Shown piece by piece: positions 1 to 64,000 of a stretch of DNA of 64,000 bases. Under the pieces are notes generated by a model. It was given only the letters and a program-made list of their open reading frames with translations. It was not told the DNA's origin and searched no databases. Source of the DNA: a bacterium. Lineage in GTDB: Bacteria; Bacillota; Clostridia; Lachnospirales; Lachnospiraceae. The position numbers and the translations under genes were made by a program. The stretch's first letter is position 1; the number at the start of each line of letters is the position of its first letter. The stretch lies in contig JAMPAG010000001.1 in the NCBI GenBank assembly GCA_023667365.1, forward strand, positions 233,001 to 297,000, read 5' to 3'.

Positions 1-79
1 AGGGTTTGCGGACTTTTTGAAGATAAGATATAACAGTTAATAAATGCTATAAAAATTGTCTTATCAGAATTCCGGTTTG

Positions 80-112
80 TAGAGTTACATTTTATAGAGT
101 TACATAGAGAAG
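80..112 (+). repeat. short direct repeat upstream of ruvA
   Basis: The segment TAGAGTTACAT occurs twice here, separated by a few T-rich bases, about 60 bases before the ruvA start. It could be an operator or a chance duplication. The rest of 1-173 is AT-rich spacer in which I see no gene. Confidence 0.35.
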
Positions 113-173
113 AGAAACAAAAAAATAAGAGAAGTAAAAACAAGAAAAAGCAGGAAAGCTTTGAGGACGGCAT

Positions 174-779
174 ATGTATGCATATATCAAGGGCAGACTG
201 ATGGAAACGGACGAGGATAATGTTGTCGTTGAAGTCGGCGGGATCGGGTACAATATCAAGATGGCGGCGGAGGGGATCTCCGGACTTCCTTCCATCGGAA
301 ATGAAGTAAAACTATATACCTACACAAGTGTGCGGGAAGATGCGATCTGGCTTTACGGTTTTCCGGCGCGGGAAGAACTTGCCATGTTCAAGCTGCTCAT
401 CACCGTCAGCGGGATCGGACCGAAAGGCGCGCAGGCGGTTTTGTCGGCGATTTCCGCGGACGACCTGCGCTATGCCATTTATACGGGGGACGTCAAAAAA
501 ATATCCAAAGCGCCCGGAATCGGTGCCAAGACCGCACAGCGGATCGTGCTGGACTTAAAGGATAAGATCACGTTTGACGACGTGTTAAGTGCGGGAAGTC
601 CGAAACCGCAGGAGCCGGAAGCGTACGGGGAAAACAGAAAAGAGGCGATTGAAGCGCTTACGGCGCTCGGTTATGCGCCTTCGGACGCCGCAAAGGTAAT
701 CAATGCCGTTCCCGACGCGGACAAATTAGACGTGGAACAGCTCTTAAAGGCGGCGCTCAAACAGCTTGCGTTTTTGTAA
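174..779 (+). CDS. ruvA: Holliday junction branch migration protein RuvA
   Basis: RuvA binds four-way DNA junctions and loads the RuvB motor for branch migration in recombination repair. The 201-residue product has the family's usual length. It opens with MYAYIKGRL, the typical OB-fold start, carries helix-hairpin-helix segments around ISGIGPKGA (about residues 79-87) and APGIGAKTA (about 114-122), and ends in a small C-terminal domain that contacts RuvB. The ATG follows a GAGG Shine-Dalgarno site by seven bases. ruvB lies 114 bases downstream across a spacer of hairpin modules. Identification is secure from motifs and from the ruvA-ruvB order. Confidence 0.97.
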   Translation: MYAYIKGRLMETDEDNVVVEVGGIGYNIKMAAEGISGLPSIGNEVKLYTYTSVREDAIWLYGFPAREELAMFKLLITVSGIGPKGAQAVLSAISADDLRYAIYTGDVKKISKAPGIGAKTAQRIVLDLKDKITFDDVLSAGSPKPQEPEAYGENRKEAIEALTALGYAPSDAAKVINAVPDADKLDVEQLLKAALKQLAFL

Positions 780-876
780 AAAGCGTGCGAAGCACAATTT
801 TTTAATTTATTGGAAATTCTTAACCCAGAAGAATTGTTTTGCAATTCTTCGAAAGGACGCGAAGCATCCTTTTTTG
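779..876 (+). repeat. hairpin-module spacer A (ruvA-ruvB)
   Basis: Three short inverted repeats follow one another: GCGTGCGAAGCAC (783-795, reverse orientation of the CGTGCTTCGCACG module), a GAAGAATTG/CAATTCTTC stem (828-836 with 842-850), and an AAAGGACGC/GCATCCTTT stem (852-873) followed by T residues. The same modules recur in at least seven other spacers of this window. They may act as terminators or processing sites. Confidence 0.7.
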
Positions 877-893
877 ACCTAAAGGAGCCTGAT

Positions 894-1892
894 ATGGCAA
901 AGCGTGTGATTGAAACAGAATTGCAGGAAGAAGATAAGAAGCTGGAGGGGAGTCTCCGCCCGCAGACGTTGGACGAGTATATCGGTCAGGAAAAAGCCAA
1001 AAATACGCTGCGCGTGTATATTGAAGCGGCAAAGGAGCGCCATGATTCGCTGGATCATGTGCTTTTTTACGGACCGCCGGGACTTGGAAAGACAACGCTT
1101 GCCGGCATTATCGCCAATGAGATGGGTGTCCACTTAAAAGTTACGAGCGGACCTGCCATTGAAAAACCGGGGGAAATGGCGGCGATCTTAAATAATCTGC
1201 AGGAGGGCGATCTTCTTTTTATTGATGAGATCCACCGCTTAAACCGACAAGTGGAGGAAGTGCTGTATCCTGCGATGGAAGATTATGCGATCGACATTAT
1301 GATCGGAAAGGGCGCGACGGCGCGTTCCATCCGCTTGGAACTGCCGCGTTTCACGCTTGTCGGGGCGACGACACGGGCGGGACTTCTGACTGCGCCGCTC
1401 AGGGACCGGTTCGGCGTGATCCATCGGCTGGAATTTTATACGACGGAGGAGTTAAAACTGATTATCCTGCATTCCGCCAAAATCTTAAACGTGGAAATTG
1501 ACGATGCGGGCGCAATGGAGTTGGCGCGCAGAAGCCGCGGCACGCCGAGACTTGCAAACCGTATTCTAAAGCGCGTCCGCGATTTTGCGCAGGTCCGTTA
1601 TGACGGCGTAATCACACAGGCGGTTGCGGAGACGGCGCTCAATCTTTTAGAGGTGGACAAGATGGGACTCGATCATGTGGACCGCAATATCCTCCATACG
1701 ATGATCGACAAATTTGCGGGCGGACCGGTCGGACTGGACACGCTGGCGGCAGCGATCGGCGAGGATGCGGGGACGATCGAGGATGTCTATGAGCCGTATC
1801 TGATTCAAAACGGTTTTATAAACAGGACGCCGCGCGGGCGCGTCGTGACGGATTTTGCGTATCATCATTTGGGGCTTGAAAATCCGCTGTGA
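894..1892 (+). CDS. ruvB: Holliday junction branch migration ATPase RuvB
   Basis: RuvB is the hexameric AAA+ motor that drives branch migration with RuvA. The 332-residue product carries Walker [10 protein letters not shown] (about residues 60-68), Walker [10 protein letters not shown], sensor 1 VGATTRAG and a C-terminal winged helix with the sequence [12 protein letters not shown]. The reading frame stays open to a TTG at 810, but the ATG at 894 is preferred because AAAGGAG lies just upstream and [10 protein letters not shown] fits the family start. Length is normal for the family. Confidence 0.97.
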
Positions 1893-1903
1893 TTTGTTAT
1901 AAT
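1876..1903 (+). promoter_or_regulatory. sigma-A type promoter for zapA
   Basis: TTGAAA (1876-1881) and TATAAT (1898-1903) are 16 bases apart, with TGT making an extended -10. The -35 lies inside the end of ruvB. It would transcribe the 38-bp repeat array as part of a leader of about 330 bases before zapA. Confidence 0.6.
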
Positions 1904-1960
1904 AGATGTAGTATTTTGCTTTTGCGACGTGCGCAATATTTTGTGGGACACAGGATGCCC

Positions 1961-2189
1961 GAAGCCGGACGACAGAAGCGGACGGGAAATGTCCGTGACG
2001 AAACAGAGAAAGCAAGCGGGCGGGAAGAACGCAGAGCGAAGCAGGGGAAGCGGGCGGACAGGAAGAACGCAGAGCGAAACAGAGAAAGCAAGCGGACAGG
2101 AAGAACGCAGAGCGAAACAGAGAAAGCAAGCGGGCGGGAAGCGCACGAAGTGAAACAAGAGAAGCAAGCGGACGGGAAACGTCCGAAAG
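1961..2189 (+). repeat. 38-bp tandem repeat array, five clear units
   Basis: Units begin at 2000, 2038, 2076, 2114 and 2152, each exactly 38 bases, with the core GAAACAGAGAAAGCAAGCGG and an end like GAAGAACGCAGAGC. A degenerate unit precedes them from about 1961. The first and last units both contain GACGGGAAAYGTCC, a short palindrome. Because 38 is not a multiple of three, the reading frame would shift at each unit, so the array is unlikely to encode protein, although frames stay open on both strands. Confidence 0.85.
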
Positions 2190-2237
2190 GGGAACGAAGG
2201 GTGCCGGGCAGGAATGCCTGAGAGGGGATTCGATACA

Positions 2238-2645
2238 ATGGCGAATAAAAACGATGCGGAAGTGGTGATCGGCGGGAAACTGTATACGTTGAGCGGTTAC
2301 GAGAGTGAAGAATACTTGCAGAAGATAGCCTCCTATATCAATAATAAGATCTCGGATTATGCCAAGATCGATTCATTCCGAAGACAACCGCTGGATACGC
2401 AGAACGTACTGCTGCATTTGAATATCGCGGACGATTATTTTAAGGCAAAAAAGCAGATTTCTCTCATGGAGGAGGATCTGCAGGCGAAAGAAAAAGAGCT
2501 TTATGACTTAAAGCACGAGCTGATCGCGACGCAGATCAAGCTGGACAATTCCGAAAAAAGCTTAAAAGGCGTTCAGAATGAATTGCAGGAAAACGCGAAG
2601 CAGATCGTTCGTCTGGAAACAGAGTTAAAAGGTTCCAAAAAATAA
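2238..2645 (+). CDS. zapA: cell division protein ZapA
   Basis: ZapA binds FtsZ and stabilises the Z ring. The 135-residue product has the ZapA domain at its start (VVIGGKLYTLSGYESEEYLQ) followed by a long C-terminal coiled coil rich in Glu, Lys and Leu. This is longer than the short Bacillus form of under 100 residues but common in clostridia. The ATG at 2238 has an AGAGGGG site 10 bases upstream and is chosen over the in-frame ATG at 2214. The gene sits alone between the 38-bp repeat array and a strong terminator. Confidence 0.92.
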   Translation: MANKNDAEVVIGGKLYTLSGYESEEYLQKIASYINNKISDYAKIDSFRRQPLDTQNVLLHLNIADDYFKAKKQISLMEEDLQAKEKELYDLKHELIATQIKLDNSEKSLKGVQNELQENAKQIVRLETELKGSKK

Positions 2646-2651
2646 AAGGAG

Positions 2652-2678
2652 GGGGCTGTCATCGGACAGCCCTTTTTT
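2652..2678 (+). terminator. rho-independent terminator after zapA
   Basis: A stem GGGCTGTC/GACAGCCC with loop ATCG is followed by six T residues. The hairpin ends only a few bases before the ATG of the next gene, which therefore has no free Shine-Dalgarno site between hairpin and start. Confidence 0.85.
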
Positions 2679-2683
2679 GACTT

Positions 2684-5212
2684 ATGGCAATGCTGACCGA
2701 AACAGTGTCGTCCGCCCAGGCGGCAGGTGATACGAAAAAAGACAGAATAAAGAGCCGGCCGGCAGGCGTCGGGCAGCACCGCACAGAGCTGCTTGCGCCC
2801 GCGGGAAATTATGAATGCTTTCTGGCGGCGGTCCATGCCGGAGCGGATGCGGTCTATCTTGCCGGAAAACAGTTCGGCGCGCGCGCCGCGGCGGATAATT
2901 TCAGCGAGGATGAACTGACCGCGGCGATCCGCTATGCGCATCTGTTCGGACGAAAGGTCTATATGACGGTCAATACCCTGTTAAAAGACGAGGAGCTTGA
3001 CGGATTGTGCAGGTATCTTTTTCCCTATGTCGAAGCCGGTCTCGACGCGGTCATTATACAGGATTTCGGCGTGTTGTCCGTCATAAAAAAAGAATTTCCG
3101 CATCTTGCCATCCATTGCAGTACGCAGATGACGATCACGGACGAATGGGGCGTGCGGCTGGCGAAGGAACTTGGTGCATCGCGCGTCGTTCCGGCAAGGG
3201 AGTTATCCCTTGCAGAAATCCGGCAGATGAAGCAGGTATGTCCGGAAATGGAGCTGGAATGCTTCGTCCACGGCGCGATGTGCTATTGTTATTCGGGACA
3301 ATGTCTGATGAGCAGCCTGATCGGCGGCAGAAGCGGAAGCAGGGGGACATGCGCACAGCCGTGCCGTCTGCCGTATACGGTGGAACAGGCTGGGCGGCAT
3401 ACGGATGCCTATCCGCTGAGTATGAAGGATTTGTGCGCGATCCGGCTCGTGCCGGAGCTGATCAGGGCGGGTATTGATTCGTTTAAGATTGAGGGGCGCA
3501 TGAAAAGCGCGGAATACTGTGCAGGTGTGACGGCGGTGTACCGTGCTGTGATGGATCGTTTTTTTGCGGACGGGGAAACGGCGCAGGGTGTGACAGAAGA
3601 AGAACTTTCCCTGTTGCGCGGCTTATATGTCAGAAGCGAGATCGGGGAAGGATACTATCATTGCCGGTCGGGCGCGCATATGCTGACGCAGGGAAAGCCG
3701 GGCTACCGCGGCTGCGATGATTCCGTGCTTGCCATGCTTCGGACGCGCTATCTGGAACAAAGACCGACGATTCCCGTGACGATGACGGTTTCCCTGCATG
3801 CAGGGAAAGCGGCGCGCCTGACGGTTTCCTGTGATGATGTGGCGAAGAATGCATACCCGACGGTTTCCAGTGACAATGTGGTAAAGGATGCATACCCGAC
3901 GGCTTCCAGTGACAATGTGGTGAAGGATGCATACCCGACGGTTTCCTGTGACAGTGAGTATGCAGAAGCGCTTCGCGTTCATCAGGATGAAGCAGTCGGA
4001 GTGACCTGCACGGGCGGACTTGTGCAGGCGGCGGCAAATAAGCCGCTCTCCGGGGAAGAGATAGAAAAACGGCTTTGCAAAACCGGCGGGACGCCGTTTG
4101 CGGTAACGAAGATTCAGATTGCCATGACGGAGGATGTTTTTCTGCCGGTCGGTCAGCTCAACGAGCTGCGGCGGGAAGCACTTGCGCGTATGGAGGAAGC
4201 ATTGCTGGCGCGGTATGCGAAGGAGCGGGAAGAGCAGACACAGCGGGTAGCGCCGACACAACAGGCAGAGCAGACCGAGCGGACAGCGTCAGCACAACAG
4301 ACAGCGCAGACCGTGCAGATGGTGCAGATGGTGCAGCCGCCGGCACTGCAACAGCCAAACAACGCCCGCGGTTATCTTGCGGTCGTCGATACGGCGCAGC
4401 AGCTTGCCGTATGCGCCGCGCACCCTTTATTAGCAGGAATTTGTGTTCCGGTGCAGCTGTATGAAACCTGTTGGCGGGAGAACGGGGCTGCATTTTCAAA
4501 ATCGTTCTACTTATATCTGCCACGGATCCTGCGGCAGAAAGATACGGAGCGGATCAGCGGGACGATCCGCGCGCTTGCGGCGGACGGCGCGCCGATAGAC
4601 GGAATGTATGTGCATACAGCAGGGGAGTATCGCTTTGCGGTATCGGTCGCGGAAGCGCTTGGCAAAAATCCGTGCGAATGGATTTTCGGCTCTCCGTTTT
4701 TCTATTGTATGAACGCGGAATCTGTGCGGTTTTGGCGGGCACGGGTGGGCGGCGTATCCGTGCCGTATGAGCTGTGCGAGCGGGAAATCCGTGCTCTTTT
4801 GGAAAGGGCAAAGCAGGCAGGCGCGTCCGGAATGGAAATGCCGGTTTACGGGCATATTCCGATGATGGTGACGGCAAATTGTATCGTGCAGTCATTTAAT
4901 AAAAAGAACTGTCCGCATCCGGATGCCCCGGTTTTCATAAAAGACCGGACCGGACAGCGCATGGATGTAAAAACGGAATGCGGCGTCTGCCTGAACACGA
5001 TCTATAACAGTGTGCCGCTTTCCATGCATAAGCATATGCAGAAACTGCAAAAGCTATATGAGAACGGAATGCTCGGCGCTTTTTCGCTGAATTTTACGGT
5101 GGAGAGCGCCGGGCGGACAAAAGAAGTTCTTGATTTTTACATGCATCCGACAGCGGATGCGTGGAAGCCCGGATCGTACACGAACGGGCATTTTCAGAGG
5201 GGTGTCGTTTGA
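2684..5212 (+). CDS. U32 family peptidase-like protein with DUF3656
   Basis: The 842-residue product starts its U32 domain at TELLAPAGNYECFLAA and carries the conserved cysteine segment FVHGAMCYCYSGQC and GTCAQPCRLPY, then a DUF3656-like C-terminal half ending in YTNGHFQRGVV. Relatives include RlhA, which hydroxylates 23S rRNA, and YhbU-type proteins; the substrate here is not known. The protein is longer than typical members. Three 13-residue repeats (VSSDNVVKDAYPT type, bases 3824-3940) and a Gln/Thr-rich linker (about residues 510-555) are insertions. No good ribosome site precedes 2684, so the true start may differ. The stop overlaps the next start (TGATG). Confidence 0.85.
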   Translation: MAMLTETVSSAQAAGDTKKDRIKSRPAGVGQHRTELLAPAGNYECFLAAVHAGADAVYLAGKQFGARAAADNFSEDELTAAIRYAHLFGRKVYMTVNTLLKDEELDGLCRYLFPYVEAGLDAVIIQDFGVLSVIKKEFPHLAIHCSTQMTITDEWGVRLAKELGASRVVPARELSLAEIRQMKQVCPEMELECFVHGAMCYCYSGQCLMSSLIGGRSGSRGTCAQPCRLPYTVEQAGRHTDAYPLSMKDLCAIRLVPELIRAGIDSFKIEGRMKSAEYCAGVTAVYRAVMDRFFADGETAQGVTEEELSLLRGLYVRSEIGEGYYHCRSGAHMLTQGKPGYRGCDDSVLAMLRTRYLEQRPTIPVTMTVSLHAGKAARLTVSCDDVAKNAYPTVSSDNVVKDAYPTASSDNVVKDAYPTVSCDSEYAEALRVHQDEAVGVTCTGGLVQAAANKPLSGEEIEKRLCKTGGTPFAVTKIQIAMTEDVFLPVGQLNELRREALARMEEALLARYAKEREEQTQRVAPTQQAEQTERTASAQQTAQTVQMVQMVQPPALQQPNNARGYLAVVDTAQQLAVCAAHPLLAGICVPVQLYETCWRENGAAFSKSFYLYLPRILRQKDTERISGTIRALAADGAPIDGMYVHTAGEYRFAVSVAEALGKNPCEWIFGSPFFYCMNAESVRFWRARVGGVSVPYELCEREIRALLERAKQAGASGMEMPVYGHIPMMVTANCIVQSFNKKNCPHPDAPVFIKDRTGQRMDVKTECGVCLNTIYNSVPLSMHKHMQKLQKLYENGMLGAFSLNFTVESAGRTKEVLDFYMHPTADAWKPGSYTNGHFQRGVV
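3824..3940 (+). repeat. 39-bp in-frame tandem repeat (three units)
   Basis: Units begin at 3824, 3863 and 3902, and a partial fourth follows. Each encodes 13 residues like VSSDNVVKDAYPT. The array sits in a linker of the U32 gene and keeps the frame. Confidence 0.85.
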
Positions 5213-8200
5213 TGGTCAATTTGTTCTACGATGGTTCCCGGTATCTCATGGCGATCCTGTTCGCGCTCTACACATTGGAGAGCTTTCTTTCGCTGGCAAG
5301 GGATGGGAAAAAAGGATATACGCGGCAATATATTTATATTTTTCTGATTCATCTGACCGGATTTTTCGTGCTTTGCTTAAAAAAGGACGATTTGTTCTAC
5401 CTGATCTTTTTTGCCGTTCAGCAGGCGGTATTTCTGTTGATGCGGAATCTTTACAGAGCGATCTATCCGCAGTTCCACAGGGCGCTCCTAAATCATATGT
5501 TCATGTTTTTGTGTACCGGTATGATCGTCATCGCGCGCATTTCCGTCACAAAGGCAGTCCGGCAGTTTGCGATCGCGATCGTATCCCTGGCGGCGGCGCT
5601 GCTTGTGCCGCTCCTTATCAGAAAGGTGCGCCTGCTCAAAAAACTGACGTGGGGATATGCGCTGTGCGGGGTGGCGGCTTTGGGCGTCGTGCTTTTGCTG
5701 GGGGCGGCGACAAACGGTTCCAAAATTTCCTTTTCCCTGTTTGGATTTACGTTCCAGCCGTCCGAATTTGTCAAACTATTGTTTCTGTTGTTCCTTGCGT
5801 CGTTCCTGTGTGAAAAAACAAATTGGAAACGGATTGTTTTATCTGCGCTTGTCAGCCTGCTCTATGTAATGATTCTCGCCGCTTCAACGGATCTGGGCAG
5901 CGCGGCGATCTTTTTTGTCATTTATGTGTTTGTGCTGTATGCCGCGACCGGAAAGTTCCGTTATATTGCCGTGTCTGCATTGGCGGGGCTTGGCGGATGT
6001 ATGGCGGCGTACAAGCTGTTTTATCATGTAAAGGTGCGCGTATCGGTGTGGCTGGATCCCTGGAAGGACGTGACGGGAAAAGGTTATCAGCTTGCGCAGT
6101 CGCTCTTTGCAATCGGCACGGGCGGGTGGTTCGGATTCGGATTATGTCAGGGTGCGCCGGAGAGTATTCCGTATGTGGAGGCGGATTTTATTTTCTCCGC
6201 CATTTCGGAGGAACTCGGCACTTTGTACGGGATCTGTCTGATCCTGCTGTGTCTGGCGTGCTTTTTTACCTTTCTCCGGCTCGCATATCGTATGAAAGAG
6301 CCGTTTTACCGCCTTCTTTTGTATGGCGTCGGCGTGACCTATATTTTTCAGGTGTTTTTGACGATCGGCGGCGGGATTAAGCTGATCCCGCTGACGGGGG
6401 TTACGCTGCCGCTTGTCAGCTACGGCGGAAGCTCGGTCATGGTGACGATCCTGATGTTCGCCGTTGTGCAGGGGGCCGTCGTCTGGAATGCGCGTCAGCA
6501 GGAAGAAGAATGGGCGGACGCGGACATCCAAAGCGCGGAACTGACCGATGAGGAAGGGAAGGACGCAGAAGTGCGGGCGGCAGAGCGGGCGGACGCAGGC
6601 ATCCAAAGCGTGAATCTGACGGACGAGGAAGGAAAGGACGCAGAAGTGCGGGCGGCAGAGCGGGCGGACGCAGGCATCCAAAGCGTGAATCTGATGGACG
6701 AGGAAGGAAAGGACGCCGGAGCGCGGGCTACGGAGACAGGATACGCGGACGAAGAGGCGCAGGACGCAGAAATGCAGGTGATTGATCTGACAGACGCAGA
6801 ATGGGCGGACATCGCATGGCTAAGTTCCATGCGGCGGCGGACCTGTCTGCTCGGCGGTCTGTTCTCCCTGCTCTTTTTGGCGATGGCTGCCCATATTTTA
6901 TTCTTTATGACGGTGCAGAGAGAAACGGTGGTGAACCACCCGTATAATATTGCGCGGCAACAGGCATTGTCGGCGCTCAATGTCCGTGGAACGATCAAGA
7001 CGGAAGACGGGGACGTGCTTGCTTATACGAGACCGGAGGAAGACGGAACGGAGACACGCCGTTATCCTTATGGTCCGATGTTTGCGCATGTGGTCGGATA
7101 CGCCGCGAACGGCGGTATGGGGATCGAATCTTCCATGAATTACAATCTTGTCAGTTCTCATCAGTCGATCGGCGGGCAGATTTCCAATGATCTGAACAAT
7201 GAAAAAAACAGGGGCGATACCGTGATCACCACATTGGACCTTAGCCTGCAGGAACTCGCATACCGCCTTTTAGGAGCGGAAAACGGCGCGATCATTGTGA
7301 TGGAGCCGGCGACCGGCAGGATCCTTGCCATGGTGTCAAAGCCTGATTTTGATCCGAATGAGATTGAAGAGATCTGGAGCGGGCTTTTGGAGGATGAAGA
7401 AAGTTCCGTGCTGGTAAACCGCGTCACACAGGGGATGTACCCGCCCGGTTCTACCTTTAAGATGTTTACCGCGTTGGAATATATCAGGGAGAATCCGACA
7501 GAGACGCAGGATTATTCCTATCGGTGCGGCGGAAGTTACCGTACGGATGACGGGGATGTCATTTATTGCTATGGGCACAGCGCGCATGGTACGCTTTCCT
7601 TTGAACAGTCATTTGCGCGTTCCTGTAATTCTTCATTTGCCAATATCGGCATGACACTGGACCGGAGAAGCTTCGGAGAGACGCTGGATGAACTCTATTT
7701 TAACAGGGAACTGCCGGGAGCGTTTCGGACCAATCCAAGCAGGGTATCCGTGAACCGCGATATTGAGGACGATGCGATGCTGCAGGCCGCGATCGGACAG
7801 GGGGATACGCTCATAACGCCGCTGCATTTGTGCATGATGACCTGTGCGATCGCAAACAATGGAGAACTGATGGCGCCCTATGTCGTGTCGCGTGTGGAAA
7901 ATTGTGAAGGCGGTCTTGTGCGCAGATATGAACCGCAAAGCCACGGGAAAATCATGAGCGAAGAGGAGACGGAACAGCTGACCGCACTGATGGAAGCGGT
8001 CTGCAATTATGGAACCGGTTATCGTTTGGCGGATGAGGCGTTTCGGGTGGCGGGAAAAACCGGATCGGCGGAATTTGACGTGACAAGCGACGGTGCGCAC
8101 GCATGGTTTACGGGATTTGCACCCGCAGACGATCCGAAGATCGCCGTCACGATCATCATTGAGGAGGCGGGAACCGGCGGGGATTATGCGGTTCCGATCG

Positions 8201-8259
8201 CACAGATGCTGTTCCGGTCCTATCTGAACGGGCAGGGTGAAAAAGAGGCGGTTCCGTAA
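5212..8259 (+). CDS. FtsW/RodA glycan polymerase fused to class B penicillin-binding protein
   Basis: One 1015-residue chain joins both enzymes of septal or lateral wall synthesis. Residues 1 to about 425 form a multi-span FtsW/RodA/SpoVE domain with GYQLAQSLFAIGTGG and YVEADFIFSAISEELG. A hydrophilic linker (about 425-530) holds 25-residue repeats. A membrane anchor (about 547-566) leads to the transpeptidase with SxxK at Ser747-Lys750, SCN at 804-806 and KTG at 949-951. The ATG at 5212 overlaps the upstream stop and follows GAGGGG. Such fusions are known in some Firmicutes. Whether it serves division, elongation or sporulation cannot be told from sequence. Confidence 0.93.
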   Translation: MVNLFYDGSRYLMAILFALYTLESFLSLARDGKKGYTRQYIYIFLIHLTGFFVLCLKKDDLFYLIFFAVQQAVFLLMRNLYRAIYPQFHRALLNHMFMFLCTGMIVIARISVTKAVRQFAIAIVSLAAALLVPLLIRKVRLLKKLTWGYALCGVAALGVVLLLGAATNGSKISFSLFGFTFQPSEFVKLLFLLFLASFLCEKTNWKRIVLSALVSLLYVMILAASTDLGSAAIFFVIYVFVLYAATGKFRYIAVSALAGLGGCMAAYKLFYHVKVRVSVWLDPWKDVTGKGYQLAQSLFAIGTGGWFGFGLCQGAPESIPYVEADFIFSAISEELGTLYGICLILLCLACFFTFLRLAYRMKEPFYRLLLYGVGVTYIFQVFLTIGGGIKLIPLTGVTLPLVSYGGSSVMVTILMFAVVQGAVVWNARQQEEEWADADIQSAELTDEEGKDAEVRAAERADAGIQSVNLTDEEGKDAEVRAAERADAGIQSVNLMDEEGKDAGARATETGYADEEAQDAEMQVIDLTDAEWADIAWLSSMRRRTCLLGGLFSLLFLAMAAHILFFMTVQRETVVNHPYNIARQQALSALNVRGTIKTEDGDVLAYTRPEEDGTETRRYPYGPMFAHVVGYAANGGMGIESSMNYNLVSSHQSIGGQISNDLNNEKNRGDTVITTLDLSLQELAYRLLGAENGAIIVMEPATGRILAMVSKPDFDPNEIEEIWSGLLEDEESSVLVNRVTQGMYPPGSTFKMFTALEYIRENPTETQDYSYRCGGSYRTDDGDVIYCYGHSAHGTLSFEQSFARSCNSSFANIGMTLDRRSFGETLDELYFNRELPGAFRTNPSRVSVNRDIEDDAMLQAAIGQGDTLITPLHLCMMTCAIANNGELMAPYVVSRVENCEGGLVRRYEPQSHGKIMSEEETEQLTALMEAVCNYGTGYRLADEAFRVAGKTGSAEFDVTSDGAHAWFTGFAPADDPKIAVTIIIEEAGTGGDYAVPIAQMLFRSYLNGQGEKEAVP
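6550..6725 (+). repeat. 75-bp in-frame tandem repeat in the FtsW-PBP linker
   Basis: Copies start at 6550, 6625 and 6700 (the last partial), each encoding a unit like EEGKDAEVRAAERADAGIQS. They lengthen the acidic cytoplasmic linker between the two enzyme domains. Confidence 0.85.
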
Positions 8260-8288
8260 ATAGCGGCGCGGAAATCGGCGAATACTAT

Positions 8289-8317
8289 TTGCATATTGCG
8301 TCTGATTCATGTATACT
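8289..8317 (+). promoter_or_regulatory. sigma-A type promoter for the NUDIX gene
   Basis: TTGCAT (8289-8294) and TATACT (8312-8317) are 17 bases apart, 80 bases before the start codon. Confidence 0.6.
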
Positions 8318-8397
8318 TGTTTCAGGACAAGCGCCTGCTGGAACGCCGCGTTACGCGACGCGCATCGGGCATACACACGTCGAACGGAGGAATTGCA

Positions 8398-8850
8398 ATG
8401 ATTGAGGCAACAAGCTGCGGCGGTGTGGTTATTTTTCGCGGTAAGATCCTGCTTCTTTATAAGAATTTCCGCAATAAATACGAGGGATGGGTATTACCGA
8501 AGGGAACTGTGGAACAGGGAGAGGATCATATGGAGACGGCGCTCCGCGAGGTATTGGAAGAATCGGGCGCCAAGACATCCATTATGAAATACGTCGGTCA
8601 GAGTGAATATACGTTTACCGTGCCGGAAGGAATCGTTTCCAAATGCGTGCACTGGTATCTGATGATGGCGCAGAGTTATTACAGCAAACCCCAGCGCGAA
8701 GAATATTTTGTCGATTCGGGATTCTATAAGTATCACGAGGCGTACCATTTGCTGAAATTTTCCAATGAGAAACAAATACTGGAAAAAGCATATCAGGAAT
8801 ATCTTGACATGAAAAGAGAAGGCAAGTGGACATTACCACACAACTGTTAA
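8398..8850 (+). CDS. NUDIX hydrolase
   Basis: NUDIX enzymes cleave nucleoside diphosphates linked to another group. The 150-residue protein has a full NUDIX box, starting at GTVEQGEDHMETAL and continuing REVLEESGA, which matches Gx5Ex7REUxEExGU. The start at 8398 has GGAGG eight bases upstream and is followed by the typical beta strand CGGVVIFRGKILLLY. Sequence alone does not give the substrate; diadenosine polyphosphates and damaged nucleotides are common ones. It faces the HD-GYP gene across a shared terminator. Confidence 0.9.
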   Translation: MIEATSCGGVVIFRGKILLLYKNFRNKYEGWVLPKGTVEQGEDHMETALREVLEESGAKTSIMKYVGQSEYTFTVPEGIVSKCVHWYLMMAQSYYSKPQREEYFVDSGFYKYHEAYHLLKFSNEKQILEKAYQEYLDMKREGKWTLPHNC

Positions 8851-8852
8851 AA

Positions 8853-8905
8853 AAGAACTGCCGCAGACGCTTTATAAAAAGCGAAGCGGCGGTTCTTTCT
8901 TTTGC
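8853..8905. terminator. bidirectional terminator between convergent genes
   Basis: Arms AAGAACTGCCGC and GCGGCGGTTCTT enclose an inner AAGCG-type hairpin. T-rich and A-rich flanks suit both strands. The outer arms resemble the AAAGAACTGCC/GGCAGTTCTTT module seen elsewhere in the window. Confidence 0.75.
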
Positions 8906-8923
8906 GCGATAAGAAACTCTTTT

Positions 8924-9985
8924 TTATAAAATAGCGACAATTTCCATCTTGGGAAATTCGCGCATATCCACGATTCCGTTGTCCGTCTCGATAATCGGGC
9001 GGGAGAGATTGTCGGGATTTACCATGCGTACGGTCGCGTGGGATGCCTGTTCATCATTGAGCGTCACAACATGTCCGACCTGGTGCGCCGCAATGTGCAT
9101 GAGGATCCGCTTGACGGCGGAAAGGTCATATTGGTAAAGACCGCCGCGCTCAAAATTTGTGATGACCTGAAACGGATTGAGCGAATTGCGGTAGCTGCGC
9201 GCGCTGGTCATCGCGTCATAACCGTCAACGATCGCCATATATTTCGCATAGCGGTCGATCGCATCCCCTTTCAGCTTGTTCGGATAACCGGTTCCGTCGT
9301 CGCGCTCGTGATGCATGAGTGCGGCGTTGATGATATGCTGGTCAAGCGGCTGGTTTTTTAACAGATCATAACCGATGGTCGTGTGCGTTTTCATCCAGTT
9401 AAATTCAAAATCGGTCAGTTTGCCGACCTTCCAGATGAGCTTGTCCGGCAGTTTGAGCTTGCCGATGTCGTAAAGAAAACCGCTCAGGATCATCAGATTG
9501 GAATCATTTTCGTCAAACGCAAGCCATGAGGCGAAAACGCCCGCGATCAGTGCGGCGTTTAAGCAATGCGCATAGGTAACGTTATCTTCGCTCGGCAGCA
9601 TACTGTAGAGCATATCAAGAAGCAGATCGCCGTCCCCCACGTTATCATAAAGCGAATGGTAGACAGTCAGCAGCAGATTGGTGTTAATGGACGCGCGTCC
9701 CTCCATGAAGTCATTGATCATATATTTGTAGGCGTCCAGCTGTGTGCGGTATTGCTCCGCAAAACTCTTGAACGCACGGCTGCATGCGATCTTCTCATAA
9801 TGCGTGGTCGTATAATCTTCCGGCTCCATGATGGTAACGACCATGATCTGATAGCGTTTTAATTTGTCGATCGCATTCTGATCAAGCTTGGTGTGAGCAG
9901 GACAGATCACGCCGCTTCGCAAGGAAACGGCATCCTCGGCAAGCTCCATTCCAGGCTGTAAAGCAATGGTTGCAACACTGATCAT
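8924..9985 (-). CDS. HD-GYP domain protein with altered HD pair
   Basis: HD-GYP proteins hydrolyse cyclic di-GMP. The 353-residue protein has an N-terminal domain of about 120 residues with no evident family, then an HD-GYP domain. HHERDDGTGYP and DGYDAMTSARSYR are intact, but the usual HDIGK reads YDIGK (FLYDIGKLKLPD), so the first metal-binding histidine of the pair is a tyrosine. The ATG is preceded on its strand by AGGGGGAG. Cyclic di-GMP turnover is possible but the substitution could lower or alter activity. Confidence 0.85.
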   Translation of the reverse strand: MISVATIALQPGMELAEDAVSLRSGVICPAHTKLDQNAIDKLKRYQIMVVTIMEPEDYTTTHYEKIACSRAFKSFAEQYRTQLDAYKYMINDFMEGRASINTNLLLTVYHSLYDNVGDGDLLLDMLYSMLPSEDNVTYAHCLNAALIAGVFASWLAFDENDSNLMILSGFLYDIGKLKLPDKLIWKVGKLTDFEFNWMKTHTTIGYDLLKNQPLDQHIINAALMHHERDDGTGYPNKLKGDAIDRYAKYMAIVDGYDAMTSARSYRNSLNPFQVITNFERGGLYQYDLSAVKRILMHIAAHQVGHVVTLNDEQASHATVRMVNPDNLSRPIIETDNGIVDMREFPKMEIVAIL

Positions 9986-10013
9986 TTGTAAGCTCCCCCT
10001 TTTTCTACTTTCT

Positions 10014-10042
10014 ACTATAAATTATTCTTTGAGATTGTGCAA
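10014..10042 (-). promoter_or_regulatory. promoter of the HD-GYP gene
   Basis: On the minus strand TTGCAC (10042-10037) and TATAGT (10019-10014) are 17 bases apart. It fires away from the plus-strand operon that begins at 10113. Confidence 0.55.
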
Positions 10043-10072
10043 TGAAAACTGTTAAAACTTCTCAAGATGTGT

Positions 10073-10078
10073 TATGAT
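10073..10078 (+). promoter_or_regulatory. extended -10 promoter element
   Basis: TATGAT preceded by TGT forms an extended -10 element 35 bases before the start at 10113. The -35 region is weak (TGTTAA-like). Confidence 0.4.
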
Positions 10079-10112
10079 GACTGTATCATGTATTTTTTTG
10101 AGGAATATGCTT

Positions 10113-10433
10113 ATGTGGTTTTATCGTCCGCTCATGGTGTCGGAGAGTCTGAAAAAAAAAGAAAAGAAAATATGCCGGAAACTGCGGTTCGGCATCGGTA
10201 TGACGAATGTTTATGTGATCGTGTTAGGCAGCGGCACGAATCTGTTCGACATTTATCACTGTGCATTTTTCAAGTTCCGCTTTCTGCGGAAGCGAAAGCT
10301 CTGCATTGTCGGTCTTGCTGACAGCCATGATGCGGCGGTTGCGATGCTTACGGAATTTATGGCAGATATTTATCGGAAAACGGGCAATACTGATTTTAAG
10401 TCCTATTTTGACCAAAAGGACAAGCCCTGTTAA
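10113..10433 (+). CDS. conserved small protein of unknown function
   Basis: The 106-residue product begins MWFYRPLMVSESLKKKEKK when started at 10113, nine bases after a TTGAGG site. It is basic at its N-terminus, with a compact later part (KLRFGIGMTNVYVIVLGSG, KLCIVGLADSHDAAVAMLTE). I do not recognise a named family. It lies in an operon-like run with a 19-codon ORF and the DUF2953 and gerW genes. No membrane segment or signal peptide is clear. Confidence 0.6.
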   Translation: MWFYRPLMVSESLKKKEKKICRKLRFGIGMTNVYVIVLGSGTNLFDIYHCAFFKFRFLRKRKLCIVGLADSHDAAVAMLTEFMADIYRKTGNTDFKSYFDQKDKPC

Positions 10434-10443
10434 GGAGGACGTT

Positions 10444-10503
10444 ATGATATTGTTTTTGTTTCTTCTGATTATTATGATGCTCACAAATCTGAGGTGGTTA
10501 TGA
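10444..10503 (+). CDS. 19-residue hydrophobic ORF coupled to the DUF2953 gene
   Basis: ATG at 10444 follows a near-perfect AAGGAGG site. The ORF encodes 19 residues, mostly Leu, Ile, Phe and Met, ending NLRWL. Its TGA (10501-10503) overlaps the ATG of the DUF2953 gene at 10500, so translation of this ORF may deliver ribosomes to the next start, which has only GAGGTGG within the ORF itself. It could be a membrane micropeptide or simply a coupling leader. Confidence 0.5.
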   Translation: MILFLFLLIIMMLTNLRWL

Positions 10504-11669
10504 TACATATTTTACTGCTTTTGCTCAAAATCATAGGAATCACCCTGTTGTCGGTTCTCGGACTGCTCATCTTGATCGTATTGGCGGTGCTGTTCGTGCC
10601 GATCCGCTATTCGCTGGACTTAAAAGCGGAGGAACGCGCCGGAAATGACGTTTCACCGCAAGACGGCGCGGATGAGGACGGGCGGACAGGCACAGCGCTT
10701 AAGATTCGTGCGCGCGTATCGTGGCTGCTGCATCTTTTACATGCACAGGCGGTTTATGACGGGGCGTTTAGCGTTGTCATCCGGCTGTTTGGCATCCCGG
10801 TCAGGCGGATACCGGCGCCGGAAGACCGTTCTTCCGCCCCCAAAGAAAAAAAGAAGAAGAAAAAACGTCCGAAAAACGGACACCTTGTTCCGGGGCAGAA
10901 AGCCGCGGGCGATGACGATCGGGAAGGCGGCATGGAAACGGCGGCGGACGATGCAGGAGGATCAGACCATGGCAGTCCGGAAGGCGTGAAGAACGGCGGC
11001 GTGGAAACGGCGGCGGATGGCGGTATGGGAGGATCGGATCGCGGCAGTGCGGAAGCGGCGGCAGACAGCATACCTGCGGACGCAGGCGGCGTCGGTGCGG
11101 CGGCGCATGACAGCGCAGGAGAATCGGAGAACGGCAGTGCGGAAGAATCCGCGGCGGACGGGGAAAAAGTATCCTTTTTTCAGAAGATCGCGCGTTTTTT
11201 CAGAAGACTTGCGGACTTTTTTCGGGCAGTGCGCGTTTTCTTTTCTAAGATTTTATACACAATTCGGAATATCTGTGGTAAGATAGAACATGTTAAGGAA
11301 CAGATCGGCTATTATTGTGGGGTGCTCAAAAGCGAAGAAGGGCAGAATAGTATTGCGCTGGTGAAGCGGGAACTTGGCAGACTGCTCCGGCACATTGCGC
11401 CGACGAAGCTGACCGGAAGTCTGACGCTCGGTATGGAAGATCCGGCGGCGACGGGACAGATCGTTGCAATCCTGAGTATGTTCTATCCCATCTATGGAAA
11501 TAATGTGAGCATCACGCCGGATTTTGATGAGCAATGCATACGCGGCAGTCTGTACCTCAAAGGACGCATTCGGATCTTCACGCTGATCCGGATCGCATGG
11601 CGCGTTTATTTTAATAAGGATATGAAAAAATTTCTGCATATGCTAAAAAGGGAGGAAAATGAAGCATGA
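10500..11669 (+). CDS. DUF2953 (YtfI-like) membrane-associated protein
   Basis: The 389-residue product has one N-terminal membrane helix (about residues 3-33), a low-complexity middle (about 105-220) rich in Gly, Ala and Asp with imperfect repeats of the GGVETAADGG type, and a C-terminal DUF2953 domain around GYYCGVLKSEEGQNSIALVK and LYLKGRIRIFTLIRIAWRVY. In Bacillus the similar ytfI lies next to ytfJ (gerW), as here, which supports a sporulation link. The stop overlaps the gerW start. Confidence 0.8.
   Translation: MIHILLLLLKIIGITLLSVLGLLILIVLAVLFVPIRYSLDLKAEERAGNDVSPQDGADEDGRTGTALKIRARVSWLLHLLHAQAVYDGAFSVVIRLFGIPVRRIPAPEDRSSAPKEKKKKKKRPKNGHLVPGQKAAGDDDREGGMETAADDAGGSDHGSPEGVKNGGVETAADGGMGGSDRGSAEAAADSIPADAGGVGAAAHDSAGESENGSAEESAADGEKVSFFQKIARFFRRLADFFRAVRVFFSKILYTIRNICGKIEHVKEQIGYYCGVLKSEEGQNSIALVKRELGRLLRHIAPTKLTGSLTLGMEDPAATGQIVAILSMFYPIYGNNVSITPDFDEQCIRGSLYLKGRIRIFTLIRIAWRVYFNKDMKKFLHMLKREENEA
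10925..11155 (+). repeat. imperfect in-frame repeats in the DUF2953 linker
   Basis: Three imperfect copies of a GG-x-ETAAD...GGSDxGS unit of about 69-90 bases encode the disordered middle of the protein. Confidence 0.6.
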
Positions 11670-12064
11670 CGGAGAATAATTTTGCACAGGTAATGGAGTC
11701 CCTCTTTAAGGGAATGGATGCGTTTTTATCCGCCAAAACCGTGATCGGCGAAGCGACAAAGATCGGGGACATCATTCTTTTGCCGCTCGTGGATGTTTCG
11801 TTCGGAGTCGGAGCCGGTGCTTCCGCAGCGGAGAAGAAAAACGGCGGAGGCGGCGCTATGACCGGAAAAATGTCTCCGAGTGCGGTGCTCGTCATTAAGC
11901 CGGACGGTTCAACAAAACTTGTCAATGTCAAGAATCAGGATGCAATAACAAAAATTCTTGATATGATCCCGGATGTGGTCGATAAGATCACCAAAAAGAA
12001 ACAGGGCGCGGATGATCTGAGTGATGATGATGCGATCGACGCGGCATTCCCTGAAAATGAATGA
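11666..12064 (+). CDS. gerW: GerW family sporulation protein
   Basis: GerW (YtfJ) family proteins are linked to spore formation and germination. The 132-residue product has the family core TVIGEATKIGDIILLPLVDV, a glycine-rich stretch, and SPSAVLVIKPDGSTKLVNV. The start overlaps the upstream stop (ATGA at 11666-11669) and follows GGGAGGAAAATGAAGC. It supports the view that the organism forms spores. The stop overlaps the following small ORF. Confidence 0.9.
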   Translation: MTENNFAQVMESLFKGMDAFLSAKTVIGEATKIGDIILLPLVDVSFGVGAGASAAEKKNGGGGAMTGKMSPSAVLVIKPDGSTKLVNVKNQDAITKILDMIPDVVDKITKKKQGADDLSDDDAIDAAFPENE

Positions 12065-12240
12065 ACAAAGACGGGTTGGAATGCATAATATCTACTATGA
12101 GGAAGCTGATCGGCTTTGTCCTGATCTGGATTTCCGTCGGGATGGTATTTATGATGTTTCTGCCGAACCTGTTTTGGGGAATTTTATTTAGCGCCTTGTT
12201 GTTTTTTGTCGGGTATCGGTTATTTTCGTGTGATTGCTGA
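12061..12240 (+). CDS. 59-residue membrane protein
   Basis: This ORF starts at an ATG overlapping the gerW stop (ATGA) and ends in a TGA overlapping the next ATG (TGATG), so it is held between two translational couplings. The product begins MNKDGLECIISTMRKL and has two hydrophobic segments (about residues 17-33 and 37-54). A downstream in-frame ATG at 12097 could also serve as start. No family is recognised. Confidence 0.65.
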   Translation: MNKDGLECIISTMRKLIGFVLIWISVGMVFMMFLPNLFWGILFSALLFFVGYRLFSCDC

Positions 12241-12677
12241 TGGATAGAGATTGGGATAAACAAAAACAAAATTTCATAGATGCGGAAAAGATGCGGCTTG
12301 ATTTAGAGCGGCGTATGTTAAAAGAACAGAGCGCGCTGTTTGAACAAAAACTGGAAATCCTGAAAGAGGCGTATATCCAGCTGGATAAGGACAGGCGTAA
12401 GGTAGAGTGGGAAAAGCTTAAATTAAAGGCAGAGCAGGAGCATCAGGAGCGTTCGGACAGGCATGGGAGCGCGGACGAAAGACACGAGACGGATGCATCC
12501 GTGTTTTTTAAGGGCGCGACAAATCAGCTTGCCCTGAAAAAGCGTTATCGCGATCTGATCAAGATTTTCCACACGGACAACCTCTACGGAGATAAGGAGA
12601 CGCTTCAGGCGATCAATTCGGAGTACGAGCGCCTGCAAAAGCGTTACGACGCGCCGTGGCGCCGCAATTCGGGCTAA
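12240..12677 (+). CDS. coiled-coil protein with J-like C-terminal domain
   Basis: The 145-residue product begins with a long charged helix (about residues 5-70, MDRDWDKQKQNFIDAEKMRL onward). Its C-terminus, LKKRYRDLIKIFHTDNLYGD then ETLQAINSEYERLQKRY, resembles helices II-III of a J domain, but the invariant HPD reads HTD. Classical J domains use HPD to stimulate Hsp70, so this is likely a divergent relative without that role. The start overlaps the preceding stop. Confidence 0.65.
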   Translation: MDRDWDKQKQNFIDAEKMRLDLERRMLKEQSALFEQKLEILKEAYIQLDKDRRKVEWEKLKLKAEQEHQERSDRHGSADERHETDASVFFKGATNQLALKKRYRDLIKIFHTDNLYGDKETLQAINSEYERLQKRYDAPWRRNSG

Positions 12678-12751
12678 AAAATCGTGCTTCGCACGCTTTC
12701 AAAGAATCCGCGTAGCGGATTCTTTTGGGACTTGCCTTCGGCAGTTCTTTG
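12678..12751 (+). repeat. hairpin-module spacer B
   Basis: Modules in order: CGTGCTTCGCACG (12683-12695), AAGAATCCGC-gta-GCGGATTCTT (12702-12724) and an eroded ACTTGCC-ttc-GGCAGTTCTTT (12731-12750). It could end transcription of the gerW operon. Confidence 0.75.
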
Positions 12752-12799
12752 GGGTTGTGAAGTTTCTTGCAAATTTTTTACAGAAAATGATTTTTTTGC

Positions 12800-12828
12800 T
12801 TGAAATATAGAATTGTTTCTGGTATGAT
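12800..12828 (+). promoter_or_regulatory. promoter of rpmB
   Basis: TTGAAA (12800-12805) and TATGAT (12823-12828) are 17 bases apart, with TGG giving an extended -10. Confidence 0.7.
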
Positions 12829-12875
12829 ACCATTGTTGTGATTTTTTAGAAATACATCATGTGGGAGGTGTTAAG

Positions 12876-13061
12876 ATGGCTAAATGTGACGTTTGTGGTA
12901 AAGGTGTTCATTTCGGCAATGCGGTCAGCCATTCTCATAGAAGATCGAACCATATCTGGAATTCTAATGTGAAGAGTGTCAGATGCAAAGTAAATGGCGC
13001 ATCGAAGAAACTGCATGTTTGCACAAGATGTCTGAAATCCGGTGCAGTAGAAAGAGCATAA
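12876..13061 (+). CDS. rpmB: 50S ribosomal protein L28
   Basis: The 61-residue product is a normal-length L28. It keeps the zinc-ribbon cysteines (CDVCGK at residues 4-7 and CTRCLK near the end) and the core SHSHRRSNHIWNSNVK. The ATG at 12876 follows GGGAGGTG. The gene stands alone between its own promoter and a terminator, upstream of asp23 and fakA as in many Firmicutes. Confidence 0.97.
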   Translation: MAKCDVCGKGVHFGNAVSHSHRRSNHIWNSNVKSVRCKVNGASKKLHVCTRCLKSGAVERA

Positions 13062-13069
13062 TTGCAGGC

Positions 13070-13105
13070 AGGAAAGAGTTTCGCTTTGCGGGACTCTTTT
13101 TTTTC
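13070..13105 (+). terminator. terminator after rpmB
   Basis: AAAGAGTTTCGC and GCGGGACTCTTT form a stem followed by eight T residues. The arms match the AAAGAGTTTCG module of other spacers. Confidence 0.8.
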
Positions 13106-13182
13106 GTAAAATAATTTTACTTTTGCTTATTCATGTGTATAATAATACATAGATACAGACCAAACAGGAATGGAGGGTTACT

Positions 13183-13539
13183 ATGAAGGGGACGATGAAC
13201 ACACATCTTGGCAACATTGTGATCGACGCGGAAGTCATTGCCCAATATGCGGGCAGTGTTGCGGTTGAGTGCTTCGGGATCGTCGGTATGGCGTCTGTCA
13301 ATGTGAAGGACGGGCTTGTGAAGCTGCTCCGCAGGGAGACGATTACGCACGGTATTCAGGTCACGGTCAACCATAATAAACTTTATCTTGATTTTCATGT
13401 GATCGTTGCTTATGGCGTCAGCATTCTTGCCGTATCCGACAATCTGATCGATAATGTAAAATACAAACTGGAACAATTTACCGGACTGGAGGTTGAGGAG
13501 ATCAACATCTTTGTCGAGGGTGTCCGTGTGATTGATTAA
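13183..13539 (+). CDS. Asp23/Gls24 family envelope stress protein
   Basis: The 118-residue product is a small Asp23 protein of the YloU type, with IVIDAEVIAQYAGSVAVE at its start and VDNVKYKLEQ-like helices near its end. The family is tied to envelope stress and often sits just upstream of fakA, as here. The ATG has GGAGGG upstream. A promoter with TGTG-TATAAT (near 13137) lies before it. Confidence 0.9.
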   Translation: MKGTMNTHLGNIVIDAEVIAQYAGSVAVECFGIVGMASVNVKDGLVKLLRRETITHGIQVTVNHNKLYLDFHVIVAYGVSILAVSDNLIDNVKYKLEQFTGLEVEEINIFVEGVRVID

Positions 13540-13552
13540 GGAGGATAGAGTA

Positions 13553-15259
13553 GTGGCTTCAAATTCTGTGGATGCTAAGATGTTGACAAAGATGTTCTTA
13601 GCCGGCGCTAAAAATCTGGAAAGTAAAAAAGAATGGATCAATGAGCTGAACGTATTCCCCGTACCGGACGGAGATACCGGAACGAATATGACGCTGACGA
13701 TTATGTCTGCGGCGAAGGAGGTTACTGCGCTCGGAGACAGTACAGATATGAAGGCAATCTGCAAGGCGATCTCATCGGGATCCCTGCGCGGCGCAAGAGG
13801 AAATTCCGGCGTGATCTTATCCCAGCTTCTCCGTGGATTTACCAAGGTTGCGGCTGATTTTGACGAACTGACCATTCCCGTGATCGTAGAGGCGATGGAT
13901 AAGGCTGTGGAAACGGCATACAAAGCCGTTATGAAGCCGAAGGAGGGAACGATCCTCACGGTCGCAAAAGGCATTGCCGTAAGAGCGGGAGAACTCTGCG
14001 ACGAGGGCGTGGCCGATCTGGGTACGTTTATCGAGGAATGCATTACATACGGTAATGACGTTCTTGCACGTACTCCGGAAATGCTGCCGGTACTAAAGCA
14101 GGCAGGAGTGGTTGACTCAGGCGGTCAAGGTTTAATGCAGGTCATGGCAGGTATTTATGATGCTTATTGCGGAAAAGAACTCGATTTAACGATTCAGGAT
14201 GCGCCCGCGCGGAGCGGTTCTGCGGGAGGCAGTTCGCTTTCCCCGAATCTTCAGGTTCAGGCGGATATGGAGATCAAGTACGGTTACTGCACGGAGTTCA
14301 TTATTCTTCTGAGTAAGACGTTTAATATCAAGCATGAGATTGATTTCAAGGAGTTTTTGGAATCCATCGGCGATTCCATCGTGCTCGTGGCGGATGACGA
14401 GATCGTGAAGGTGCATGTGCATACGAACGATCCGGGACTTGCCATCCAGCGCGCATTAAAATACGGTCAGCTTTCCAATATGAAGATTGACAATATGCGC
14501 ATGGAGCATCAGGAAAAGCTCTTTAAGATGAGCGAAAAAGGGCAGATGCAGGAGATCGAGCAGGGCAGACCTGCGGCGGAACCGGTCAAGGAACCGCCCA
14601 AAGAGGTCGGGTTCATTGCAGTCGCAGCCGGAGACGGAATGGCGGAAATCTTCAAAGGGCTTGGCGTGGATTTTGTGATCTCAGGCGGTCAGACCATGAA
14701 TCCGAGTACGGAAGATATGCTTGACGCGATCGCAAAGGTCAACGCGGAGAATATTTTCATCCTTCCGAACAATAAGAATATCATTATGGCAGCAAATCAG
14801 GCGGCGGACCTGACCGAGGATAAAAAGATTTTGGTCGTTCCGACAAAGACGATCCCGCAGGGAATCACTTCCGTGATCAATTATACGGAAGATGTATCGC
14901 CGGAAGAAAATTTGGAGGCGATGAAGCAGGGAATCGAAACAGTCAGGACCGGCGAGGTCACCTATGCCATCCGTGACACCACATTGGACGGCAGGGAGAT
15001 CCACAAGGACGATTTCATGGGAATCGGTGACAGCGGACTGCTGGCTGTGTCCAGGGAGCTGTCCCGGACTGCCTGCGATATGATCGACGCCATGATGGAT
15101 GATGACATGGAACTAATCAGCATTTATTACGGCGCGGATGTGGCGGAGGACGACGCGGAAGCGCTTCGCACAGCGGTTGAGGAACGTTATTCTTCCTGTG
15201 ATGTAGAGCTTCAGTACGGCGGTCAGCCTGTGTACTATTATATTGTTTCTGTGGAATAA
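13553..15259 (+). CDS. fakA: fatty acid kinase subunit FakA (DAK2 domain)
   Basis: FakA phosphorylates fatty acids held by FakB proteins so they can enter phospholipid synthesis. The product has the Dak-type ATP site NVFPVPDGDTGTNM at its start, GARGNSGVILSQ, and the C-terminal FakB-binding DegV-like half with ILPNNKNIIMAANQA. The GTG at 13553 (568 residues) is chosen because AAGGAGGA lies eight bases upstream; a TTG at 13532 lies further 5'. No fakB gene is in this window. Confidence 0.92.
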   Translation: MASNSVDAKMLTKMFLAGAKNLESKKEWINELNVFPVPDGDTGTNMTLTIMSAAKEVTALGDSTDMKAICKAISSGSLRGARGNSGVILSQLLRGFTKVAADFDELTIPVIVEAMDKAVETAYKAVMKPKEGTILTVAKGIAVRAGELCDEGVADLGTFIEECITYGNDVLARTPEMLPVLKQAGVVDSGGQGLMQVMAGIYDAYCGKELDLTIQDAPARSGSAGGSSLSPNLQVQADMEIKYGYCTEFIILLSKTFNIKHEIDFKEFLESIGDSIVLVADDEIVKVHVHTNDPGLAIQRALKYGQLSNMKIDNMRMEHQEKLFKMSEKGQMQEIEQGRPAAEPVKEPPKEVGFIAVAAGDGMAEIFKGLGVDFVISGGQTMNPSTEDMLDAIAKVNAENIFILPNNKNIIMAANQAADLTEDKKILVVPTKTIPQGITSVINYTEDVSPEENLEAMKQGIETVRTGEVTYAIRDTTLDGREIHKDDFMGIGDSGLLAVSRELSRTACDMIDAMMDDDMELISIYYGADVAEDDAEALRTAVEERYSSCDVELQYGGQPVYYYIVSVE

Positions 15260-15386
15260 AAAATCGTGCTTCGCACGCTTTCGAAGAATTGCTATCGCAA
15301 TTCTTCATAGGTTGTGAAGGGCAGTTCTTTTGAAATTGCTATCGCAATTCTTCATGGGGTGCCAAAGGCAGTTCTTTGATGATATA
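15260..15386 (+). repeat. hairpin-module spacer C (fakA-recG)
   Basis: CGTGCTTCGCACG (15265-15277) is followed by two copies of a composite of about 48 bases: an ATTGCTATCGCAATTCTTC hairpin and a GGCAGTTCTTT half module. The doubling of the composite suggests local duplication. Confidence 0.75.
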
Positions 15387-15395
15387 GGGAACAAC

Positions 15396-15427
15396 AAAAA
15401 TGGGGCTGTCCGGGCAGCCCCATTTTT
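15396..15427 (+). terminator. terminator upstream of recG
   Basis: AAAAATGGGGCTG and CAGCCCCATTTTT form a perfect stem with loop TCCGGG, 22 bases before the recG start. Confidence 0.85.
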
Positions 15428-15449
15428 AAGATCGGTAAGGGGAGAGGGC

Positions 15450-17495
15450 ATGACAAGTCTGGCAAGTCCTGTGACGGACATTAAAGGAATCGGGCAAAAG
15501 TACGCGCAATTGCTTGAAAAACTGAACATCGGGACTGTCTATGATCTTCTCAACTATTATCCGATGCGCTATGAGGCGTATCCGCAGACGGTACCCATTC
15601 AGGAGACGATTGTTGAGGAAAAGCAGGCGGTCAGTGGGATCATTACGGGTTCCGTCAACATGCGCAGGGTACGCAGTCTTTCCATCTTAACGTTTTCTTT
15701 AAGCGATGAGACGGGCGTGATGCCGATGACGATCTTTAATATGCCGTATCTTCGCAATACGATTTCCGCCGGAAAGCGTTTCGTATGTTACGGCAGGGTT
15801 GTCGCCAAGGGAAGCAAAAAAGCGATGGAACAGCCGGTGCTGTTTAAGCCGGAGGATTATCTGTCCCTTGCGGGAACGCTGCAGCCGCGTTATCATACTG
15901 TAAAGGGGATCACGACAAAGACGATCTTAGGCGCGATCCGAAAGGCGTTAGACGCCGTTTCTGATCTTGCGGATGCCATGCCCTATGCGATCCGCAAACA
16001 ATATGATCTGATGGAATACCGCGCGGCGCTGGAGCGGATTCATTTTCCGTCCACGCAGGATTTGTATGTGGAGGCGAGAAGACGGCTTGTCTTTCAGGAG
16101 TTTTTATATTTTTTAGTCCAGATGAAGGCGGAAAAGACGGTGAGGGAACAGATTCCGAACGCGTATCCGCTTCTGGAGGTAGCGCAGACCAAACGCCTGA
16201 TAGAAAGCCTGCCGTACCGGCTGACTGACGCACAGATGCGTGTGTGGAAGCAGATTGAAGCCGATCTGCAGGCGGATGTGATCATGAACCGTCTCGTACA
16301 GGGGGACGTCGGAAGCGGAAAAACGATCATCGCCGTGCTTGCTCTGCTCATGACCGTATCAAACGGGATGCAGGGCGCGATGATGGCACCGACCGAGGTA
16401 CTTGCGAGACAGCATTTTTCGGCGATACGGGACATGACGAAGCGGTACGATCTGCCGTTTGTGCCCATTCTTCTGACCGGTTCGCTGACGGCAAAAGAAA
16501 AACGGGAAGCCTATGCCGCGATGGAGGAAGGGACGGCGAACGTCATCATCGGAACCCATGCGCTGATACAGGAAAAAGCGCGTTATCACAGCCTTGCGCT
16601 GGTGATTACGGACGAACAGCATCGGTTCGGCGTGCGTCAGCGGGAGGCGCTTGCGGGAAAAGGCGCGATGCCCCACATTCTTGTGATGAGCGCAACGCCG
16701 ATCCCGCGTACATTGGCGATGATCCTGTTCGGAGACTTAAGCATTTCCACGATCGACGAATATCCCAAGAACCGGATCCCAATCAAAAACTGTGTGCTGC
16801 ACCGGGACAAGCGGGAGAGCGCTTACCGTTTTATCCTGAAACAGCTAAACGAGGGGCGGCAGGCTTATGTGATCTGTCCGATGGTGGAGGAGGGCGTTTC
16901 CGAGGAACTGGAAAATGTCGTCGCCTACACGGACAAGCTGCGGGAGGCGTTTCCAAAAAGCATCCGGATTTCCTGTCTGCACGGAAAAATGAAAAACACG
17001 GAAAAGAACCGGATCATGGATGCGTTTGCGGCGCATGACATTGATATTCTTGTTTCTACCACGGTCGTGGAGGTTGGGATCGACGTGCCGAATGCGACGG
17101 TCATTTTGATCGAGAATGCGGAGCGCTTCGGACTTGCCGGACTGCATCAGCTCCGCGGACGAGTGGGCAGGGGCGCTTATCAGTCTTATTGCATTTTTAT
17201 GACGGACAGCGGCGCGAAAGAGACGGAGGAACGGCTGGAGATCCTCGTTCATTCCAACGACGGGTTTCACATTGCGAATGAGGATATGCGCCTGCGCGGA
17301 CCGGGCGACCTGTTCGGTATCCGCCAAAGCGGGATTTTGTCATTCCGGCTGGGGGACATTTATCAGGACAGTATGCTCTTAAAGCAGGCGGCGGAATGCG
17401 CGGATACCGTTCTCGCAAAAGAAGAATTGCTTGCGCCGATCATGGAAGATATTTTGGCACATGACGGAAATATGCCGGACTATCGAACAATCTGA
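15450..17495 (+). CDS. recG: ATP-dependent DNA helicase RecG
   Basis: RecG remodels stalled replication forks and Holliday junctions. The 681-residue product has an N-terminal wedge (OB) domain, Walker A GDVGSGKT, DEQHRFG, MSATPIPRT, and LRGRVGRG in the second helicase lobe, in the right order. The ATG at 15450 follows GGGGAGAGG. Upstream in-frame codons from 15330 fall inside the hairpin spacer and terminator and are not used. Length is normal. Confidence 0.96.
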   Translation: MTSLASPVTDIKGIGQKYAQLLEKLNIGTVYDLLNYYPMRYEAYPQTVPIQETIVEEKQAVSGIITGSVNMRRVRSLSILTFSLSDETGVMPMTIFNMPYLRNTISAGKRFVCYGRVVAKGSKKAMEQPVLFKPEDYLSLAGTLQPRYHTVKGITTKTILGAIRKALDAVSDLADAMPYAIRKQYDLMEYRAALERIHFPSTQDLYVEARRRLVFQEFLYFLVQMKAEKTVREQIPNAYPLLEVAQTKRLIESLPYRLTDAQMRVWKQIEADLQADVIMNRLVQGDVGSGKTIIAVLALLMTVSNGMQGAMMAPTEVLARQHFSAIRDMTKRYDLPFVPILLTGSLTAKEKREAYAAMEEGTANVIIGTHALIQEKARYHSLALVITDEQHRFGVRQREALAGKGAMPHILVMSATPIPRTLAMILFGDLSISTIDEYPKNRIPIKNCVLHRDKRESAYRFILKQLNEGRQAYVICPMVEEGVSEELENVVAYTDKLREAFPKSIRISCLHGKMKNTEKNRIMDAFAAHDIDILVSTTVVEVGIDVPNATVILIENAERFGLAGLHQLRGRVGRGAYQSYCIFMTDSGAKETEERLEILVHSNDGFHIANEDMRLRGPGDLFGIRQSGILSFRLGDIYQDSMLLKQAAECADTVLAKEELLAPIMEDILAHDGNMPDYRTI

Positions 17496-17588
17496 GCAAT
17501 TTGTAGAACGAAGCAAAGATATGATGCGACCGGCAGCTATGCCGATTGTATTATCGAACGAGCCAAGAAGGAAAGGTATGGTAATTTT

Positions 17589-18509
17589 ATGGATCAAAAA
17601 ACGAAGAAATTTGGTTTTTTCAGGCAGATCGCGACTGCTGTCGCCCAGCCGAAAAAGTATGAGCGCTTTCTGCATTTGTCTACAGGACGCGTCATTGCGT
17701 TCCTATTTATTTTTTCCCTGATCACCACGTTTGTCGGCTATTATCTGCCATTTATCGCCTCGCAGGTGTTCGGGGAAAGTTATATGGATGTGATCGACGA
17801 GTATGTCCCCGATTTTACGTTAAAAGATGACGTGTTGACGCTTTCTGAGCCGGTCGAATATGACGACGGTCATACGCTTGTGATCGCAAACAGCCATATC
17901 GGGGCGTTTACGGAAGAAGACCTTGCGGCGTATACGGAAACGTACACAAGTGTGTATCTGTTCGGAGAAACGAATATGATCTTTTATACTTCGGGACAGA
18001 GCACGATCTATAACTATGCGGATCTCTCGATTGAGGAACTTGACCGTGAAGGGCTGCGCGCTTATGTGCCGAGCATGTATATGATGATGGTCGTGTCCGG
18101 TCTGATGAATCTGGTGCTGCGGGTATTCTGGTATCTGCTCAGCGCATTGCTGCTCATGCTGCTCGGATGGTCGATGAAAGGATTTTGGAATATGCAGTTA
18201 AGCTTTCTTGATCTTTTCAAACTCGGCGTGTTTTCCAAGGTACTGTATGAGGGGATTACCGCGATCATGCGGATGTTCCGTTTCGCGTTTCCGATGGATT
18301 TCTTCTTCGGGCTGGCGGTCGGATTTATCTACATGAACCTCGCGGTCAAGCAGCTTCGCGCGGACGGATACGAAAGCGATTCCACGCCTTCCGGGAGTAA
18401 ACTGTTCGGCGGAAACGCCGCACCGTCCTCCAAGGGCATTTACAGCAGGGCAAGCATGAGTACGGCAGGAAAGAACGATAACGGGGAACCAAAGGATACG
18501 GAAGAATGA
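17589..18509 (+). CDS. DUF1189 family membrane protein
   Basis: The 306-residue product has one N-terminal membrane segment (about residues 35-56), an external region of about 120 residues, and several C-terminal membrane segments (VVSGLMNLVLRVFWYLLSAL and FFGLAVGFIYMNLAV), which is the DUF1189 layout. Function is unknown. The tail after residue 260 is Ser/Gly-rich and probably cytoplasmic. Its stop overlaps the start of the methyltransferase gene (ATGA). Confidence 0.75.
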   Translation: MDQKTKKFGFFRQIATAVAQPKKYERFLHLSTGRVIAFLFIFSLITTFVGYYLPFIASQVFGESYMDVIDEYVPDFTLKDDVLTLSEPVEYDDGHTLVIANSHIGAFTEEDLAAYTETYTSVYLFGETNMIFYTSGQSTIYNYADLSIEELDREGLRAYVPSMYMMMVVSGLMNLVLRVFWYLLSALLLMLLGWSMKGFWNMQLSFLDLFKLGVFSKVLYEGITAIMRMFRFAFPMDFFFGLAVGFIYMNLAVKQLRADGYESDSTPSGSKLFGGNAAPSSKGIYSRASMSTAGKNDNGEPKDTEE

Positions 18510-19840
18510 AAGCGGAGCAGAAAAGAGAAAATACGGTGCAAAGCCGGAAAAACGGGCGGAAAGCGCAGAGCGGACAAAGCGGCGATTCTGCGGGAAGGTC
18601 CGGGCGGAAAGCGCAGAGTGGACAAAGCGGCGATTCTCCGGGAAAGCCCCGGCGTGAATCGCAATGTCCGGTATCGAAACGCTGCGGCGGCTGTACGATG
18701 ATCGACATGCCGTATCCGGCGCAGCTTGAGAGAAAACAGCGCCAAATCGAAGAATTACTAAAGGGTATCTGTCCCAAAATCCATAAGATCAAAGGAATGA
18801 AAGAGCCGCTCCATTACCGGCATAAGGTACATGCGGTGTTTTCATGGCAAAAGGGCAGGGTCGTCTCCGGCATTTACGAGGAGGGAACGCATCGTGTGAT
18901 ACCGGTGGATTCCTGCCTGCTGGAACAAGAGACGGCGGATGCGATCATCCGTGACCTTTGCACGCTGATCACACAATTCCGGATGAAGGTCTATGATGAG
19001 GACAGCGGATACGGTCTGTTCCGGCATGCGCTGATCCGTGTCGGTCTCCACAGCGGGGAAGTGATGGTCGTCCTTGTGCTGGCAAGCCCGATCCTGCCGT
19101 CCAAAAATCATTTTGTGAAAGCGCTGCGCGAACTCCATCCTGAGATTACAACGATCGTTCTCAACGTGAACGCGCAGCGTACGAGTATGGTGCTCGGTGA
19201 AAGAATGATCCCGTTATATGGAAAGGGTTATATCGAGGATCAGCTTTGCGGCTGTACTTTCCGCATCTCACCGTCCTCTTTTTATCAGGTAAATCCAAGG
19301 CAGACCGAACTGTTGTATCAAAAAGCGGTAGAATTGGCAGGACTACATGCAGAGATGCATGCCGGAGTGCCTGCCGGACAGCACGGAAAAAGACGCGTGT
19401 TGGACGCATACTGCGGGACGGGAACGATCGGTATCATTGCCGCGAAACAGGCGGGAGAAGTCATTGGTGTGGAACTGAACCGGGATGCGGTAAAGGATGC
19501 GGCCGCGAATGCAAAGCGGAATCAGGTATCCAATATCCGTTTTTATCAGGCGGACGCGGGTGAATTTATGACGCAGATGGCAAAGAGCGGTGAGAAAGCG
19601 GACGTTGTAATCCTCGATCCGCCGCGCAGCGGGAGCACGGAAGCGTTCATCAAGGCGGTCAGAAAGCTCTCTCCGCCGCGCGTTGTCTACATTTCCTGCA
19701 ATCCCGAAACGCTTGCGCGCGACCTGCAGGTTTTTCGCGGGAACGGATATAGGGCGAAAGAGGCGTTTCCTTATGATATGTTTCCGTTTACGGGGCATGT
19801 GGAGTGCGTCGTGTTGCTGACTAAAATGTCCGGGAAATAG
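18506..19840 (+). CDS. RlmD/TrmA-type RNA (uracil-5-)-methyltransferase
   Basis: These enzymes methylate uridine in 23S rRNA or tRNA using S-adenosylmethionine. The 444-residue product has a [4Fe-4S] cysteine cluster (CPVSKRCGGCTM, residues 53-64), no clear TRAM domain, the SAM site LDAYCGTGTIGI, DPPRSG, and the catalytic-cysteine segment VYISCNPETLARDL. Two copies of a 16-residue repeat (GRKAQSGQSGDSxGxx) lie at the N-terminus. The exact rRNA or tRNA target cannot be told. Confidence 0.9.
   Translation: MKAEQKRENTVQSRKNGRKAQSGQSGDSAGRSGRKAQSGQSGDSPGKPRRESQCPVSKRCGGCTMIDMPYPAQLERKQRQIEELLKGICPKIHKIKGMKEPLHYRHKVHAVFSWQKGRVVSGIYEEGTHRVIPVDSCLLEQETADAIIRDLCTLITQFRMKVYDEDSGYGLFRHALIRVGLHSGEVMVVLVLASPILPSKNHFVKALRELHPEITTIVLNVNAQRTSMVLGERMIPLYGKGYIEDQLCGCTFRISPSSFYQVNPRQTELLYQKAVELAGLHAEMHAGVPAGQHGKRRVLDAYCGTGTIGIIAAKQAGEVIGVELNRDAVKDAAANAKRNQVSNIRFYQADAGEFMTQMAKSGEKADVVILDPPRSGSTEAFIKAVRKLSPPRVVYISCNPETLARDLQVFRGNGYRAKEAFPYDMFPFTGHVECVVLLTKMSGK
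18554..18649 (+). repeat. 48-bp in-frame tandem duplication
   Basis: Two units (18554-18601 and 18602-18649) differ at a few bases and encode GRKAQSGQSGDS plus four variable residues. Confidence 0.85.
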
Positions 19841-19912
19841 CCGCGAAAGCCCATGCCTGCGGAAGTGGTGATTTACTTGCGGAAACAAAAGGTAACAGCG
19901 AGGTGATACGGA

Positions 19913-21049
19913 GTGAACAACGATCCATTTAAGGAGTATATCAAAGAATCTGAACCGACAAAGCGGGACAAGGGCTATGCGTGGCATACGGCCATTGGGC
20001 TGCAGGCGGTCGATGGGTTGAAGACATCGGAATATTTGGTAAATACTGCCGTCCGGAATATTGAGGGCGAAATATCGTTTGAAGAAGCAAATGCACTTTT
20101 GCAGACCTACTACGAGGAAAATCCTGCCTGTGATGCATCAGACCGTACGGAAGAAGCAGACAAAGTTTCGGCACGGATTGCAGCGCTTTTGTCCGAGCGT
20201 GCTTTCAGCTTTACGCCAAATGAGTATCTTTCCATCCATAAGAAGCTGTTTATCGGCATCTATTCACATGCAGGATGCATCCGCGATTATAATATCACAA
20301 AAAAAGAATGGGTGCTGAATGGAGCGACTGTGCTTTACGGCAGCGCCACGGAGCTGCGGGCGACGCTGGACTATGATTTTTCCGAAGAGAAAGCGTTCTC
20401 CTATAAAAATCTCTCGATGGATGAGATCATCCGCCATCTTGCGGTATTCGTATCCAGACTGTGGCAGATTCATGTTTTCGGTGAAGGGAACACCAGAACG
20501 ACAGCAGTGTTTTTTATCAAGTATCTGCGCACACTGGGCTTTGATGTGACAAACGATATTTTTGCCAGAAACGCATGGTATTTCCGGAATGCACTGGTCA
20601 GAGCAAACTATAACGACCTGAAAAACGGCATTCATGAAACAACAGAATACCTTGAAAGATTCCTGCGCAATCTCCTGCTGAATGAGAGCCGTCCGCTTCA
20701 TAACCGGACATTGCACATCTGCGGAACATTCAAAGAGACAGAAAAACCGAACATTGAAACAGCAGAATCGGACATTGACAAAGAAAAAGCGAACATTAGA
20801 GCAAAAAAGGCGAACATTGGGGCAGAAAAAGTGAACATTGATGATATGTTTACGCCTAAGACAGCCGCTCACGTCCGGGAATTACGGGAGATATTGGTAT
20901 TCCAGACTGCATTTGGAAGGTCGGATGTTCAGAGGGTGCTCGGATTGAAGCCGACAAGAAGTTCTGCGCTGCTGCGCGAGATGGCAGAGTGCGGAGTCAT
21001 TGAGCCGGTATCCGGGTATGGAAAAGGAAAGTATCGGTTTCGGCAGTAG
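19913..21049 (+). CDS. Fic domain protein with coiled-coil linker and winged helix
   Basis: Fic proteins usually transfer AMP to target proteins. The 378-residue product has the Fic motif HVFGEGNTRT from His187 and a C-terminal winged-helix-like region (residues about 325-378, GRSDVQRVLGLKPTRSSALL). Between them lie four 7-residue repeats starting (N/D)I (about 281-312), likely a coiled coil. An inhibitory [S/T]xxxE[G/N] motif is not exact (VRNIEGE near residue 46). The start is a GTG after GAGGTGATACGGA. Small Fic proteins are often mobile or in toxin-like loci, but no partner antitoxin is visible. Confidence 0.85.
   Translation: MNNDPFKEYIKESEPTKRDKGYAWHTAIGLQAVDGLKTSEYLVNTAVRNIEGEISFEEANALLQTYYEENPACDASDRTEEADKVSARIAALLSERAFSFTPNEYLSIHKKLFIGIYSHAGCIRDYNITKKEWVLNGATVLYGSATELRATLDYDFSEEKAFSYKNLSMDEIIRHLAVFVSRLWQIHVFGEGNTRTTAVFFIKYLRTLGFDVTNDIFARNAWYFRNALVRANYNDLKNGIHETTEYLERFLRNLLLNESRPLHNRTLHICGTFKETEKPNIETAESDIDKEKANIRAKKANIGAEKVNIDDMFTPKTAAHVRELREILVFQTAFGRSDVQRVLGLKPTRSSALLREMAECGVIEPVSGYGKGKYRFRQ
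20752..20844 (+). repeat. 21-bp in-frame repeat in the fic gene
   Basis: Four units of about 21 bases, each beginning with (G/A)ACATT, encode heptads such as DIDKEKA, NIRAKKA and NIGAEKV. The heptad length suits a coiled coil. Confidence 0.75.
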
Positions 21050-21093
21050 ATACAAAATTTCGCACGCCTTTTTCTTATTTATAGAAAAAATGT

Positions 21094-21122
21094 TTGAATA
21101 AATATTCAGTAAGTATTACAAT
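21094..21122 (+). promoter_or_regulatory. promoter of the first chemotaxis receptor gene
   Basis: TTGAAT (21094-21099) and TACAAT (21117-21122) are 17 bases apart, 46 bases before the start. It looks like sigma-A rather than sigma-28. Confidence 0.6.
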
Positions 21123-21167
21123 AAAAGAGAAAATGTATAAAAAATGAATAAAAAAGGGGGAATTTGC

Positions 21168-22634
21168 ATGACAGAAGAGCAATACAAAAGGGCAAACAGT
21201 ACCGTATTCCCGGAGGTCGTGATTATATTGGGGTATATCGCGGTTTCCATGCTGCTATTCGTAATGACCAGCGCCGGCGCGGCGTCATGGCGCACATGGC
21301 TGCAATTCGGATCGGCGGTGTGCGGTCTGATCGTCGCGATCTTTATTTATATCACGGCACGAAAAACCAAAAGATGCGGTGTGATCATGATGGCGAGCGC
21401 CGCTGTGGTCTACCTGATCGTCAGCCTGTTCGGGACGACGTCGGGAACATGGTCATATTCCATACCGGTGATCTTTGCATCCATTGTCTATCTGAACAAA
21501 CGGCTTGTGATAGGCGGGAATCTGGTGAGCATTATCGCTACGGCAGCGCGGCTTGCCATGGCTGTTGCCAATCAGGATAATGCCAGCATGGAAGTATTCG
21601 TAATTGCGCTTGTCATTTTTGCACTGGTGGCATTTTCTTCCATCCGCGCAGTCACACTTTTGATAAAGTTCAATGAAGAGAATATGGACAGTATTCAGGC
21701 CGGCGCCAAAAAGCAGGAGGAGAGCAACCGGAAAATGGTGCTTGTGGCGGAAAATATTTCCGACCATTTCGAGGAAGCCATGGGAATGCTCTCTCAGCTA
21801 AAAAACAGTATTGAGACAAGCAATTTTGCCATGAGCAACATTGTGGACAGCACGGAAAGCACGGCGGAGGCGATTCAAAATCAGGCGGCGATGTGTACCG
21901 ATATTCAGGACAGTATGGACAGGGCGGAAACGGGAACGAAAAGGATGCTGGAGCTTTCCCACAGTACGGACCAGACGGTCGCAGAGGGTTCCTCTGTAGT
22001 GGAATACCTAAAAGAGCAGGCGCAGAACGTAGAGAAAGCAAGCAATATCACGGTAGATGTGATCGAGAGGCTGACCGTAAAAGTGGGAGAGGTACAGAAT
22101 TTTGTAGGATCGATTCTGGAAATTTCCAATCAGACGAACCTGCTTGCATTAAACGCTTCGATCGAGTCGGCCCGTGCCGGAGAGGCGGGAAAAGGCTTTG
22201 CAGTCGTAGCGGATGAGATCAGACAGTTATCGGAACAGACCAAGCAGGCATCCAACAATATTACGAATATCATCGGCGAGCTCAATGAGGACACGAGACA
22301 TGCCAATGAAATGATCGGAAATTCCGCGGCGTCTGTGAAGAAACAGAACGAGCTGATCGAAGACACAAGGGACAAGTTCGAAAAAGTCAAGGAAGAGGTT
22401 ACAGAGCTCACGGACAATATCGAAAATACAGAAAAGATCATCGCGGACATTCTGGAATCAACGAGCACCATTTCAGACAATATTTCCCAGCTTTCCGCGA
22501 CCAGCGAGGAAGTTGCCGCTTCCTCCACGGAAAGCCTGAGTACTTCGGAAGAGACGGTCCGCAATATGAAGAGCACGCAGGAAATCTTGGAGAGTATTTT
22601 CGCATTGGCGCAGGACCTCAAGCAGTCCGTATGA
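21168..22634 (+). CDS. methyl-accepting chemotaxis protein with six membrane segments
   Basis: The 489-residue receptor-like protein has about six N-terminal membrane helices (residues 10-165) in place of an external sensor domain, no clear HAMP domain, and a cytoplasmic signalling domain with the hairpin tip [20 protein letters not shown] (about 320-340) that contacts CheA and CheW. The ATG at 21168 follows AAAGGGGGAA and is preferred over the ATG at 21144. The multi-span sensor might detect membrane state or a lipophilic ligand; that is inference. Confidence 0.88.
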
Positions 22635-22646
22635 AATCCTATAGGT

Positions 22647-22686
22647 AAAAATAAGCACCCGCTATATTGGCGGGTGCTTATTTTGC
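22647..22686. terminator. bidirectional terminator between receptor genes
   Basis: AAAATAAGCACCCGC and GCGGGTGCTTATTTT form a perfect 15-bp stem with a seven-base loop between two convergent genes. Confidence 0.9.
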
Positions 22687-22708
22687 GTATGTATTTCTTT
22701 TCGCGTTT

Positions 22709-24409
22709 TTATTTCTTCGTCAATTCAAACTGACCGACAAGTTCGTCGAGCATCGTTGCCTGTGCGGACAGCTCCTGACTCGTTGCAGAAGCTTCTTCTG
22801 CGGTTGCCGCGTTACTCTGCACGACGCCGGAAATCTGGTTGACGCCGATTTCTGCCTGACGCATTGCCTCCGCCTGTTCTTCCATCATGATCTTTAAGTT
22901 CTTGGAGAACTCGGCAATCTGCTTGATGCCGCTGACAACAGCCTCAATGGAGGAGGATGCATGATCCGCAACGCTGTTTCCGACGGAAACTTCCTGAATG
23001 GAAGCTTCGATCAGTTCCCTGGTATCGATAGCCGCCTTGGCGCTCTGATCGGCAAGTTCTCTGATCTGACCGGCAACGACCGCGAAACCGCGACCGGCTT
23101 CTCCGGCGCGCGCCGCCTCGATCGAAGCGTTTAAGGAGAGGAGATTGGTCTGTGCCGCGATGGACTCGATCTCGGAAATAATGTCGCCGATCTTGTTGGA
23201 CGCGTCGTTGATCCGCTCCATGGCGGCGAGCATCGTATCCATTTCCTGACGGCTCTTGTCCGCCTCATCCGCATATTCCTGTGCCTTATTGTAGGCGTCA
23301 TCCGCGCTGTGTGCGCTCTTTTCCATGGCTTCCGTAATCTCGGAGATCGAAGCGTGCAGCTCGGCTACCGCATTTGCCTGATCCGTAGCGCCCTCAGCCA
23401 GAGACTGGGAAGCGGTGGCAAGCTCGTCGGAACCGGCGGATACCTGATTGGAAGCTTCTCCAATGGATAAGAGCGTCTCGGTCATCTGATCCCGCAGACC
23501 GCGCATGGAGGAATATAGCCGCTGGAAGTCGCCGGTGTAACGATCGGAAGCCTTGGACCTGACCGTATAATTGCCGGCTGCCATTTCGCTTAAGACTTCG
23601 CCAATATCATAAATGATTGCATCAAGATTCTCTGCCATTTCCCTGGCGTCGGTTTCCATTTCTTCTATTTCATCACCGGTTTCCACGCTGGGGAACGGGG
23701 ATGCGAGATCACCTGCAGCAAACGTTTTCAGACGACCGCCTAATTCGCCAAGCGGGAGCGTAATCCCCTTGGCGATCTTTTTACCAATGTGAGTGGATAA
23801 ATAAACGCATATGCCAACAATCACAAGGATCACGGCGATAAGAAGATAGCTGACGATCGAAAGCGTTTTATCGAGACGGTTTCCCTCGCTGACCTTGACC
23901 TCCAACAGATTTTCCAGCTTGGAGTAGATACTGTCGTAAGCGCCGGTCAGTTCATTCAGCGCCAGTTCCTGTGCCTGTACGCAGAGTTCACGGTCCGTCG
24001 TCGCGCCGAGATCCATGATCCGCTGGTCTAATTCCCAGTAAGATTCCAATTCCGTCACGAGCGCATTATAGGTAACCCTGCCGTCACTGGATACGATCGT
24101 CTTTTCTACCTCGGCAAACGATTCGTTAAAACGTTCTTTCATTTCTGCGTGCTGTGCAACCACCGTATCGATCGCGGACTGTTCGTCATAACCGATCGCT
24201 GCGCGGAGGGAAGACCGAATATCGGCGAATTCAAACATCGCCCTTCCTATATCCCCCTGTGCAAAACCGAAATTCTGAAGCGCGTTCGTATAGCGGATGG
24301 ATACGACGAGTAATGCGATGATACCGATTACGGCGGCGACCGACGCCATACCTGCCACTTTGACGATCGAGGTTGTCAGTTTCTTTTCAATGCGTTCCTT
24401 TTTGTTCAT
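22709..24409 (-). CDS. methyl-accepting chemotaxis protein
   Basis: The 566-residue receptor has one membrane segment near residues 12-38, a four-helix-bundle-like external sensor of about 140 residues, a second segment ([20 protein letters not shown]), a HAMP domain, and a signalling domain with [19 protein letters not shown] at the tip. The start at 24409 follows GGAGGATTTTTT on its strand; the open frame further upstream lies in AT-rich leader and is not coding. No CheW-binding tail tether is seen. Confidence 0.93.
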
Positions 24410-24700
24410 AAAAAATCCTCCACATGTTGCATAGCGATTGCGTAACGGTTTGCATAACAAATCACTATGCAAACAGTTATGCAATTTGACTTTCGGATAC
24501 CAAATCAAAATAAAGTACCCTATTACAGTCTTTTGTTGCTTGCAGTGCATCGGAAATTTGTGTTTCAAAGGATGAAACTGCAGAGAGTATAGCAAGAATG
24601 GTCAGCGGCGGTTTCATAGATTGGAATATAAAATTTCAATAACGGTGTAACTTCAAGTATTCAAATACAAATAAAATAGTACTCTATTTCAATTTATATC
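24410..24700 (-). promoter_or_regulatory. long AT-rich leader with repeated TTGCATA sites
   Basis: This leader of about 290 bases has no gene. Near the receptor start it holds the perfect inverted repeat GTTTGCATA/TATGCAAAC (24448-24474) flanked by further TTGCATA and TATGCAA copies (24427 and 24478). The pattern looks like an operator or an RNA structure. Confidence 0.5.
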
Positions 24701-24703
24701 CAT

Positions 24704-24731
24704 ATTGTAGCGGATTCTATTGAAATGTCAA
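24704..24731 (-). promoter_or_regulatory. promoter of the second chemotaxis receptor gene
   Basis: On the minus strand TTGACA (24731-24726) and TACAAT (24709-24704) are 16 bases apart. Confidence 0.55.
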
Positions 24732-24842
24732 TATTTGTAATCGAAAATTCTAAAAATTATATAAAATTTCATACGAATAATGTCGCTTTTGCGGTAAGAC
24801 AGGAAGATTTTCGTTTTTATCGGTAATATTTTTTTTGCCATA

Positions 24843-24870
24843 TTGACAGAATAACGGAAAATATTAAAAT
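24843..24870 (+). promoter_or_regulatory. promoter of the hybrid histidine kinase gene
   Basis: TTGACA (24843-24848) and TAAAAT (24865-24870) are 16 bases apart. A TTGGTA/TACCAA dyad follows at about 24875-24892 near the expected start of transcription. Confidence 0.55.
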
Positions 24871-24930
24871 ATAGTTGGTACGGAAATACCAAAATTCGCG
24901 GACTTTGCTGTAGCGCAGGGAGGTTTGGCT

Positions 24931-27900
24931 ATGAAAAAAAGGAAATATTTAAGTCAGGTGGTTTATGTCGTACTGCTTTTGGCGGCGATCATCATTGTAT
25001 TCCAATGGTATACGGCACAGAACCGCAAACGGATGGAGGAGCGGAACAAGAATTACGCGGCGGACGCTGCGCAGCAGACAGCAGATCGGATTGATGAAGA
25101 GTTGGACAACGCGCGGAGTCTGATCAATACATACAGATATTTTGTGGAAAAGAGTCTGACCGGACCGGAATTTTTCGTGCAGTCATTAGAGGAGATAGAG
25201 GACAGATCTTTATTTGATGCGCTGATATTTACGGATGCGGAAGGGATCGATCACACGGTGGACGGGCGGACGTCCGACGCTTCGGGACGGGATTATTATG
25301 TGCAGGGAATGGCAGGGAACAGCGGCATTTACGTTGTGTTTGATTCGGCTTTTTTTGATGAGACGATGCTGAGCTTTTATGCGCCGGTCCGCTATGAGGG
25401 CGAGATCATTGGCGTGCTGCGCGGCGTCTATCTGGCGGAAGAATACTTAAAGGATATGCTCACCACAACGTATTTCGGAGAGGCGGCGACGGTACACCTC
25501 TGCCTGCCGGACGGAGATATTATGGCGTGCTCCGATTCCAGATCGCATCAGGGTGCAATGGTCGATATGCTGTTGGAGACGGGCTTTATTGACGGAGAGA
25601 CTGCAAAGCTGGCCAGTAAAGTGTTTGAAAACGGCGGGGAGGGCGCGTTTGTCTGCGCGCCCGGCTATAAGACGGACAATCTCTGCGTGATACATCTTTC
25701 GAGTAATCCCTTTGTCCTCGTGCAGACATTCCCCAAGGACGTGACCGAGCGCATGATTCAGGCGGAAAATCTGGTCGGTATCCGGCTGGAAGCCATGCTG
25801 ATCGGACTGTTTGTTCTTTATATGATCGCGGTACTCGTAACCATCCGCCGGGAAAAGAAGCTGCTGGAAAAAGAAAATACGGAGATGGGTTATATCATAA
25901 ACGGTGTCAATACCCTGTTTTCCCGTTTTGCCATGGTCGATCTGGAAAATGATACGTATCAGTATCTGGCGGGGACAAGACCGGAGAACAGCGGTCTTTC
26001 CGTCAGCGGCGATTACCAGGATCTGGCGCGGTACTTAAGCGGTCTTTTGATAGAAGAGGATGCAAGGAAAGAGTTTGCCGAGTTTATTGATAAGCAGTCG
26101 ATCATAGAGGCGATGAGAAAGCATAACGATCTGCGTCTGGAAGGACATGTCAGACATGACGGCAGGACGGAGTGGGAGCATTTCAGCGTGATCTGTCTGG
26201 AACGGAAGAACGGAGACGCGACCAAGGTGCTCTTTATCCGACAGAGCATTACGGAGATCAAAGAAAAAGAACTGCGCATTCAGGCGGAAATGTCGCTGGC
26301 GGACCGGAAAGAGCGGCAGTACCGCATTGCGATTACCTCAAATGCGTTCAGCACGTTTGAGTTTAATCTGACGAAGGATCTGATCGAGACCGACATTGTG
26401 AGAGAGCTAAACGGCGAGACCGTGTCGCTGCTAAACAAAATCGGTTTGAAGGCGCCGTGCAGGGCTTCCGAATGCTTTGAGCGCTGGAAAGCGTTTGTTT
26501 TGGAAGAATCAGCGGAAGAGTATGCAAGGGTCGTCAATATCGGGTATTTGGAGCAATGCTTCGCGCAGGGCAATGCGGAAGTCAATGTCGATTATTGGGG
26601 CTGGGCGTCCGCAGGCGTGCCGATGTGCGTCAGACAGACCTTTATCATGACACGGGATTATGACACGGGCGACATTATGGTCATGGTCGTTTCCAAGGAG
26701 ATCACGGAACAGGTGCAGAAACAGCGCGCGCAGACACAGGCGCTTCAGGATGCGCTCATGCAGGCGCAGCATGCGAATGCGGCAAAGACGACGTTCCTCT
26801 CCAACATGTCCCACGATATTCGGACGCCGATGAATGCGATCATCGGGTTTACGACGATCGCGGTCAGCCATATCGACAATCGGGATCAGGTCATGGACTG
26901 CCTGCAAAAGGTACTTTCCTCCAGCAACCATCTGCTCAGCCTCATCAACGATATTTTGGACATGAGCAGGATCGAGAGCGGAAAAGTGCAGATCAAGGAG
27001 CAGGAGTGCAATATTTCCGAGCTGATGCACAATCTGGTCGATATTATCCAGCCGCAGATCAAGGCAAAGCAGCTGGAATTATTTATCGATACGTTTGAGG
27101 TCGTCAATGAAGATGTGTTCGCCGATCCGCTAAAACTGAATCAGGTGTTCATCAATCTCTTGAGCAACGCCGTAAAGTATACGCCGGCGCAGGGCAGTAT
27201 TTCGTTCCGTATCATCCAAAAAACGACGTTCCGGCACGGCTACGGCGATTATACGTTTATTATCAAGGATAACGGTATTGGGATGTCGTCGGAATTTCTC
27301 GATCATATTTTTGAGCCGTTTGAGCGCGAATCGACGACGACACGCAGCGGCATCGAGGGCACGGGGCTCGGTATGGCGATCACCAAAAATATCGTCGAGA
27401 TGATGAACGGTACGATCTCCGTGGAGAGCGAGGCAGGCAAGGGAAGCACCTTTACGGTAGAAATCAGCCTGAAACTGCAGGATGTAAAGAAAAATGCGGA
27501 ACAGCTCAAACAGCTTGACGGGCTGCGCGCGCTAGTCGTAGACGACGATTTTAATATCTGCAACAGCGTGAGCAAAATGTTAAACAAGATCGGTATGCGC
27601 GCCGAGTGGACAACTTCGGGCAGGGAAGCGGCATACCGCGCGAAAACCGCCCACGAGGAAGGCAATTCTTATCATACCTATATCATTGACTGGCAGATGC
27701 CGGAGATCAGCGGTGTGGAGACGGCAAGAAGGATCCGCAGAGCGGTGGGAAATGAAGCGCCGATTATCATTCTGACGGCGTATGACTGGTCGGATATTGA
27801 GGAGGAGGCAAAGGCGGCGGGCGTGACTGCTTTTTGTGCAAAGCCGCTCTTTATGTCGGACTTAAAAGCGGCGCTGCTCACCGCGAATAATCTGAATGAA

Positions 27901-28326
27901 AAAGAGGAAAAGAAAGCGGAATGGACGCTGGAGGATTTCAGCGGAAAGCGGGTGCTGCTCGTGGAAGACATTGAGTTAAACCGCGAGATCGCGGAGGTCA
28001 TATTGACGGAGGCGGGATTCTCGGTGGAATCGGCGCCGGACGGAACCGACGCAGTCGATATGGTGAGCCGTTCCGAGGAGTATTACTATGATGCGGTTCT
28101 AATGGATGTGCAGATGCCGATCATGAACGGTTATGAAGCGACCAGAACGATTCGGAGTCTGCCAAGAAATGATGTGAAGACGCTGCCGATCATCGCCATG
28201 ACGGCAAACGCATTAGAGGAGGATAAGGAAGCAGCCATCAAGAACGGCATGAACGCGCATATTGCCAAACCGTTAGACATGAAGATTTTCATGTCGGTAC
28301 TGCGCCAATATCTTCCGAAGAAATAG
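24931..28326 (+). CDS. hybrid sensor histidine kinase with two receiver domains
   Basis: The 1131-residue protein has a membrane segment at about residues 10-28, an external Cache-like sensor of about 245 residues, a second membrane segment (about 285-305), PAS-like regions, then HisKA with His628 in MSHDIRTPMN, an HATPase domain (NLLSNAVKYTP, EGTGLGMAI), and two receivers with phosphoacceptors Asp920 (DWQMPEISG) and Asp1059 (DVQMPIMNG). No DNA-binding output exists, so the phosphate must pass to another protein. The ATG at 24931 follows AGGGAGG by seven bases. It is monocistronic. Confidence 0.93.
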   Translation: MKKRKYLSQVVYVVLLLAAIIIVFQWYTAQNRKRMEERNKNYAADAAQQTADRIDEELDNARSLINTYRYFVEKSLTGPEFFVQSLEEIEDRSLFDALIFTDAEGIDHTVDGRTSDASGRDYYVQGMAGNSGIYVVFDSAFFDETMLSFYAPVRYEGEIIGVLRGVYLAEEYLKDMLTTTYFGEAATVHLCLPDGDIMACSDSRSHQGAMVDMLLETGFIDGETAKLASKVFENGGEGAFVCAPGYKTDNLCVIHLSSNPFVLVQTFPKDVTERMIQAENLVGIRLEAMLIGLFVLYMIAVLVTIRREKKLLEKENTEMGYIINGVNTLFSRFAMVDLENDTYQYLAGTRPENSGLSVSGDYQDLARYLSGLLIEEDARKEFAEFIDKQSIIEAMRKHNDLRLEGHVRHDGRTEWEHFSVICLERKNGDATKVLFIRQSITEIKEKELRIQAEMSLADRKERQYRIAITSNAFSTFEFNLTKDLIETDIVRELNGETVSLLNKIGLKAPCRASECFERWKAFVLEESAEEYARVVNIGYLEQCFAQGNAEVNVDYWGWASAGVPMCVRQTFIMTRDYDTGDIMVMVVSKEITEQVQKQRAQTQALQDALMQAQHANAAKTTFLSNMSHDIRTPMNAIIGFTTIAVSHIDNRDQVMDCLQKVLSSSNHLLSLINDILDMSRIESGKVQIKEQECNISELMHNLVDIIQPQIKAKQLELFIDTFEVVNEDVFADPLKLNQVFINLLSNAVKYTPAQGSISFRIIQKTTFRHGYGDYTFIIKDNGIGMSSEFLDHIFEPFERESTTTRSGIEGTGLGMAITKNIVEMMNGTISVESEAGKGSTFTVEISLKLQDVKKNAEQLKQLDGLRALVVDDDFNICNSVSKMLNKIGMRAEWTTSGREAAYRAKTAHEEGNSYHTYIIDWQMPEISGVETARRIRRAVGNEAPIIILTAYDWSDIEEEAKAAGVTAFCAKPLFMSDLKAALLTANNLNEKEEKKAEWTLEDFSGKRVLLVEDIELNREIAEVILTEAGFSVESAPDGTDAVDMVSRSEEYYYDAVLMDVQMPIMNGYEATRTIRSLPRNDVKTLPIIAMTANALEEDKEAAIKNGMNAHIAKPLDMKIFMSVLRQYLPKK

Positions 28327-28332
28327 CCTCCC

Positions 28333-28354
28333 CAAAAAGAATAAAGTCTTTTTG
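28333..28354 (+). terminator. terminator after the hybrid kinase gene
   Basis: AAAAAGA and TCTTTTT form a short AT-rich stem around ATAAAG just after the stop codon. It is a weak candidate. Confidence 0.45.
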
Positions 28355-28361
28355 TGTCATC

Positions 28362-28454
28362 CCATAGGCTGTCGGTGACATGCGGGTTGCCTTCAAAGAA
28401 CCGCACACCGATATAAGTATTGTAAGCTGGTGCTGTAATACGGTAATGCTATGG
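28362..28454 (+). ncRNA. candidate three-way-junction leader RNA
   Basis: A closing stem CCATAG (28362-28367)/CTATGG (28449-28454) encloses two hairpins: TCGGTG/CACCGA (28372-28377 with 28406-28411), extended by TGCGGGTT/AACCGCA, and GTATT/AATAC (28417-28421 with 28437-28441) with inner AGC/GCT. It does not match the conserved cores of cyclic di-GMP, SAM, TPP or purine riboswitches as I know them. A strong terminator starts two bases after it, an arrangement typical of attenuators. Confidence 0.5.
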
Positions 28455-28456
28455 AG

Positions 28457-28506
28457 AGCGGCAAAATTCCACGGATGGAGAAACGGGGAATTTTGCCGCT
28501 TTTTGT
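28457..28506 (+). terminator. strong terminator or attenuator upstream of the FliD-like gene
   Basis: AGCGGCAAAATTCC (28457-28470) and GGAATTTTGCCGCT (28487-28500) form a perfect 14-bp stem followed by five T residues. It lies about 100 bases before the next gene and directly after the candidate structured RNA. Confidence 0.85.
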
Positions 28507-28603
28507 GTGGCGGAACCGCGGGTGCGGATGGACGTCCGCGAAAACGGCAGGCAGAAAAAAGCGTGTGGCAGTCATTTTTTGACAGACGGGAGGAGAGACA
28601 CAA

Positions 28604-29266
28604 ATGAGAATTACGACACAAATGTTAAACGAGACGGCAAGAAAGGCGGGCGTACCGCTTCATACGACCAGCATGTTGAGTTATGTACAGAACAACGGTA
28701 AAACAAATACGCTGCCCTATGATCTGAATGCGGGGAACGAGTTAGAAGCATTCCGCAGGACGCGGGCGTATGAAAAACAGGAAGATGCGGCAAAGCGTCT
28801 GGAAGGGACGGCGAAGGAACTTGCCGGGCAGGGAAAGGACAACATCTATGAAAAGCCGGAGGACAGGGATGCGCTCACCGGGAAGGTGACAGAGCTTGTC
28901 CGGCAGTACAATGAGGTATTATCCGGATTTCAGGGAAGCAGCGATCTGATGGATACGTTTTACCGGCAGAACATGCAGTCTCTTGTGGCGGATCACGGGA
29001 AAGAACTGCAGAAAATCGGGATCACGGCGGACAAAAACGGTCAGCTTTCCGTCAATGAGCAGACCTTAAAGGATGCGGACTTAGAAGCGTTGAAGCAGAC
29101 GCTTTCGGGGGAGGATGGTTTTGCGGATTCCCTGTCGTTTCTCGCTTCTAAGATCGCAGATTATGCTTTTTCCAATCAACAGAGCGCCCAGAATCTATAT
29201 CAGTCGGACGGCAGCGCATCTGCCGCACTCATGCGCTATACAAACCAATATAACGCATGGGGATAA
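28604..29266 (+). CDS. FliD C-terminal-like protein
   Basis: The 220-residue product starts MRITTQMLNETARKAG, like the N-terminal ends of flagellin-type proteins. Its later half (VTELVRQYNEVLSGFQGSS, LQKIGITADKNGQLSVNEQ, DGFADSLSFLASKIADY) follows the pattern of the FliD C-terminal domain. It lacks the length of a full filament cap. I infer an extracellular or flagellum-associated role. The start has GGGAGGAGAG upstream. It heads a set of poorly characterised genes to 33541. Confidence 0.6.
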   Translation: MRITTQMLNETARKAGVPLHTTSMLSYVQNNGKTNTLPYDLNAGNELEAFRRTRAYEKQEDAAKRLEGTAKELAGQGKDNIYEKPEDRDALTGKVTELVRQYNEVLSGFQGSSDLMDTFYRQNMQSLVADHGKELQKIGITADKNGQLSVNEQTLKDADLEALKQTLSGEDGFADSLSFLASKIADYAFSNQQSAQNLYQSDGSASAALMRYTNQYNAWG

Positions 29267-29306
29267 CATCCGGGAAAGACAGAATACGGCTGAAATGAGG
29301 GGTGGC

Positions 29307-29831
29307 ATGAGAGTAACGATTTGTGGAAACAGTTCCGAGGACAGGGTAAGGATCAGAGAATTACTGGAGGAATATCAGCAAAAAAACGGACAGGCAATCG
29401 AAATTCAGGAATATTCGGAAACGGCGCCGCCGGACTATCCGGGTCAGACGACCGTATCCTTTCCGTTTGTCGGAGGGGAACATCTTTTGGACGTCTCTGA
29501 TATTCTGTATATTGAGACGGACAGGCATCAAAACATTTTTCACACGCCGCGCGCGTCCTACCGTCTTTATCAAAAGCTGGATGAAATCGAAAAAAGACTG
29601 GCGCCGTACGGATTTGTGAGGGCGCATCGGAGTTTCCTTGTCAATATGCGTTATATCAGAAAGATCAGCAGTTATGTGCTGAGGCTGTCCATGGCGGCGG
29701 AACGGACGGATTGCTTTGCGGAAAACATGGGCGGGCAGTCTTTTGTGGAGATTTCCGTCCCCAAATCCCGCTATGCGCATGTGAAAAAAGCATATGCGGA
29801 TTACTTAGGAACAAGCGGACAAAGGGAATAA
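29307..29831 (+). CDS. LytTR DNA-binding protein with shortened receiver
   Basis: The 174-residue product begins like a response regulator (MRVTICGNSSEDRVRIRELL) but the receiver stops after about 50 residues, with no phosphoacceptor aspartate. A LytTR domain follows (about 55-165: DVSDILYIETDRHQNIFHT, YGFVRAHRSFLVNMRYIRKI). LytTR proteins bind direct repeats in promoters. Without a receiver it may act without phosphorylation. The ATG follows GAGGGG. It sits inside the FliD-like gene set and may be its regulator. Confidence 0.8.
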   Translation: MRVTICGNSSEDRVRIRELLEEYQQKNGQAIEIQEYSETAPPDYPGQTTVSFPFVGGEHLLDVSDILYIETDRHQNIFHTPRASYRLYQKLDEIEKRLAPYGFVRAHRSFLVNMRYIRKISSYVLRLSMAAERTDCFAENMGGQSFVEISVPKSRYAHVKKAYADYLGTSGQRE

Positions 29832-29922
29832 TAGGCGGACGAAGCGGGCAAAAAACAGACATGTGACAGAACGGATCATGTGGATAAAGCAGATTACAAG
29901 CGGGCAAAGCGGTTGCGAAAGG

Positions 29923-30897
29923 ATGTGGGACAGAGACGTGAATACATTTTATGTAAACTATATGACCAAAACATTTGGCGGACTCGCACAAAACCGGTCT
30001 TTTCCGGGGCTGGCAGGCAATCGATGCGGCAGAGGAATGGCGGACGCAATCTTAGAAGCGGCAAAGCGCGCGGGCGTGGCGGATCAGGCGCAGGCAGCGC
30101 GCGTGAACGGGTCGGGTGCGGAGAAGTCAACGGTTGGGCCAAATACGGAAGCAGAAACGCAGACCGGCGAAAGGACCGCTGCAGATCAGGCAGGCGGGGC
30201 GGATGCAGAGACACCGACAGGTGAAACGAACACGGTAAGGCAGACAGGCGGGATGGATACGGAAGCACTGACAGGCGGGAATACCGCAGCGAGGCAGACA
30301 GGTGGTACGAGTACGGAAGCGCTGACAGATAGGACGAATGCAATGCGGCTGGCAGTTGATGCAATGACGCCGGAAGAATATAAGGAATATATTCGGGAGC
30401 GGATCTTCGCGCTGCCGATGCACGTTTCCCATATGCAGGACGCCGTCACGATCACGATTTCGGATGAGGGGCTGGCGGCGATGAAGCGCGATGCGGAGTA
30501 TGAGGAGTGGGTATTGAACGATCTGCGCGCCGGATGGGCGTGGGAAAATCCGTGGGCGCGCTATTTGGGCGGCGCTTATTCCGTCATTCATTACGGCGCG
30601 ACAAAAGAGGAATGTCATGCCGAAATGTGGAATGCCGGTTTCCGGCACGGAGACGGGAAGGGATTATTTGAGAGCATGTCAGGCAATGACGAAGAAGATA
30701 AGAAAAGAAAATCCGAGATTATTGTCAGACCGGACGGCTCCCGGTATCTGGTTATCAGCGAAGTGATCGGCGGCATGAAGGTCACGGTACTGAGCATAAA
30801 ACTCACAAAGCCGGAGGAACTGATGCAGAAGGCATCCGATATGGAGAACAGTGCGGCAGTGCAGGCGCTGCAGAAAACGGGGACAATGCCGGTGTAA
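29923..30897 (+). CDS. DUF6033-like protein with tandem repeats
   Basis: The product of about 325 residues has an N-terminal region of unknown role (VNTFYVNYMTKTFGG), four 18-residue Thr/Gly-rich repeats (bases about 30136-30350), then a conserved part MTPEEYKEYIRERIFALP, ITISDEGLAAMKRDAEYEEW and IVRPDGSRYLVI that resembles DUF6033. The start is uncertain: the frame opens with GTG at 29863, and ATG at 29923 or GTG at 29938 are alternatives, none with a convincing ribosome site. Function is unknown. Confidence 0.6.
   Translation: MWDRDVNTFYVNYMTKTFGGLAQNRSFPGLAGNRCGRGMADAILEAAKRAGVADQAQAARVNGSGAEKSTVGPNTEAETQTGERTAADQAGGADAETPTGETNTVRQTGGMDTEALTGGNTAARQTGGTSTEALTDRTNAMRLAVDAMTPEEYKEYIRERIFALPMHVSHMQDAVTITISDEGLAAMKRDAEYEEWVLNDLRAGWAWENPWARYLGGAYSVIHYGATKEECHAEMWNAGFRHGDGKGLFESMSGNDEEDKKRKSEIIVRPDGSRYLVISEVIGGMKVTVLSIKLTKPEELMQKASDMENSAAVQALQKTGTMPV
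30136..30350 (+). repeat. 54-bp in-frame tandem repeat (four units)
   Basis: Units of 18 residues such as GGMDTEALTGGNTAARQT are repeated four times with drift in the middle of the DUF6033-like gene. Confidence 0.75.
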
Positions 30898-30937
30898 AGG
30901 AAATTGCCCCAATTTATATGGCAGGGAGGGAATAATC

Positions 30938-31579
30938 ATGTATCTTGATTCGACTATTTTGGTCAACACAATATATGGAAATTCGAAAATAACACAAACA
31001 CAGTATGTGCACCATACGCAGAGCGCAGGATTTTCGCTCACATCCGATACACACCATACACAGAGCGCAGGATTTTCGCTCCATATCGGAAGCGGAGAGG
31101 ACGGCGACAAAATGCTGTCCGCGGCTTCAGGCAGAGGAAGCGGCGGTATGACCGTCTTTGAGCCCGCTGATTTCAATCCGGAACAGCCCGTATATAAGGT
31201 ATGCACTTGGGATGAAGCAGGAAATCGGACGGAGCGCATGGTGGATATTGCATATGTGAATCCGCATCACAGCGATGAGGCGGAAATGTTTGCCTATTCC
31301 TGTTATGCGGCAAAACGCGGCGCTTATCCGGAAGCGGCGGATTTATTTTTACGGACACGGGGGTATTTCCACGAAACATTGGCAGACACAGCGGATTGGT
31401 CAGAATCCGGAATGGATACCATGGATTCTGCAGAGCGGAGTTCCGCTTTACATTCCGCTTTGCGGAACGTAAAACAGGATTGGACGAAGCTGGCTGCCGC
31501 CATCATGCAGATGCAGTATGAGGGCGGCAATCTCAAAGGTTATCTGGAATATAAGAAATTTGTTGATTTTTTTGCGTAA
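30938..31579 (+). CDS. small protein, paralogue of the gene at 31658
   Basis: The 213-residue product starts at an ATG after GGGAGGG. A duplicated 14-residue segment beginning HHTQSAGFSL (42-bp repeat, from 31010) lies near the N-terminus. The core PVYKVCTWDEAGNRTERMVD and NPHHSDEAEM aligns with PVYLIKGLDAKGNEFSYEVD and NPSRCSYNEL of the protein at 31658, so the two are distant paralogues. No signal peptide or membrane helix is seen. Function is unknown. Confidence 0.6.
   Translation: MYLDSTILVNTIYGNSKITQTQYVHHTQSAGFSLTSDTHHTQSAGFSLHIGSGEDGDKMLSAASGRGSGGMTVFEPADFNPEQPVYKVCTWDEAGNRTERMVDIAYVNPHHSDEAEMFAYSCYAAKRGAYPEAADLFLRTRGYFHETLADTADWSESGMDTMDSAERSSALHSALRNVKQDWTKLAAAIMQMQYEGGNLKGYLEYKKFVDFFA
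31010..31093 (+). repeat. 42-bp in-frame duplication
   Basis: Two copies starting at 31010 and 31052 both encode HHTQSAGFSL followed by four variable residues. Confidence 0.75.
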
Positions 31580-31602
31580 AGATTTCGATGTTTTGCAGAT
31601 AA
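31577..31602 (+). promoter_or_regulatory. sigma-28-like promoter candidate
   Basis: TAAA (31577-31580, overlapping the upstream stop) and GCAGATAA (31595-31602) are 14 bases apart. The flagellar sigma consensus is TAAA-N15-GCCGATAA, so one -10 base and the spacing differ slightly. It would drive the gene at 31658. Confidence 0.4.
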
Positions 31603-31657
31603 CAAATGGAATAAAAAAAGAGATCACAAAGAATTGGTAAGCAAAAGGAGCGGACAT

Positions 31658-32374
31658 ATGCAGATCGCAAATACAAATCTAATGGCAGAGATACCGAATA
31701 CAACCGCGGCGCAGGCGGGAGCAGGGACAAAGAGCGCCGGAGCAAGAAACATTGGGGCAAGAAACGCGGGAACAAGGAATGCCGGAGCAAGAAGCGCCGG
31801 AATAGGATTCCAACGGCAGTCGGAAAGAGCAAAAAGTACAATAAATACAGAAAGCGCAACAAATACAGCGGATGCAGCGAATACAGGCGTTGACTTCTCT
31901 GGTCAAGTCGTGAAATGCGTCTCCGCGGGCGGACAAAAGGTGATGCTGAACTCGGATGCATTGATGTCTTACGCGAGTCCGCAGACAGGGGAATCCGTCA
32001 ACATTTATCGGGCGGAGCAGTACACGAAGGACAACCCGGTCTATCTCATAAAAGGACTGGACGCAAAGGGAAACGAGTTTTCTTATGAGGTGGATGCGTC
32101 GAAGATCAATCCTAGCAGGTGCAGTTACAATGAATTGATGGTATTAAATGTGGAGACAGGCGGCAATACGCCGGAAAATTACTTACACGCCGTTGCCATG
32201 CGGGATAAGGCAGGTGTTTCCAGCTACTTTGAACAGGCGGATTATTTGTCGGCGGGGAAGGCGGCGCTTATGGATCTCCGTACAGTCGGCGCATGGGATT
32301 CTTATTTATCCATGGACAAATGGCTTGGGCGGATCATTGCTTATGCCGCAAAGCAGGCGCAAGAGCTGTTTTAG
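31658..32374 (+). CDS. small protein, paralogue of the gene at 30938
   Basis: The 238-residue product has an N-terminal linker with 5-residue repeats of the AGARN type (bases about 31735-31800), then a core shared with the protein at 30938 (PVYLIKGLDAKGNEFSYEVD, INPSRCSYNELM), then a C-terminal helical part ending YAAKQAQELF. The ATG at 31658 follows AAAAGGAG. Function is unknown; the sigma-28-like promoter before it hints at a link to motility. Confidence 0.6.
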   Translation: MQIANTNLMAEIPNTTAAQAGAGTKSAGARNIGARNAGTRNAGARSAGIGFQRQSERAKSTINTESATNTADAANTGVDFSGQVVKCVSAGGQKVMLNSDALMSYASPQTGESVNIYRAEQYTKDNPVYLIKGLDAKGNEFSYEVDASKINPSRCSYNELMVLNVETGGNTPENYLHAVAMRDKAGVSSYFEQADYLSAGKAALMDLRTVGAWDSYLSMDKWLGRIIAYAAKQAQELF

Positions 32375-32445
32375 CGGAACTGTTTTTTGTGCGGTTTCCG
32401 GAAAAATAGGCGTTTTATGCCGTCTCTCTTAGGAAATGTGCTTTT

Positions 32446-32473
32446 TTTACCGATATATAAATAACGGTATAGT
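32446..32473 (+). promoter_or_regulatory. promoter region of the gene at 32501
   Basis: TTTACC (32446-32451) and TATAGT (32468-32473) are 16 bases apart. The same stretch contains ACCGATAT, close to the Bacillus sigma-D -10, but with a poor -35. A TACCG/CGGTA dyad surrounds it. Confidence 0.4.
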
Positions 32474-32500
32474 TTGGTCTGAATCAGGGAGGATGATGAC

Positions 32501-33541
32501 ATGGCGATAGGCGTAAGGGGATGGAACTCCGAAAGCTCGGCGGTCAAAACGTATCAGAGCGGCAATCGTGAGATCAAAAGAATCACATGCTATGACGCGG
32601 AAGGAAATGCAACAGGGACCATCAGTATTTCGCGTTCCAAAAAGCCGGACAAGACAAAGACGAAGAAGCTGAATTATAATTTTAAGGAAGTTTCGGCGTT
32701 CCTTATGAAGGCGAAGACTTCGGGCAGCGCAAGGCGCGCGGTGGCGATGGCGCAGAGAAAGGTCATCCAGCTGCGCAAAAAGTTAAAAAAAGGCGAGTAT
32801 AACGATCAGGAATTAGAGAGTGCGCTTGCGCACGCGGAGGCAATTGAACGCGCGGCAAAGAAGCACTTAAAGAATCTGCAGAAAGAAGAACGTACCAAAC
32901 GGCGGATGCAGAGCGAAGCGTTTGAGGACGATGTTTTTGAGGAAGAGCAGGATCGTTCCTACGGGGACATCGTGCAGGAAGCCATGCGGGAGAGCGGTAA
33001 CGGCGCAGGTGCCGACACATCCTTAGCGGACGGTATGCAGAATATGGTGCAGGACGCGGTGGAGCATGGAATGCCGGATTCGTTTGAGGAGCAGATTGCG
33101 TACGGACAGGCACAATTAGAGCGGCTCACAGAACTTGTGCAGCAGGGCGTACAGGAGACGATGGAGGAGCTGTTAAGCGACACGGTGGAAGAAGTCTTAG
33201 CTTCCGCCAAAGGCACGTTTGAGATGGTGGAGGAATCTTTAGAGGTCATCCCGATCAAGCCGGAGCCGGAAGAATTTGCCGCCAAAAAGAAAAAGCACCG
33301 TTCCGATGTGATGCGCGATATTGTGGAAGCGGACATGAAATATCTGAAAGCGTTTTTTGACCGCCTCCAAAAAGAAAAACAGAGCGCGGCGGGCGGCTTT
33401 GGCAATTCCGGTTCCTCGTCCGGTATCGGATATTCCAATGTAAGCGCAGGCGTCTCTTTGGAATTAAACGGCGCGTCCGTGCCGGTCAAGACGCAGGTTC
33501 CCGCGCCGCCGGAGGGCGGCAGCGTCGATGTCGCGATATAA
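32501..33541 (+). CDS. lineage-restricted coiled-coil protein
   Basis: The 346-residue product starts after GGGAGGATGATGAC. Residues about 22-45 (REIKRITCYDAEGNATGTIS) recall the D-x-x-GN core of the two upstream small proteins. A basic helical part follows (KKLNYNFKEVSAFLMKAKTS, MAQRKVIQLRKKLKKGEYND), then acidic helices, and a Gly/Ser-rich tail. No signal peptide or membrane segment is visible. I do not recognise a named family. The gene is followed by hairpin modules and a terminator, so it closes the set. Confidence 0.6.
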   Translation: MAIGVRGWNSESSAVKTYQSGNREIKRITCYDAEGNATGTISISRSKKPDKTKTKKLNYNFKEVSAFLMKAKTSGSARRAVAMAQRKVIQLRKKLKKGEYNDQELESALAHAEAIERAAKKHLKNLQKEERTKRRMQSEAFEDDVFEEEQDRSYGDIVQEAMRESGNGAGADTSLADGMQNMVQDAVEHGMPDSFEEQIAYGQAQLERLTELVQQGVQETMEELLSDTVEEVLASAKGTFEMVEESLEVIPIKPEPEEFAAKKKKHRSDVMRDIVEADMKYLKAFFDRLQKEKQSAAGGFGNSGSSSGIGYSNVSAGVSLELNGASVPVKTQVPAPPEGGSVDVAI

Positions 33542-33592
33542 AAGGACGCGAAGCGTCCTTTCAAAGAACTGCCCTTGGCAGTTCTTTTGGAA
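33541..33592 (+). repeat. hairpin-module spacer D
   Basis: AAAGGACGC-gaa-GCGTCCTTT (33541-33561, starting inside the stop codon area) is followed by AAAGAACTGCC-ctt-GGCAGTTCTTT (33563-33587). Confidence 0.8.
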
Positions 33593-33603
33593 ATGTGAGG
33601 AGA

Positions 33604-33636
33604 AAGACATCCCATATCTTGGGGTGTCTTCTTTTT
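33604..33636 (+). terminator. terminator upstream of the NlpC/P60 gene
   Basis: AGACATCCCA and TGGGGTGTCT form a stem around TATCT, followed by TCTTTTT. Confidence 0.7.
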
Positions 33637-33661
33637 GTATGCACTAAATTGTTTCATAGTA

Positions 33662-33689
33662 TTGACATCATTCAAAGACTTGTTATAAT
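33662..33689 (+). promoter_or_regulatory. promoter of the NlpC/P60 gene
   Basis: A perfect TTGACA (33662-33667) and a perfect TATAAT (33684-33689) are 16 bases apart, about 90 bases before the start codon. Confidence 0.75.
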
Positions 33690-33740
33690 AACTTGTAATA
33701 TATGAAACATTTTTGTAACATTTTATAAATAAGAAATATT

Positions 33741-33757
33741 TGTAACAATATTGTAAC
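33741..33757 (+). promoter_or_regulatory. WalR-like box in the NlpC/P60 leader
   Basis: TGTAAC-AATAT-TGTAAC matches the Bacillus WalR consensus TGTWAH-N5-TGTWAH exactly. Further half sites TGTAAC (33714) and TGTAAT (33694) lie upstream. WalR controls cell-wall hydrolase genes in Bacillus, and this gene encodes one. The site lies downstream of the predicted promoter, a position that would suit repression. Confidence 0.55.
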
Positions 33758-33777
33758 ATTTAATATTTGAGGTAACG

Positions 33778-35004
33778 ATGAAAGAGAAATTCCTACATAA
33801 CAGTCAAAAAAACGGAGATCAAAAAATCAGCAATCAAACAATCAGCGTTCAGAAGATCAGAACGATCATGAAGCGGGCTGCCTCTTGCACGTTGGCGTTC
33901 TGCATGATGTTTGCCTTGGACGACATACCGGTATCCGCGGCCAATTTTGAGGCTGCCGCCGTCATGGGAATTGACGGTGTTGTGGATAATGAGCAGCTCT
34001 TTTCGGACGACGAGGAGATTGACGAGGCGGATCCGGAGGAGTACAACATTTCCGGCGCAGGCGTGGAACTGATCATGGGCAGTATTGACAGTATGACGAA
34101 GCAGGATTTTGAGGATATGATGGAAAATCTTGAGATCGTCGAAGAGGAGGAGCCGAAGGAAAACTGGGGCTATGTAAATCTTGGGATTGCCGATGTCTCC
34201 GAAAATCTGAATATCCGCAGAGCGGCGGGGACGGATGCGGAAAAGGTCGGCGAGCTTCCTGCGGGATCAGGCTGCGAGGTGCTTGATACGGCGGATGGCT
34301 GGGCGCATATCCGCTCCGGCTCGGTCGAGGGTTATGTCAGCATGGACTATCTTGCGACAGGGGAGCGCGCGCAGGAAATGGCGCAACAGAACCAGACATT
34401 GACGGCGACCGTGCTGGCGCAGGCATTAAAAGTCAGAAAGCAGCCGGATACCGAACACGGCACATGGGGACTGGTCGCAAACGGCAGAGAGCTGGAAGTG
34501 GTAGAGGTTCTGGATAACGGATGGGTTGCTATCATATATGGCGACGGAATGGATGCCGCTTATGTGAGCGGCGACTATGTGGATGTCGCATACAAGCTGG
34601 ATACGGCTCTGACCATGACGGAAGTCCGTTATGGAAAAGGCGTGACGGATGCCGGAATTGATCTTGCGAACCGTGCGATCCAATATGTCGGCTGTCCGTA
34701 TGTTTACGGCGGCAACAGTTTATCAAACGGAACGGACTGTTCCGGATTTACGATGCTCTTATATGCCAAATACGGCATCAGCCTTTCGCATTCGGCGAGA
34801 GCGCAGGCGCGCTGCGGCACGGAAGTTTCCACGTCACAGCTTAGACCGGGCGATCTGGTATTTTATTCCAGCGGGGGCGGCATCGATCATGTGGCAATCT
34901 ATATCGGCGGCGGACAAGTCTGCCACGCGAGCAATCCGACAAACGGTATTATTATTACCGGTGTGAATTACCGTACGCCTGTCTGCGCGAGAAGACTTTT
35001 GTAA
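33778..35004 (+). CDS. secreted SH3-NlpC/P60 cell-wall hydrolase
   Basis: The 408-residue product has a late hydrophobic signal (about residues 35-58, ending VSAANF), an acidic stretch, two SH3-like domains (about 130-200 and 205-270), and a C-terminal NlpC/P60 peptidase domain with catalytic Cys321 (DCSGFT), His371 (DHVAIYIG) and His383. Such enzymes cut peptide stems of peptidoglycan outside the cell. The start at 33778 follows GAGGTAACG. A WalR-like box in the leader fits wall-stress control. Confidence 0.92.
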   Translation: MKEKFLHNSQKNGDQKISNQTISVQKIRTIMKRAASCTLAFCMMFALDDIPVSAANFEAAAVMGIDGVVDNEQLFSDDEEIDEADPEEYNISGAGVELIMGSIDSMTKQDFEDMMENLEIVEEEEPKENWGYVNLGIADVSENLNIRRAAGTDAEKVGELPAGSGCEVLDTADGWAHIRSGSVEGYVSMDYLATGERAQEMAQQNQTLTATVLAQALKVRKQPDTEHGTWGLVANGRELEVVEVLDNGWVAIIYGDGMDAAYVSGDYVDVAYKLDTALTMTEVRYGKGVTDAGIDLANRAIQYVGCPYVYGGNSLSNGTDCSGFTMLLYAKYGISLSHSARAQARCGTEVSTSQLRPGDLVFYSSGGGIDHVAIYIGGGQVCHASNPTNGIIITGVNYRTPVCARRLL

Positions 35005-35016
35005 AGGATGAAACCG

Positions 35017-35730
35017 ATGGATATTGCGATCGTGGAGGACGAGCCGGTACACGGCAGGCTGCTGAGGCAGTATATCGGCGCATGGGCGAAGGCGCACGAC
35101 AGAGCGGTTCATATTTTGAGTTATGAAAATGCCGCCGCATTTCTGTTTTGTCTGGAAGACGGAGCGCCGGACGCGGTGTTTGCGGACATCCGGATGCCCG
35201 GAATGAACGGGATGGAAATGGTGCGGAAGCTGCGGGAAAAGAACCGTGACATACCGGTCGTGTTTACAACAGGTCTTTCCGAATATCTGAAGGAAGGCTA
35301 TGAGGTGCAGGCGCTGCACTATCTGTTAAAGCCTATCGCAGAAGAAAACGTGTTTGAATGCATGGACCGGATCTGCGCAAAGGTCAGCGTTCGGGAACTG
35401 TTTGCCGTCAGAACGCAGGACGGCGTTACCAGACTGGATCTGAAGGAAGTCAATTATTGTGAAGCGGATCGGCATGATACAAGGTTTGTGATGACGGACG
35501 GATCGGAAATCCGGGTGATGGAAAATATTTCCGGTCTTTGGGCGGAACTGTCGGGAAAGAACTTTGCTAAGTGCCACCGCTCTTATTTATGCAATTTAGA
35601 AAATGTCAGACAAATTGTGCGGGATCATATCTTGTTTGATAACGGGGATACGGTTCCGGTCAGCAGAAGGATGTACCCTGACGTGAACCGGCTCTTTATC
35701 GCGCGTTACAGGGGATGCGTGAAAAAATGA
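35017..35730 (+). CDS. LytTR response regulator (AgrA-like)
   Basis: The 237-residue regulator has a complete receiver (phosphoacceptor Asp57 in FADIRMPGMNG) and a C-terminal LytTR DNA-binding domain (EVNYCEADRHDTRFVM, CHRSYLCNLENVRQI). The ATG at 35017 is preferred over 35008 because AAAGGA lies eight bases before it. It is coupled to the kinase gene (ATGA at 35727) and lies directly downstream of the wall hydrolase gene and upstream of the ABC exporter genes. Confidence 0.92.
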   Translation: MDIAIVEDEPVHGRLLRQYIGAWAKAHDRAVHILSYENAAAFLFCLEDGAPDAVFADIRMPGMNGMEMVRKLREKNRDIPVVFTTGLSEYLKEGYEVQALHYLLKPIAEENVFECMDRICAKVSVRELFAVRTQDGVTRLDLKEVNYCEADRHDTRFVMTDGSEIRVMENISGLWAELSGKNFAKCHRSYLCNLENVRQIVRDHILFDNGDTVPVSRRMYPDVNRLFIARYRGCVKK

Positions 35731-36473
35731 TACTGATTTGGATAGCGGCGGGGGCTCTCTGTCTTTTGGTATTGATGCTCGGTGCAAGAATCTGGTTTAC
35801 GAGGCTGGTCGATCGGCGGATCAGCCACTATCAGAGCGACCTGCTCCAAAAGCACTGTGAAGAAGTGGAGAATATGTATCGGCAGACAAGGGGCTGGCGG
35901 CACGATTACCACAATCATATTCAATCCATGAAGGCCTACCTTGCCATGGGAGAACTTCATAAGCTCGGAGAATACCTGAATCGGCTGGACGAGGATCTCA
36001 CGACGGTCGATACCGTGGTAAAAACAGGAAACGTCATGATCGACGCCGTATTAAACAGTAAGCTGTCGCTGGCAAGGCATCGGCATATCGCCGTGGAGGC
36101 AAAAGCGATCGTCCCGCCCAAACTGGATATTTCAGAGGTCGATCTGTCGCTGATCATCGGAAACCTGATGGACAACGCCATGGAAGCATGTATGCGGATC
36201 GAGGACGAAAAAGAACGCTTTATCAGAGTCTATATAGATATTCTCAAAGGACAGTTATATGTATATGTCATAAACGCGGTGAACGGCCGCCCGGAGAAGC
36301 GGCGCGGAGAGAATCATGAAATCCGGTATCTGTCCGCCAAAAAAGGAAGAGCCCACGGATTTGGGCTGATGCGGATCGACAAGGTTGTCGGGCGCTATAA
36401 AGGATATATTGACAGGCAGGATGAGGAAAATGTATTTGCCACGGAAATCCTTCTGCCGCTGGTGCACGAATGA
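35727..36473 (+). CDS. GHKL sensor histidine kinase with one membrane segment
   Basis: The 248-residue kinase has a single N-terminal membrane helix (about residues 2-22), a coiled-coil region, phosphorylated His59 in RHDYHNHIQ, and a GHKL ATPase domain (NLMDNAMEAC, HGFGLMRI). AgrC-type kinases have five to seven membrane spans; this one lacks them, so it cannot sense a peptide in the same way. The start overlaps the regulator stop. Confidence 0.9.
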   Translation: MILIWIAAGALCLLVLMLGARIWFTRLVDRRISHYQSDLLQKHCEEVENMYRQTRGWRHDYHNHIQSMKAYLAMGELHKLGEYLNRLDEDLTTVDTVVKTGNVMIDAVLNSKLSLARHRHIAVEAKAIVPPKLDISEVDLSLIIGNLMDNAMEACMRIEDEKERFIRVYIDILKGQLYVYVINAVNGRPEKRRGENHEIRYLSAKKGRAHGFGLMRIDKVVGRYKGYIDRQDEENVFATEILLPLVHE

Positions 36474-36497
36474 AACCATTCGTGCATTTTTTCTTTT
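36463..36497 (+). terminator. terminator after the two-component genes
   Basis: TGCACGAATG and CATTCGTGCA form a perfect stem with loop AAAC, followed by a T tract. It overlaps the kinase stop codon. Confidence 0.9.
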
Positions 36498-36552
36498 TGC
36501 GGGAAAATCTATGCTATACTGCGTAAACGAAGGCGGTTGTTTTTGCGGATAG

Positions 36553-36654
36553 GATTCAGGCGTCAAAAGCCCTGCTTCTGAACGATGCACAGCAGATTGC
36601 ACAAAAGAAATCTGCTAAGTAAAATTTACAAGCAGGGCTTTTGACGCCTGAATC
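36553..36654. repeat. 102-bp element with 25-bp perfect inverted repeats
   Basis: The left arm (36553-36577) starts GATTCAGGCGTCAAAAGC and the right arm (36630-36654) is its exact reverse complement. An inner hairpin AGCAGATT/AATCTGCT lies in the loop. There is no T tract, so it is not a standard terminator. It could be a small RNA, an attenuator or a remnant of a miniature mobile element. Confidence 0.75.
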
Positions 36655-36689
36655 GCCTGATTTTTGCAGACGCGGAAAGGAGTATCAAA

Positions 36690-38555
36690 TTGAAGCAAAC
36701 GGAATCAAAGGATGAAAATCGATCCGATAAGACAAGATCAAAATATGAAAAGCAATACAACATTTTTCAGAACGTCGGCTATTATTTCCGATATTACAGG
36801 CGGAGTATCCCCGTTTTTCTGTGGATGTGTCTTGCGGAGATCGTATTTGGCGCTCTGCAGCCCCTTTTTGGGATTTATCTGCCCAAGATGGGACTGGATC
36901 TGGTAACGAAGGGAGTCACGATACAGCGGCTTTGGATAACACTTGCCGTATTTGGCGCTCTGTGCATGAGCGTCTCTGTCGCAGCGGCTGCCGGAGAGGG
37001 AAAATATGCTCTTTACAACACAAGGAGAAGTGAACTGCTTGCGGAGCTGTTCTTAAAAACCCTGCGGGTTCCTTATCGCTATGCGGAGGAAGGGGAGGCA
37101 AAAGAGTTGTACTGGAAAGCGGTGGGGATCATAAACAGCGGGGATTGGAGCGCGCTCTGCAAAATGACCTACGCATCCATAGACGTCATCAAAAATGTGC
37201 TCAGCTTTATCCTGTACAGCGCGGTGCTCAGCTTTTTAAGTCCTTGGGTCGCAGTTCTGCTTTTGGGGATCGCCCTGCTCCAATATGTCGTCAGTCTGTT
37301 TAAGATTAAGTATCTGGAAAAATTTCGTGAAGAGGAGGCGGATCTGAATAAAAAGCGGTCCTATCTCTTTAACAATGCCATGGGCAGCCTTGCCGCCGCA
37401 AAGGATGTGAAAATTTTTGGCATGGCGGGATGGCTGAACAAGGAAAAGAACCTTCTTTCGGAAAAAACCAGAAATCTTGAAAAGCAAAAGAACCGGGGAG
37501 ATTACGGGTACTGGCAGATTGACAATCTGCTGTCTGTCGGACGCGATCTTTTTGCTTATGGGTACCTGCTCAAAAAAGTATTTGACGGCGCGGTAAGCGC
37601 CGGAGATTTTGTGCTGTACTTCGGCGCAATCACCAGCTTCTCCGGATTTGTCGGAAGCATCATGAATAGTCTGGCGGATCTGCGCAGCGGTTCCAGGGAT
37701 ACGAATTTTTACCGGGCGTATATGGACCTGCCGGAAGAGGACCAGCGGACCGGGCGGAGGCATATTTCAGAATTGGAGCGGCCGCTATCCATCGAATTTC
37801 GGGACGTCTCCTTTTCCTACGGCGGGGCGGGGAAAAAGATATTAGAACATTTTAATTTGAAAATAGGGGCGGGCGAAAAGCTTGCGCTGGTCGGCGTCAA
37901 CGGGGCCGGAAAGACGACCTTTGTCAAGCTGCTCTGCGGCATGTATGAGCCGGATGAGGGAACGATCCTGATCGGCGGGATCGACCGGAACGAGTTCCCG
38001 AAAACCGAGCTTTACGAATTGTTTTCCGCTGTCTTTCAGGAACCCTTTCTTCTTCCGGTCACGGTGGCGGAAAATCTGACCTTTGAAAGCGGATATGACA
38101 GCAGGAGAGCGTGGGATGCGCTTGAGAGAGCGGGGCTTTCCAAAAAATTTCGTGAAAAGGGCGTGACGATGGATACCTTCTTCGACAAAGATATAGACGA
38201 GGAGGGACTGGAGCTTTCCGGCGGCGAGGAACAGCGGTTCATGCTTGCCAGAGCGCTGTATAAGGATGCGCCGATCATGGTGCTGGACGAACCGACGGCG
38301 GCATTGGATCCGATCGCGGAATCGGAGATTTACGACCAATATGCACAGTATGCCGACGGCAAGACGGCAATCTTTATTTCACACAGACTTGCCAGCACAC
38401 GGTTTTCGGATCGCATCGTACTGCTGGGGGACGGCGGCATTTTAGAGGAAGGAAGTCATAAGGAGTTGATGGCGTTGCACGGCGCCTACGCGGACATGTT
38501 TGAAATACAGAGCCGCTATTATGCCAAAACACAGCTTGAAAAGGAGGTGTTTTAA
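36690..38555 (+). CDS. ABC exporter, first half-transporter
   Basis: The 621-residue protein has an N-terminal membrane domain of about six helices and a C-terminal ATPase with Walker A GVNGAGKTTF, signature LSGGEEQR and Walker B IMVLDEPTAALDP. The start is a TTG, chosen because AAAGGAG lies eight bases upstream and no ATG occurs for about 46 codons. It pairs with the next gene, three bases downstream of its stop. Substrate unknown; peptides, lipids or drugs are all possible. Confidence 0.88.
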   Translation: MKQTESKDENRSDKTRSKYEKQYNIFQNVGYYFRYYRRSIPVFLWMCLAEIVFGALQPLFGIYLPKMGLDLVTKGVTIQRLWITLAVFGALCMSVSVAAAAGEGKYALYNTRRSELLAELFLKTLRVPYRYAEEGEAKELYWKAVGIINSGDWSALCKMTYASIDVIKNVLSFILYSAVLSFLSPWVAVLLLGIALLQYVVSLFKIKYLEKFREEEADLNKKRSYLFNNAMGSLAAAKDVKIFGMAGWLNKEKNLLSEKTRNLEKQKNRGDYGYWQIDNLLSVGRDLFAYGYLLKKVFDGAVSAGDFVLYFGAITSFSGFVGSIMNSLADLRSGSRDTNFYRAYMDLPEEDQRTGRRHISELERPLSIEFRDVSFSYGGAGKKILEHFNLKIGAGEKLALVGVNGAGKTTFVKLLCGMYEPDEGTILIGGIDRNEFPKTELYELFSAVFQEPFLLPVTVAENLTFESGYDSRRAWDALERAGLSKKFREKGVTMDTFFDKDIDEEGLELSGGEEQRFMLARALYKDAPIMVLDEPTAALDPIAESEIYDQYAQYADGKTAIFISHRLASTRFSDRIVLLGDGGILEEGSHKELMALHGAYADMFEIQSRYYAKTQLEKEVF

Positions 38556-38557
38556 GG

Positions 38558-40441
38558 ATGTTTGAAGAAGAATCAAAACTTTTGGAGAAGCAGTCGTTCC
38601 GGCAGAATTTCGATCATATCCGACGCGTCATCAGGCTGATCGTAAAGCTGGACGGCAGCTATTTCCCGTTACAGATCGTCTGTATCCTTTTGTCTGTCGT
38701 GTTAAGTTACGGAGGAATGCTGCTGTCCGCCTATGTGCTGAATCAGATCGCGGTCGGGCTGCGCTTTTCCCAATTGTTCGCAAGGATCATCTTTTGTATT
38801 CTGCTCTTAAGTCTGGGACGCTCTGCAGAAAATCTCCTGAGCAGACGGATTGAAATGCGGAGGGAAGCAATTTCCAATCAATATCTGGCGCTGCAGAAAG
38901 AAAAGATCATGAATCTGGATTTTTCCCTGATTGACTCGCCCAAATTAAAAGAGATACAGGAGCGGATCCGGCTGGACAACAATTGGGGCGCGGGAATTTA
39001 CAGTATGTTCTGGCAGATACCTGCCGTGCTGGGCAGTGTGGCGGATGTGATCGGCGCGGTCATGATCGGCGCGCCTCTGTTCTCCTATTTTCACGGAAAA
39101 GATCTCGGTCAGGCGGCGGTGGTGCTGCTTTTGCTCTGCCTGCTGCTTTATATAGGATATTCTGTTGATAATAAGATCAGCATGAAAAGCTGCTATTTTA
39201 TGTTTCATGTTCCGAATCGGGAAGAGAAGAAGTTTTTGTGGAATTATGTGTGGGATTTCGCCTTCGGTTCCTGGCATTACCGCTACGGAAACGGCAAAGA
39301 CGTCCGGATCTATGACGGCTATCAGGTTATGAAGCATTGGACTTATGATAAGCTGCAGACAAAGGAGTATCAGGACTATACCGTCAAGCGTCCGGCGCTC
39401 TGCGACGCAGGAGAAAGAAGTACCCGCGCGGTCATGCATGTGCTGTCCTTAATCGGCGCGTACGGCATCGCCGCCATGGCGGCGCTAAACGGCAGTATGC
39501 CGGCAGGCTCTCTGATTCTGTACGCTGGATGCCTTTCCAACATTCTTCATCGGACCGTCGATGTGGTCATGGGATACCACGACATTAGTATGACGGCGAG
39601 AAAACAAGTGGGTGTTCTGGAACTGCTTACGCTCTCCGATGAAATGTATAAGGGTTCCCTGCCGATGGAGAAGCGCAGTGACAACGAATATCATATTGTG
39701 TTCCGGAATGTTTCTTTCAAATATCCCGGAAGCAAAGAATACGCGCTGAAAAATTTCTCGATGGAGCTGCGGGTGGGAGAGAAGCTTGCGATCGTGGGGA
39801 GAAACGGTTCCGGAAAAACCACAATGATCAAACTGCTCTGCAGGCTTTACGACCCGGACGAGGGAGAGATTCTGGTAAACGGCGTGGATATTAAAAAGTT
39901 CCGTCACGATGAATACGCGAAGCTTTTTTCCGTGGTATTCCAGGACTATGTACTCTTTGCGCTCATGCTGGCGGAAAATATTGCCGCGGATAAAGAGTAC
40001 GACGAGGAAAAGGTGCGCAGGTGCCTTACGGACGCGGGATTTGGGGACCGGCTTGCCGGGATGGGTCCCAAAGGGATCGAGCGCTTTCTGTACAAAGATT
40101 ACACCGATGACGGCATGGAGATCAGCGGCGGCGAAGCCCAGAAACTGGCGATCGCCAGAGCCATTTACAAGGAAGCGCCTTTCGTGCTGCTCGACGAGCC
40201 GACAGCGGCGCTTGATCCCATTGCGGAGGCGGAAATCTATCAGAATTTTGACAGAATCGCCGGAGAGAAGACCGCCATCTACATCAGTCACAGATTATCC
40301 TCCTGCCGGTTCTGCGACAAAATCGCCGTGTTCGATCACGGAGAACTGGTACAGACGGGAAGCCACGAAGAACTGCTTGCGGATGCGGACGGCATCTACG
40401 CGGCGCTCTGGAATGCGCAGGCGAAGTACTATGAGATGTGA
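38558..40441 (+). CDS. ABC exporter, second half-transporter
   Basis: The 627-residue protein has six predicted membrane helices, then an ATPase with Walker A GRNGSGKTTM, signature ISGGEAQK and Walker B FVLLDEPTAALDP. The start follows GGAGGTGTTTTAAGG, which lies in the end of the previous gene. The two half-transporters differ in sequence and likely form a heterodimer. Neither signature motif is degenerate enough to call a dead ATP site. Confidence 0.9.
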   Translation: MFEEESKLLEKQSFRQNFDHIRRVIRLIVKLDGSYFPLQIVCILLSVVLSYGGMLLSAYVLNQIAVGLRFSQLFARIIFCILLLSLGRSAENLLSRRIEMRREAISNQYLALQKEKIMNLDFSLIDSPKLKEIQERIRLDNNWGAGIYSMFWQIPAVLGSVADVIGAVMIGAPLFSYFHGKDLGQAAVVLLLLCLLLYIGYSVDNKISMKSCYFMFHVPNREEKKFLWNYVWDFAFGSWHYRYGNGKDVRIYDGYQVMKHWTYDKLQTKEYQDYTVKRPALCDAGERSTRAVMHVLSLIGAYGIAAMAALNGSMPAGSLILYAGCLSNILHRTVDVVMGYHDISMTARKQVGVLELLTLSDEMYKGSLPMEKRSDNEYHIVFRNVSFKYPGSKEYALKNFSMELRVGEKLAIVGRNGSGKTTMIKLLCRLYDPDEGEILVNGVDIKKFRHDEYAKLFSVVFQDYVLFALMLAENIAADKEYDEEKVRRCLTDAGFGDRLAGMGPKGIERFLYKDYTDDGMEISGGEAQKLAIARAIYKEAPFVLLDEPTAALDPIAEAEIYQNFDRIAGEKTAIYISHRLSSCRFCDKIAVFDHGELVQTGSHEELLADADGIYAALWNAQAKYYEM

Positions 40442-40450
40442 AAATCAGTC

Positions 40451-40479
40451 TTTACAGATGATTTGGGTTGTGCTACAAT
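40451..40479 (+). promoter_or_regulatory. promoter of rpsO
   Basis: TTTACA (40451-40456) and TACAAT (40474-40479) are 17 bases apart. Confidence 0.7.
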
Positions 40480-40495
40480 AGAGCAGTATGAGTTT

Positions 40496-40562
40496 GCCAT
40501 ACTCGGATGCGGGACACTCCAACCCGCTTCTTAGTATCGGCAGTAACAGGCGGTACGCCTAG
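40496..40562 (+). promoter_or_regulatory. structured rpsO leader, candidate S15 autoregulation site
   Basis: An outer stem ATACT/AGTAT encloses GCGGG/CCCGC, and a second hairpin AGGCG/CGCCT follows before the ribosome site. S15 represses its own mRNA through leader structures in several bacteria, though the structures differ between groups. Confidence 0.45.
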
Positions 40563-40584
40563 GAAAAAGCAGGAGGAAAGAACC

Positions 40585-40851
40585 ATGATTTCTAAGGAAA
40601 AGAAACAGGCGATCATGAAGGAGTACGCGTTATCGGAAGGCGATACGGGTTCCCCGGAGGTACAGGTCGCAGTCCTCACAGCGAGGATTCAGGAACTGAC
40701 AGAGCACTTAAAGACCCATCAGAAAGACCATCATTCGAGGAGAGGTCTTTTGAAGATGGTAGGTCAGAGAAGAGGCTTACTTGATTATCTGAAGAAAACA
40801 GACATCGAAAGATACCGTGCTTTGATCGAGAAACTTGGAATCAGAAAGTAA
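40585..40851 (+). CDS. rpsO: 30S ribosomal protein S15
   Basis: S15 binds 16S rRNA early in assembly of the small subunit. The 88-residue product has the family's usual length and its typical segments [29 protein letters not shown]-like [12 protein letters not shown], and [10 protein letters not shown]. The ATG follows AGGAGGAAAG. It precedes pnp, a widely conserved order. Confidence 0.98.
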
Positions 40852-40853
40852 AC

Positions 40854-40885
40854 AAAATGAGGACGGATCTTCCGTCCTCATTTTT
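40854..40885 (+). terminator. terminator after rpsO
   Basis: TGAGGACGGA and TCCGTCCTCA form a perfect 10-bp stem followed by TTTTT. Confidence 0.9.
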
Positions 40886-40892
40886 ATGACGG

Positions 40893-40920
40893 ACCGGTAC
40901 GGTACCCCGTACGGGTTTTG
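40893..40920 (+). terminator. second hairpin after rpsO
   Basis: ACCGGTACGG and CCGTACGGGT pair around TAC with one mismatch, followed by TTTT. It may back up the rpsO terminator. Confidence 0.5.
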
Positions 40921-40941
40921 TCACGTCACTATTCACATTCA

Positions 40942-41038
40942 GGGCGGAAGCGGAGACCGAGACCACTGATATGCGGATGCAGTGCATACGCATCTATGAT
41001 ATGCATACGCATATCAGTAGTTTCGGCTTCTTCTGCCC
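40942..41038 (+). promoter_or_regulatory. long stem-loop in the pnp leader
   Basis: ACTGATATGCG (40965-40975) and CGCATATCAGT (41008-41018) form a perfect 11-bp stem. Outer arms GGGCGGAAG and CTTCTTCTGCCC extend it to about 97 bases. In E. coli a long hairpin in the pnp leader is cut by RNase III and lets PNPase control its own mRNA; this could be an analogue. Confidence 0.6.
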
Positions 41039-41066
41039 GGCATAAGAACAGAAAGGAGTAATACCT

Positions 41067-43157
41067 ATGTACAAAACTTATTCCATGGAGCTTGGCGGAC
41101 GCACGCTGAGCGTGGACATCAACAGAGTCGGCAAACAGGCAAACGGCTGCGCATTCATGCATTACGGTGAGACGACCGTTCTGTGTACGGCGACGGCATC
41201 CGAAAAGCCGAGGGACGGCATTGATTTCTTCCCGTTAAGCGTGGAGTATGAGGAGAAATTATACGCTGCCGGCAAGATTCCCGGCGGATTTAACAAGAGA
41301 GAGGGGAAGGCGTCTGAAAACGCCGTGCTGACGAGCCGTGTTATCGACCGCCCGATGCGTCCTCTTTTCCCGAAAGATTACCGCAATGACGTGACGCTTG
41401 ACTGCCTTGTCATGTCGGTGGATCCTGAGTGCAGACCGGAACTGACCGCAATGCTCGGCGCTTCGATTGCGACAAGCATTTCCGACATTCCGTTTGACGG
41501 TCCGTGCGCGATGACGCAGATCGGCATGGTAGACGGTCAAATGATCGTCAATCCGTCCCAGGAAGAATGGAAGAACGGAGACTTAAAGCTGACCGTTGCT
41601 TCTACGGCGCAGAAAGTCATGATGATCGAGGCGGGCGCAAACGAGATCCCGGAACAGACCATGATCGAAGCGATCTATAAAGCGGACGCGATCAACAAGC
41701 AGATTATTACGTTCATCAACGGAATTGTCGCAGAAGTCGGCAAACCGAAGCATACCTATACAAGCTGTGCAATCCCTGAGGAAATGTTTGCAAAGATCAA
41801 GGAACTGGTTCCCGCCGAGGAAATGGAAAAAGCAGTTTTTACCGACGAGAAGCAGGTTCGCGAAGAGAATATCCGCCAGATCACCGCAAAATTGGAGGAG
41901 GCGTTCGCAGAGAACGAGGAATGGCTTGCGATTTTGGGCGAGGCAGTCTATCAGTATCAGAAGAAAACGGTCCGCAAGATGATCTTAAAGGATCAGAAGC
42001 GCCCGGACGGACGCAAGATCACCGAGATCCGGCCGCTTGCCGCGGAAGTGGACATCATTCCCCGCGTACACGGCTCCGCGATGTTTACGCGCGGACAGAC
42101 GCAGATCTGCAACGTCTGCACGCTTGCTCCGCTTTCCGAAATGCAGAAAGTGGACGGATTAGACGAAAATACAACGGCAAAGCGCTATATGCATCATTAT
42201 AATTTCCCGTCCTATTCTGTCGGCGAGACAAAAGTCAGCCGCGGACCGGGACGCCGCGAGATCGGTCACGGCGCGCTTGCGGAGAGAGCGCTTCTTCCGG
42301 TGCTTCCCTCCGAGGAGGAGTTCCCGTATGCGATCCGTACGGTATCGGAGACGTTTGAATCCAACGGTTCGACGTCCATGGCGTCCACCTGTGCGTCCTG
42401 CATGTCCTTAATGGCTGCAGGCGTACCGATCAAGAAGATGGTTGCCGGTATTTCCTGCGGACTTGTAACGGGAGAGACGGATGATGACTTTATCCTGCTC
42501 ACGGATATTCAGGGGCTGGAAGATTTCTTCGGCGATATGGACTTTAAGGTGACCGGTACGGATAAGGGAATTACCGCGATCCAGATGGATATTAAGATTC
42601 ACGGTCTGACGAAACCGATCGTGGAGGGGGCGATTGCACGCTGCCGCGAGGCACGTATGTACATCATGGAGAACTGCATGAGGCCGGCGATCGCCGCGCC
42701 GCGTGAGTCCGTCGGCAAATATGCGCCGAAGATCGTCCAGATCAAGATTGATCCGGAGAAGATCGGTGATGTGGTCGGACAGAGAGGCAAGACGATCAAT
42801 GAGATCATTGCCAGAACCGGCGTGAAGATTGATATTACGGATGACGGCGCAGTCAGCGTATGCGGGACGGAGCGCGAGATGATGGATAAGGCAATCGAAA
42901 TGATCAAGATGATCGTGACGGATTTCCAGGAAGGTCAGATCTTCAAAGGCAAGGTTGTCAGCATCAAGGAGTTTGGCGCATTCATCGAGTTTGCACCGGG
43001 CAAGGAGGGCATGGTTCATATCTCCAAGATCGCAAAACAGCGGATCGAGCATGTGGAAGACGTGCTGACGCTCGGCGATATGGTAACGGTTGTCTGCCTC
43101 GGCAAAGATAAGATGGGACGCATCAGCTTCTCCATGAAAGACGTGGCACAGCAATAA
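41067..43157 (+). CDS. pnp: polyribonucleotide nucleotidyltransferase
   Basis: PNPase degrades RNA from the 3' end with phosphate and can also add nucleotides. The 696-residue product shows two RNase PH domains (KIPGGFNKREGK near residue 70; GPGRREIGHGALAER near 395), a KH domain (VVGQRGKTINEIIARTG) and an S1 domain (FKGKVVSIKEFGAFIEF). The ATG follows AAAGGAG. Length and domain order are typical. Confidence 0.98.
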   Translation: MYKTYSMELGGRTLSVDINRVGKQANGCAFMHYGETTVLCTATASEKPRDGIDFFPLSVEYEEKLYAAGKIPGGFNKREGKASENAVLTSRVIDRPMRPLFPKDYRNDVTLDCLVMSVDPECRPELTAMLGASIATSISDIPFDGPCAMTQIGMVDGQMIVNPSQEEWKNGDLKLTVASTAQKVMMIEAGANEIPEQTMIEAIYKADAINKQIITFINGIVAEVGKPKHTYTSCAIPEEMFAKIKELVPAEEMEKAVFTDEKQVREENIRQITAKLEEAFAENEEWLAILGEAVYQYQKKTVRKMILKDQKRPDGRKITEIRPLAAEVDIIPRVHGSAMFTRGQTQICNVCTLAPLSEMQKVDGLDENTTAKRYMHHYNFPSYSVGETKVSRGPGRREIGHGALAERALLPVLPSEEEFPYAIRTVSETFESNGSTSMASTCASCMSLMAAGVPIKKMVAGISCGLVTGETDDDFILLTDIQGLEDFFGDMDFKVTGTDKGITAIQMDIKIHGLTKPIVEGAIARCREARMYIMENCMRPAIAAPRESVGKYAPKIVQIKIDPEKIGDVVGQRGKTINEIIARTGVKIDITDDGAVSVCGTEREMMDKAIEMIKMIVTDFQEGQIFKGKVVSIKEFGAFIEFAPGKEGMVHISKIAKQRIEHVEDVLTLGDMVTVVCLGKDKMGRISFSMKDVAQQ

Positions 43158-43262
43158 AAAAGAGTTTCGCGCAAGCGAAACTCTTTCAAAGAACTGCCAA
43201 AGGCAGTTCTTTTGGAATCCGCTGACGCAATTCTTCACAGGTTGCAAAAGGCAGTTCTTTAC
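43158..43262 (+). repeat. hairpin-module spacer E (after pnp)
   Basis: Modules in order: AAAGAGTTTCGC-gcaa-GCGAAACTCTTT (about 43158-43186), AAAGAACTGCC-aaa-GGCAGTTCTTT (43188-43212), a mixed hairpin GAATCCGC-tgac-GCAATTCTTC (43215-43236), and a GGCAGTTCTTT half (43250-43260). Confidence 0.8.
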
Positions 43263-43275
43263 AGATTGTAAAAGT

Positions 43276-43328
43276 ATACACCATCTAGTGATTTTTGTAT
43301 CAAATCAACTAGATGGTGTATTTTTTTC
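43276..43328 (+). terminator. terminator upstream of the topoisomerase genes
   Basis: ATACACCATCTAGT (43276-43289) and ACTAGATGGTGTAT (43308-43321) form a perfect 14-bp stem, with an inner TGATTT/AAATCA stem, followed by a T tract. Confidence 0.85.
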
Positions 43329-43351
43329 TTTCCTTATTTTGTAAGACATGC

Positions 43352-43357
43352 TATAAT
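43352..43357 (+). promoter_or_regulatory. extended -10 promoter of the topoisomerase B gene
   Basis: TATAAT preceded by TGC forms an extended -10; no good -35 is seen. The leader from here to 43489 is about 130 bases. Confidence 0.45.
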
Positions 43358-43489
43358 GTGGGTATCATGTGCATAGACTAGGCTGTTGTGGGTTTGATGA
43401 TTGCAGCACAGACTTACCGCTGCAGTCAATCGACAGAGACATCGTCACGGCAAGGTCTGCGCTGTAATCTTTTCCAAAAGAGGTATGTT

Positions 43490-45412
43490 ATGGCAAGCGA
43501 AGTAAAATATGATGCCTCCAGTATTACCGTGCTGGAGGGACTTGAGGCGGTCAGAGTCAGACCGGGTATGTATATCGGGAGCGTCTCGACGAAGGGATTA
43601 AACCACCTGATCTATGAGATCGTGGATAATGCGGTGGACGAGCATCTTGCCGGATTTTGCGACCGTATCACGGTAACGTTGAACGCGGACGGTTCGGCAA
43701 CGGTATCCGACAACGGGCGCGGCATTCCTGTCGGTATGCACGAAAAAGGCATGAGCGCGGAGCGGCTGGTGTTTACGACACTGCACGCGGGCGGTAAATT
43801 TGACGATTCCGTTTATAAGACGAGCGGCGGACTGCACGGCGTCGGTTCCTCCGTCGTCAATGCGCTTTCCACCTACCTGCATGTGACCGTAAAGCAGGAC
43901 GGGCGCATTTATGAGGATCACTACGAGCGCGGCGTCCCGACCATGGAATTGGAGAACGGACTGCTCCCGGTCGTCGGCAAGACAAAGGAGACCGGAACGA
44001 CCGTAAACTTTCTGCCCGACGACACCATTTTTGACCGCACGCGCTTCAAGGAGGAGGACGTTAAATCCAGACTACATGAAACGGCATACCTGAATCCGGC
44101 GCTGACGATCGTGTTTGAGGACAACCGCGGGGAGGAACCGGAGCACGTGGAATACCATGAGCCGGAGGGAATCGTCGGTTTTATCAAAGACATGAACCAG
44201 TCGCGCGAGACGCTCCACGATGTCATCTATTTTCAGGGCGAGTGCGAGGGCATTGCGGTCGAGGCGGCATTGCAGTTTGTCAATGAGTTTCATGAGAATG
44301 TGCTTGGTTTTTGTAATAATATTTACAATGCGGAGGGCGGTACGCATATCACAGGATTTAAGACGATGTTTACGAACGTCATCAACACCTATGCGCGCCA
44401 GCTCGGTATCCTGAAAGAGAAAGATATGAATTTTACCGGCGCGGACGTCCGGAACGGCATGACCGCCGTGATTTCCATTAAGCATCCGTCGCCGCGCTTT
44501 GAGGGACAGACCAAAACAAAGCTGGACAATCAGGACGCCGCCAAAGCGGTCAGCAAGGTGACGGGAGACGAGATCGTTCGCTATTTCGACAAAAATCTGG
44601 AAACGCTCAAAAATGTTATTTCCTGCGCGGAGAAGGCGGCAAAGATCCGCAAGAGCGAGGAAAAGGCAAAGACGAATATGCTGACAAAACAGAAATATTC
44701 GTTCGATTCCAACGGAAAGCTTGCCAACTGCGAGAGCAGGGTGCCTGCGCAGTGCGAGATCTTTATTGTGGAGGGAGATTCGGCGGGCGGCTCGGCGAAA
44801 ACGGCGCGCAACCGGATGTATCAGGCGATTCTGCCCATCCGCGGCAAAATCCTGAACGTGGAAAAGGCAAGCATTGACAAGATTCTTGCCAACGCTGAGA
44901 TCAAGACGATGATCAACGCGTTCGGCTGCGGTTTTTCCGAGGGCTACGGCAACGATTTTGACATCAACAAGCTGCGCTACGATAAGATCATCATCATGGC
45001 GGATGCCGATGTGGACGGCGCGCATATCAGCACGCTGTTACTCACGCTGTTTTACCGGTTTATGCCGGATTTAATCTACGAGGGACATGTCTATATCGCG
45101 ATGCCGCCGCTCTATAAGGCGATGCCGAGCAAAGGAAAAGAAGAATATCTTTACGACGATAAGGCACTGGAGCGTTACCGCAAAGCGCACAAAGGCCCGT
45201 TTACGCTCCAGCGCTATAAAGGTCTTGGCGAAATGGACGCCGAACAGCTCTGGGAGACGACGCTCGACCCGGAGCAGCGCCGCTTAAAGCTCGTGGAAAT
45301 CGAAGACGCGCGCAGGGCGTCCGAAATGACGGAACTGTTAATGGGAAACGACGTGCCGCCGAGAAAGGCGTTTATTTACGACCATGCGGCAGACGCGGAG
45401 CTGGATGTATAA
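43490..45412 (+). CDS. type IIA topoisomerase subunit B (GyrB/ParE family)
   Basis: The ATPase subunit of a type IIA DNA topoisomerase. The 640-residue product has the GHKL ATP site (EIVDNAVDEHLAG, VSDNGRGIPVG, SGGLHGVGSSVVNAL), the TOPRIM site (IVEGDSAGGSAKTARNRMYQ) and the metal motif DADVDGAH. The length fits either GyrB or ParE of Gram-positives. The pair lies far from dnaA-type genes in this view, which favours a second topoisomerase, but sequence alone does not settle it. The ATG at 43490 follows AAAAGAGGT. Confidence 0.9.
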   Translation: MASEVKYDASSITVLEGLEAVRVRPGMYIGSVSTKGLNHLIYEIVDNAVDEHLAGFCDRITVTLNADGSATVSDNGRGIPVGMHEKGMSAERLVFTTLHAGGKFDDSVYKTSGGLHGVGSSVVNALSTYLHVTVKQDGRIYEDHYERGVPTMELENGLLPVVGKTKETGTTVNFLPDDTIFDRTRFKEEDVKSRLHETAYLNPALTIVFEDNRGEEPEHVEYHEPEGIVGFIKDMNQSRETLHDVIYFQGECEGIAVEAALQFVNEFHENVLGFCNNIYNAEGGTHITGFKTMFTNVINTYARQLGILKEKDMNFTGADVRNGMTAVISIKHPSPRFEGQTKTKLDNQDAAKAVSKVTGDEIVRYFDKNLETLKNVISCAEKAAKIRKSEEKAKTNMLTKQKYSFDSNGKLANCESRVPAQCEIFIVEGDSAGGSAKTARNRMYQAILPIRGKILNVEKASIDKILANAEIKTMINAFGCGFSEGYGNDFDINKLRYDKIIIMADADVDGAHISTLLLTLFYRFMPDLIYEGHVYIAMPPLYKAMPSKGKEEYLYDDKALERYRKAHKGPFTLQRYKGLGEMDAEQLWETTLDPEQRRLKLVEIEDARRASEMTELLMGNDVPPRKAFIYDHAADAELDV

Positions 45413-45540
45413 AAAATCGTGCTTCGCACGCTTTCGAAGAATTGCTGGCGCAATTCTTCACATGTTACTAAAATTCCTATAAGTTAAAAAATCGTGCTTC
45501 GCACGCTTTCAAAGAATTGCTGGCGCAATTCTTCACAGGT
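45413..45540 (+). repeat. hairpin-module spacer F, duplicated two-module unit
   Basis: The pair CGTGCTTCGCACG plus AGAATTGC-tggc-GCAATTCT occurs twice (45418-45459 and 45493-45534) in the same order. Between them lies AAAATTCCTATAAG, part of the 20-base element also seen at 49813 and 60259. Confidence 0.85.
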
Positions 45541-45568
45541 ATTTATATGATAAAGGCAGGAAGTGGAA

Positions 45569-47809
45569 ATGGAAGACCGTATTATTAAGACCGAATATTC
45601 CGAGTTGATGCAGAAATCCTATATTGATTACGCGATGAGCGTCATTGTCGCGCGGGCGCTGCCGGATGTGCGGGACGGCTTAAAGCCGGTACAGCGCAGA
45701 ACGCTCTACGACATGTATGAGCTTGGCATCCGCTATGACAGACCGTATCGGAAAAGCGCGCGTATCGTCGGCGATACGATGGGTAAGTACCATCCGCACG
45801 GCGACAGTTCCATTTATGACGCGCTTGTCGTGATGTCCCAGGATTTCAAAAAAGGACTTCCGCTTGTAGACGGACACGGCAACTTCGGCAACATCGAAGG
45901 GGACGGCGCGGCGGCGATGCGATACACCGAAGCGCGCTTACAGAAGATCACGCAGGAGGCGTTTCTCGCCGATCTGGATAAAGACGTGGTCGATTTCGGA
46001 CCGAATTTTGACGAGACCGAGAAAGAACCGCTTGTCCTCCCGGTAAAGATTCCCAACATCCTGATAAACGGCGCGGAGGGGATTGCGGTCGGCATGGTGA
46101 CGAGCATTCCGCCGCACAATCTCGGCGAAGTCATCGACGCCGCGAAGGCATATATGCTGGATGAAGCCATCACGACGCGCGAACTGATGCGGTACTTGAA
46201 AGGTCCCGATTTTCCGACGGGCGGCATGATCTGCAATAAGGATGAACTGCTGGAGATTTACGAGACCGGGCAGGGCAGGCTGCGCATTCGCGGCAAGATT
46301 GAGATCGAGAAGGCAAAGGGCGGAAGGACGAACGTTGTCATTACCGAAATCCCTTATACCATGATCGGCGCCAACATCACGAAGTTTTTGCAGGACGTCG
46401 CGGCGCTTGCCGAGACAAAAAAGACGAATGACATCGTCGATATTACGAACCAGTCCTCCAAAGAGGGCATCCGCATCGTGATCGAGCTTCGCCGCGATGC
46501 CGACGTTGAGAATTTTCAGAATCTGCTTTTGAAAAAAACACGTCTGGAAGACACGTTCGGCGTCAACATGCTTGCCATTGCGGACGGAAAGCCGGAGACG
46601 ATGGGATTAAAAGCGCTCCTCAAGCATTATGTTGATTTCCAGTTTGAGACGGCGACGCGCAAATACTCCAATCTGTTGCAAAAAGAACTGGAGCGCCGCG
46701 AAATACAGGAAGGACTCATCAAGGCGTGCAATGTCATCGACCTGATCATCGAGGTGCTGCGCGGCTCAAAAGACCGTGCCATGGCGAAGGCGTGTCTGGT
46801 CGAGGGCAAAACGGACGGGATCAAGTTTAAGTTCAAGGAATCCCGCATCATGGCACAGCAGCTCCAATTTACCGAACCGCAGGCGAACGCAATCTTGGAG
46901 ATGCGCCTCTATAAATTGATCGGCTTAGAGATCGAAGCCCTTATGAAAGAGCATGAGGAGACGGTCGCCAACATTTTCCGTTACGAGGATATTCTCGCCA
47001 GAAGAGATTCCATGGCGCAGGTCATCATCAACGAGCTGGACGGCTATAAAAAGGAATACGCCCGCAAGAGAAGAACCGTGATCGACAATGCGGAACAGGT
47101 TGTTTTTGAAGAAAAGAAGCCGGATGAAATGGATGTCTATTTCCTGATGGACCGGTTCGGCTACAGCAAGACGATTGATACGGCGGCTTATGAGCGCAAT
47201 AAGGATGCCGTCGAGGCGGAGAATTCCTATGTCATTCTTTGCAAAAACACCGGAAAGATCTGTCTGTTTACGAATATCGGGCAGCTTCATACCGTCAAGG
47301 TTTCGGATTTGCCGTTCGGCAAGTTCCGCGATAAGGGCATCCCGATCGACAATGTGAGCAATTATGATTCTTCAAAAGAGGACATTCTCTGCGCGGCAAG
47401 CCAGGCGGACTTAAATTTATACCGCATCCTGTTTACGACGAAACAGGCGATGATGAAGGTCGTCAGCGGCGGCGAATTTGACGTGGCGAAACGGACCGTT
47501 GCCGCAACAAAGCTTAACGACGGGGACGAAGTACGGAGCATTGCGCTTTTGATCGAACAGCGGAACGTGGTGCTGCAATCCCATGAGGGTTATTTCCTTC
47601 GTTTCCCGATCGAGGAGATCCCCGAAAAGAAAAAGGGTGCGGTCGGCGTGCGCGGCATGAAGCTTGGTGGGAACGACTACTTAGAAGAAGTCTACTATAC
47701 GCAGAATGCGCAGGAGCAGACGGTCGAATATAAGGGAAAGACCATCGAGTTAAACAAATTAAAGCTGGGCTCGCGGGATTCCAAGGGTGTGAAGGTGCGG
47801 CTGTCCTGA
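45569..47809 (+). CDS. type IIA topoisomerase subunit A (GyrA/ParC family)
   Basis: The DNA-cutting subunit partner of the preceding gene. The 746-residue product has the winged-helix region with catalytic Tyr119 ([10 protein letters not shown]) and [13 protein letters not shown], where the Ser and Asp of the quinolone region are the sensitive types. The C-terminal beta-pinwheel has [16 protein letters not shown] near a GyrA-box position, but the box is not canonical (QRRGGKG). It may be GyrA-like or ParC-like. The ATG at 45569 follows GGCAGGAAG; a GTG at 45563 is an alternative. Confidence 0.9.
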
Positions 47810-47890
47810 CAGGGGAACGTCCTGCGTGCTTATAAATGCCATAAAAAATATGCGGAAATGCTGCCTGTTGGAACCGCATGTGACAAAGTA

Positions 47891-48004
47891 AAGGTTAAGA
47901 TCAGACGGCAGATGGAACATGCGCTTACAAGGTTAAGATCAGGCGGCAGACGAAACATGCGCTTACAAGGTTAAGATCAGGCGGCAGACGGAATATGCCC
48001 CTTA
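47891..48004 (+). repeat. 38-bp tandem repeat array, three units
   Basis: Units at 47891, 47929 and 47967 are each 38 bases, starting AAGGTTAAGATCAG and ending GCGCTTAC or a close variant. The array lies between the topoisomerase A gene and rsmD. The sequence differs from the 38-bp array at 2000-2189, though the period is the same. Confidence 0.9.
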
Positions 48005-48029
48005 CAGGGAGAAAGAACGAGGATTGACT

Positions 48030-48581
48030 ATGCGGGTCATCGCGGGAACGAGACGGAGCCTGCGGCTGGTTACGCCGGAAGGACAGGATACGCGTCCGAC
48101 GCAGGATCGGATCAAAGAAACGCTTTTCAACATCTTGCAGAACGATCTGCCGGGATGTGTGTTCCTCGACTTATTTTCCGGAAGCGGCGGGATCGGCATC
48201 GAGGCGTTGAGCCGCGGCGCGGCGCGCGCCTATTTTGTGGATCATCAGAAAAAGGCATGTGACTGCATCGGGCGCAATCTTGCGGCAACCCGCTTTACGA
48301 ACGAGGGCGTGCTCTTAAAACAGGATGTTCTGTCCGCGCTTTCGGGCGCGATTCGGGAGCGGGCGGATGTGATCTTTATGGATCCGCCGTACGATCAGGG
48401 TCTGGAACGTCCGGTGCTTGCTCTTTTGGCAAAAAATAACCGGATCGCGGACCGCGATACCTTACTCATCCTGGAAGCGTCGCTCCATGCAGAAACAGAC
48501 TATCTTCCCGCGCTTGGGTATGATATAATCAGACAGAAGCGTTACAAGACCAACCAGCATATCTTTCTAAAAAAGAAGTGA
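48030..48581 (+). CDS. rsmD: 16S rRNA guanine-N2 methyltransferase RsmD
   Basis: RsmD methylates G966 of 16S rRNA. The 183-residue product has [13 protein letters not shown], the [16 protein letters not shown] segment, the SAM site [20 protein letters not shown] and the catalytic DPPYDQG. The ATG at 48030 follows ACGAGG. It is followed closely by coaD, as in many Firmicutes. Confidence 0.96.
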
Positions 48582-48592
48582 GGTGCCGTGCT

Positions 48593-49087
48593 ATGAAGAT
48601 TGCAGTTTATCCGGGAAGTTTTGATCCTGTGACTTACGGTCATTTAGACATTATCCGCAGGGCGGCGCGGATGTTCGACGAGTTGACGGTCAGCGTTTTG
48701 AACAATAAAACGAAAACTCCATTGTTTTCAGTTGAGGAACGTGTTAGAATATTGGAAGAAGCGACAAAAGAGTTTCCGAATGTCAAAGTGGATTCCTTTA
48801 CCGGGCTTCTGATCGACTACGCCAGAGAAAAGAATATCCATGTGTCGGTCAGGGGGCTTCGCGCGATCACGGATTTTGAATATGAGCTTCAGATCGCACA
48901 GACAAATAAAAAATTATCCAACGGAAGTCTGGATACGATATTTTTGACAACCAGTCTGGAATATGCTTATTTAAGTTCCTCCAGCGTGAAGGAGATCGCA
49001 TATTTCGGCGGCGATATTTCCCAATGTGTGCCGCCCTTTGTGGCAGAGCTGATCCATGCGAAATATCGGGCTCTGGCGGATACATAA
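48593..49087 (+). CDS. coaD: phosphopantetheine adenylyltransferase
   Basis: CoaD joins ATP and 4'-phosphopantetheine in coenzyme A synthesis. The 164-residue product has the nucleotidyltransferase motif [14 protein letters not shown] near its start, [14 protein letters not shown] in the middle, and [16 protein letters not shown] near the end. The ATG at 48593 follows GTGAGGTG. Length is typical. Confidence 0.97.
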
Positions 49088-49132
49088 GATTCGGGATCAT
49101 CATTTTTTAGCTTAAACGGATGGGAGTATGCG

Positions 49133-49741
49133 ATGAACAGTAAAATCGAACAGTTGATTGAAGAGATTGAAGACTATATTGACAGCTGCAAATTCAAGCC
49201 TCTCTCCAGTACCATTATCATGGTCAATAAAGAGGAGATCGAGGAACTTCTTCGCGAACTGAAGATGAAGACGCCGGATGAGATCAAGCGCTATCAGAAG
49301 ATCATCAGCAATAAGGAAGCGATCTTAAACGATGCAAGGCAGAAGGCGGACGCGCTGATCAATGAGGCGACGATTCACACAAATGAACTTGTCAACGAGC
49401 ATGAGATCATGCAGCAGGCATATGCCAAAGCGAACGATATTGTAACGCTTGCCACGAGACAGGCGCAGTCGATTCTGGACTCGGCGACGATGCAGGCAAA
49501 CGATTTCCGTGCACAGGCGCTTCAATATATGGACGAGTCGCTCGGCAGTCTGGAGGACATCGTGACGAACGCGATGAATGACGCATCCGCTCATTATGAG
49601 AATCTGTTAAATTCCATGAACGGCTACCGCGATCTGATCCAGTCAAACCGCGCACAGCTTTATCCTGTGGATGCGCTTGAGGAGGCGGCAGGCTCAGAGA
49701 CGGCTGCGGCGGACGCAGAAAATCAAAAGCATACGCCCTGA
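49133..49741 (+). CDS. coiled-coil protein, V-ATPase subunit H/E-like
   Basis: The 202-residue product is mainly helix: an N-terminal part (SKIEQLIEEIEDYIDSCKFK, FKPLSSTIIMVNKEEIEEL) and a long coiled coil with DARQKADALINEATIHTNEL and ATRQAQSILDSATMQANDF. It resembles proteins often annotated as V-type ATPase subunit H-like but no ATPase genes are near, and a DivIVA-like scaffold role is also possible. The start follows GGGAG. It is downstream of coaD and convergent with ylbJ. Confidence 0.75.
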   Translation: MNSKIEQLIEEIEDYIDSCKFKPLSSTIIMVNKEEIEELLRELKMKTPDEIKRYQKIISNKEAILNDARQKADALINEATIHTNELVNEHEIMQQAYAKANDIVTLATRQAQSILDSATMQANDFRAQALQYMDESLGSLEDIVTNAMNDASAHYENLLNSMNGYRDLIQSNRAQLYPVDALEEAAGSETAAADAENQKHTP

Positions 49742-49754
49742 CAGGGATATTCCG

Positions 49755-49891
49755 TTTCAAAAGGACGCTTTGCGTCCTTTTTTCACTCATAGGATGATTT
49801 CGCACGATTTTTCTTATAGGAATTTCCGCAGCTTGGAAGAATCCGCTGAAGGCGGATTCTTCGAAAGAGTTTGCGGAACGCAAACTCTTTT
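49755..49891. repeat. hairpin-module spacer G
   Basis: Modules: AAAGGACGC-ttt-GCGTCCTTT (49760-49781), a half CGTGC module in reverse (49800-49812), the 20-base element CTTATAGGAATTTCCGCAGC (49813-49832), GAAGAATCCGC-tgaa-GGCGGATTCTTC (49837-49862), and AAAGAGTTTGCG-gaa-CGCAAACTCTTT (49864-49890). It could terminate transcription from both sides. Confidence 0.8.
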
Positions 49892-50854
49892 TTAGTACAG
49901 CCACCCGAAAAGGAAGCAGACTGCGTAAAATCCACAGGCGGCCAGCGCGGTCAGCATCCGCCGGAACAGATACGCCGCCGGGCGGAGGGATACGGCGTGC
50001 AAAAAGCATTCGCTCTGTCCCGCGCAGCAAAAACCGCCAAAGCTTAACGCGGTCAGCATCAGGAGTTGTAACAGCATTCTTTTTTCAGGCATTAAGATCA
50101 GATAGCCCTGTAAGACGCGGATGCCGCCCGAAATCTCAAAGATGGCGTGCAGAATACCGCTGTAAAATCCGTTCACATGCAGGGCATAGAGCGGCAGCAT
50201 CAGAATGTTAAATAGGATCATATATCCGCAGAGGCGCAGAATGGATGCTCCGGCGCGGGAGATTGCCTCGTCCATCACGGCGAACAGGGACGGCTGCGTT
50301 TCCGGACAGGCTGTCTGCGGCGCCTGTGCGTCGGGAGGACAGGAATTCAAATGTGCATGAAACTGCGAGGATATAAAACCGTACAGGAGCGGAATGCCGT
50401 ACATGCCGAATGTGAGAAGCGGGAGCATTTGGTAAGCGGGCGCTTTTAAGTCCAGCAGCGGAACGGCAAACGAATAGAAGTATACCGGACCGATATTGTT
50501 GCAGAAGGGGATGAGCCGCTGGGATTCTTCTTTGGACAGCTGACCTTTTTGATAAAGATCCGCAACGCAGAATGCGCCCATCGGAAAACCGCAGAGAAAG
50601 CCCATGATGATGCAATAGGCGCCGTTTGGCGTTGTGTGAAACAGACGCCCGAAGCACCTGCGAAGCGGGCGGCACAGAAGCTCCTGAAGCTGCAGACCGG
50701 TCAGAATGCCGGACAGGATCATGAACGGCAGAAGCGTCGGCACCATATTTTCAAGCCAGAGCGTCAGTCCGAGCGTCGCAAGCGACAGAGCAGTCTTGCT
50801 GCTGATCAGGAGCAGTATGATAAAAAAAAGGATCACCGGGAGCATCAGCGGCAT
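49892..50854 (-). CDS. ylbJ: sporulation integral membrane protein YlbJ
   Basis: YlbJ is a membrane protein needed for normal spore formation in Bacillus and belongs to a nucleoside-transporter-like family. The 320-residue product has about eight membrane segments, with PTLLPFMILSGILTG, MGFLCGFPMGA, and EESQRLIPFCNNIGPVYF, which are typical. The ATG at 50854 has CGGAGG upstream on its strand; the frame further 5' (to 51103) runs into rsuA and is not used. The neighbouring coaD-rsmD fits the conserved ylb region. Confidence 0.9.
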   Translation of the reverse strand: MPLMLPVILFFIILLLISSKTALSLATLGLTLWLENMVPTLLPFMILSGILTGLQLQELLCRPLRRCFGRLFHTTPNGAYCIIMGFLCGFPMGAFCVADLYQKGQLSKEESQRLIPFCNNIGPVYFYSFAVPLLDLKAPAYQMLPLLTFGMYGIPLLYGFISSQFHAHLNSCPPDAQAPQTACPETQPSLFAVMDEAISRAGASILRLCGYMILFNILMLPLYALHVNGFYSGILHAIFEISGGIRVLQGYLILMPEKRMLLQLLMLTALSFGGFCCAGQSECFLHAVSLRPAAYLFRRMLTALAACGFYAVCFLFGWLY

Positions 50855-51017
50855 CACGCACAGCCTCCGTGGTTTTTTCTTAATCAATATATGAAACGGA
50901 ACGCGGAGAAATGTCCGAAACGGGACGGCGGCCGAATGGCGGGCAGATAACCCGCAGGAAAAAGCCGGACAGTCAAAGGAACAGCAATCGGCACAAATAG
51001 TCAGGATAACGGAACAA
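50855..51017. other. divergent intergenic region ylbJ-rsuA
   Basis: About 160 bases between two divergent genes; both promoters should lie here. I see no clear matched -35/-10 pair, repeats or structure. Confidence 0.4.
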
Positions 51018-51836
51018 ATGGTCAGACTGGACAAGTACCTTTCCGACGCGGGTGTCGGTACAAGGAGTGAAGTCAGAGAATATTGTAAAAAAGGATGGGT
51101 CACGGTTGACGGTGAAGTCTGCCGGAAAGCGGATCAAAAGATCGCTCCGGACCGTATGACGGTATGCTTTCGCGGAAAAACTGTTACTTATGAAGCCGGA
51201 GCGACAGTCTGTTATCTTTTTAACAAGCCGGAAGGTTATCTTTGCGCGACAAAGGATTCTGCGCAGCAGACGATCTTTGCGCTGCTTCCGGAGCTGGATC
51301 CCCGGCGCTTTTTTCCGGTCGGCAGACTGGATAAGGACAGCGAGGGACTGTTGCTCATCACCAATGACGGCGCGCTGTCACACCGGCTGACAAGCCCGCG
51401 TATGCATGTGCCAAAGACGTATGAGGTCTGGATTACAGGAATGCTGACACGGCAGGAACTTGCCGCGCTGCAGAACGGAACGGACATCGGGGACGATACG
51501 CCCTGTCTGCCTGCGGAAGTAGCCGTCCTGCGCACGGAACCGACGTATCAGCTTACGGCGGCAGAGCGGAACCGCCTGCCGGACGGCACGCCGGAGCTGA
51601 TCTGCGCAAGCAAGGTGCGCATCACGATCTTTGAGGGCCGCTATCATCAGGTCAAACGGATGTTTCATGCGAACCGGCATGAAGTTTTCCGGCTGAAACG
51701 GGTCGCATTCGGTTCGCTTTCTCTGGGAGACGACCTGAAAAGCGGAGAAATACGCAGGATGTCGGCGGAGGAGATCGCAAAAGCGTCCGAAGGGAACGGC
51801 GGCGCGGACCCGGATGGGGATGTGGAACCAAAATAA
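51018..51836 (+). CDS. RsuA/RluB/E/F-type pseudouridine synthase
   Basis: It converts uridine to pseudouridine in rRNA. The 272-residue product has an N-terminal S4 domain (VRLDKYLSDAGVGTRSEV) and the catalytic site RLDKDSEGLLLITNDG, where the aspartate is the nucleophile, followed by YEVWITGMLT. The pattern is closest to RsuA (16S rRNA), but RluB-type targets are not excluded. The 3' end is partly duplicated downstream. Confidence 0.92.
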   Translation: MVRLDKYLSDAGVGTRSEVREYCKKGWVTVDGEVCRKADQKIAPDRMTVCFRGKTVTYEAGATVCYLFNKPEGYLCATKDSAQQTIFALLPELDPRRFFPVGRLDKDSEGLLLITNDGALSHRLTSPRMHVPKTYEVWITGMLTRQELAALQNGTDIGDDTPCLPAEVAVLRTEPTYQLTAAERNRLPDGTPELICASKVRITIFEGRYHQVKRMFHANRHEVFRLKRVAFGSLSLGDDLKSGEIRRMSAEEIAKASEGNGGADPDGDVEPK

Positions 51837-51903
51837 GGCGGCCGAAGGAAGCGGCGGCGCGGATTTCGTGCGGGAGCCGCATCAGATGGAATACCAAAAT
51901 AAA
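51785..51903 (+). repeat. partial duplication of the rsuA-like gene 3' end
   Basis: The stretch around CGAAGGGAACGGCGGCGCGGA and GGAACCAAAATAA, at the gene's end, recurs from 51840 as CCGAAGGAAGCGGCGGCGCG through TGGAATACCAAAATAA. The second copy lies outside the gene. Confidence 0.65.
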
Positions 51904-51920
51904 AAATAAGGAGCAGAGAA

Positions 51921-52712
51921 GTGAGAGAAAACAGCAAAAACAAGCGAATTGCCATCATCACAGGGGCGAGCAGCGGCATCGGATGGACGTTTGCAACAGA
52001 ACTTGACCGGATCCTGCGCACAACGGACGAACTGTGGCTGATCGCCCGCAGTAAGGAGCGGCTGACAGAACTGTCAAAACAGCTGCACATGAAAACGCGC
52101 GTCATTCCGATGGACTTAACGAATGCCGCAGACTTTGTCTCATTTGAACAATTGTTACAGGAAGAACTTCCTGACATTCGTTTTTTGATCAATGCCGCAG
52201 GTCTTGGTTTTATGGGTGCTTTTTTGGATGTGGAACGTCATTGTGAAGAAGAAACAATCATGTGCAACTGCATCGGATTGACAAGAATGACGCGCATGTG
52301 CCTGCCGTATATGGCATGGAACGGCAGGATCATCCAGCTTGCAAGCAGCGCCGCTTTTCTTCCGCAGCCGGATTTTGCCGTGTATGCCGCCAGCAAGGCT
52401 TATGTTTTATCCCTTTCTACCGCATTGAGCGAAGAACTGCGCGGACGCGGTATTTATGTGACAAGCGTTTGTCCGGGGCCGGTCGCAACGCCGTTTTTTG
52501 ATAAGGCGGAAGTGTTCGGAAAGAGACTCGCGATCAAAAAATATGTCACAGTCTCCCCTGAGCGGGTGGTTCATCAGGCATTAAAAGACAGCAGGCGCCG
52601 GAAAAGAATGTCCATCTGCGGACTGCCGATGAAAGCGTTTTACCTGTTGACAAAACTGGTTCCGGAACGCTTCATTTTGTTTTGTATGCGCATCATGAAA
52701 GTTGCCCGGTGA
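51921..52712 (+). CDS. short-chain dehydrogenase/reductase
   Basis: The 263-residue product has the Rossmann motif TGASSGIG (residues 13-20), NAAG, a serine near 142 and the catalytic pair Tyr155-Lys159 (YAASK), then PGPVATPFF. The substrate is not evident; relatives act on ketones or fatty acyl groups. The start is a GTG after AAGGAGCAGAGAA. The next gene encodes a membrane protein 12 bases downstream, so they may share a transcript. Confidence 0.9.
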   Translation: MRENSKNKRIAIITGASSGIGWTFATELDRILRTTDELWLIARSKERLTELSKQLHMKTRVIPMDLTNAADFVSFEQLLQEELPDIRFLINAAGLGFMGAFLDVERHCEEETIMCNCIGLTRMTRMCLPYMAWNGRIIQLASSAAFLPQPDFAVYAASKAYVLSLSTALSEELRGRGIYVTSVCPGPVATPFFDKAEVFGKRLAIKKYVTVSPERVVHQALKDSRRRKRMSICGLPMKAFYLLTKLVPERFILFCMRIMKVAR

Positions 52713-52724
52713 GGAGGCAGGGTC

Positions 52725-53282
52725 ATGTATGTAAGAAAAGGATGTTATGGCTATATCAAAAACCGGAAAGTGCTCACATGCTTATTTACGCTTGCCTGCT
52801 TCGGCGTATCGCTGGCGCTTTTCCTGATCGGCTGGCATGTGATCGGCACGAAAAAGAACCTTTGGACCGTCATCGCGGTATTGGGCTGCCTGCCGGGCGC
52901 CAAAAGCGCGGTCAACGCAATCATGTTTTTGAAAGCGAAAGGCTGTTCCGCGGAGGCGCATGAACGGATTTTGCCCCATGTCGGCGCGCTCTGCGTCTAT
53001 TATGACCTGCAGTTTACCTCCTATGAGCGCACTTATCAGGTGGATTCGCTCGTCATCGAAGGAAAAAACATCTGCGGATATACGGGCAGCTCCAAATGCC
53101 GCCCCGAACTGTGCGAAAAACATCTGCGCACGCAGTTAGAGCAGAGCGGGCATAAAGATTATACCGTAAAAATCTTTTCCTCGCTCGACAAATACATAGA
53201 CCGTTTGGACGGCTTGCGGAAAGAGAGCGCGTCCTCTGCAAGCGGGGCGGTAAAGGAACAATTGCTTGCGCTGGCGTTATAA
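52725..53282 (+). CDS. conserved membrane protein of unknown function
   Basis: The 185-residue product has two N-terminal membrane segments (about residues 17-40 and 46-62: LFTLACFGVSLALFLIGW, WTVIAVLGCLPGAKSAV) and a soluble C-terminal domain of about 120 residues with IEGKNICGYTG and four scattered cysteines. No family is recognised. The ATG follows GGAGGCAGGGTC. It lies between the dehydrogenase and a pseudouridine synthase gene. Confidence 0.65.
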   Translation: MYVRKGCYGYIKNRKVLTCLFTLACFGVSLALFLIGWHVIGTKKNLWTVIAVLGCLPGAKSAVNAIMFLKAKGCSAEAHERILPHVGALCVYYDLQFTSYERTYQVDSLVIEGKNICGYTGSSKCRPELCEKHLRTQLEQSGHKDYTVKIFSSLDKYIDRLDGLRKESASSASGAVKEQLLALAL

Positions 53283-53298
53283 GAAATGACGGTGGATC

Positions 53299-54474
53299 AT
53301 GAAAGAACTTATTATAAACAGAGAAGAATCCGGTATCCGGCTCGATAAATTTCTGGAAAAGCTGCTTCCAAATGCAGGGCGGTCTTTTCTGTATAAAATG
53401 CTCCGCAAAAAAAACATTACCCTGAATGGGAAAAAAGCGGCGGGCAGCGAGCGGCTTCGTGAACAGGATCACATTTGTATCTTTTTTTCGGACGAGACCT
53501 ATGAACAGTTCCGGCAGGGCAGACAGCCGAAGATCGGTTCGGACGCCGCGTCAGAGAGAATCATTTCGCCGCGTCAGAATGCCGCGACAGAAAAACACAT
53601 TTCTGCAGGAGAGCGCAGCATGGCGGCAACAGCACGGTTTCCGGAAATTCCGGTCGTCTATGAAGACGGGGATATGCTGATCGCCGATAAGCCGGCGGGA
53701 CTTCTGACCCAGCGCGCCCAAAAAGACGATACCAGCCTAAACGACTGGCTGTGCGCCTATGTAAGCTGCCGGAGGAGCTGTGCGGCGCACGCAGACAGTG
53801 AAGACAGGGGCATCAAGGACGCATCCCCAGACAGGCTTACCTATACGCCGTCCGCCGTAAACCGGCTTGACCGTAATACAAGCGGTCTTGTGCTTTGTGC
53901 GAAAACCTATCCGGCGGCGCGCACTTTAAGCCGTCTGCTTCATGACAGAATGATCGGGAAGTATTATCTTGCGCTGGTAAAAGGGCAGCTTTCAACCCCT
54001 CAGACACTCAAAGGATTTCTGAGCAAGGATGCCGCACAGAACCATGTTGTGATCTCCGATGACGGCGAAGGGGAAGAGATTCATACCGCGTATGTGCCTC
54101 TTTTTTATCTTGACCGGCACGATATGACCTTGCTGAGAGTGCGCTTATTTACCGGAAAACCACATCAGATCCGCGCGCACCTGGCGGGTATTTCCCATCC
54201 GGTCTGCGGCGATCCCAAATACGGAGATACAGGCTTAAACAGGGAGCTTCGTACAAAGTACCAAATAAACAGGCAGCTTCTTCACGCATACGCTGTCTGC
54301 TTCCCTAAGCATACGGCGGGCGGACGGGAATGGACGATGACCGCCGCAGGCAAAATAATCACCGCACCGCCGCCGCAGGACTTTATGAGACTGCTGCATC
54401 CCTACCACATAGGAGAAACATTATGGCAACGTGGAATTCAAGAGGACTTCGAGGTTCCACCCTTGAGGATATGA
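53299..54474 (+). CDS. RluA-family pseudouridine synthase
   Basis: The 391-residue product has an S4 domain (IRLDKFLEKLLPNAGRSFL), a variable insert (about residues 75-110) and the RluA catalytic site AVNRLDRNTSGLVLCAK, followed by YLALVKGQL and RLFTGKPHQIRAHLAGISHP. It modifies 23S rRNA at a site not predictable here. Two extra segments make it longer than typical family members. It overlaps recU by 52 bases. Confidence 0.93.
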   Translation: MKELIINREESGIRLDKFLEKLLPNAGRSFLYKMLRKKNITLNGKKAAGSERLREQDHICIFFSDETYEQFRQGRQPKIGSDAASERIISPRQNAATEKHISAGERSMAATARFPEIPVVYEDGDMLIADKPAGLLTQRAQKDDTSLNDWLCAYVSCRRSCAAHADSEDRGIKDASPDRLTYTPSAVNRLDRNTSGLVLCAKTYPAARTLSRLLHDRMIGKYYLALVKGQLSTPQTLKGFLSKDAAQNHVVISDDGEGEEIHTAYVPLFYLDRHDMTLLRVRLFTGKPHQIRAHLAGISHPVCGDPKYGDTGLNRELRTKYQINRQLLHAYAVCFPKHTAGGREWTMTAAGKIITAPPPQDFMRLLHPYHIGETLWQRGIQEDFEVPPLRI

Positions 54475-54956
54475 TCAACCGCACAAATGAAAAATATTTA
54501 GAACACCATTTGGCGCTCATTCAAAAGATACCGACGCCGATCACACCGATGCAGATCGACCATGCGCATCATCAGATCACGCTCGCCTATTTTGATCAAA
54601 AAAGCACGGTCGATTATATCGGCGCCGTGCAGGGCGTTCCGGTCTGCTTTGACGCCAAGGAATGCGCCGTCGATACGTTTGCACTGCAAAACATCCATGA
54701 GCATCAGGTCGTTTTTATGCAGGAATTTGAGCGGCAGGGCGGTATTGCTTTTTTTATCATCTATTACTCTGCAAAGGATCTGTTCTATTATCTGCCGCTT
54801 GCAAAGCTTTTGGTTTTTTGGGAGCGCGCAAAGTCGGGCGGACGCAAAAGCTTTCGGTTTGACGAACTGGATCTGTCGTATGTCCTGCCAAAAAAGCACG
54901 GTGTTTTAGTGCCGTATCTGGACATGCTGCAAAAGGATTTGGAAGAACGGGGTTGA
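54423..54956 (+). CDS. recU: Holliday junction resolvase RecU
   Basis: RecU cuts Holliday junctions in Gram-positive bacteria. The 177-residue product has NSRGLRGSTLEDMINRTNE at its start, the nuclease core GVPVCFDAKECAVDTFALQN with the acidic and lysine residues, and QEFERQGGIAFFI. The ATG at 54423 follows AGGAGAAACATT, inside the end of the pseudouridine synthase gene. RuvAB, with which RecU cooperates, are at the other end of this window. Confidence 0.92.
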   Translation: MATWNSRGLRGSTLEDMINRTNEKYLEHHLALIQKIPTPITPMQIDHAHHQITLAYFDQKSTVDYIGAVQGVPVCFDAKECAVDTFALQNIHEHQVVFMQEFERQGGIAFFIIYYSAKDLFYYLPLAKLLVFWERAKSGGRKSFRFDELDLSYVLPKKHGVLVPYLDMLQKDLEERG

Positions 54957-54981
54957 CATCCGCATCCGTTTTCGCTATACT
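54953..54981 (+). promoter_or_regulatory. promoter of the histidine operon
   Basis: TTGACA (54953-54958, overlapping the recU stop) and TATACT (54976-54981) are 17 bases apart. Confidence 0.75.
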
Positions 54982-54982
54982 G

Positions 54983-55131
54983 TCAATAGTTTATCTTACT
55001 ATTGCGGTAGCGAGGTAGCGCTTTAATTCGATAAAGTGCCATGAGGTTGCTGTTGCGCTATGGATTTGCGATCATACCATAGGGTGCCGAGAGGATCAGC
55101 GAACACAGATCACCGAAAAGAGAGGACGGAC
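54983..55131 (+). promoter_or_regulatory. structured leader of the histidine operon
   Basis: About 150 bases of leader hold several short hairpins: AATAGT/ACTATT (54985-55003), CTTTA/TAAAG (55021-55036) and CTATGG/CCATAG (55058-55082). I find neither a T-box sequence nor a His-rich leader peptide with a terminator, so the control mode is unclear. Confidence 0.45.
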
Positions 55132-56313
55132 ATGAATCAACAATTATTACATACCCCCGTGGGCGTCAGGGATATTTACGGTTCGGAATTTGATGCAAAG
55201 AAGCATTGTGAGCAGGAAATTCAGGAGACCATGCATCATTACGGATTTCAGGATATTCAGACGCCGACGTTTGAGTTTTTTGACGTTTTCGGGAAAGAGA
55301 TCGGCACCACGCCGTCAAACGAATTGTATAAGTTTTTTGATAAGGAGGGAAATACGCTTGTACTGCGGCCTGATTTTACGCCGTCCATCGCGCGCTGCGC
55401 CGCAAAGTATTATATGGATACGGACAGACCGGTGCGGTTCTGTTATCATGGCAATACGTTCACGAACACCTCGGATCTGCGCGGCAGATTAAAAGAAGTC
55501 ACGCAGATGGGAGCGGAGCTGATCGGCGATAACAGCATTGCCGCAGACGCCGAAATGATCGCGCTCTGCGTCCATTCCTTACTCCATGCGGGATTGACGG
55601 AATTTCAGCTCAGCATCGGCGAAGCGGGCTATACAAAAGGACTGTGCGCCGAGGCGGGCATGGATGAGGAGATGGAGGCGAAGTGGCGGGAGCTGATCGC
55701 CAACAAGAATTTTTTTGGCGCGCAGGAACTGATCGCACATGGAAAGCAGGGCAGACCGTGCCGGGAGGCGCTGGAACACCTCGGCGACCTTGCGGGCGGC
55801 GCGGACGTGCTGAGGGCGGCGCGCGGATATGCGTGCAATGAAGCTTCCATGCGGGCAGTCGATCGTCTGGAGGCGGTATACCGCGTACTCTGCCTGTACG
55901 GCGTGGAAAAGTATATTTCGTTTGACCTTGGTATGGTAAGCAGGTATCATTATTACACAGGCATTATTTTTAAGGCGTACACCTACGGCGTCGGAGACGC
56001 AGTCGTAAAGGGCGGGCGCTACGACAGACTGTTGGAGCGGTTCGGCAAACCGGCTCCTGCGATCGGCTTTATGATCGTGATCGACGACCTCATGACGGCC
56101 CAAAAGGCATCCGGCAAAAGCGCTGCGGCAAAAGCGCCCGTTAAAATGCTCTTATACCGTGAGACAGAGCTTGCGGAGGCGATCGCCTATGTGAATGAGC
56201 GGCGCGCGGCGGGAGAGCGGCTGGGAATGATGCCGGTGGCGGACGACGCAGACGCGCTGAAGGCGGAAGCGTTTGTCAAAGCGCAGCACATGATCCCGGT
56301 GACGTTCGCTTAG
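55132..56313 (+). CDS. hisZ: ATP phosphoribosyltransferase regulatory subunit HisZ
   Basis: HisZ resembles histidyl-tRNA synthetase but serves as the regulatory partner of short-form HisG. The 393-residue product has TPVGVRDIYGSEFDAKKHCE, RPDFTPSIARCAAKY, and QMGAELIG, and a long C-terminal domain. The start at 55132 follows GAGAGGA; an in-frame extension to 55060 falls in the leader. Its presence agrees with the short HisG encoded next. Confidence 0.92.
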   Translation: MNQQLLHTPVGVRDIYGSEFDAKKHCEQEIQETMHHYGFQDIQTPTFEFFDVFGKEIGTTPSNELYKFFDKEGNTLVLRPDFTPSIARCAAKYYMDTDRPVRFCYHGNTFTNTSDLRGRLKEVTQMGAELIGDNSIAADAEMIALCVHSLLHAGLTEFQLSIGEAGYTKGLCAEAGMDEEMEAKWRELIANKNFFGAQELIAHGKQGRPCREALEHLGDLAGGADVLRAARGYACNEASMRAVDRLEAVYRVLCLYGVEKYISFDLGMVSRYHYYTGIIFKAYTYGVGDAVVKGGRYDRLLERFGKPAPAIGFMIVIDDLMTAQKASGKSAAAKAPVKMLLYRETELAEAIAYVNERRAAGERLGMMPVADDADALKAEAFVKAQHMIPVTFA

Positions 56314-56345
56314 ATAACCAATATAAGAAAGGTATCCGTATCAAC

Positions 56346-56993
56346 ATGCAGACAGAACAACGTTACTTAACTTTTGCGCTCGGCAAGGGCAGACTTGCCA
56401 ATCAGACATTGGAGCTGTTTGAGCGCATCGGCATTACCTGTGAGGAGATCAAGGACAAGCATACGCGAAAACTGATCTTTACGAATGAAGAACTGCGCCT
56501 TCGTTTTTTCCTTGCCAAAGGTCCCGATGTGCCGACATATGTGGAATACGGCGCCGCGGACATCGGCGTTGTCGGCGCGGATACGATTCTGGAGGAGCAG
56601 CGGCGCGTATTTGAGGTGCTTGATTTGGGCTTCGGCAGATGCCGCATGTGCGTATGCGGACCCGCCTCGGCAAAAGAGCTGCTGCAGCATCATGAAATGA
56701 TCCGCGTGGCAAGCAAGTATCCAGTCATCGCGCGAAATTATTTTTATAATCAAAAGCACCAGACCGTAGACATCATCAAGTTAAACGGCTCTGTGGAATT
56801 AGGACCGATCGTCGGACTCTCCGATGTGATCGTCGATATTGTGGAGACCGGTTCCACGTTAAAAGAGAACGGCTTAGAAGTCCTAGAAGAAATCTGCCCG
56901 CTGTCTGCGCGTATGATCGTCAATCAGGTCAGTATGCAGATGGAATCGGAGCGCATCAAAAAACTGATCTACCGGCTTCGGGAAGCCATATAG
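56346..56993 (+). CDS. hisG: ATP phosphoribosyltransferase HisG, short form
   Basis: HisG starts histidine synthesis by joining ATP and PRPP. The 215-residue product is the short form that needs HisZ. It has LTFALGKGRLANQTLEL, VEYGAADIGVVGADTI, and the PRPP segment IVDIVETGSTLKENGLE. The start codon has AAAGG about 17 bases upstream, a weak site. Confidence 0.95.
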   Translation: MQTEQRYLTFALGKGRLANQTLELFERIGITCEEIKDKHTRKLIFTNEELRLRFFLAKGPDVPTYVEYGAADIGVVGADTILEEQRRVFEVLDLGFGRCRMCVCGPASAKELLQHHEMIRVASKYPVIARNYFYNQKHQTVDIIKLNGSVELGPIVGLSDVIVDIVETGSTLKENGLEVLEEICPLSARMIVNQVSMQMESERIKKLIYRLREAI

Positions 56994-57005
56994 AGGGAGG
57001 ACATT

Positions 57006-58304
57006 ATGAAAATCATTACCCTGGCACAGGATACCAGACAGAATCTGCTTGATACACTCTTAAAGAGAAGCCCGAATAACTACGGCGCTTATGAAAATAC
57101 CGTCGCGGATATTGTAAACGACGTCCGCACGCGCGGCGACGAAGCGCTGTTTGACTATACGGAACGCTTTGATCATTGTCTTTTAACAAAAGAGAATGTG
57201 AGAGTGACAAAAGCCGAGATCGAGGAGGCGTACGCGCAGGTTGACGACGAATTTATCCGTGTCTTAAAGGCGAGTGCCGCTAACATCCGCGCCTATCACG
57301 AAAAGCAGCTCCGCACAAGCTGGTTTGACGCAAAGCCGGACGGCACGATCTTAGGCCAGCGGATCTTACCGCTCGCGACGGCAGGCATCTATGTGCCGGG
57401 CGGGAAGGCCGCCTATCCGTCGAGCCTGCTTATGAACGCGGTTACCGCGCGCGTCGCGGGCGTACCGCGCATTCTGATCTGTACGCCGCCCGACAAAGAC
57501 GGCAAAGTGGTTCCGGCAACCCTTGTCGCGGCTGACATCTGCGGCATCGGCGAAATCTATAAATGCGGGGGCGCGCAGGCGGTCGCCGCCATGGCATTCG
57601 GGACGGAGTCGGTTCCGAAGGTGGAAAAGATCACCGGACCGGGCAATATCTTCGTCGCGCTTGCCAAAAAGGCAGTATTCGGTTATGTCAGCATTGATTC
57701 GATCGCGGGGCCGAGCGAGATTCTTGTTCTGGCGGACGAGAGCGCTAACCCGCGCTATGTGGCGGCGGATTTACTTTCCCAGGCGGAGCATGACGAGCTG
57801 GCGTCCGCGATCCTGATTACGACGTCCCGTTCGCTTGCAGAGGCGGTTTCCGTCGAAATGGATGCGCTTATGGACAAGCTTTCCAGAAAAGAGATCATTC
57901 AGAAGTCCCTTGCCAATTACGGCTTCATTCTGGTCGCAGAAAACATGACTGACGCGATCGACGCCGCAAACGAGATCGCATCCGAACATTTAGAGATCCT
58001 GACGCGCGATCCCTTCGACGTGATGACGCGCATCCGCAACGCGGGCGCGATCTTCCTTGGGGAATACAGCTCCGAGCCGCTCGGCGATTACTATGCGGGA
58101 CCGAATCACATTCTGCCGACAAACGGGACGGCAAAATTCTTCTCGCCGCTCAATGTCGATGATTTTTTGAAAAAAACAAGCATCATTTCGTACTCGCAGG
58201 AAGCGCTTGCACGCGCACATAAAGATATTGAGCTGTTTGCCGAAAAAGAAGGGCTGACGGCGCATGCCAATTCCATCCGGGTCCGTTTCTCAGACGAAAA
58301 ATAA
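57006..58304 (+). CDS. hisD: histidinol dehydrogenase HisD
   Basis: HisD carries out the last two oxidations to histidine with zinc and NAD. The 432-residue product has IYVPGGKAAYPSSLLM, ITGPGNIFVALAKK, IAGPSEILVLAD, LLSQAEHDELASAIL and the metal-binding GPNHILPTNGTAKF. The ATG follows GAGGGAGGACATT. The gene starts 12 bases after hisG and is 17 bases before hisB. Confidence 0.96.
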   Translation: MKIITLAQDTRQNLLDTLLKRSPNNYGAYENTVADIVNDVRTRGDEALFDYTERFDHCLLTKENVRVTKAEIEEAYAQVDDEFIRVLKASAANIRAYHEKQLRTSWFDAKPDGTILGQRILPLATAGIYVPGGKAAYPSSLLMNAVTARVAGVPRILICTPPDKDGKVVPATLVAADICGIGEIYKCGGAQAVAAMAFGTESVPKVEKITGPGNIFVALAKKAVFGYVSIDSIAGPSEILVLADESANPRYVAADLLSQAEHDELASAILITTSRSLAEAVSVEMDALMDKLSRKEIIQKSLANYGFILVAENMTDAIDAANEIASEHLEILTRDPFDVMTRIRNAGAIFLGEYSSEPLGDYYAGPNHILPTNGTAKFFSPLNVDDFLKKTSIISYSQEALARAHKDIELFAEKEGLTAHANSIRVRFSDEK

Positions 58305-58321
58305 CAATAGGAGAGGTGTCT

Positions 58322-58918
58322 ATGGAAAAAAACAGGATAGCGGAAATCACCCGCGACACAAAGGAAACACAGATCAGCTTGAAGCTGCAATTGGACGGCA
58401 ACGGCACATGCAGCACGGATACGGGCATCGGCTTTTTTGATCATATGCTGGAGGGCTTTGCGCGGCATGGTTTTTTTGACTTAGACGTAAAGGTTTCGGG
58501 CGATCTCAATGTGGACGGCCACCATACCGTGGAGGATGTCGGCATCGTGCTCGGCACGGCAGTCCGGGAAGCGCTCGGCGATAAGGCGGGCATCCGGCGT
58601 TACGGCTCCGCACTGATCCCGATGGACGAGACGCTCGCGCAGTGCGCAATCGATCTTTGCGGGCGGCCTTACTTTGTCTTTGATGCGTCGTTTCCGCAGG
58701 AGCGGTGCGGTTCGTTTGAAACCTGCCTCGTGCGTGAATTTTTCTATGCAGTATCGTACAGCGCAGGCATGAATCTTCACATGAAAATTTTGTCCGGCGT
58801 CAATGCGCACCATATGGTGGAAGCGCTTTTTAAGGCGTTTTCCAAGTCGCTCGACGAGGCGACGGGGATCGATCCGCGCATCAAGGATGTGTTGAGCACG
58901 AAAGGAACTCTGGTATGA
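58322..58918 (+). CDS. hisB: imidazoleglycerol-phosphate dehydratase HisB
   Basis: HisB dehydrates imidazoleglycerol phosphate. The 198-residue product is the single-function type with RDTKETQISLKLQLDG, FFDHMLEGFARHG, GDLNVDGHHTVEDVGIVLG and SGVNAHHMVEALFKAF, where the histidines bind metal. The ATG at 58322 follows GGAGAGGTGTCT. The stop overlaps the start of the next gene (ATGA). Confidence 0.96.
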   Translation: MEKNRIAEITRDTKETQISLKLQLDGNGTCSTDTGIGFFDHMLEGFARHGFFDLDVKVSGDLNVDGHHTVEDVGIVLGTAVREALGDKAGIRRYGSALIPMDETLAQCAIDLCGRPYFVFDASFPQERCGSFETCLVREFFYAVSYSAGMNLHMKILSGVNAHHMVEALFKAFSKSLDEATGIDPRIKDVLSTKGTLV

Positions 58919-60195
58919 AGAAATTATTGATTCCCTGCATGTACCTGAAAAAAGGAATGGCGCTCAAAAGCATGACGGATCAGACGGTCATTTCCATGAA
59001 TCCGGCCGAGCTTGCCAAAACATACAGTCAGAATAACGCGGATGAAATTCTTGTTTTTGATCTTTCCGAAGGCGATGCGGAGCACGAAGAAGCGATCGAC
59101 GTGATCAAACGCATCTGCAAAGAGAGCGAAGTACCGGTGATCGGCGCCGGTCATATCGCGCGCATGGAGGACGTGAAAAAGCTGTTATATGCGGGTTGTG
59201 CGCGGGCATGCTTAGATTACGAAAGGCAGTCCAATATCGACCTGACAAAAGAGGTGTCGGAAAAGTTCGGAAAAGACAAGATTCTTGCCTCCTTTCGCAG
59301 ACCCTCTGTCATTACCGCGAACCAGCAGCTTCTCGATACTTATGTATCCGCGGCGCTGCTGACAGACCCGACGGCGCTCATCGCCAGCATCACAGAGATC
59401 AACATGCCCTTTATCGCAAGCCTGCCCGACATTTCGCTCGATAAGGCATTGGAGTATTTGGGCGTACATTCTGTCTGCGGTATCAGCGGTGATTTTGTGA
59501 CGCAGAATAGTATGAATCTCAGCGCACTTAAGCATCTTTGTTTTGAAAATGGGATTGAGGTCAACACTTATGAGGACTGTACGCCCTGGGAGTGTTTTAA
59601 GAAAAACAGCGACGGTATGCTCCCGGTCATCACACAGGACTATCAGACGGGTGAAGTGCTCATGATGGCATATATGACAAAAGAAGCCTACGAGGCGACG
59701 CTTCAGACCGGAAAAATGACCTATTACAGCCGCAGCCGCAGGGAACTTTGGATCAAGGGAGAGACGAGCGGGCATTACCAATATGTAAAATCCCTGACCG
59801 CGGACTGCGATATGGATACGCTGCTTGCCAAGGTTTCGCAGGTCGGCGCGGCGTGCCATACCGGAAACCGCACCTGCTTTTTTAACGAGATCATGAAAAA
59901 GGAATATGATGATGAGAATCCGCTCACGATTTTTAATTCCGTTTTTGACGTGATCTTAGACCGCAAGGTGCATCCGAAGGAAGGCTCATACACGAATTAT
60001 CTGTTTGATAAGGGGATTGATAAGATCCTAAAGAAGGTCGGCGAGGAGGCGACGGAGATCGTGATCGCCGCCAAGAACCCGAATCCCGAAGAGATCAAAT
60101 ATGAAATTTCCGATCTGCTTTATCATCTGATGGTCCTCATGGCGGAAAAAGACGTCACATGGGAGGAGATCACAAGAGAGCTTGCGAATCGCTAA
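58915..60195 (+). CDS. hisI: HisIE enzyme fused to a degenerate HisA/HisF-like domain
   Basis: The 426-residue product joins an N-terminal (beta/alpha) barrel-like part (residues 1 to about 215), a HisI cyclohydrolase (about 220-330; zinc motif DCDMDTLLAKVSQVGAACHT) and a HisE pyrophosphohydrolase (about 335-426; VGEEATEIVIAAKN). HisIE catalyses steps 2 and 3 of histidine synthesis. In the barrel part the first catalytic Asp of HisA/HisF (IPCLDVKDG type) is Tyr (IPCMYLKKG), and the second position is Phe (ILASFRRPS). So this domain is probably non-catalytic. hisA, hisF, hisH and hisC are not in this operon. Confidence 0.92.
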   Translation: MKKLLIPCMYLKKGMALKSMTDQTVISMNPAELAKTYSQNNADEILVFDLSEGDAEHEEAIDVIKRICKESEVPVIGAGHIARMEDVKKLLYAGCARACLDYERQSNIDLTKEVSEKFGKDKILASFRRPSVITANQQLLDTYVSAALLTDPTALIASITEINMPFIASLPDISLDKALEYLGVHSVCGISGDFVTQNSMNLSALKHLCFENGIEVNTYEDCTPWECFKKNSDGMLPVITQDYQTGEVLMMAYMTKEAYEATLQTGKMTYYSRSRRELWIKGETSGHYQYVKSLTADCDMDTLLAKVSQVGAACHTGNRTCFFNEIMKKEYDDENPLTIFNSVFDVILDRKVHPKEGSYTNYLFDKGIDKILKKVGEEATEIVIAAKNPNPEEIKYEISDLLYHLMVLMAEKDVTWEEITRELANR

Positions 60196-60282
60196 AAAAA
60201 AGAGTTTCGTTTGCGCGAAACTCTTTCAAAGAAATCCGCCTTCAGCGGATTCTTCCGGGCTGCGGAAATTCCTATAAGTAAA
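60196..60282 (+). repeat. hairpin-module spacer H
   Basis: AAAGAGTTTCG-tttg-CGCGAAACTCTTT (60198-60226), AAAGAAATCCGC-cttca-GCGGATTCTT (60228-60254) and the 20-base element GCTGCGGAAATTCCTATAAG (60259-60278). It likely ends the his operon. Confidence 0.8.
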
Positions 60283-60358
60283 TAAGACTTCCGGCGCATG
60301 TTTCCGGCGGCGGGTTCATATAGTAGAACAAAAGCCGGCGAATGCCGGAGGCATGGGT

Positions 60359-60643
60359 ATGGAGCTCTCGATTGACGAAAAAATGCGTCTTGTCAGGGAA
60401 ATGCGGGAAAAACTGGCAAGAGAAGAAGCGGAAAACGGTCAAGGCAGTTTTCAATGGGCGTATAAAAGCAGCGTATCCGAGGACGACCGCACAGCACGCA
60501 GCACCTTTGGGATACGGATGCTGTTGGCGCTCTGTCTCTTTGGCGGTTTTCTTTATATGCAGAAACAGGACATGACAATCGCAGATAAAGACGCGCAGGA
60601 TATTGTCACGCTGATCAGCGAGGACAGCCTGCCGTCCAAGTAA
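60359..60643 (+). CDS. small single-span membrane protein
   Basis: The 94-residue product begins MELSIDEKMRLVREMREKLA, a charged helix, then has one membrane segment (about residues 50-68, FGIRMLLALCLFGGFLYMQK) and a short tail. The ATG at 60359 is preferred over 60353 because GGAGG lies seven bases upstream. No family is recognised. Confidence 0.65.
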   Translation: MELSIDEKMRLVREMREKLAREEAENGQGSFQWAYKSSVSEDDRTARSTFGIRMLLALCLFGGFLYMQKQDMTIADKDAQDIVTLISEDSLPSK

Positions 60644-60731
60644 GCCCCAACAGCAGGACGAAACGACCGTACGAAGAACCAAAAACAGCACAAAGACAGA
60701 ACACCCACAACAGAGTACAGGAGAAAATGAT

Positions 60732-62714
60732 ATGCGTACGTTGGCATTGCCTGAGGAGGTATTGCTCACAATTGAAAAGCCTGCAAGATACATTGGAGGC
60801 GAGATCAACAGCGTCATGAAAGAAAAATCCCGGATTGACGTGCGTTTTTGCATGTGCTTTCCGGACGTATATGAGATCGGCATGTCCCATCTCGGCATTC
60901 AGATCTTATACGACATGTTCAACCAATGGGAGGACGTCTGGTGTGAGCGCGTCTATTCTCCCTGGGTTGACCTGGATCGCATTATGCGGGAGCGCGGTAT
61001 CCCGCTTTTTGCATTGGAATCGCAGGAACCGGTCAGGGACTTTGATTTTCTCGGCATCACGCTCCAATATGAAATGTGCTATACCAATGTCTTACAGGTG
61101 CTTGATCTTTCCGGTATCCCGTTTCTTGCGAAAGAGCGCACATGGGAACATCCGATCGTGATCGGCGGCGGTCCGTGTACCTACAATCCCGAACCGATCG
61201 CGCCTTTTTTTGACCTTTTTTATATTGGGGACGGAGAGACCATGTACCGCAGACTCTTAAATCTTTATAAGGAGATGCGCGCGCAGGGCGCTGACCGGAC
61301 AAGCTTTTTAAGGGAAGCGGGGAAGCTTCCCGGTATTTATGCGCCGCAGTTTTATACGCCGCATTATCATGCCGACGGGACTCTGCGCGGCTTTACGGCG
61401 GACGACGAATCCATGCCGCGCACAATCACGAAAGAGCTTGTCACGGATGTCAGCAACACGTATTATCCGTTAAAACCCGTCGTGCCTTTTATCAAATGCA
61501 CGCAGGACCGCGTGGTTCTGGAAATTCAGCGCGGCTGTATCCGCGGCTGCCGGTTCTGTCAGGCGGGGCAGTTGTACCGTCCCGTGCGGGAACGCAGTCT
61601 TTCCATGCTGAAAGAGCACGCCATGAAGATGATTGACTATACCGGTCATGAAGAAATTTCCCTGAGTTCCTTAAGCAGTTCCGACTATTCCAGGCTGCCT
61701 GAACTGCTTGCTTACCTGATCGAGGAATGCCAAAAAAGAAAAGTCAATATTTCATTGCCATCACTAAGGATTGATGCTTTTTCCCTCGATGTGATGAATA
61801 AGGTACAAGATATAAAAAAGAGCAGCCTGACCTTTGCGCCGGAGGCTGGCACGCAGAGACTGCGCAATGTCATCAATAAGGGTTTGACTAAAGAAGTCAT
61901 TTTGGATGGCGCTATCGAGGCATTTAAGGGCGGCTGGACAAGGGTAAAGCTTTACTTTATGCTGGGACTTCCGACGGAGACAGAGGAAGATATACGCGGC
62001 ATCGCCGAGCTGGCAAATGAGATCGCGGCGGCATTTTTTGAGACGGTTCCGAAGGAGAAACGGCGGGAAAAAATACAGATCGTCGTCAGTACGTCCTTTT
62101 TTATCCCCAAACCGTTTACGCCCCTGCAATGGGCGTCCATGCATCCGAAAGAAACTTACATCGAAAAGGCATACACAACAAGAAAAGCGATCTCGGAGCA
62201 GCTCAATCAGCGCAGCATCAAATACAATTGGCATGAAGCGGACGTTTCCGTGATCGAAGGCGTGCTTGCAAGAGGGGACCGCCGGATCGCGGACGCGCTT
62301 TTACACGCATACCGGCGCGGATGTTTTTTTGACGCATGGAGCGAGTATTACCATCATGAGGAGTGGCTTGCCGCGTTTGAGGAATGCGGACTTTCCATAG
62401 ACTTTTATACACTGCGGGAGCGCAGCCTGGACGAGTTGTTCCCGTGGGATTTTATCGACTGCGGCGTGACAAAGGATTTCTTAAAAAGAGAATGGGCGCG
62501 TGCGATGGCGGCGGAAGTGACGCCGAACTGTAAACAGAAATGCAGCGCGTGCGGCGCGGCGCGGTTCGGATGCGGAATCTGCATCGAACCAAGAGGTTCG
62601 ATGGAACCGGGCAGTTCGACAACGCCAGGCGGTTTGCCTGCGCCGGAAGACGATCTGCAGTCGAGTGGGTCAAAAGGGTGGGAGGAGGCGGTGCTTCATG
62701 AAACTCCGGATTAA
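60732..62714 (+). CDS. B12-binding radical SAM protein (TIGR03960-like)
   Basis: The 660-residue product has an N-terminal B12-binding-like region (VRFCMCFPDVYEIGMSHLGI), the radical SAM cluster motif RGCIRGCRFCQAGQLYRP, and a C-terminal half ending in a cysteine-rich stretch (TPNCKQKCSACGAARFGC). Proteins of this type usually lie next to a DUF2344 gene and an RNase G gene, as here. The substrate is unknown. The ATG follows GGAGAAAATGAT. The stop lies within the next gene by 17 bases. Confidence 0.9.
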   Translation: MRTLALPEEVLLTIEKPARYIGGEINSVMKEKSRIDVRFCMCFPDVYEIGMSHLGIQILYDMFNQWEDVWCERVYSPWVDLDRIMRERGIPLFALESQEPVRDFDFLGITLQYEMCYTNVLQVLDLSGIPFLAKERTWEHPIVIGGGPCTYNPEPIAPFFDLFYIGDGETMYRRLLNLYKEMRAQGADRTSFLREAGKLPGIYAPQFYTPHYHADGTLRGFTADDESMPRTITKELVTDVSNTYYPLKPVVPFIKCTQDRVVLEIQRGCIRGCRFCQAGQLYRPVRERSLSMLKEHAMKMIDYTGHEEISLSSLSSSDYSRLPELLAYLIEECQKRKVNISLPSLRIDAFSLDVMNKVQDIKKSSLTFAPEAGTQRLRNVINKGLTKEVILDGAIEAFKGGWTRVKLYFMLGLPTETEEDIRGIAELANEIAAAFFETVPKEKRREKIQIVVSTSFFIPKPFTPLQWASMHPKETYIEKAYTTRKAISEQLNQRSIKYNWHEADVSVIEGVLARGDRRIADALLHAYRRGCFFDAWSEYYHHEEWLAAFEECGLSIDFYTLRERSLDELFPWDFIDCGVTKDFLKREWARAMAAEVTPNCKQKCSACGAARFGCGICIEPRGSMEPGSSTTPGGLPAPEDDLQSSGSKGWEEAVLHETPD

Positions 62715-63390
62715 ATTTACCAAGAACGGCTGTCTGAAATTCATCGGGCATCTGGATGTCATGCGCTATTTTCAGAAAGCGATGCGCCGCGCAAAGATTG
62801 ATATTGCGTATTCTGCGGGATTTTCACCGCATCAGATCATGTCGTTTGCAGCGCCGCTCGGCGTCGGCATGACGAGCGACGGAGAATATTTTGACATGGA
62901 AGCGGTTTCTGTTACAAGCTCGGAAGACATCAAGGCACGCCTCAACGCCGTTATGGCGGACGGAATGGTCGTCACGGACGTCCGTATGCTTCCGGAAAAT
63001 GCCAAAAACGCCATGGCGAGCGTTGCCGCGGCAGGCTATACCGTACAGATTCGCGACGGTCATGATCAGGGCGTTCCTCTTGATAAGGCAGTGGCACATT
63101 TTTTTGCCGCCGAACATGCGCCCTATGTAAAAAAAACACAGAAAAGCGAGATCACGTTGGACTTAAAAGAGGGCGTTCACGCGCTCCGTATGCAGGAACA
63201 GTCCGTTTTTATGTTGATTGATACGGGGAGCAGCAGCAATCTAAAGCCCGGTATGGTCATGGAGAACCTGTATTCCTACTATGGAAAACAGCCTGCCGAA
63301 TTTGATTTTCTCATTCACCGGACGGAAACCTACAGCCGCGCAGACGACGGCAGCTTTGTACCGCTCTCCGAAGCGGGGGAGGTGTTCTGA
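62698..63390 (+). CDS. DUF2344 (TIGR03936) family protein
   Basis: The 230-residue product has the family start MKLRIKFTKNGCLKFIGHLD and AKIDIAYSAGFSPHQIMSFA. Function is unknown; it is nearly always next to the TIGR03960 radical SAM protein and is often annotated as its C-terminal partner, and the two are fused in some genomes. The ATG follows GGGAGGAGGCGGTGCTTC, inside the end of the upstream gene. The stop overlaps the next start (TGATG). Confidence 0.9.
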   Translation: MKLRIKFTKNGCLKFIGHLDVMRYFQKAMRRAKIDIAYSAGFSPHQIMSFAAPLGVGMTSDGEYFDMEAVSVTSSEDIKARLNAVMADGMVVTDVRMLPENAKNAMASVAAAGYTVQIRDGHDQGVPLDKAVAHFFAAEHAPYVKKTQKSEITLDLKEGVHALRMQEQSVFMLIDTGSSSNLKPGMVMENLYSYYGKQPAEFDFLIHRTETYSRADDGSFVPLSEAGEVF

Positions 63391-64000
63391 TGCCGGAAAA
63401 TCAGGCGAACGTAAGTTATTATATCACACAGTATGAAAATCGGCTCCTCTCGGCGCTCTGCGTGGATGATAAGCCGGTGCAGGCGTCCTTTTCACCGTTG
63501 CTGCCGCCGGATAATACCATATTGGATGCCGGCGCAGACAGCGGGGGCGGTGGGCACGGGACACACGCTGCGTTTGCGGTCGGTACGATCGTGGTTGGCA
63601 AAGTGAACCGCATCGTTCACAATATCCGTGCCGTTTTTGTGGATATTGCGCCCGGTGTGCAGGGTTTTTTGCCGTTTTCCGGCTTCCAGTCGTCAAACGC
63701 GGATATGTTGCCGGTGCAGGGGGACAGTATTCTCGTACAGGTGGAAAAAGCTGCCGTCAAAACAAAAGATCCGGTGCTTACCACAAAGCTTACGCTGTCG
63801 GGGCGGTATGTCGTGATCGAACAGGGCGGCGGCGGTATCCGCTTTTCCCAAAAGGCGTCGCCAAAGCAGAGAGCGCGGATGCGTGATTTTTTGACAGGAC
63901 AGAATCAGGAGGAACCGGAATCCCCCTCCGATGCGTACGGCTGTATCGTGCGCACCAATGCGTTTGCGCTGGCGGATTTTTCTCCCGTATTGGCAGAGCA
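63390..64000 (+). CDS. ribonuclease E/G, 5' part
   Basis: The ATG at 63390 overlaps the upstream stop, and the frame stays open to the window edge (203 full codons). The N-terminal part MPENQANVSYYITQYENRLL and GTIVVGKVNRIVHNIRAVFV then DIAPGVQGFLPF matches the S1-like domain of RNase G/E. The enzyme would cut mRNA or rRNA precursors. Genes for L21 and L27 often follow in clostridia, but lie beyond this window. The gene is cut off by the window. Confidence 0.88.
   Translation, partial: MPENQANVSYYITQYENRLLSALCVDDKPVQASFSPLLPPDNTILDAGADSGGGGHGTHAAFAVGTIVVGKVNRIVHNIRAVFVDIAPGVQGFLPFSGFQSSNADMLPVQGDSILVQVEKAAVKTKDPVLTTKLTLSGRYVVIEQGGGGIRFSQKASPKQRARMRDFLTGQNQEEPESPSDAYGCIVRTNAFALADFSPVLAE

Follow-up and report, generated by a model that had tools for sequence, protein, structure and literature searches.

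A six-gene block encoding putative sigma-28-linked flagellar accessory proteins, including a predicted headless FliD, in a Lachnospiraceae genome

A draft genome of the Lachnospiraceae (G000; 3.29 Mb, 128 contigs) contains a block of six adjacent genes, mostly devoid of recognized relatives, among sensory genes, which raises the questions of what their products do and whether they form a single system. The block, whose genes are designated A to F (Table 1), is located in a 64,000-nucleotide stretch of contig JAMPAG010000001.1, hereafter the window, and is flanked by genes for chemoreceptors, a hybrid kinase, an NlpC/P60 hydrolase, and a kinase/LytTR pair. A first reading, based on the sequence only, had proposed a single undescribed six-gene system with a role in motility or surface assembly. 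The genes are separated by 28 (A-B), 106 (B-C), 40 (C-D), 78 (D-E), and 126 bp (E-F). Comparison with the orthologs present at locus L009 revealed 60–82% amino acid identity and an excess of differences at the third codon position, indicating that all six genes are indeed coding and under purifying selection.

Table 1. Features of the gene block and of its upstream regions (window coordinates).
Feature	Position	Strand	Description
A leader	28340–28507		Conserved in 4/4 relatives
A-leader sigma-28-like –10	28404..28417	+	CACACCGATATAAG; kept in 4/4; poor –35; ~187 bp upstream of A
A-leader intrinsic-terminator-like hairpin	28458..28504	+	Kept in 4/4; RNA fold z –5.45
Block A–F	28604–33541	+	Six adjacent genes
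A	28604..29266	+	220 aa; FlgL-like start (MRITTQMLN), then predicted FliD D1-type domain; putative headless FliD
B	29295 (or 29307)..29831	+	178 aa (or 174 aa); DNA-binding protein of the LytTR type, lacking most of the receiver
C	29938 (or 29923)..30897	+	319 aa; C family; low-complexity linker in N-terminal half
D	30938..31579	+	213 aa; D/E family; orthologs in L008 and L009
E	31658..32374	+	238 aa; D/E family; residues 1–91 disordered, 92–238 confident domain
F sigma-28-like promoter	32430..32455	+	–10 ACCGATATAT; –35 TAGG, imperfect
F	32501..33541	+	346 aa; coiled-coil protein, F family

Searches of Pfam, NCBIfam, and PHROG assigned A to FliD_C and B to LytTR. Since C to F had no Pfam or NCBIfam match above cut-off and no convincing PHROG match, no enzyme family was detected in the block, in agreement with the absence of enzyme motifs noted in the first reading. 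Matches of E and F to IMP dehydrogenase, Pentapeptide, Macoilin, and DivIVA were weak, far below cut-off, and were rejected, and an Rfam search of the region returned no match. Repeats are present at positions 30100–30345, 31000–31080, and 31735–31802, within the N-terminal portions of C, D, and E, respectively; they are shorter or absent in the L008 and L009 orthologs.

The FliD_C match of A (E 3.5e-7, above cut-off), which bears out the FliD C-terminal-like label initially given to this gene, covers only positions 116–193 of the 236-position profile, corresponding to the C-terminal motif. FliD_C was matched by 18 of 26 A relatives and FliD_N by none of the 26 family members. The A family profile also matches FliD of P. 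aeruginosa (5fhy; E 1.7e-9). The AlphaFold2 model of A (pLDDT 73.6, pTM 0.69) consists of one helical bundle and one small beta pair. Comparison of this model with known structures by VIA-align returned FliD for all ten best rows (Z 14.7 to 11.0), the first non-FliD row having a Z of 9.3; helical bundles may score Z ~13 from their arrangement alone, and the FliD reading of A therefore stands on sequence and fold jointly. Foldseek used with the model alone found no match with E <0.3, though FliD headed the list. In FliD, the four-helix bundle is the D1 domain, the leg comprises D0-D1, and the head comprises D2-D3 (PMC7316729). The top VIA-align match, E. coli FliD 5h5v (Z 14.7, rmsd 2.3, 141 residues), aligns with A through residues spread over chain positions 43–411, and most of the intervening residues, in the D2-D3 head region, are unmatched. 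With 220 residues and a single bundle in the predicted model, A has no D2-D3 head. On the basis of this model, A is a predicted headless FliD, reduced to the D1 four-helix bundle, and differs in its size and in the absence of FliD_N and of the head from the filament cap protein FliD (HAP2; PF02465 and PF07195). A separate full-length FliD of 848 residues, containing both Pfam domains, is encoded by the same genome on contig C70, between FlaG and FliS. A second headless FliD paralog is encoded on contig C40. An additional FliD-like motif stretch is present on C40 (16785–17186), within a 468-aa frame.

The N-terminus of A had been described as flagellin-like. The first residues do resemble those of FlgL from the same genome (MRITNKIMQNN), and the MRITT.M.N start is invariant across the seven closest A proteins, but Flagellin_N (PF00669) had no Pfam match in A and the likeness to FlgL is confined to these residues. 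A match to OspG_kinase was below the Pfam cut-off (E 9e-4), was found for only one of the 26 family members, and was rejected. Outside the Lachnospiraceae, the A profile mostly matched long frames, which are probably true FliD proteins, in addition to two weak matches in short frames (G359 and G483). Our literature search found no description of short FliD paralogs in Lachnospiraceae.

Gene B encodes a LytTR DNA-binding domain (Pfam E 1.3e-18), in common with response regulators of the AgrA/LytR type. In contrast to these regulators, most of the receiver is lost in B, including the phosphoacceptor Asp, as seen in the alignment with orthologs from L008 to L010; in the latter, the receiver is full-length but degenerate, with the phosphoacceptor Asp replaced by Asn. 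The description of B as a receiver-poor LytTR regulator was thus correct. LytTR genes directly adjoin A-like genes in the clade of the window and in G001, G022, and G031, and are located within 1.5–3.6 kb of A-like genes in G041, G086, and G106. Given the local rate of LytTR genes, direct adjacency has a p value of ~3e-4, which is rough because this rate is based on two genes.

The remaining four genes belong to families that the available models do not capture. Gene C had been labeled DUF6033-like. The Pfam model of DUF6033 (PF19498) did not match C, and hhalign gave a probability of 53% (single-comparison E 1.3e-4). At one G144 locus, matches to the DUF6033 model and to the profile of C coincide. 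Membership of C in DUF6033 is thus not supported, and the profile comparison makes it a possible remote relative at most. None of the proteins is a full member of the families tested, since A lacks FliD_N and the head, B lacks a working receiver, and C fails the DUF6033 model. The DUF6033 profile itself had no match in the PDB, and no mention of the family was found in our literature search. The core proposed to be common to D and E was recovered by hhalign (E 3e-4) and by intermediate sequences matching both proteins, which indicates that D and E are distant paralogs at the sequence level. Comparison of the E domain predicted by AlphaFold with the PDB gave nothing convincing (best Z 5.1 over 52 residues), which does not imply a new fold. 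No profile match backed the proposed D-x-x-GN resemblance of F to D and E. F forms a coiled-coil family of its own, which, in 391 genomes sampled across the class, was found only in Lachnospiraceae. Inspection by eye revealed an apparent shuffling of modules in L117 (8941–10335) and L130 (7274–8050), a (S)FTxxEW...MREE stretch being located C-terminal to the C domain in one genus and ahead of the D/E core in another.

The six genes stay together in relatives only in part. The entire block and its flanks are retained in L009, and the block is retained in L008 as far as the short contig extends. L010 harbors A, B, C, and F without D, E, and the hybrid kinase. The full order is restricted to the close relatives L008 and L009. 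Members of these families are dispersed in other genera, occurring in pairs or in different clusters, including DUF6033 with F (G023, G049, G086, and G092), A with F (G041), E-like with DUF6033-like (G076), and D/E-like with C-like genes (G029), in addition to a cluster in G106 that combines A, C, DUF6033, and FliS. These recurring pairs indicate that the block represents a single cluster from a broader, reshuffled repertoire rather than a conserved six-gene system, and the initial proposal of a single system was abandoned. The G106 cluster (L042, 4967–14202) contains seven further small proteins, including DUF6033 and FliS, with A and C, and adjoins a kinase/LytTR pair. In the genome of the window, contig C51 (L170, 5992–10968) carries consecutive genes for a 1123-aa protein, an additional flagellin, and a second FliS, which is divergent and resembles that of the G106 cluster. 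Another unnamed family (~200–223 aa, with a start like MSNVSSVGSNYTDAY) is present near A-like genes in two genera (L048, 8331–9002; L049, 10182–10793).

The reported general sigma-28 consensus is TAAA-N-CCGATAT, and Butyrivibrio has a close variant of it (PMC3720852). At the fetched loci, sigma-28-type promoters, called for a score of at least 11, were found upstream of 30 of 96 family genes versus 6 of 550 other genes of the same loci (Fisher p 1.8e-21). DUF6033 genes account for many of the top scores and provide the strongest signal; these are relatives or neighbors, at other loci, of the genes of the window rather than those genes themselves, an observation that we counted against the interpretation favored below. 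In the window, the –10 element of the sigma-28-like promoter proposed upstream of F was confirmed, since it is kept with its surroundings in 4 of 4 orthologs as TTAGGAAA-N-GCCGATATAC, with an imperfect –35. The conserved leader of A contains a sigma-28-like –10 followed by ~85 nucleotides ending in a strong terminator hairpin and is, based on these elements, a candidate short RNA or attenuator. A TGTCA...TGACA inverted repeat is located just upstream of this conserved element. No good sigma-28 site was found in the window for B to E, whose expression would consequently depend on read-through.

We surveyed 150 Lachnospiraceae genomes, one per genus, using FlhA (PF00771) as a marker of flagella, which was found in 82 of them. 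All carriers were positive for FlhA, with hypergeometric p values that overstate the strength of the association because genera are not fully independent: 55 of 55 genera for A-like genes (p 7.9e-21), or 51 of 51 (p 9e-19) after removal of four genera matched only in a long frame that may be a true FliD; 20 of 20 for F (p 1.7e-6); 12 of 12 for C (p 4.8e-4); 9 of 9 for E (p 3.5e-3); both genera for D (p 0.3); 29 of 29 for the union of C to F (p 1.6e-9); and 45 of 45 for DUF6033 (p 6.5e-16). Thus, no carrier of A, C, D, E, F, or DUF6033 devoid of FlhA was seen among the 150 genera. Among flagellated genera, 19 of the 20 that harbor F also harbor DUF6033 (p 1.5e-5). This association and the promoter enrichment support, as a correlation, the part of the first reading that proposed a role in motility or surface assembly.

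Based on these sequence comparisons, we consider it moderately likely that the block encodes accessory proteins co-expressed under sigma-28 and probably exported by the flagellum, drawn from a repertoire spread over the Lachnospiraceae. The strict co-occurrence with FlhA and the sigma-28-type promoters would also fit plain parts of flagellar assembly, A being a minor subunit of the junction, the cap, or the filament, as its predicted FliD D1 fold and FlgL-like start might suggest, and C to F lineage-specific structural proteins or chaperones, all of them needed for swimming and none released. However, the families are patchily distributed among flagellated genera (F in 20, C in 12, and E in 9 of 82), and D and E are missing in L010, indicating that flagella do not as a rule require them. 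A complete set of FliD, FlgK, FlgL, and FliS is moreover encoded elsewhere in the genome. We regard this alternative as rather unlikely.

The first 20 residues were compared for 87 family proteins, with starts guided by ribosome binding sites, 400 controls, and six flagellar axial proteins from the genome of the window. S, T, N, and Q accounted for 36% of the residues in the family, 37.5% in the axial proteins, and 19% in the controls, and charged residues for 14%, 13%, and 25%, respectively. A hydrophobic signal segment was found in none of the 87 family proteins versus 30% of the controls. This composition is as expected for type III export signals, although it is not proof of export. It argues against the improbable alternative that the products are cytoplasmic regulators or scaffolds of motility signaling, since cytoplasmic controls differ in this respect; A and C to F also lack any signaling domain, even though A-like genes of four genera have a LytTR gene as their immediate neighbor, chemoreceptors and kinases border the block, and F is a coiled-coil protein. 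That unrelated accessory genes lie side by side by chance, as restriction of the six-gene order to the closest relatives might suggest, is very improbable since the families recombine in other groupings across genera, all track flagella, and are, for all six genes, under purifying selection.

According to the favored interpretation of sigma-28-linked accessory proteins, the companion genes would be switched on with the late flagellar regulon, in this case with a LytTR regulator alongside. Since Sec signals are missing and the N-termini are polar and probably disordered, exit of the products through the flagellar export channel appears most likely, and we infer an extracellular role. The A-C-DUF6033 cluster of G106 includes a homolog of FliS, the flagellin export chaperone family. 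C to F contain some cysteines and no recognized flagellar domain, which we counted against this interpretation. The D1 domain of FliD corresponds to that of flagellin, and A, which would keep only this domain of the FliD leg, may act as an adaptor or as a minor subunit, either axial or at the tip. C, D/E, and F may be accessory cargo that decorates or modulates the flagellum, or is released from it. DUF6033 proteins have in common with the window families their genomes, neighborhoods, sigma-28-type promoters, and similar N-termini.

A known parallel is provided by the flagellar co-expressed determinants (Feds) and the flagellum-secreted proteins of Campylobacter, which are non-flagellar proteins encoded by sigma-28-linked genes and are exported by the flagellar apparatus or dispensable for motility (PMC9856085). 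By analogy, the companion proteins described here would work in a similar manner. As for the Feds and FspA of Campylobacter jejuni, the genes occur with flagella in all carriers (150 genera surveyed), and they may be under sigma-28 control, as suggested by predicted sites that are strongly enriched for the families, conserved for F, and missing for B to E. In contrast to Campylobacter, which belongs to a different phylum, the host of the window is Gram-positive; no sequence family is known to be common to the two, and export of the companion proteins is a prediction. A bolder extension, which we advance only tentatively, is that flagellated Lachnospiraceae secrete a large, modular, and rapidly reshuffled set of non-motility proteins through the flagellum, used as a general device for secretion, headless FliDs serving as dedicated tip or channel adaptors.

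Lachnospiraceae are common gut bacteria whose flagella have mostly been considered in connection with motility and the sensing of flagellin. If many of their genera also produce companion proteins that are controlled by sigma-28 and probably exported, Campylobacter-like bacteria would cease to be the main known example of non-motility proteins leaving the cell by flagellar export. Our analysis also describes a predicted headless derivative of FliD and places the uncharacterized families DUF6033, C, D/E, and F in a concrete and testable context.
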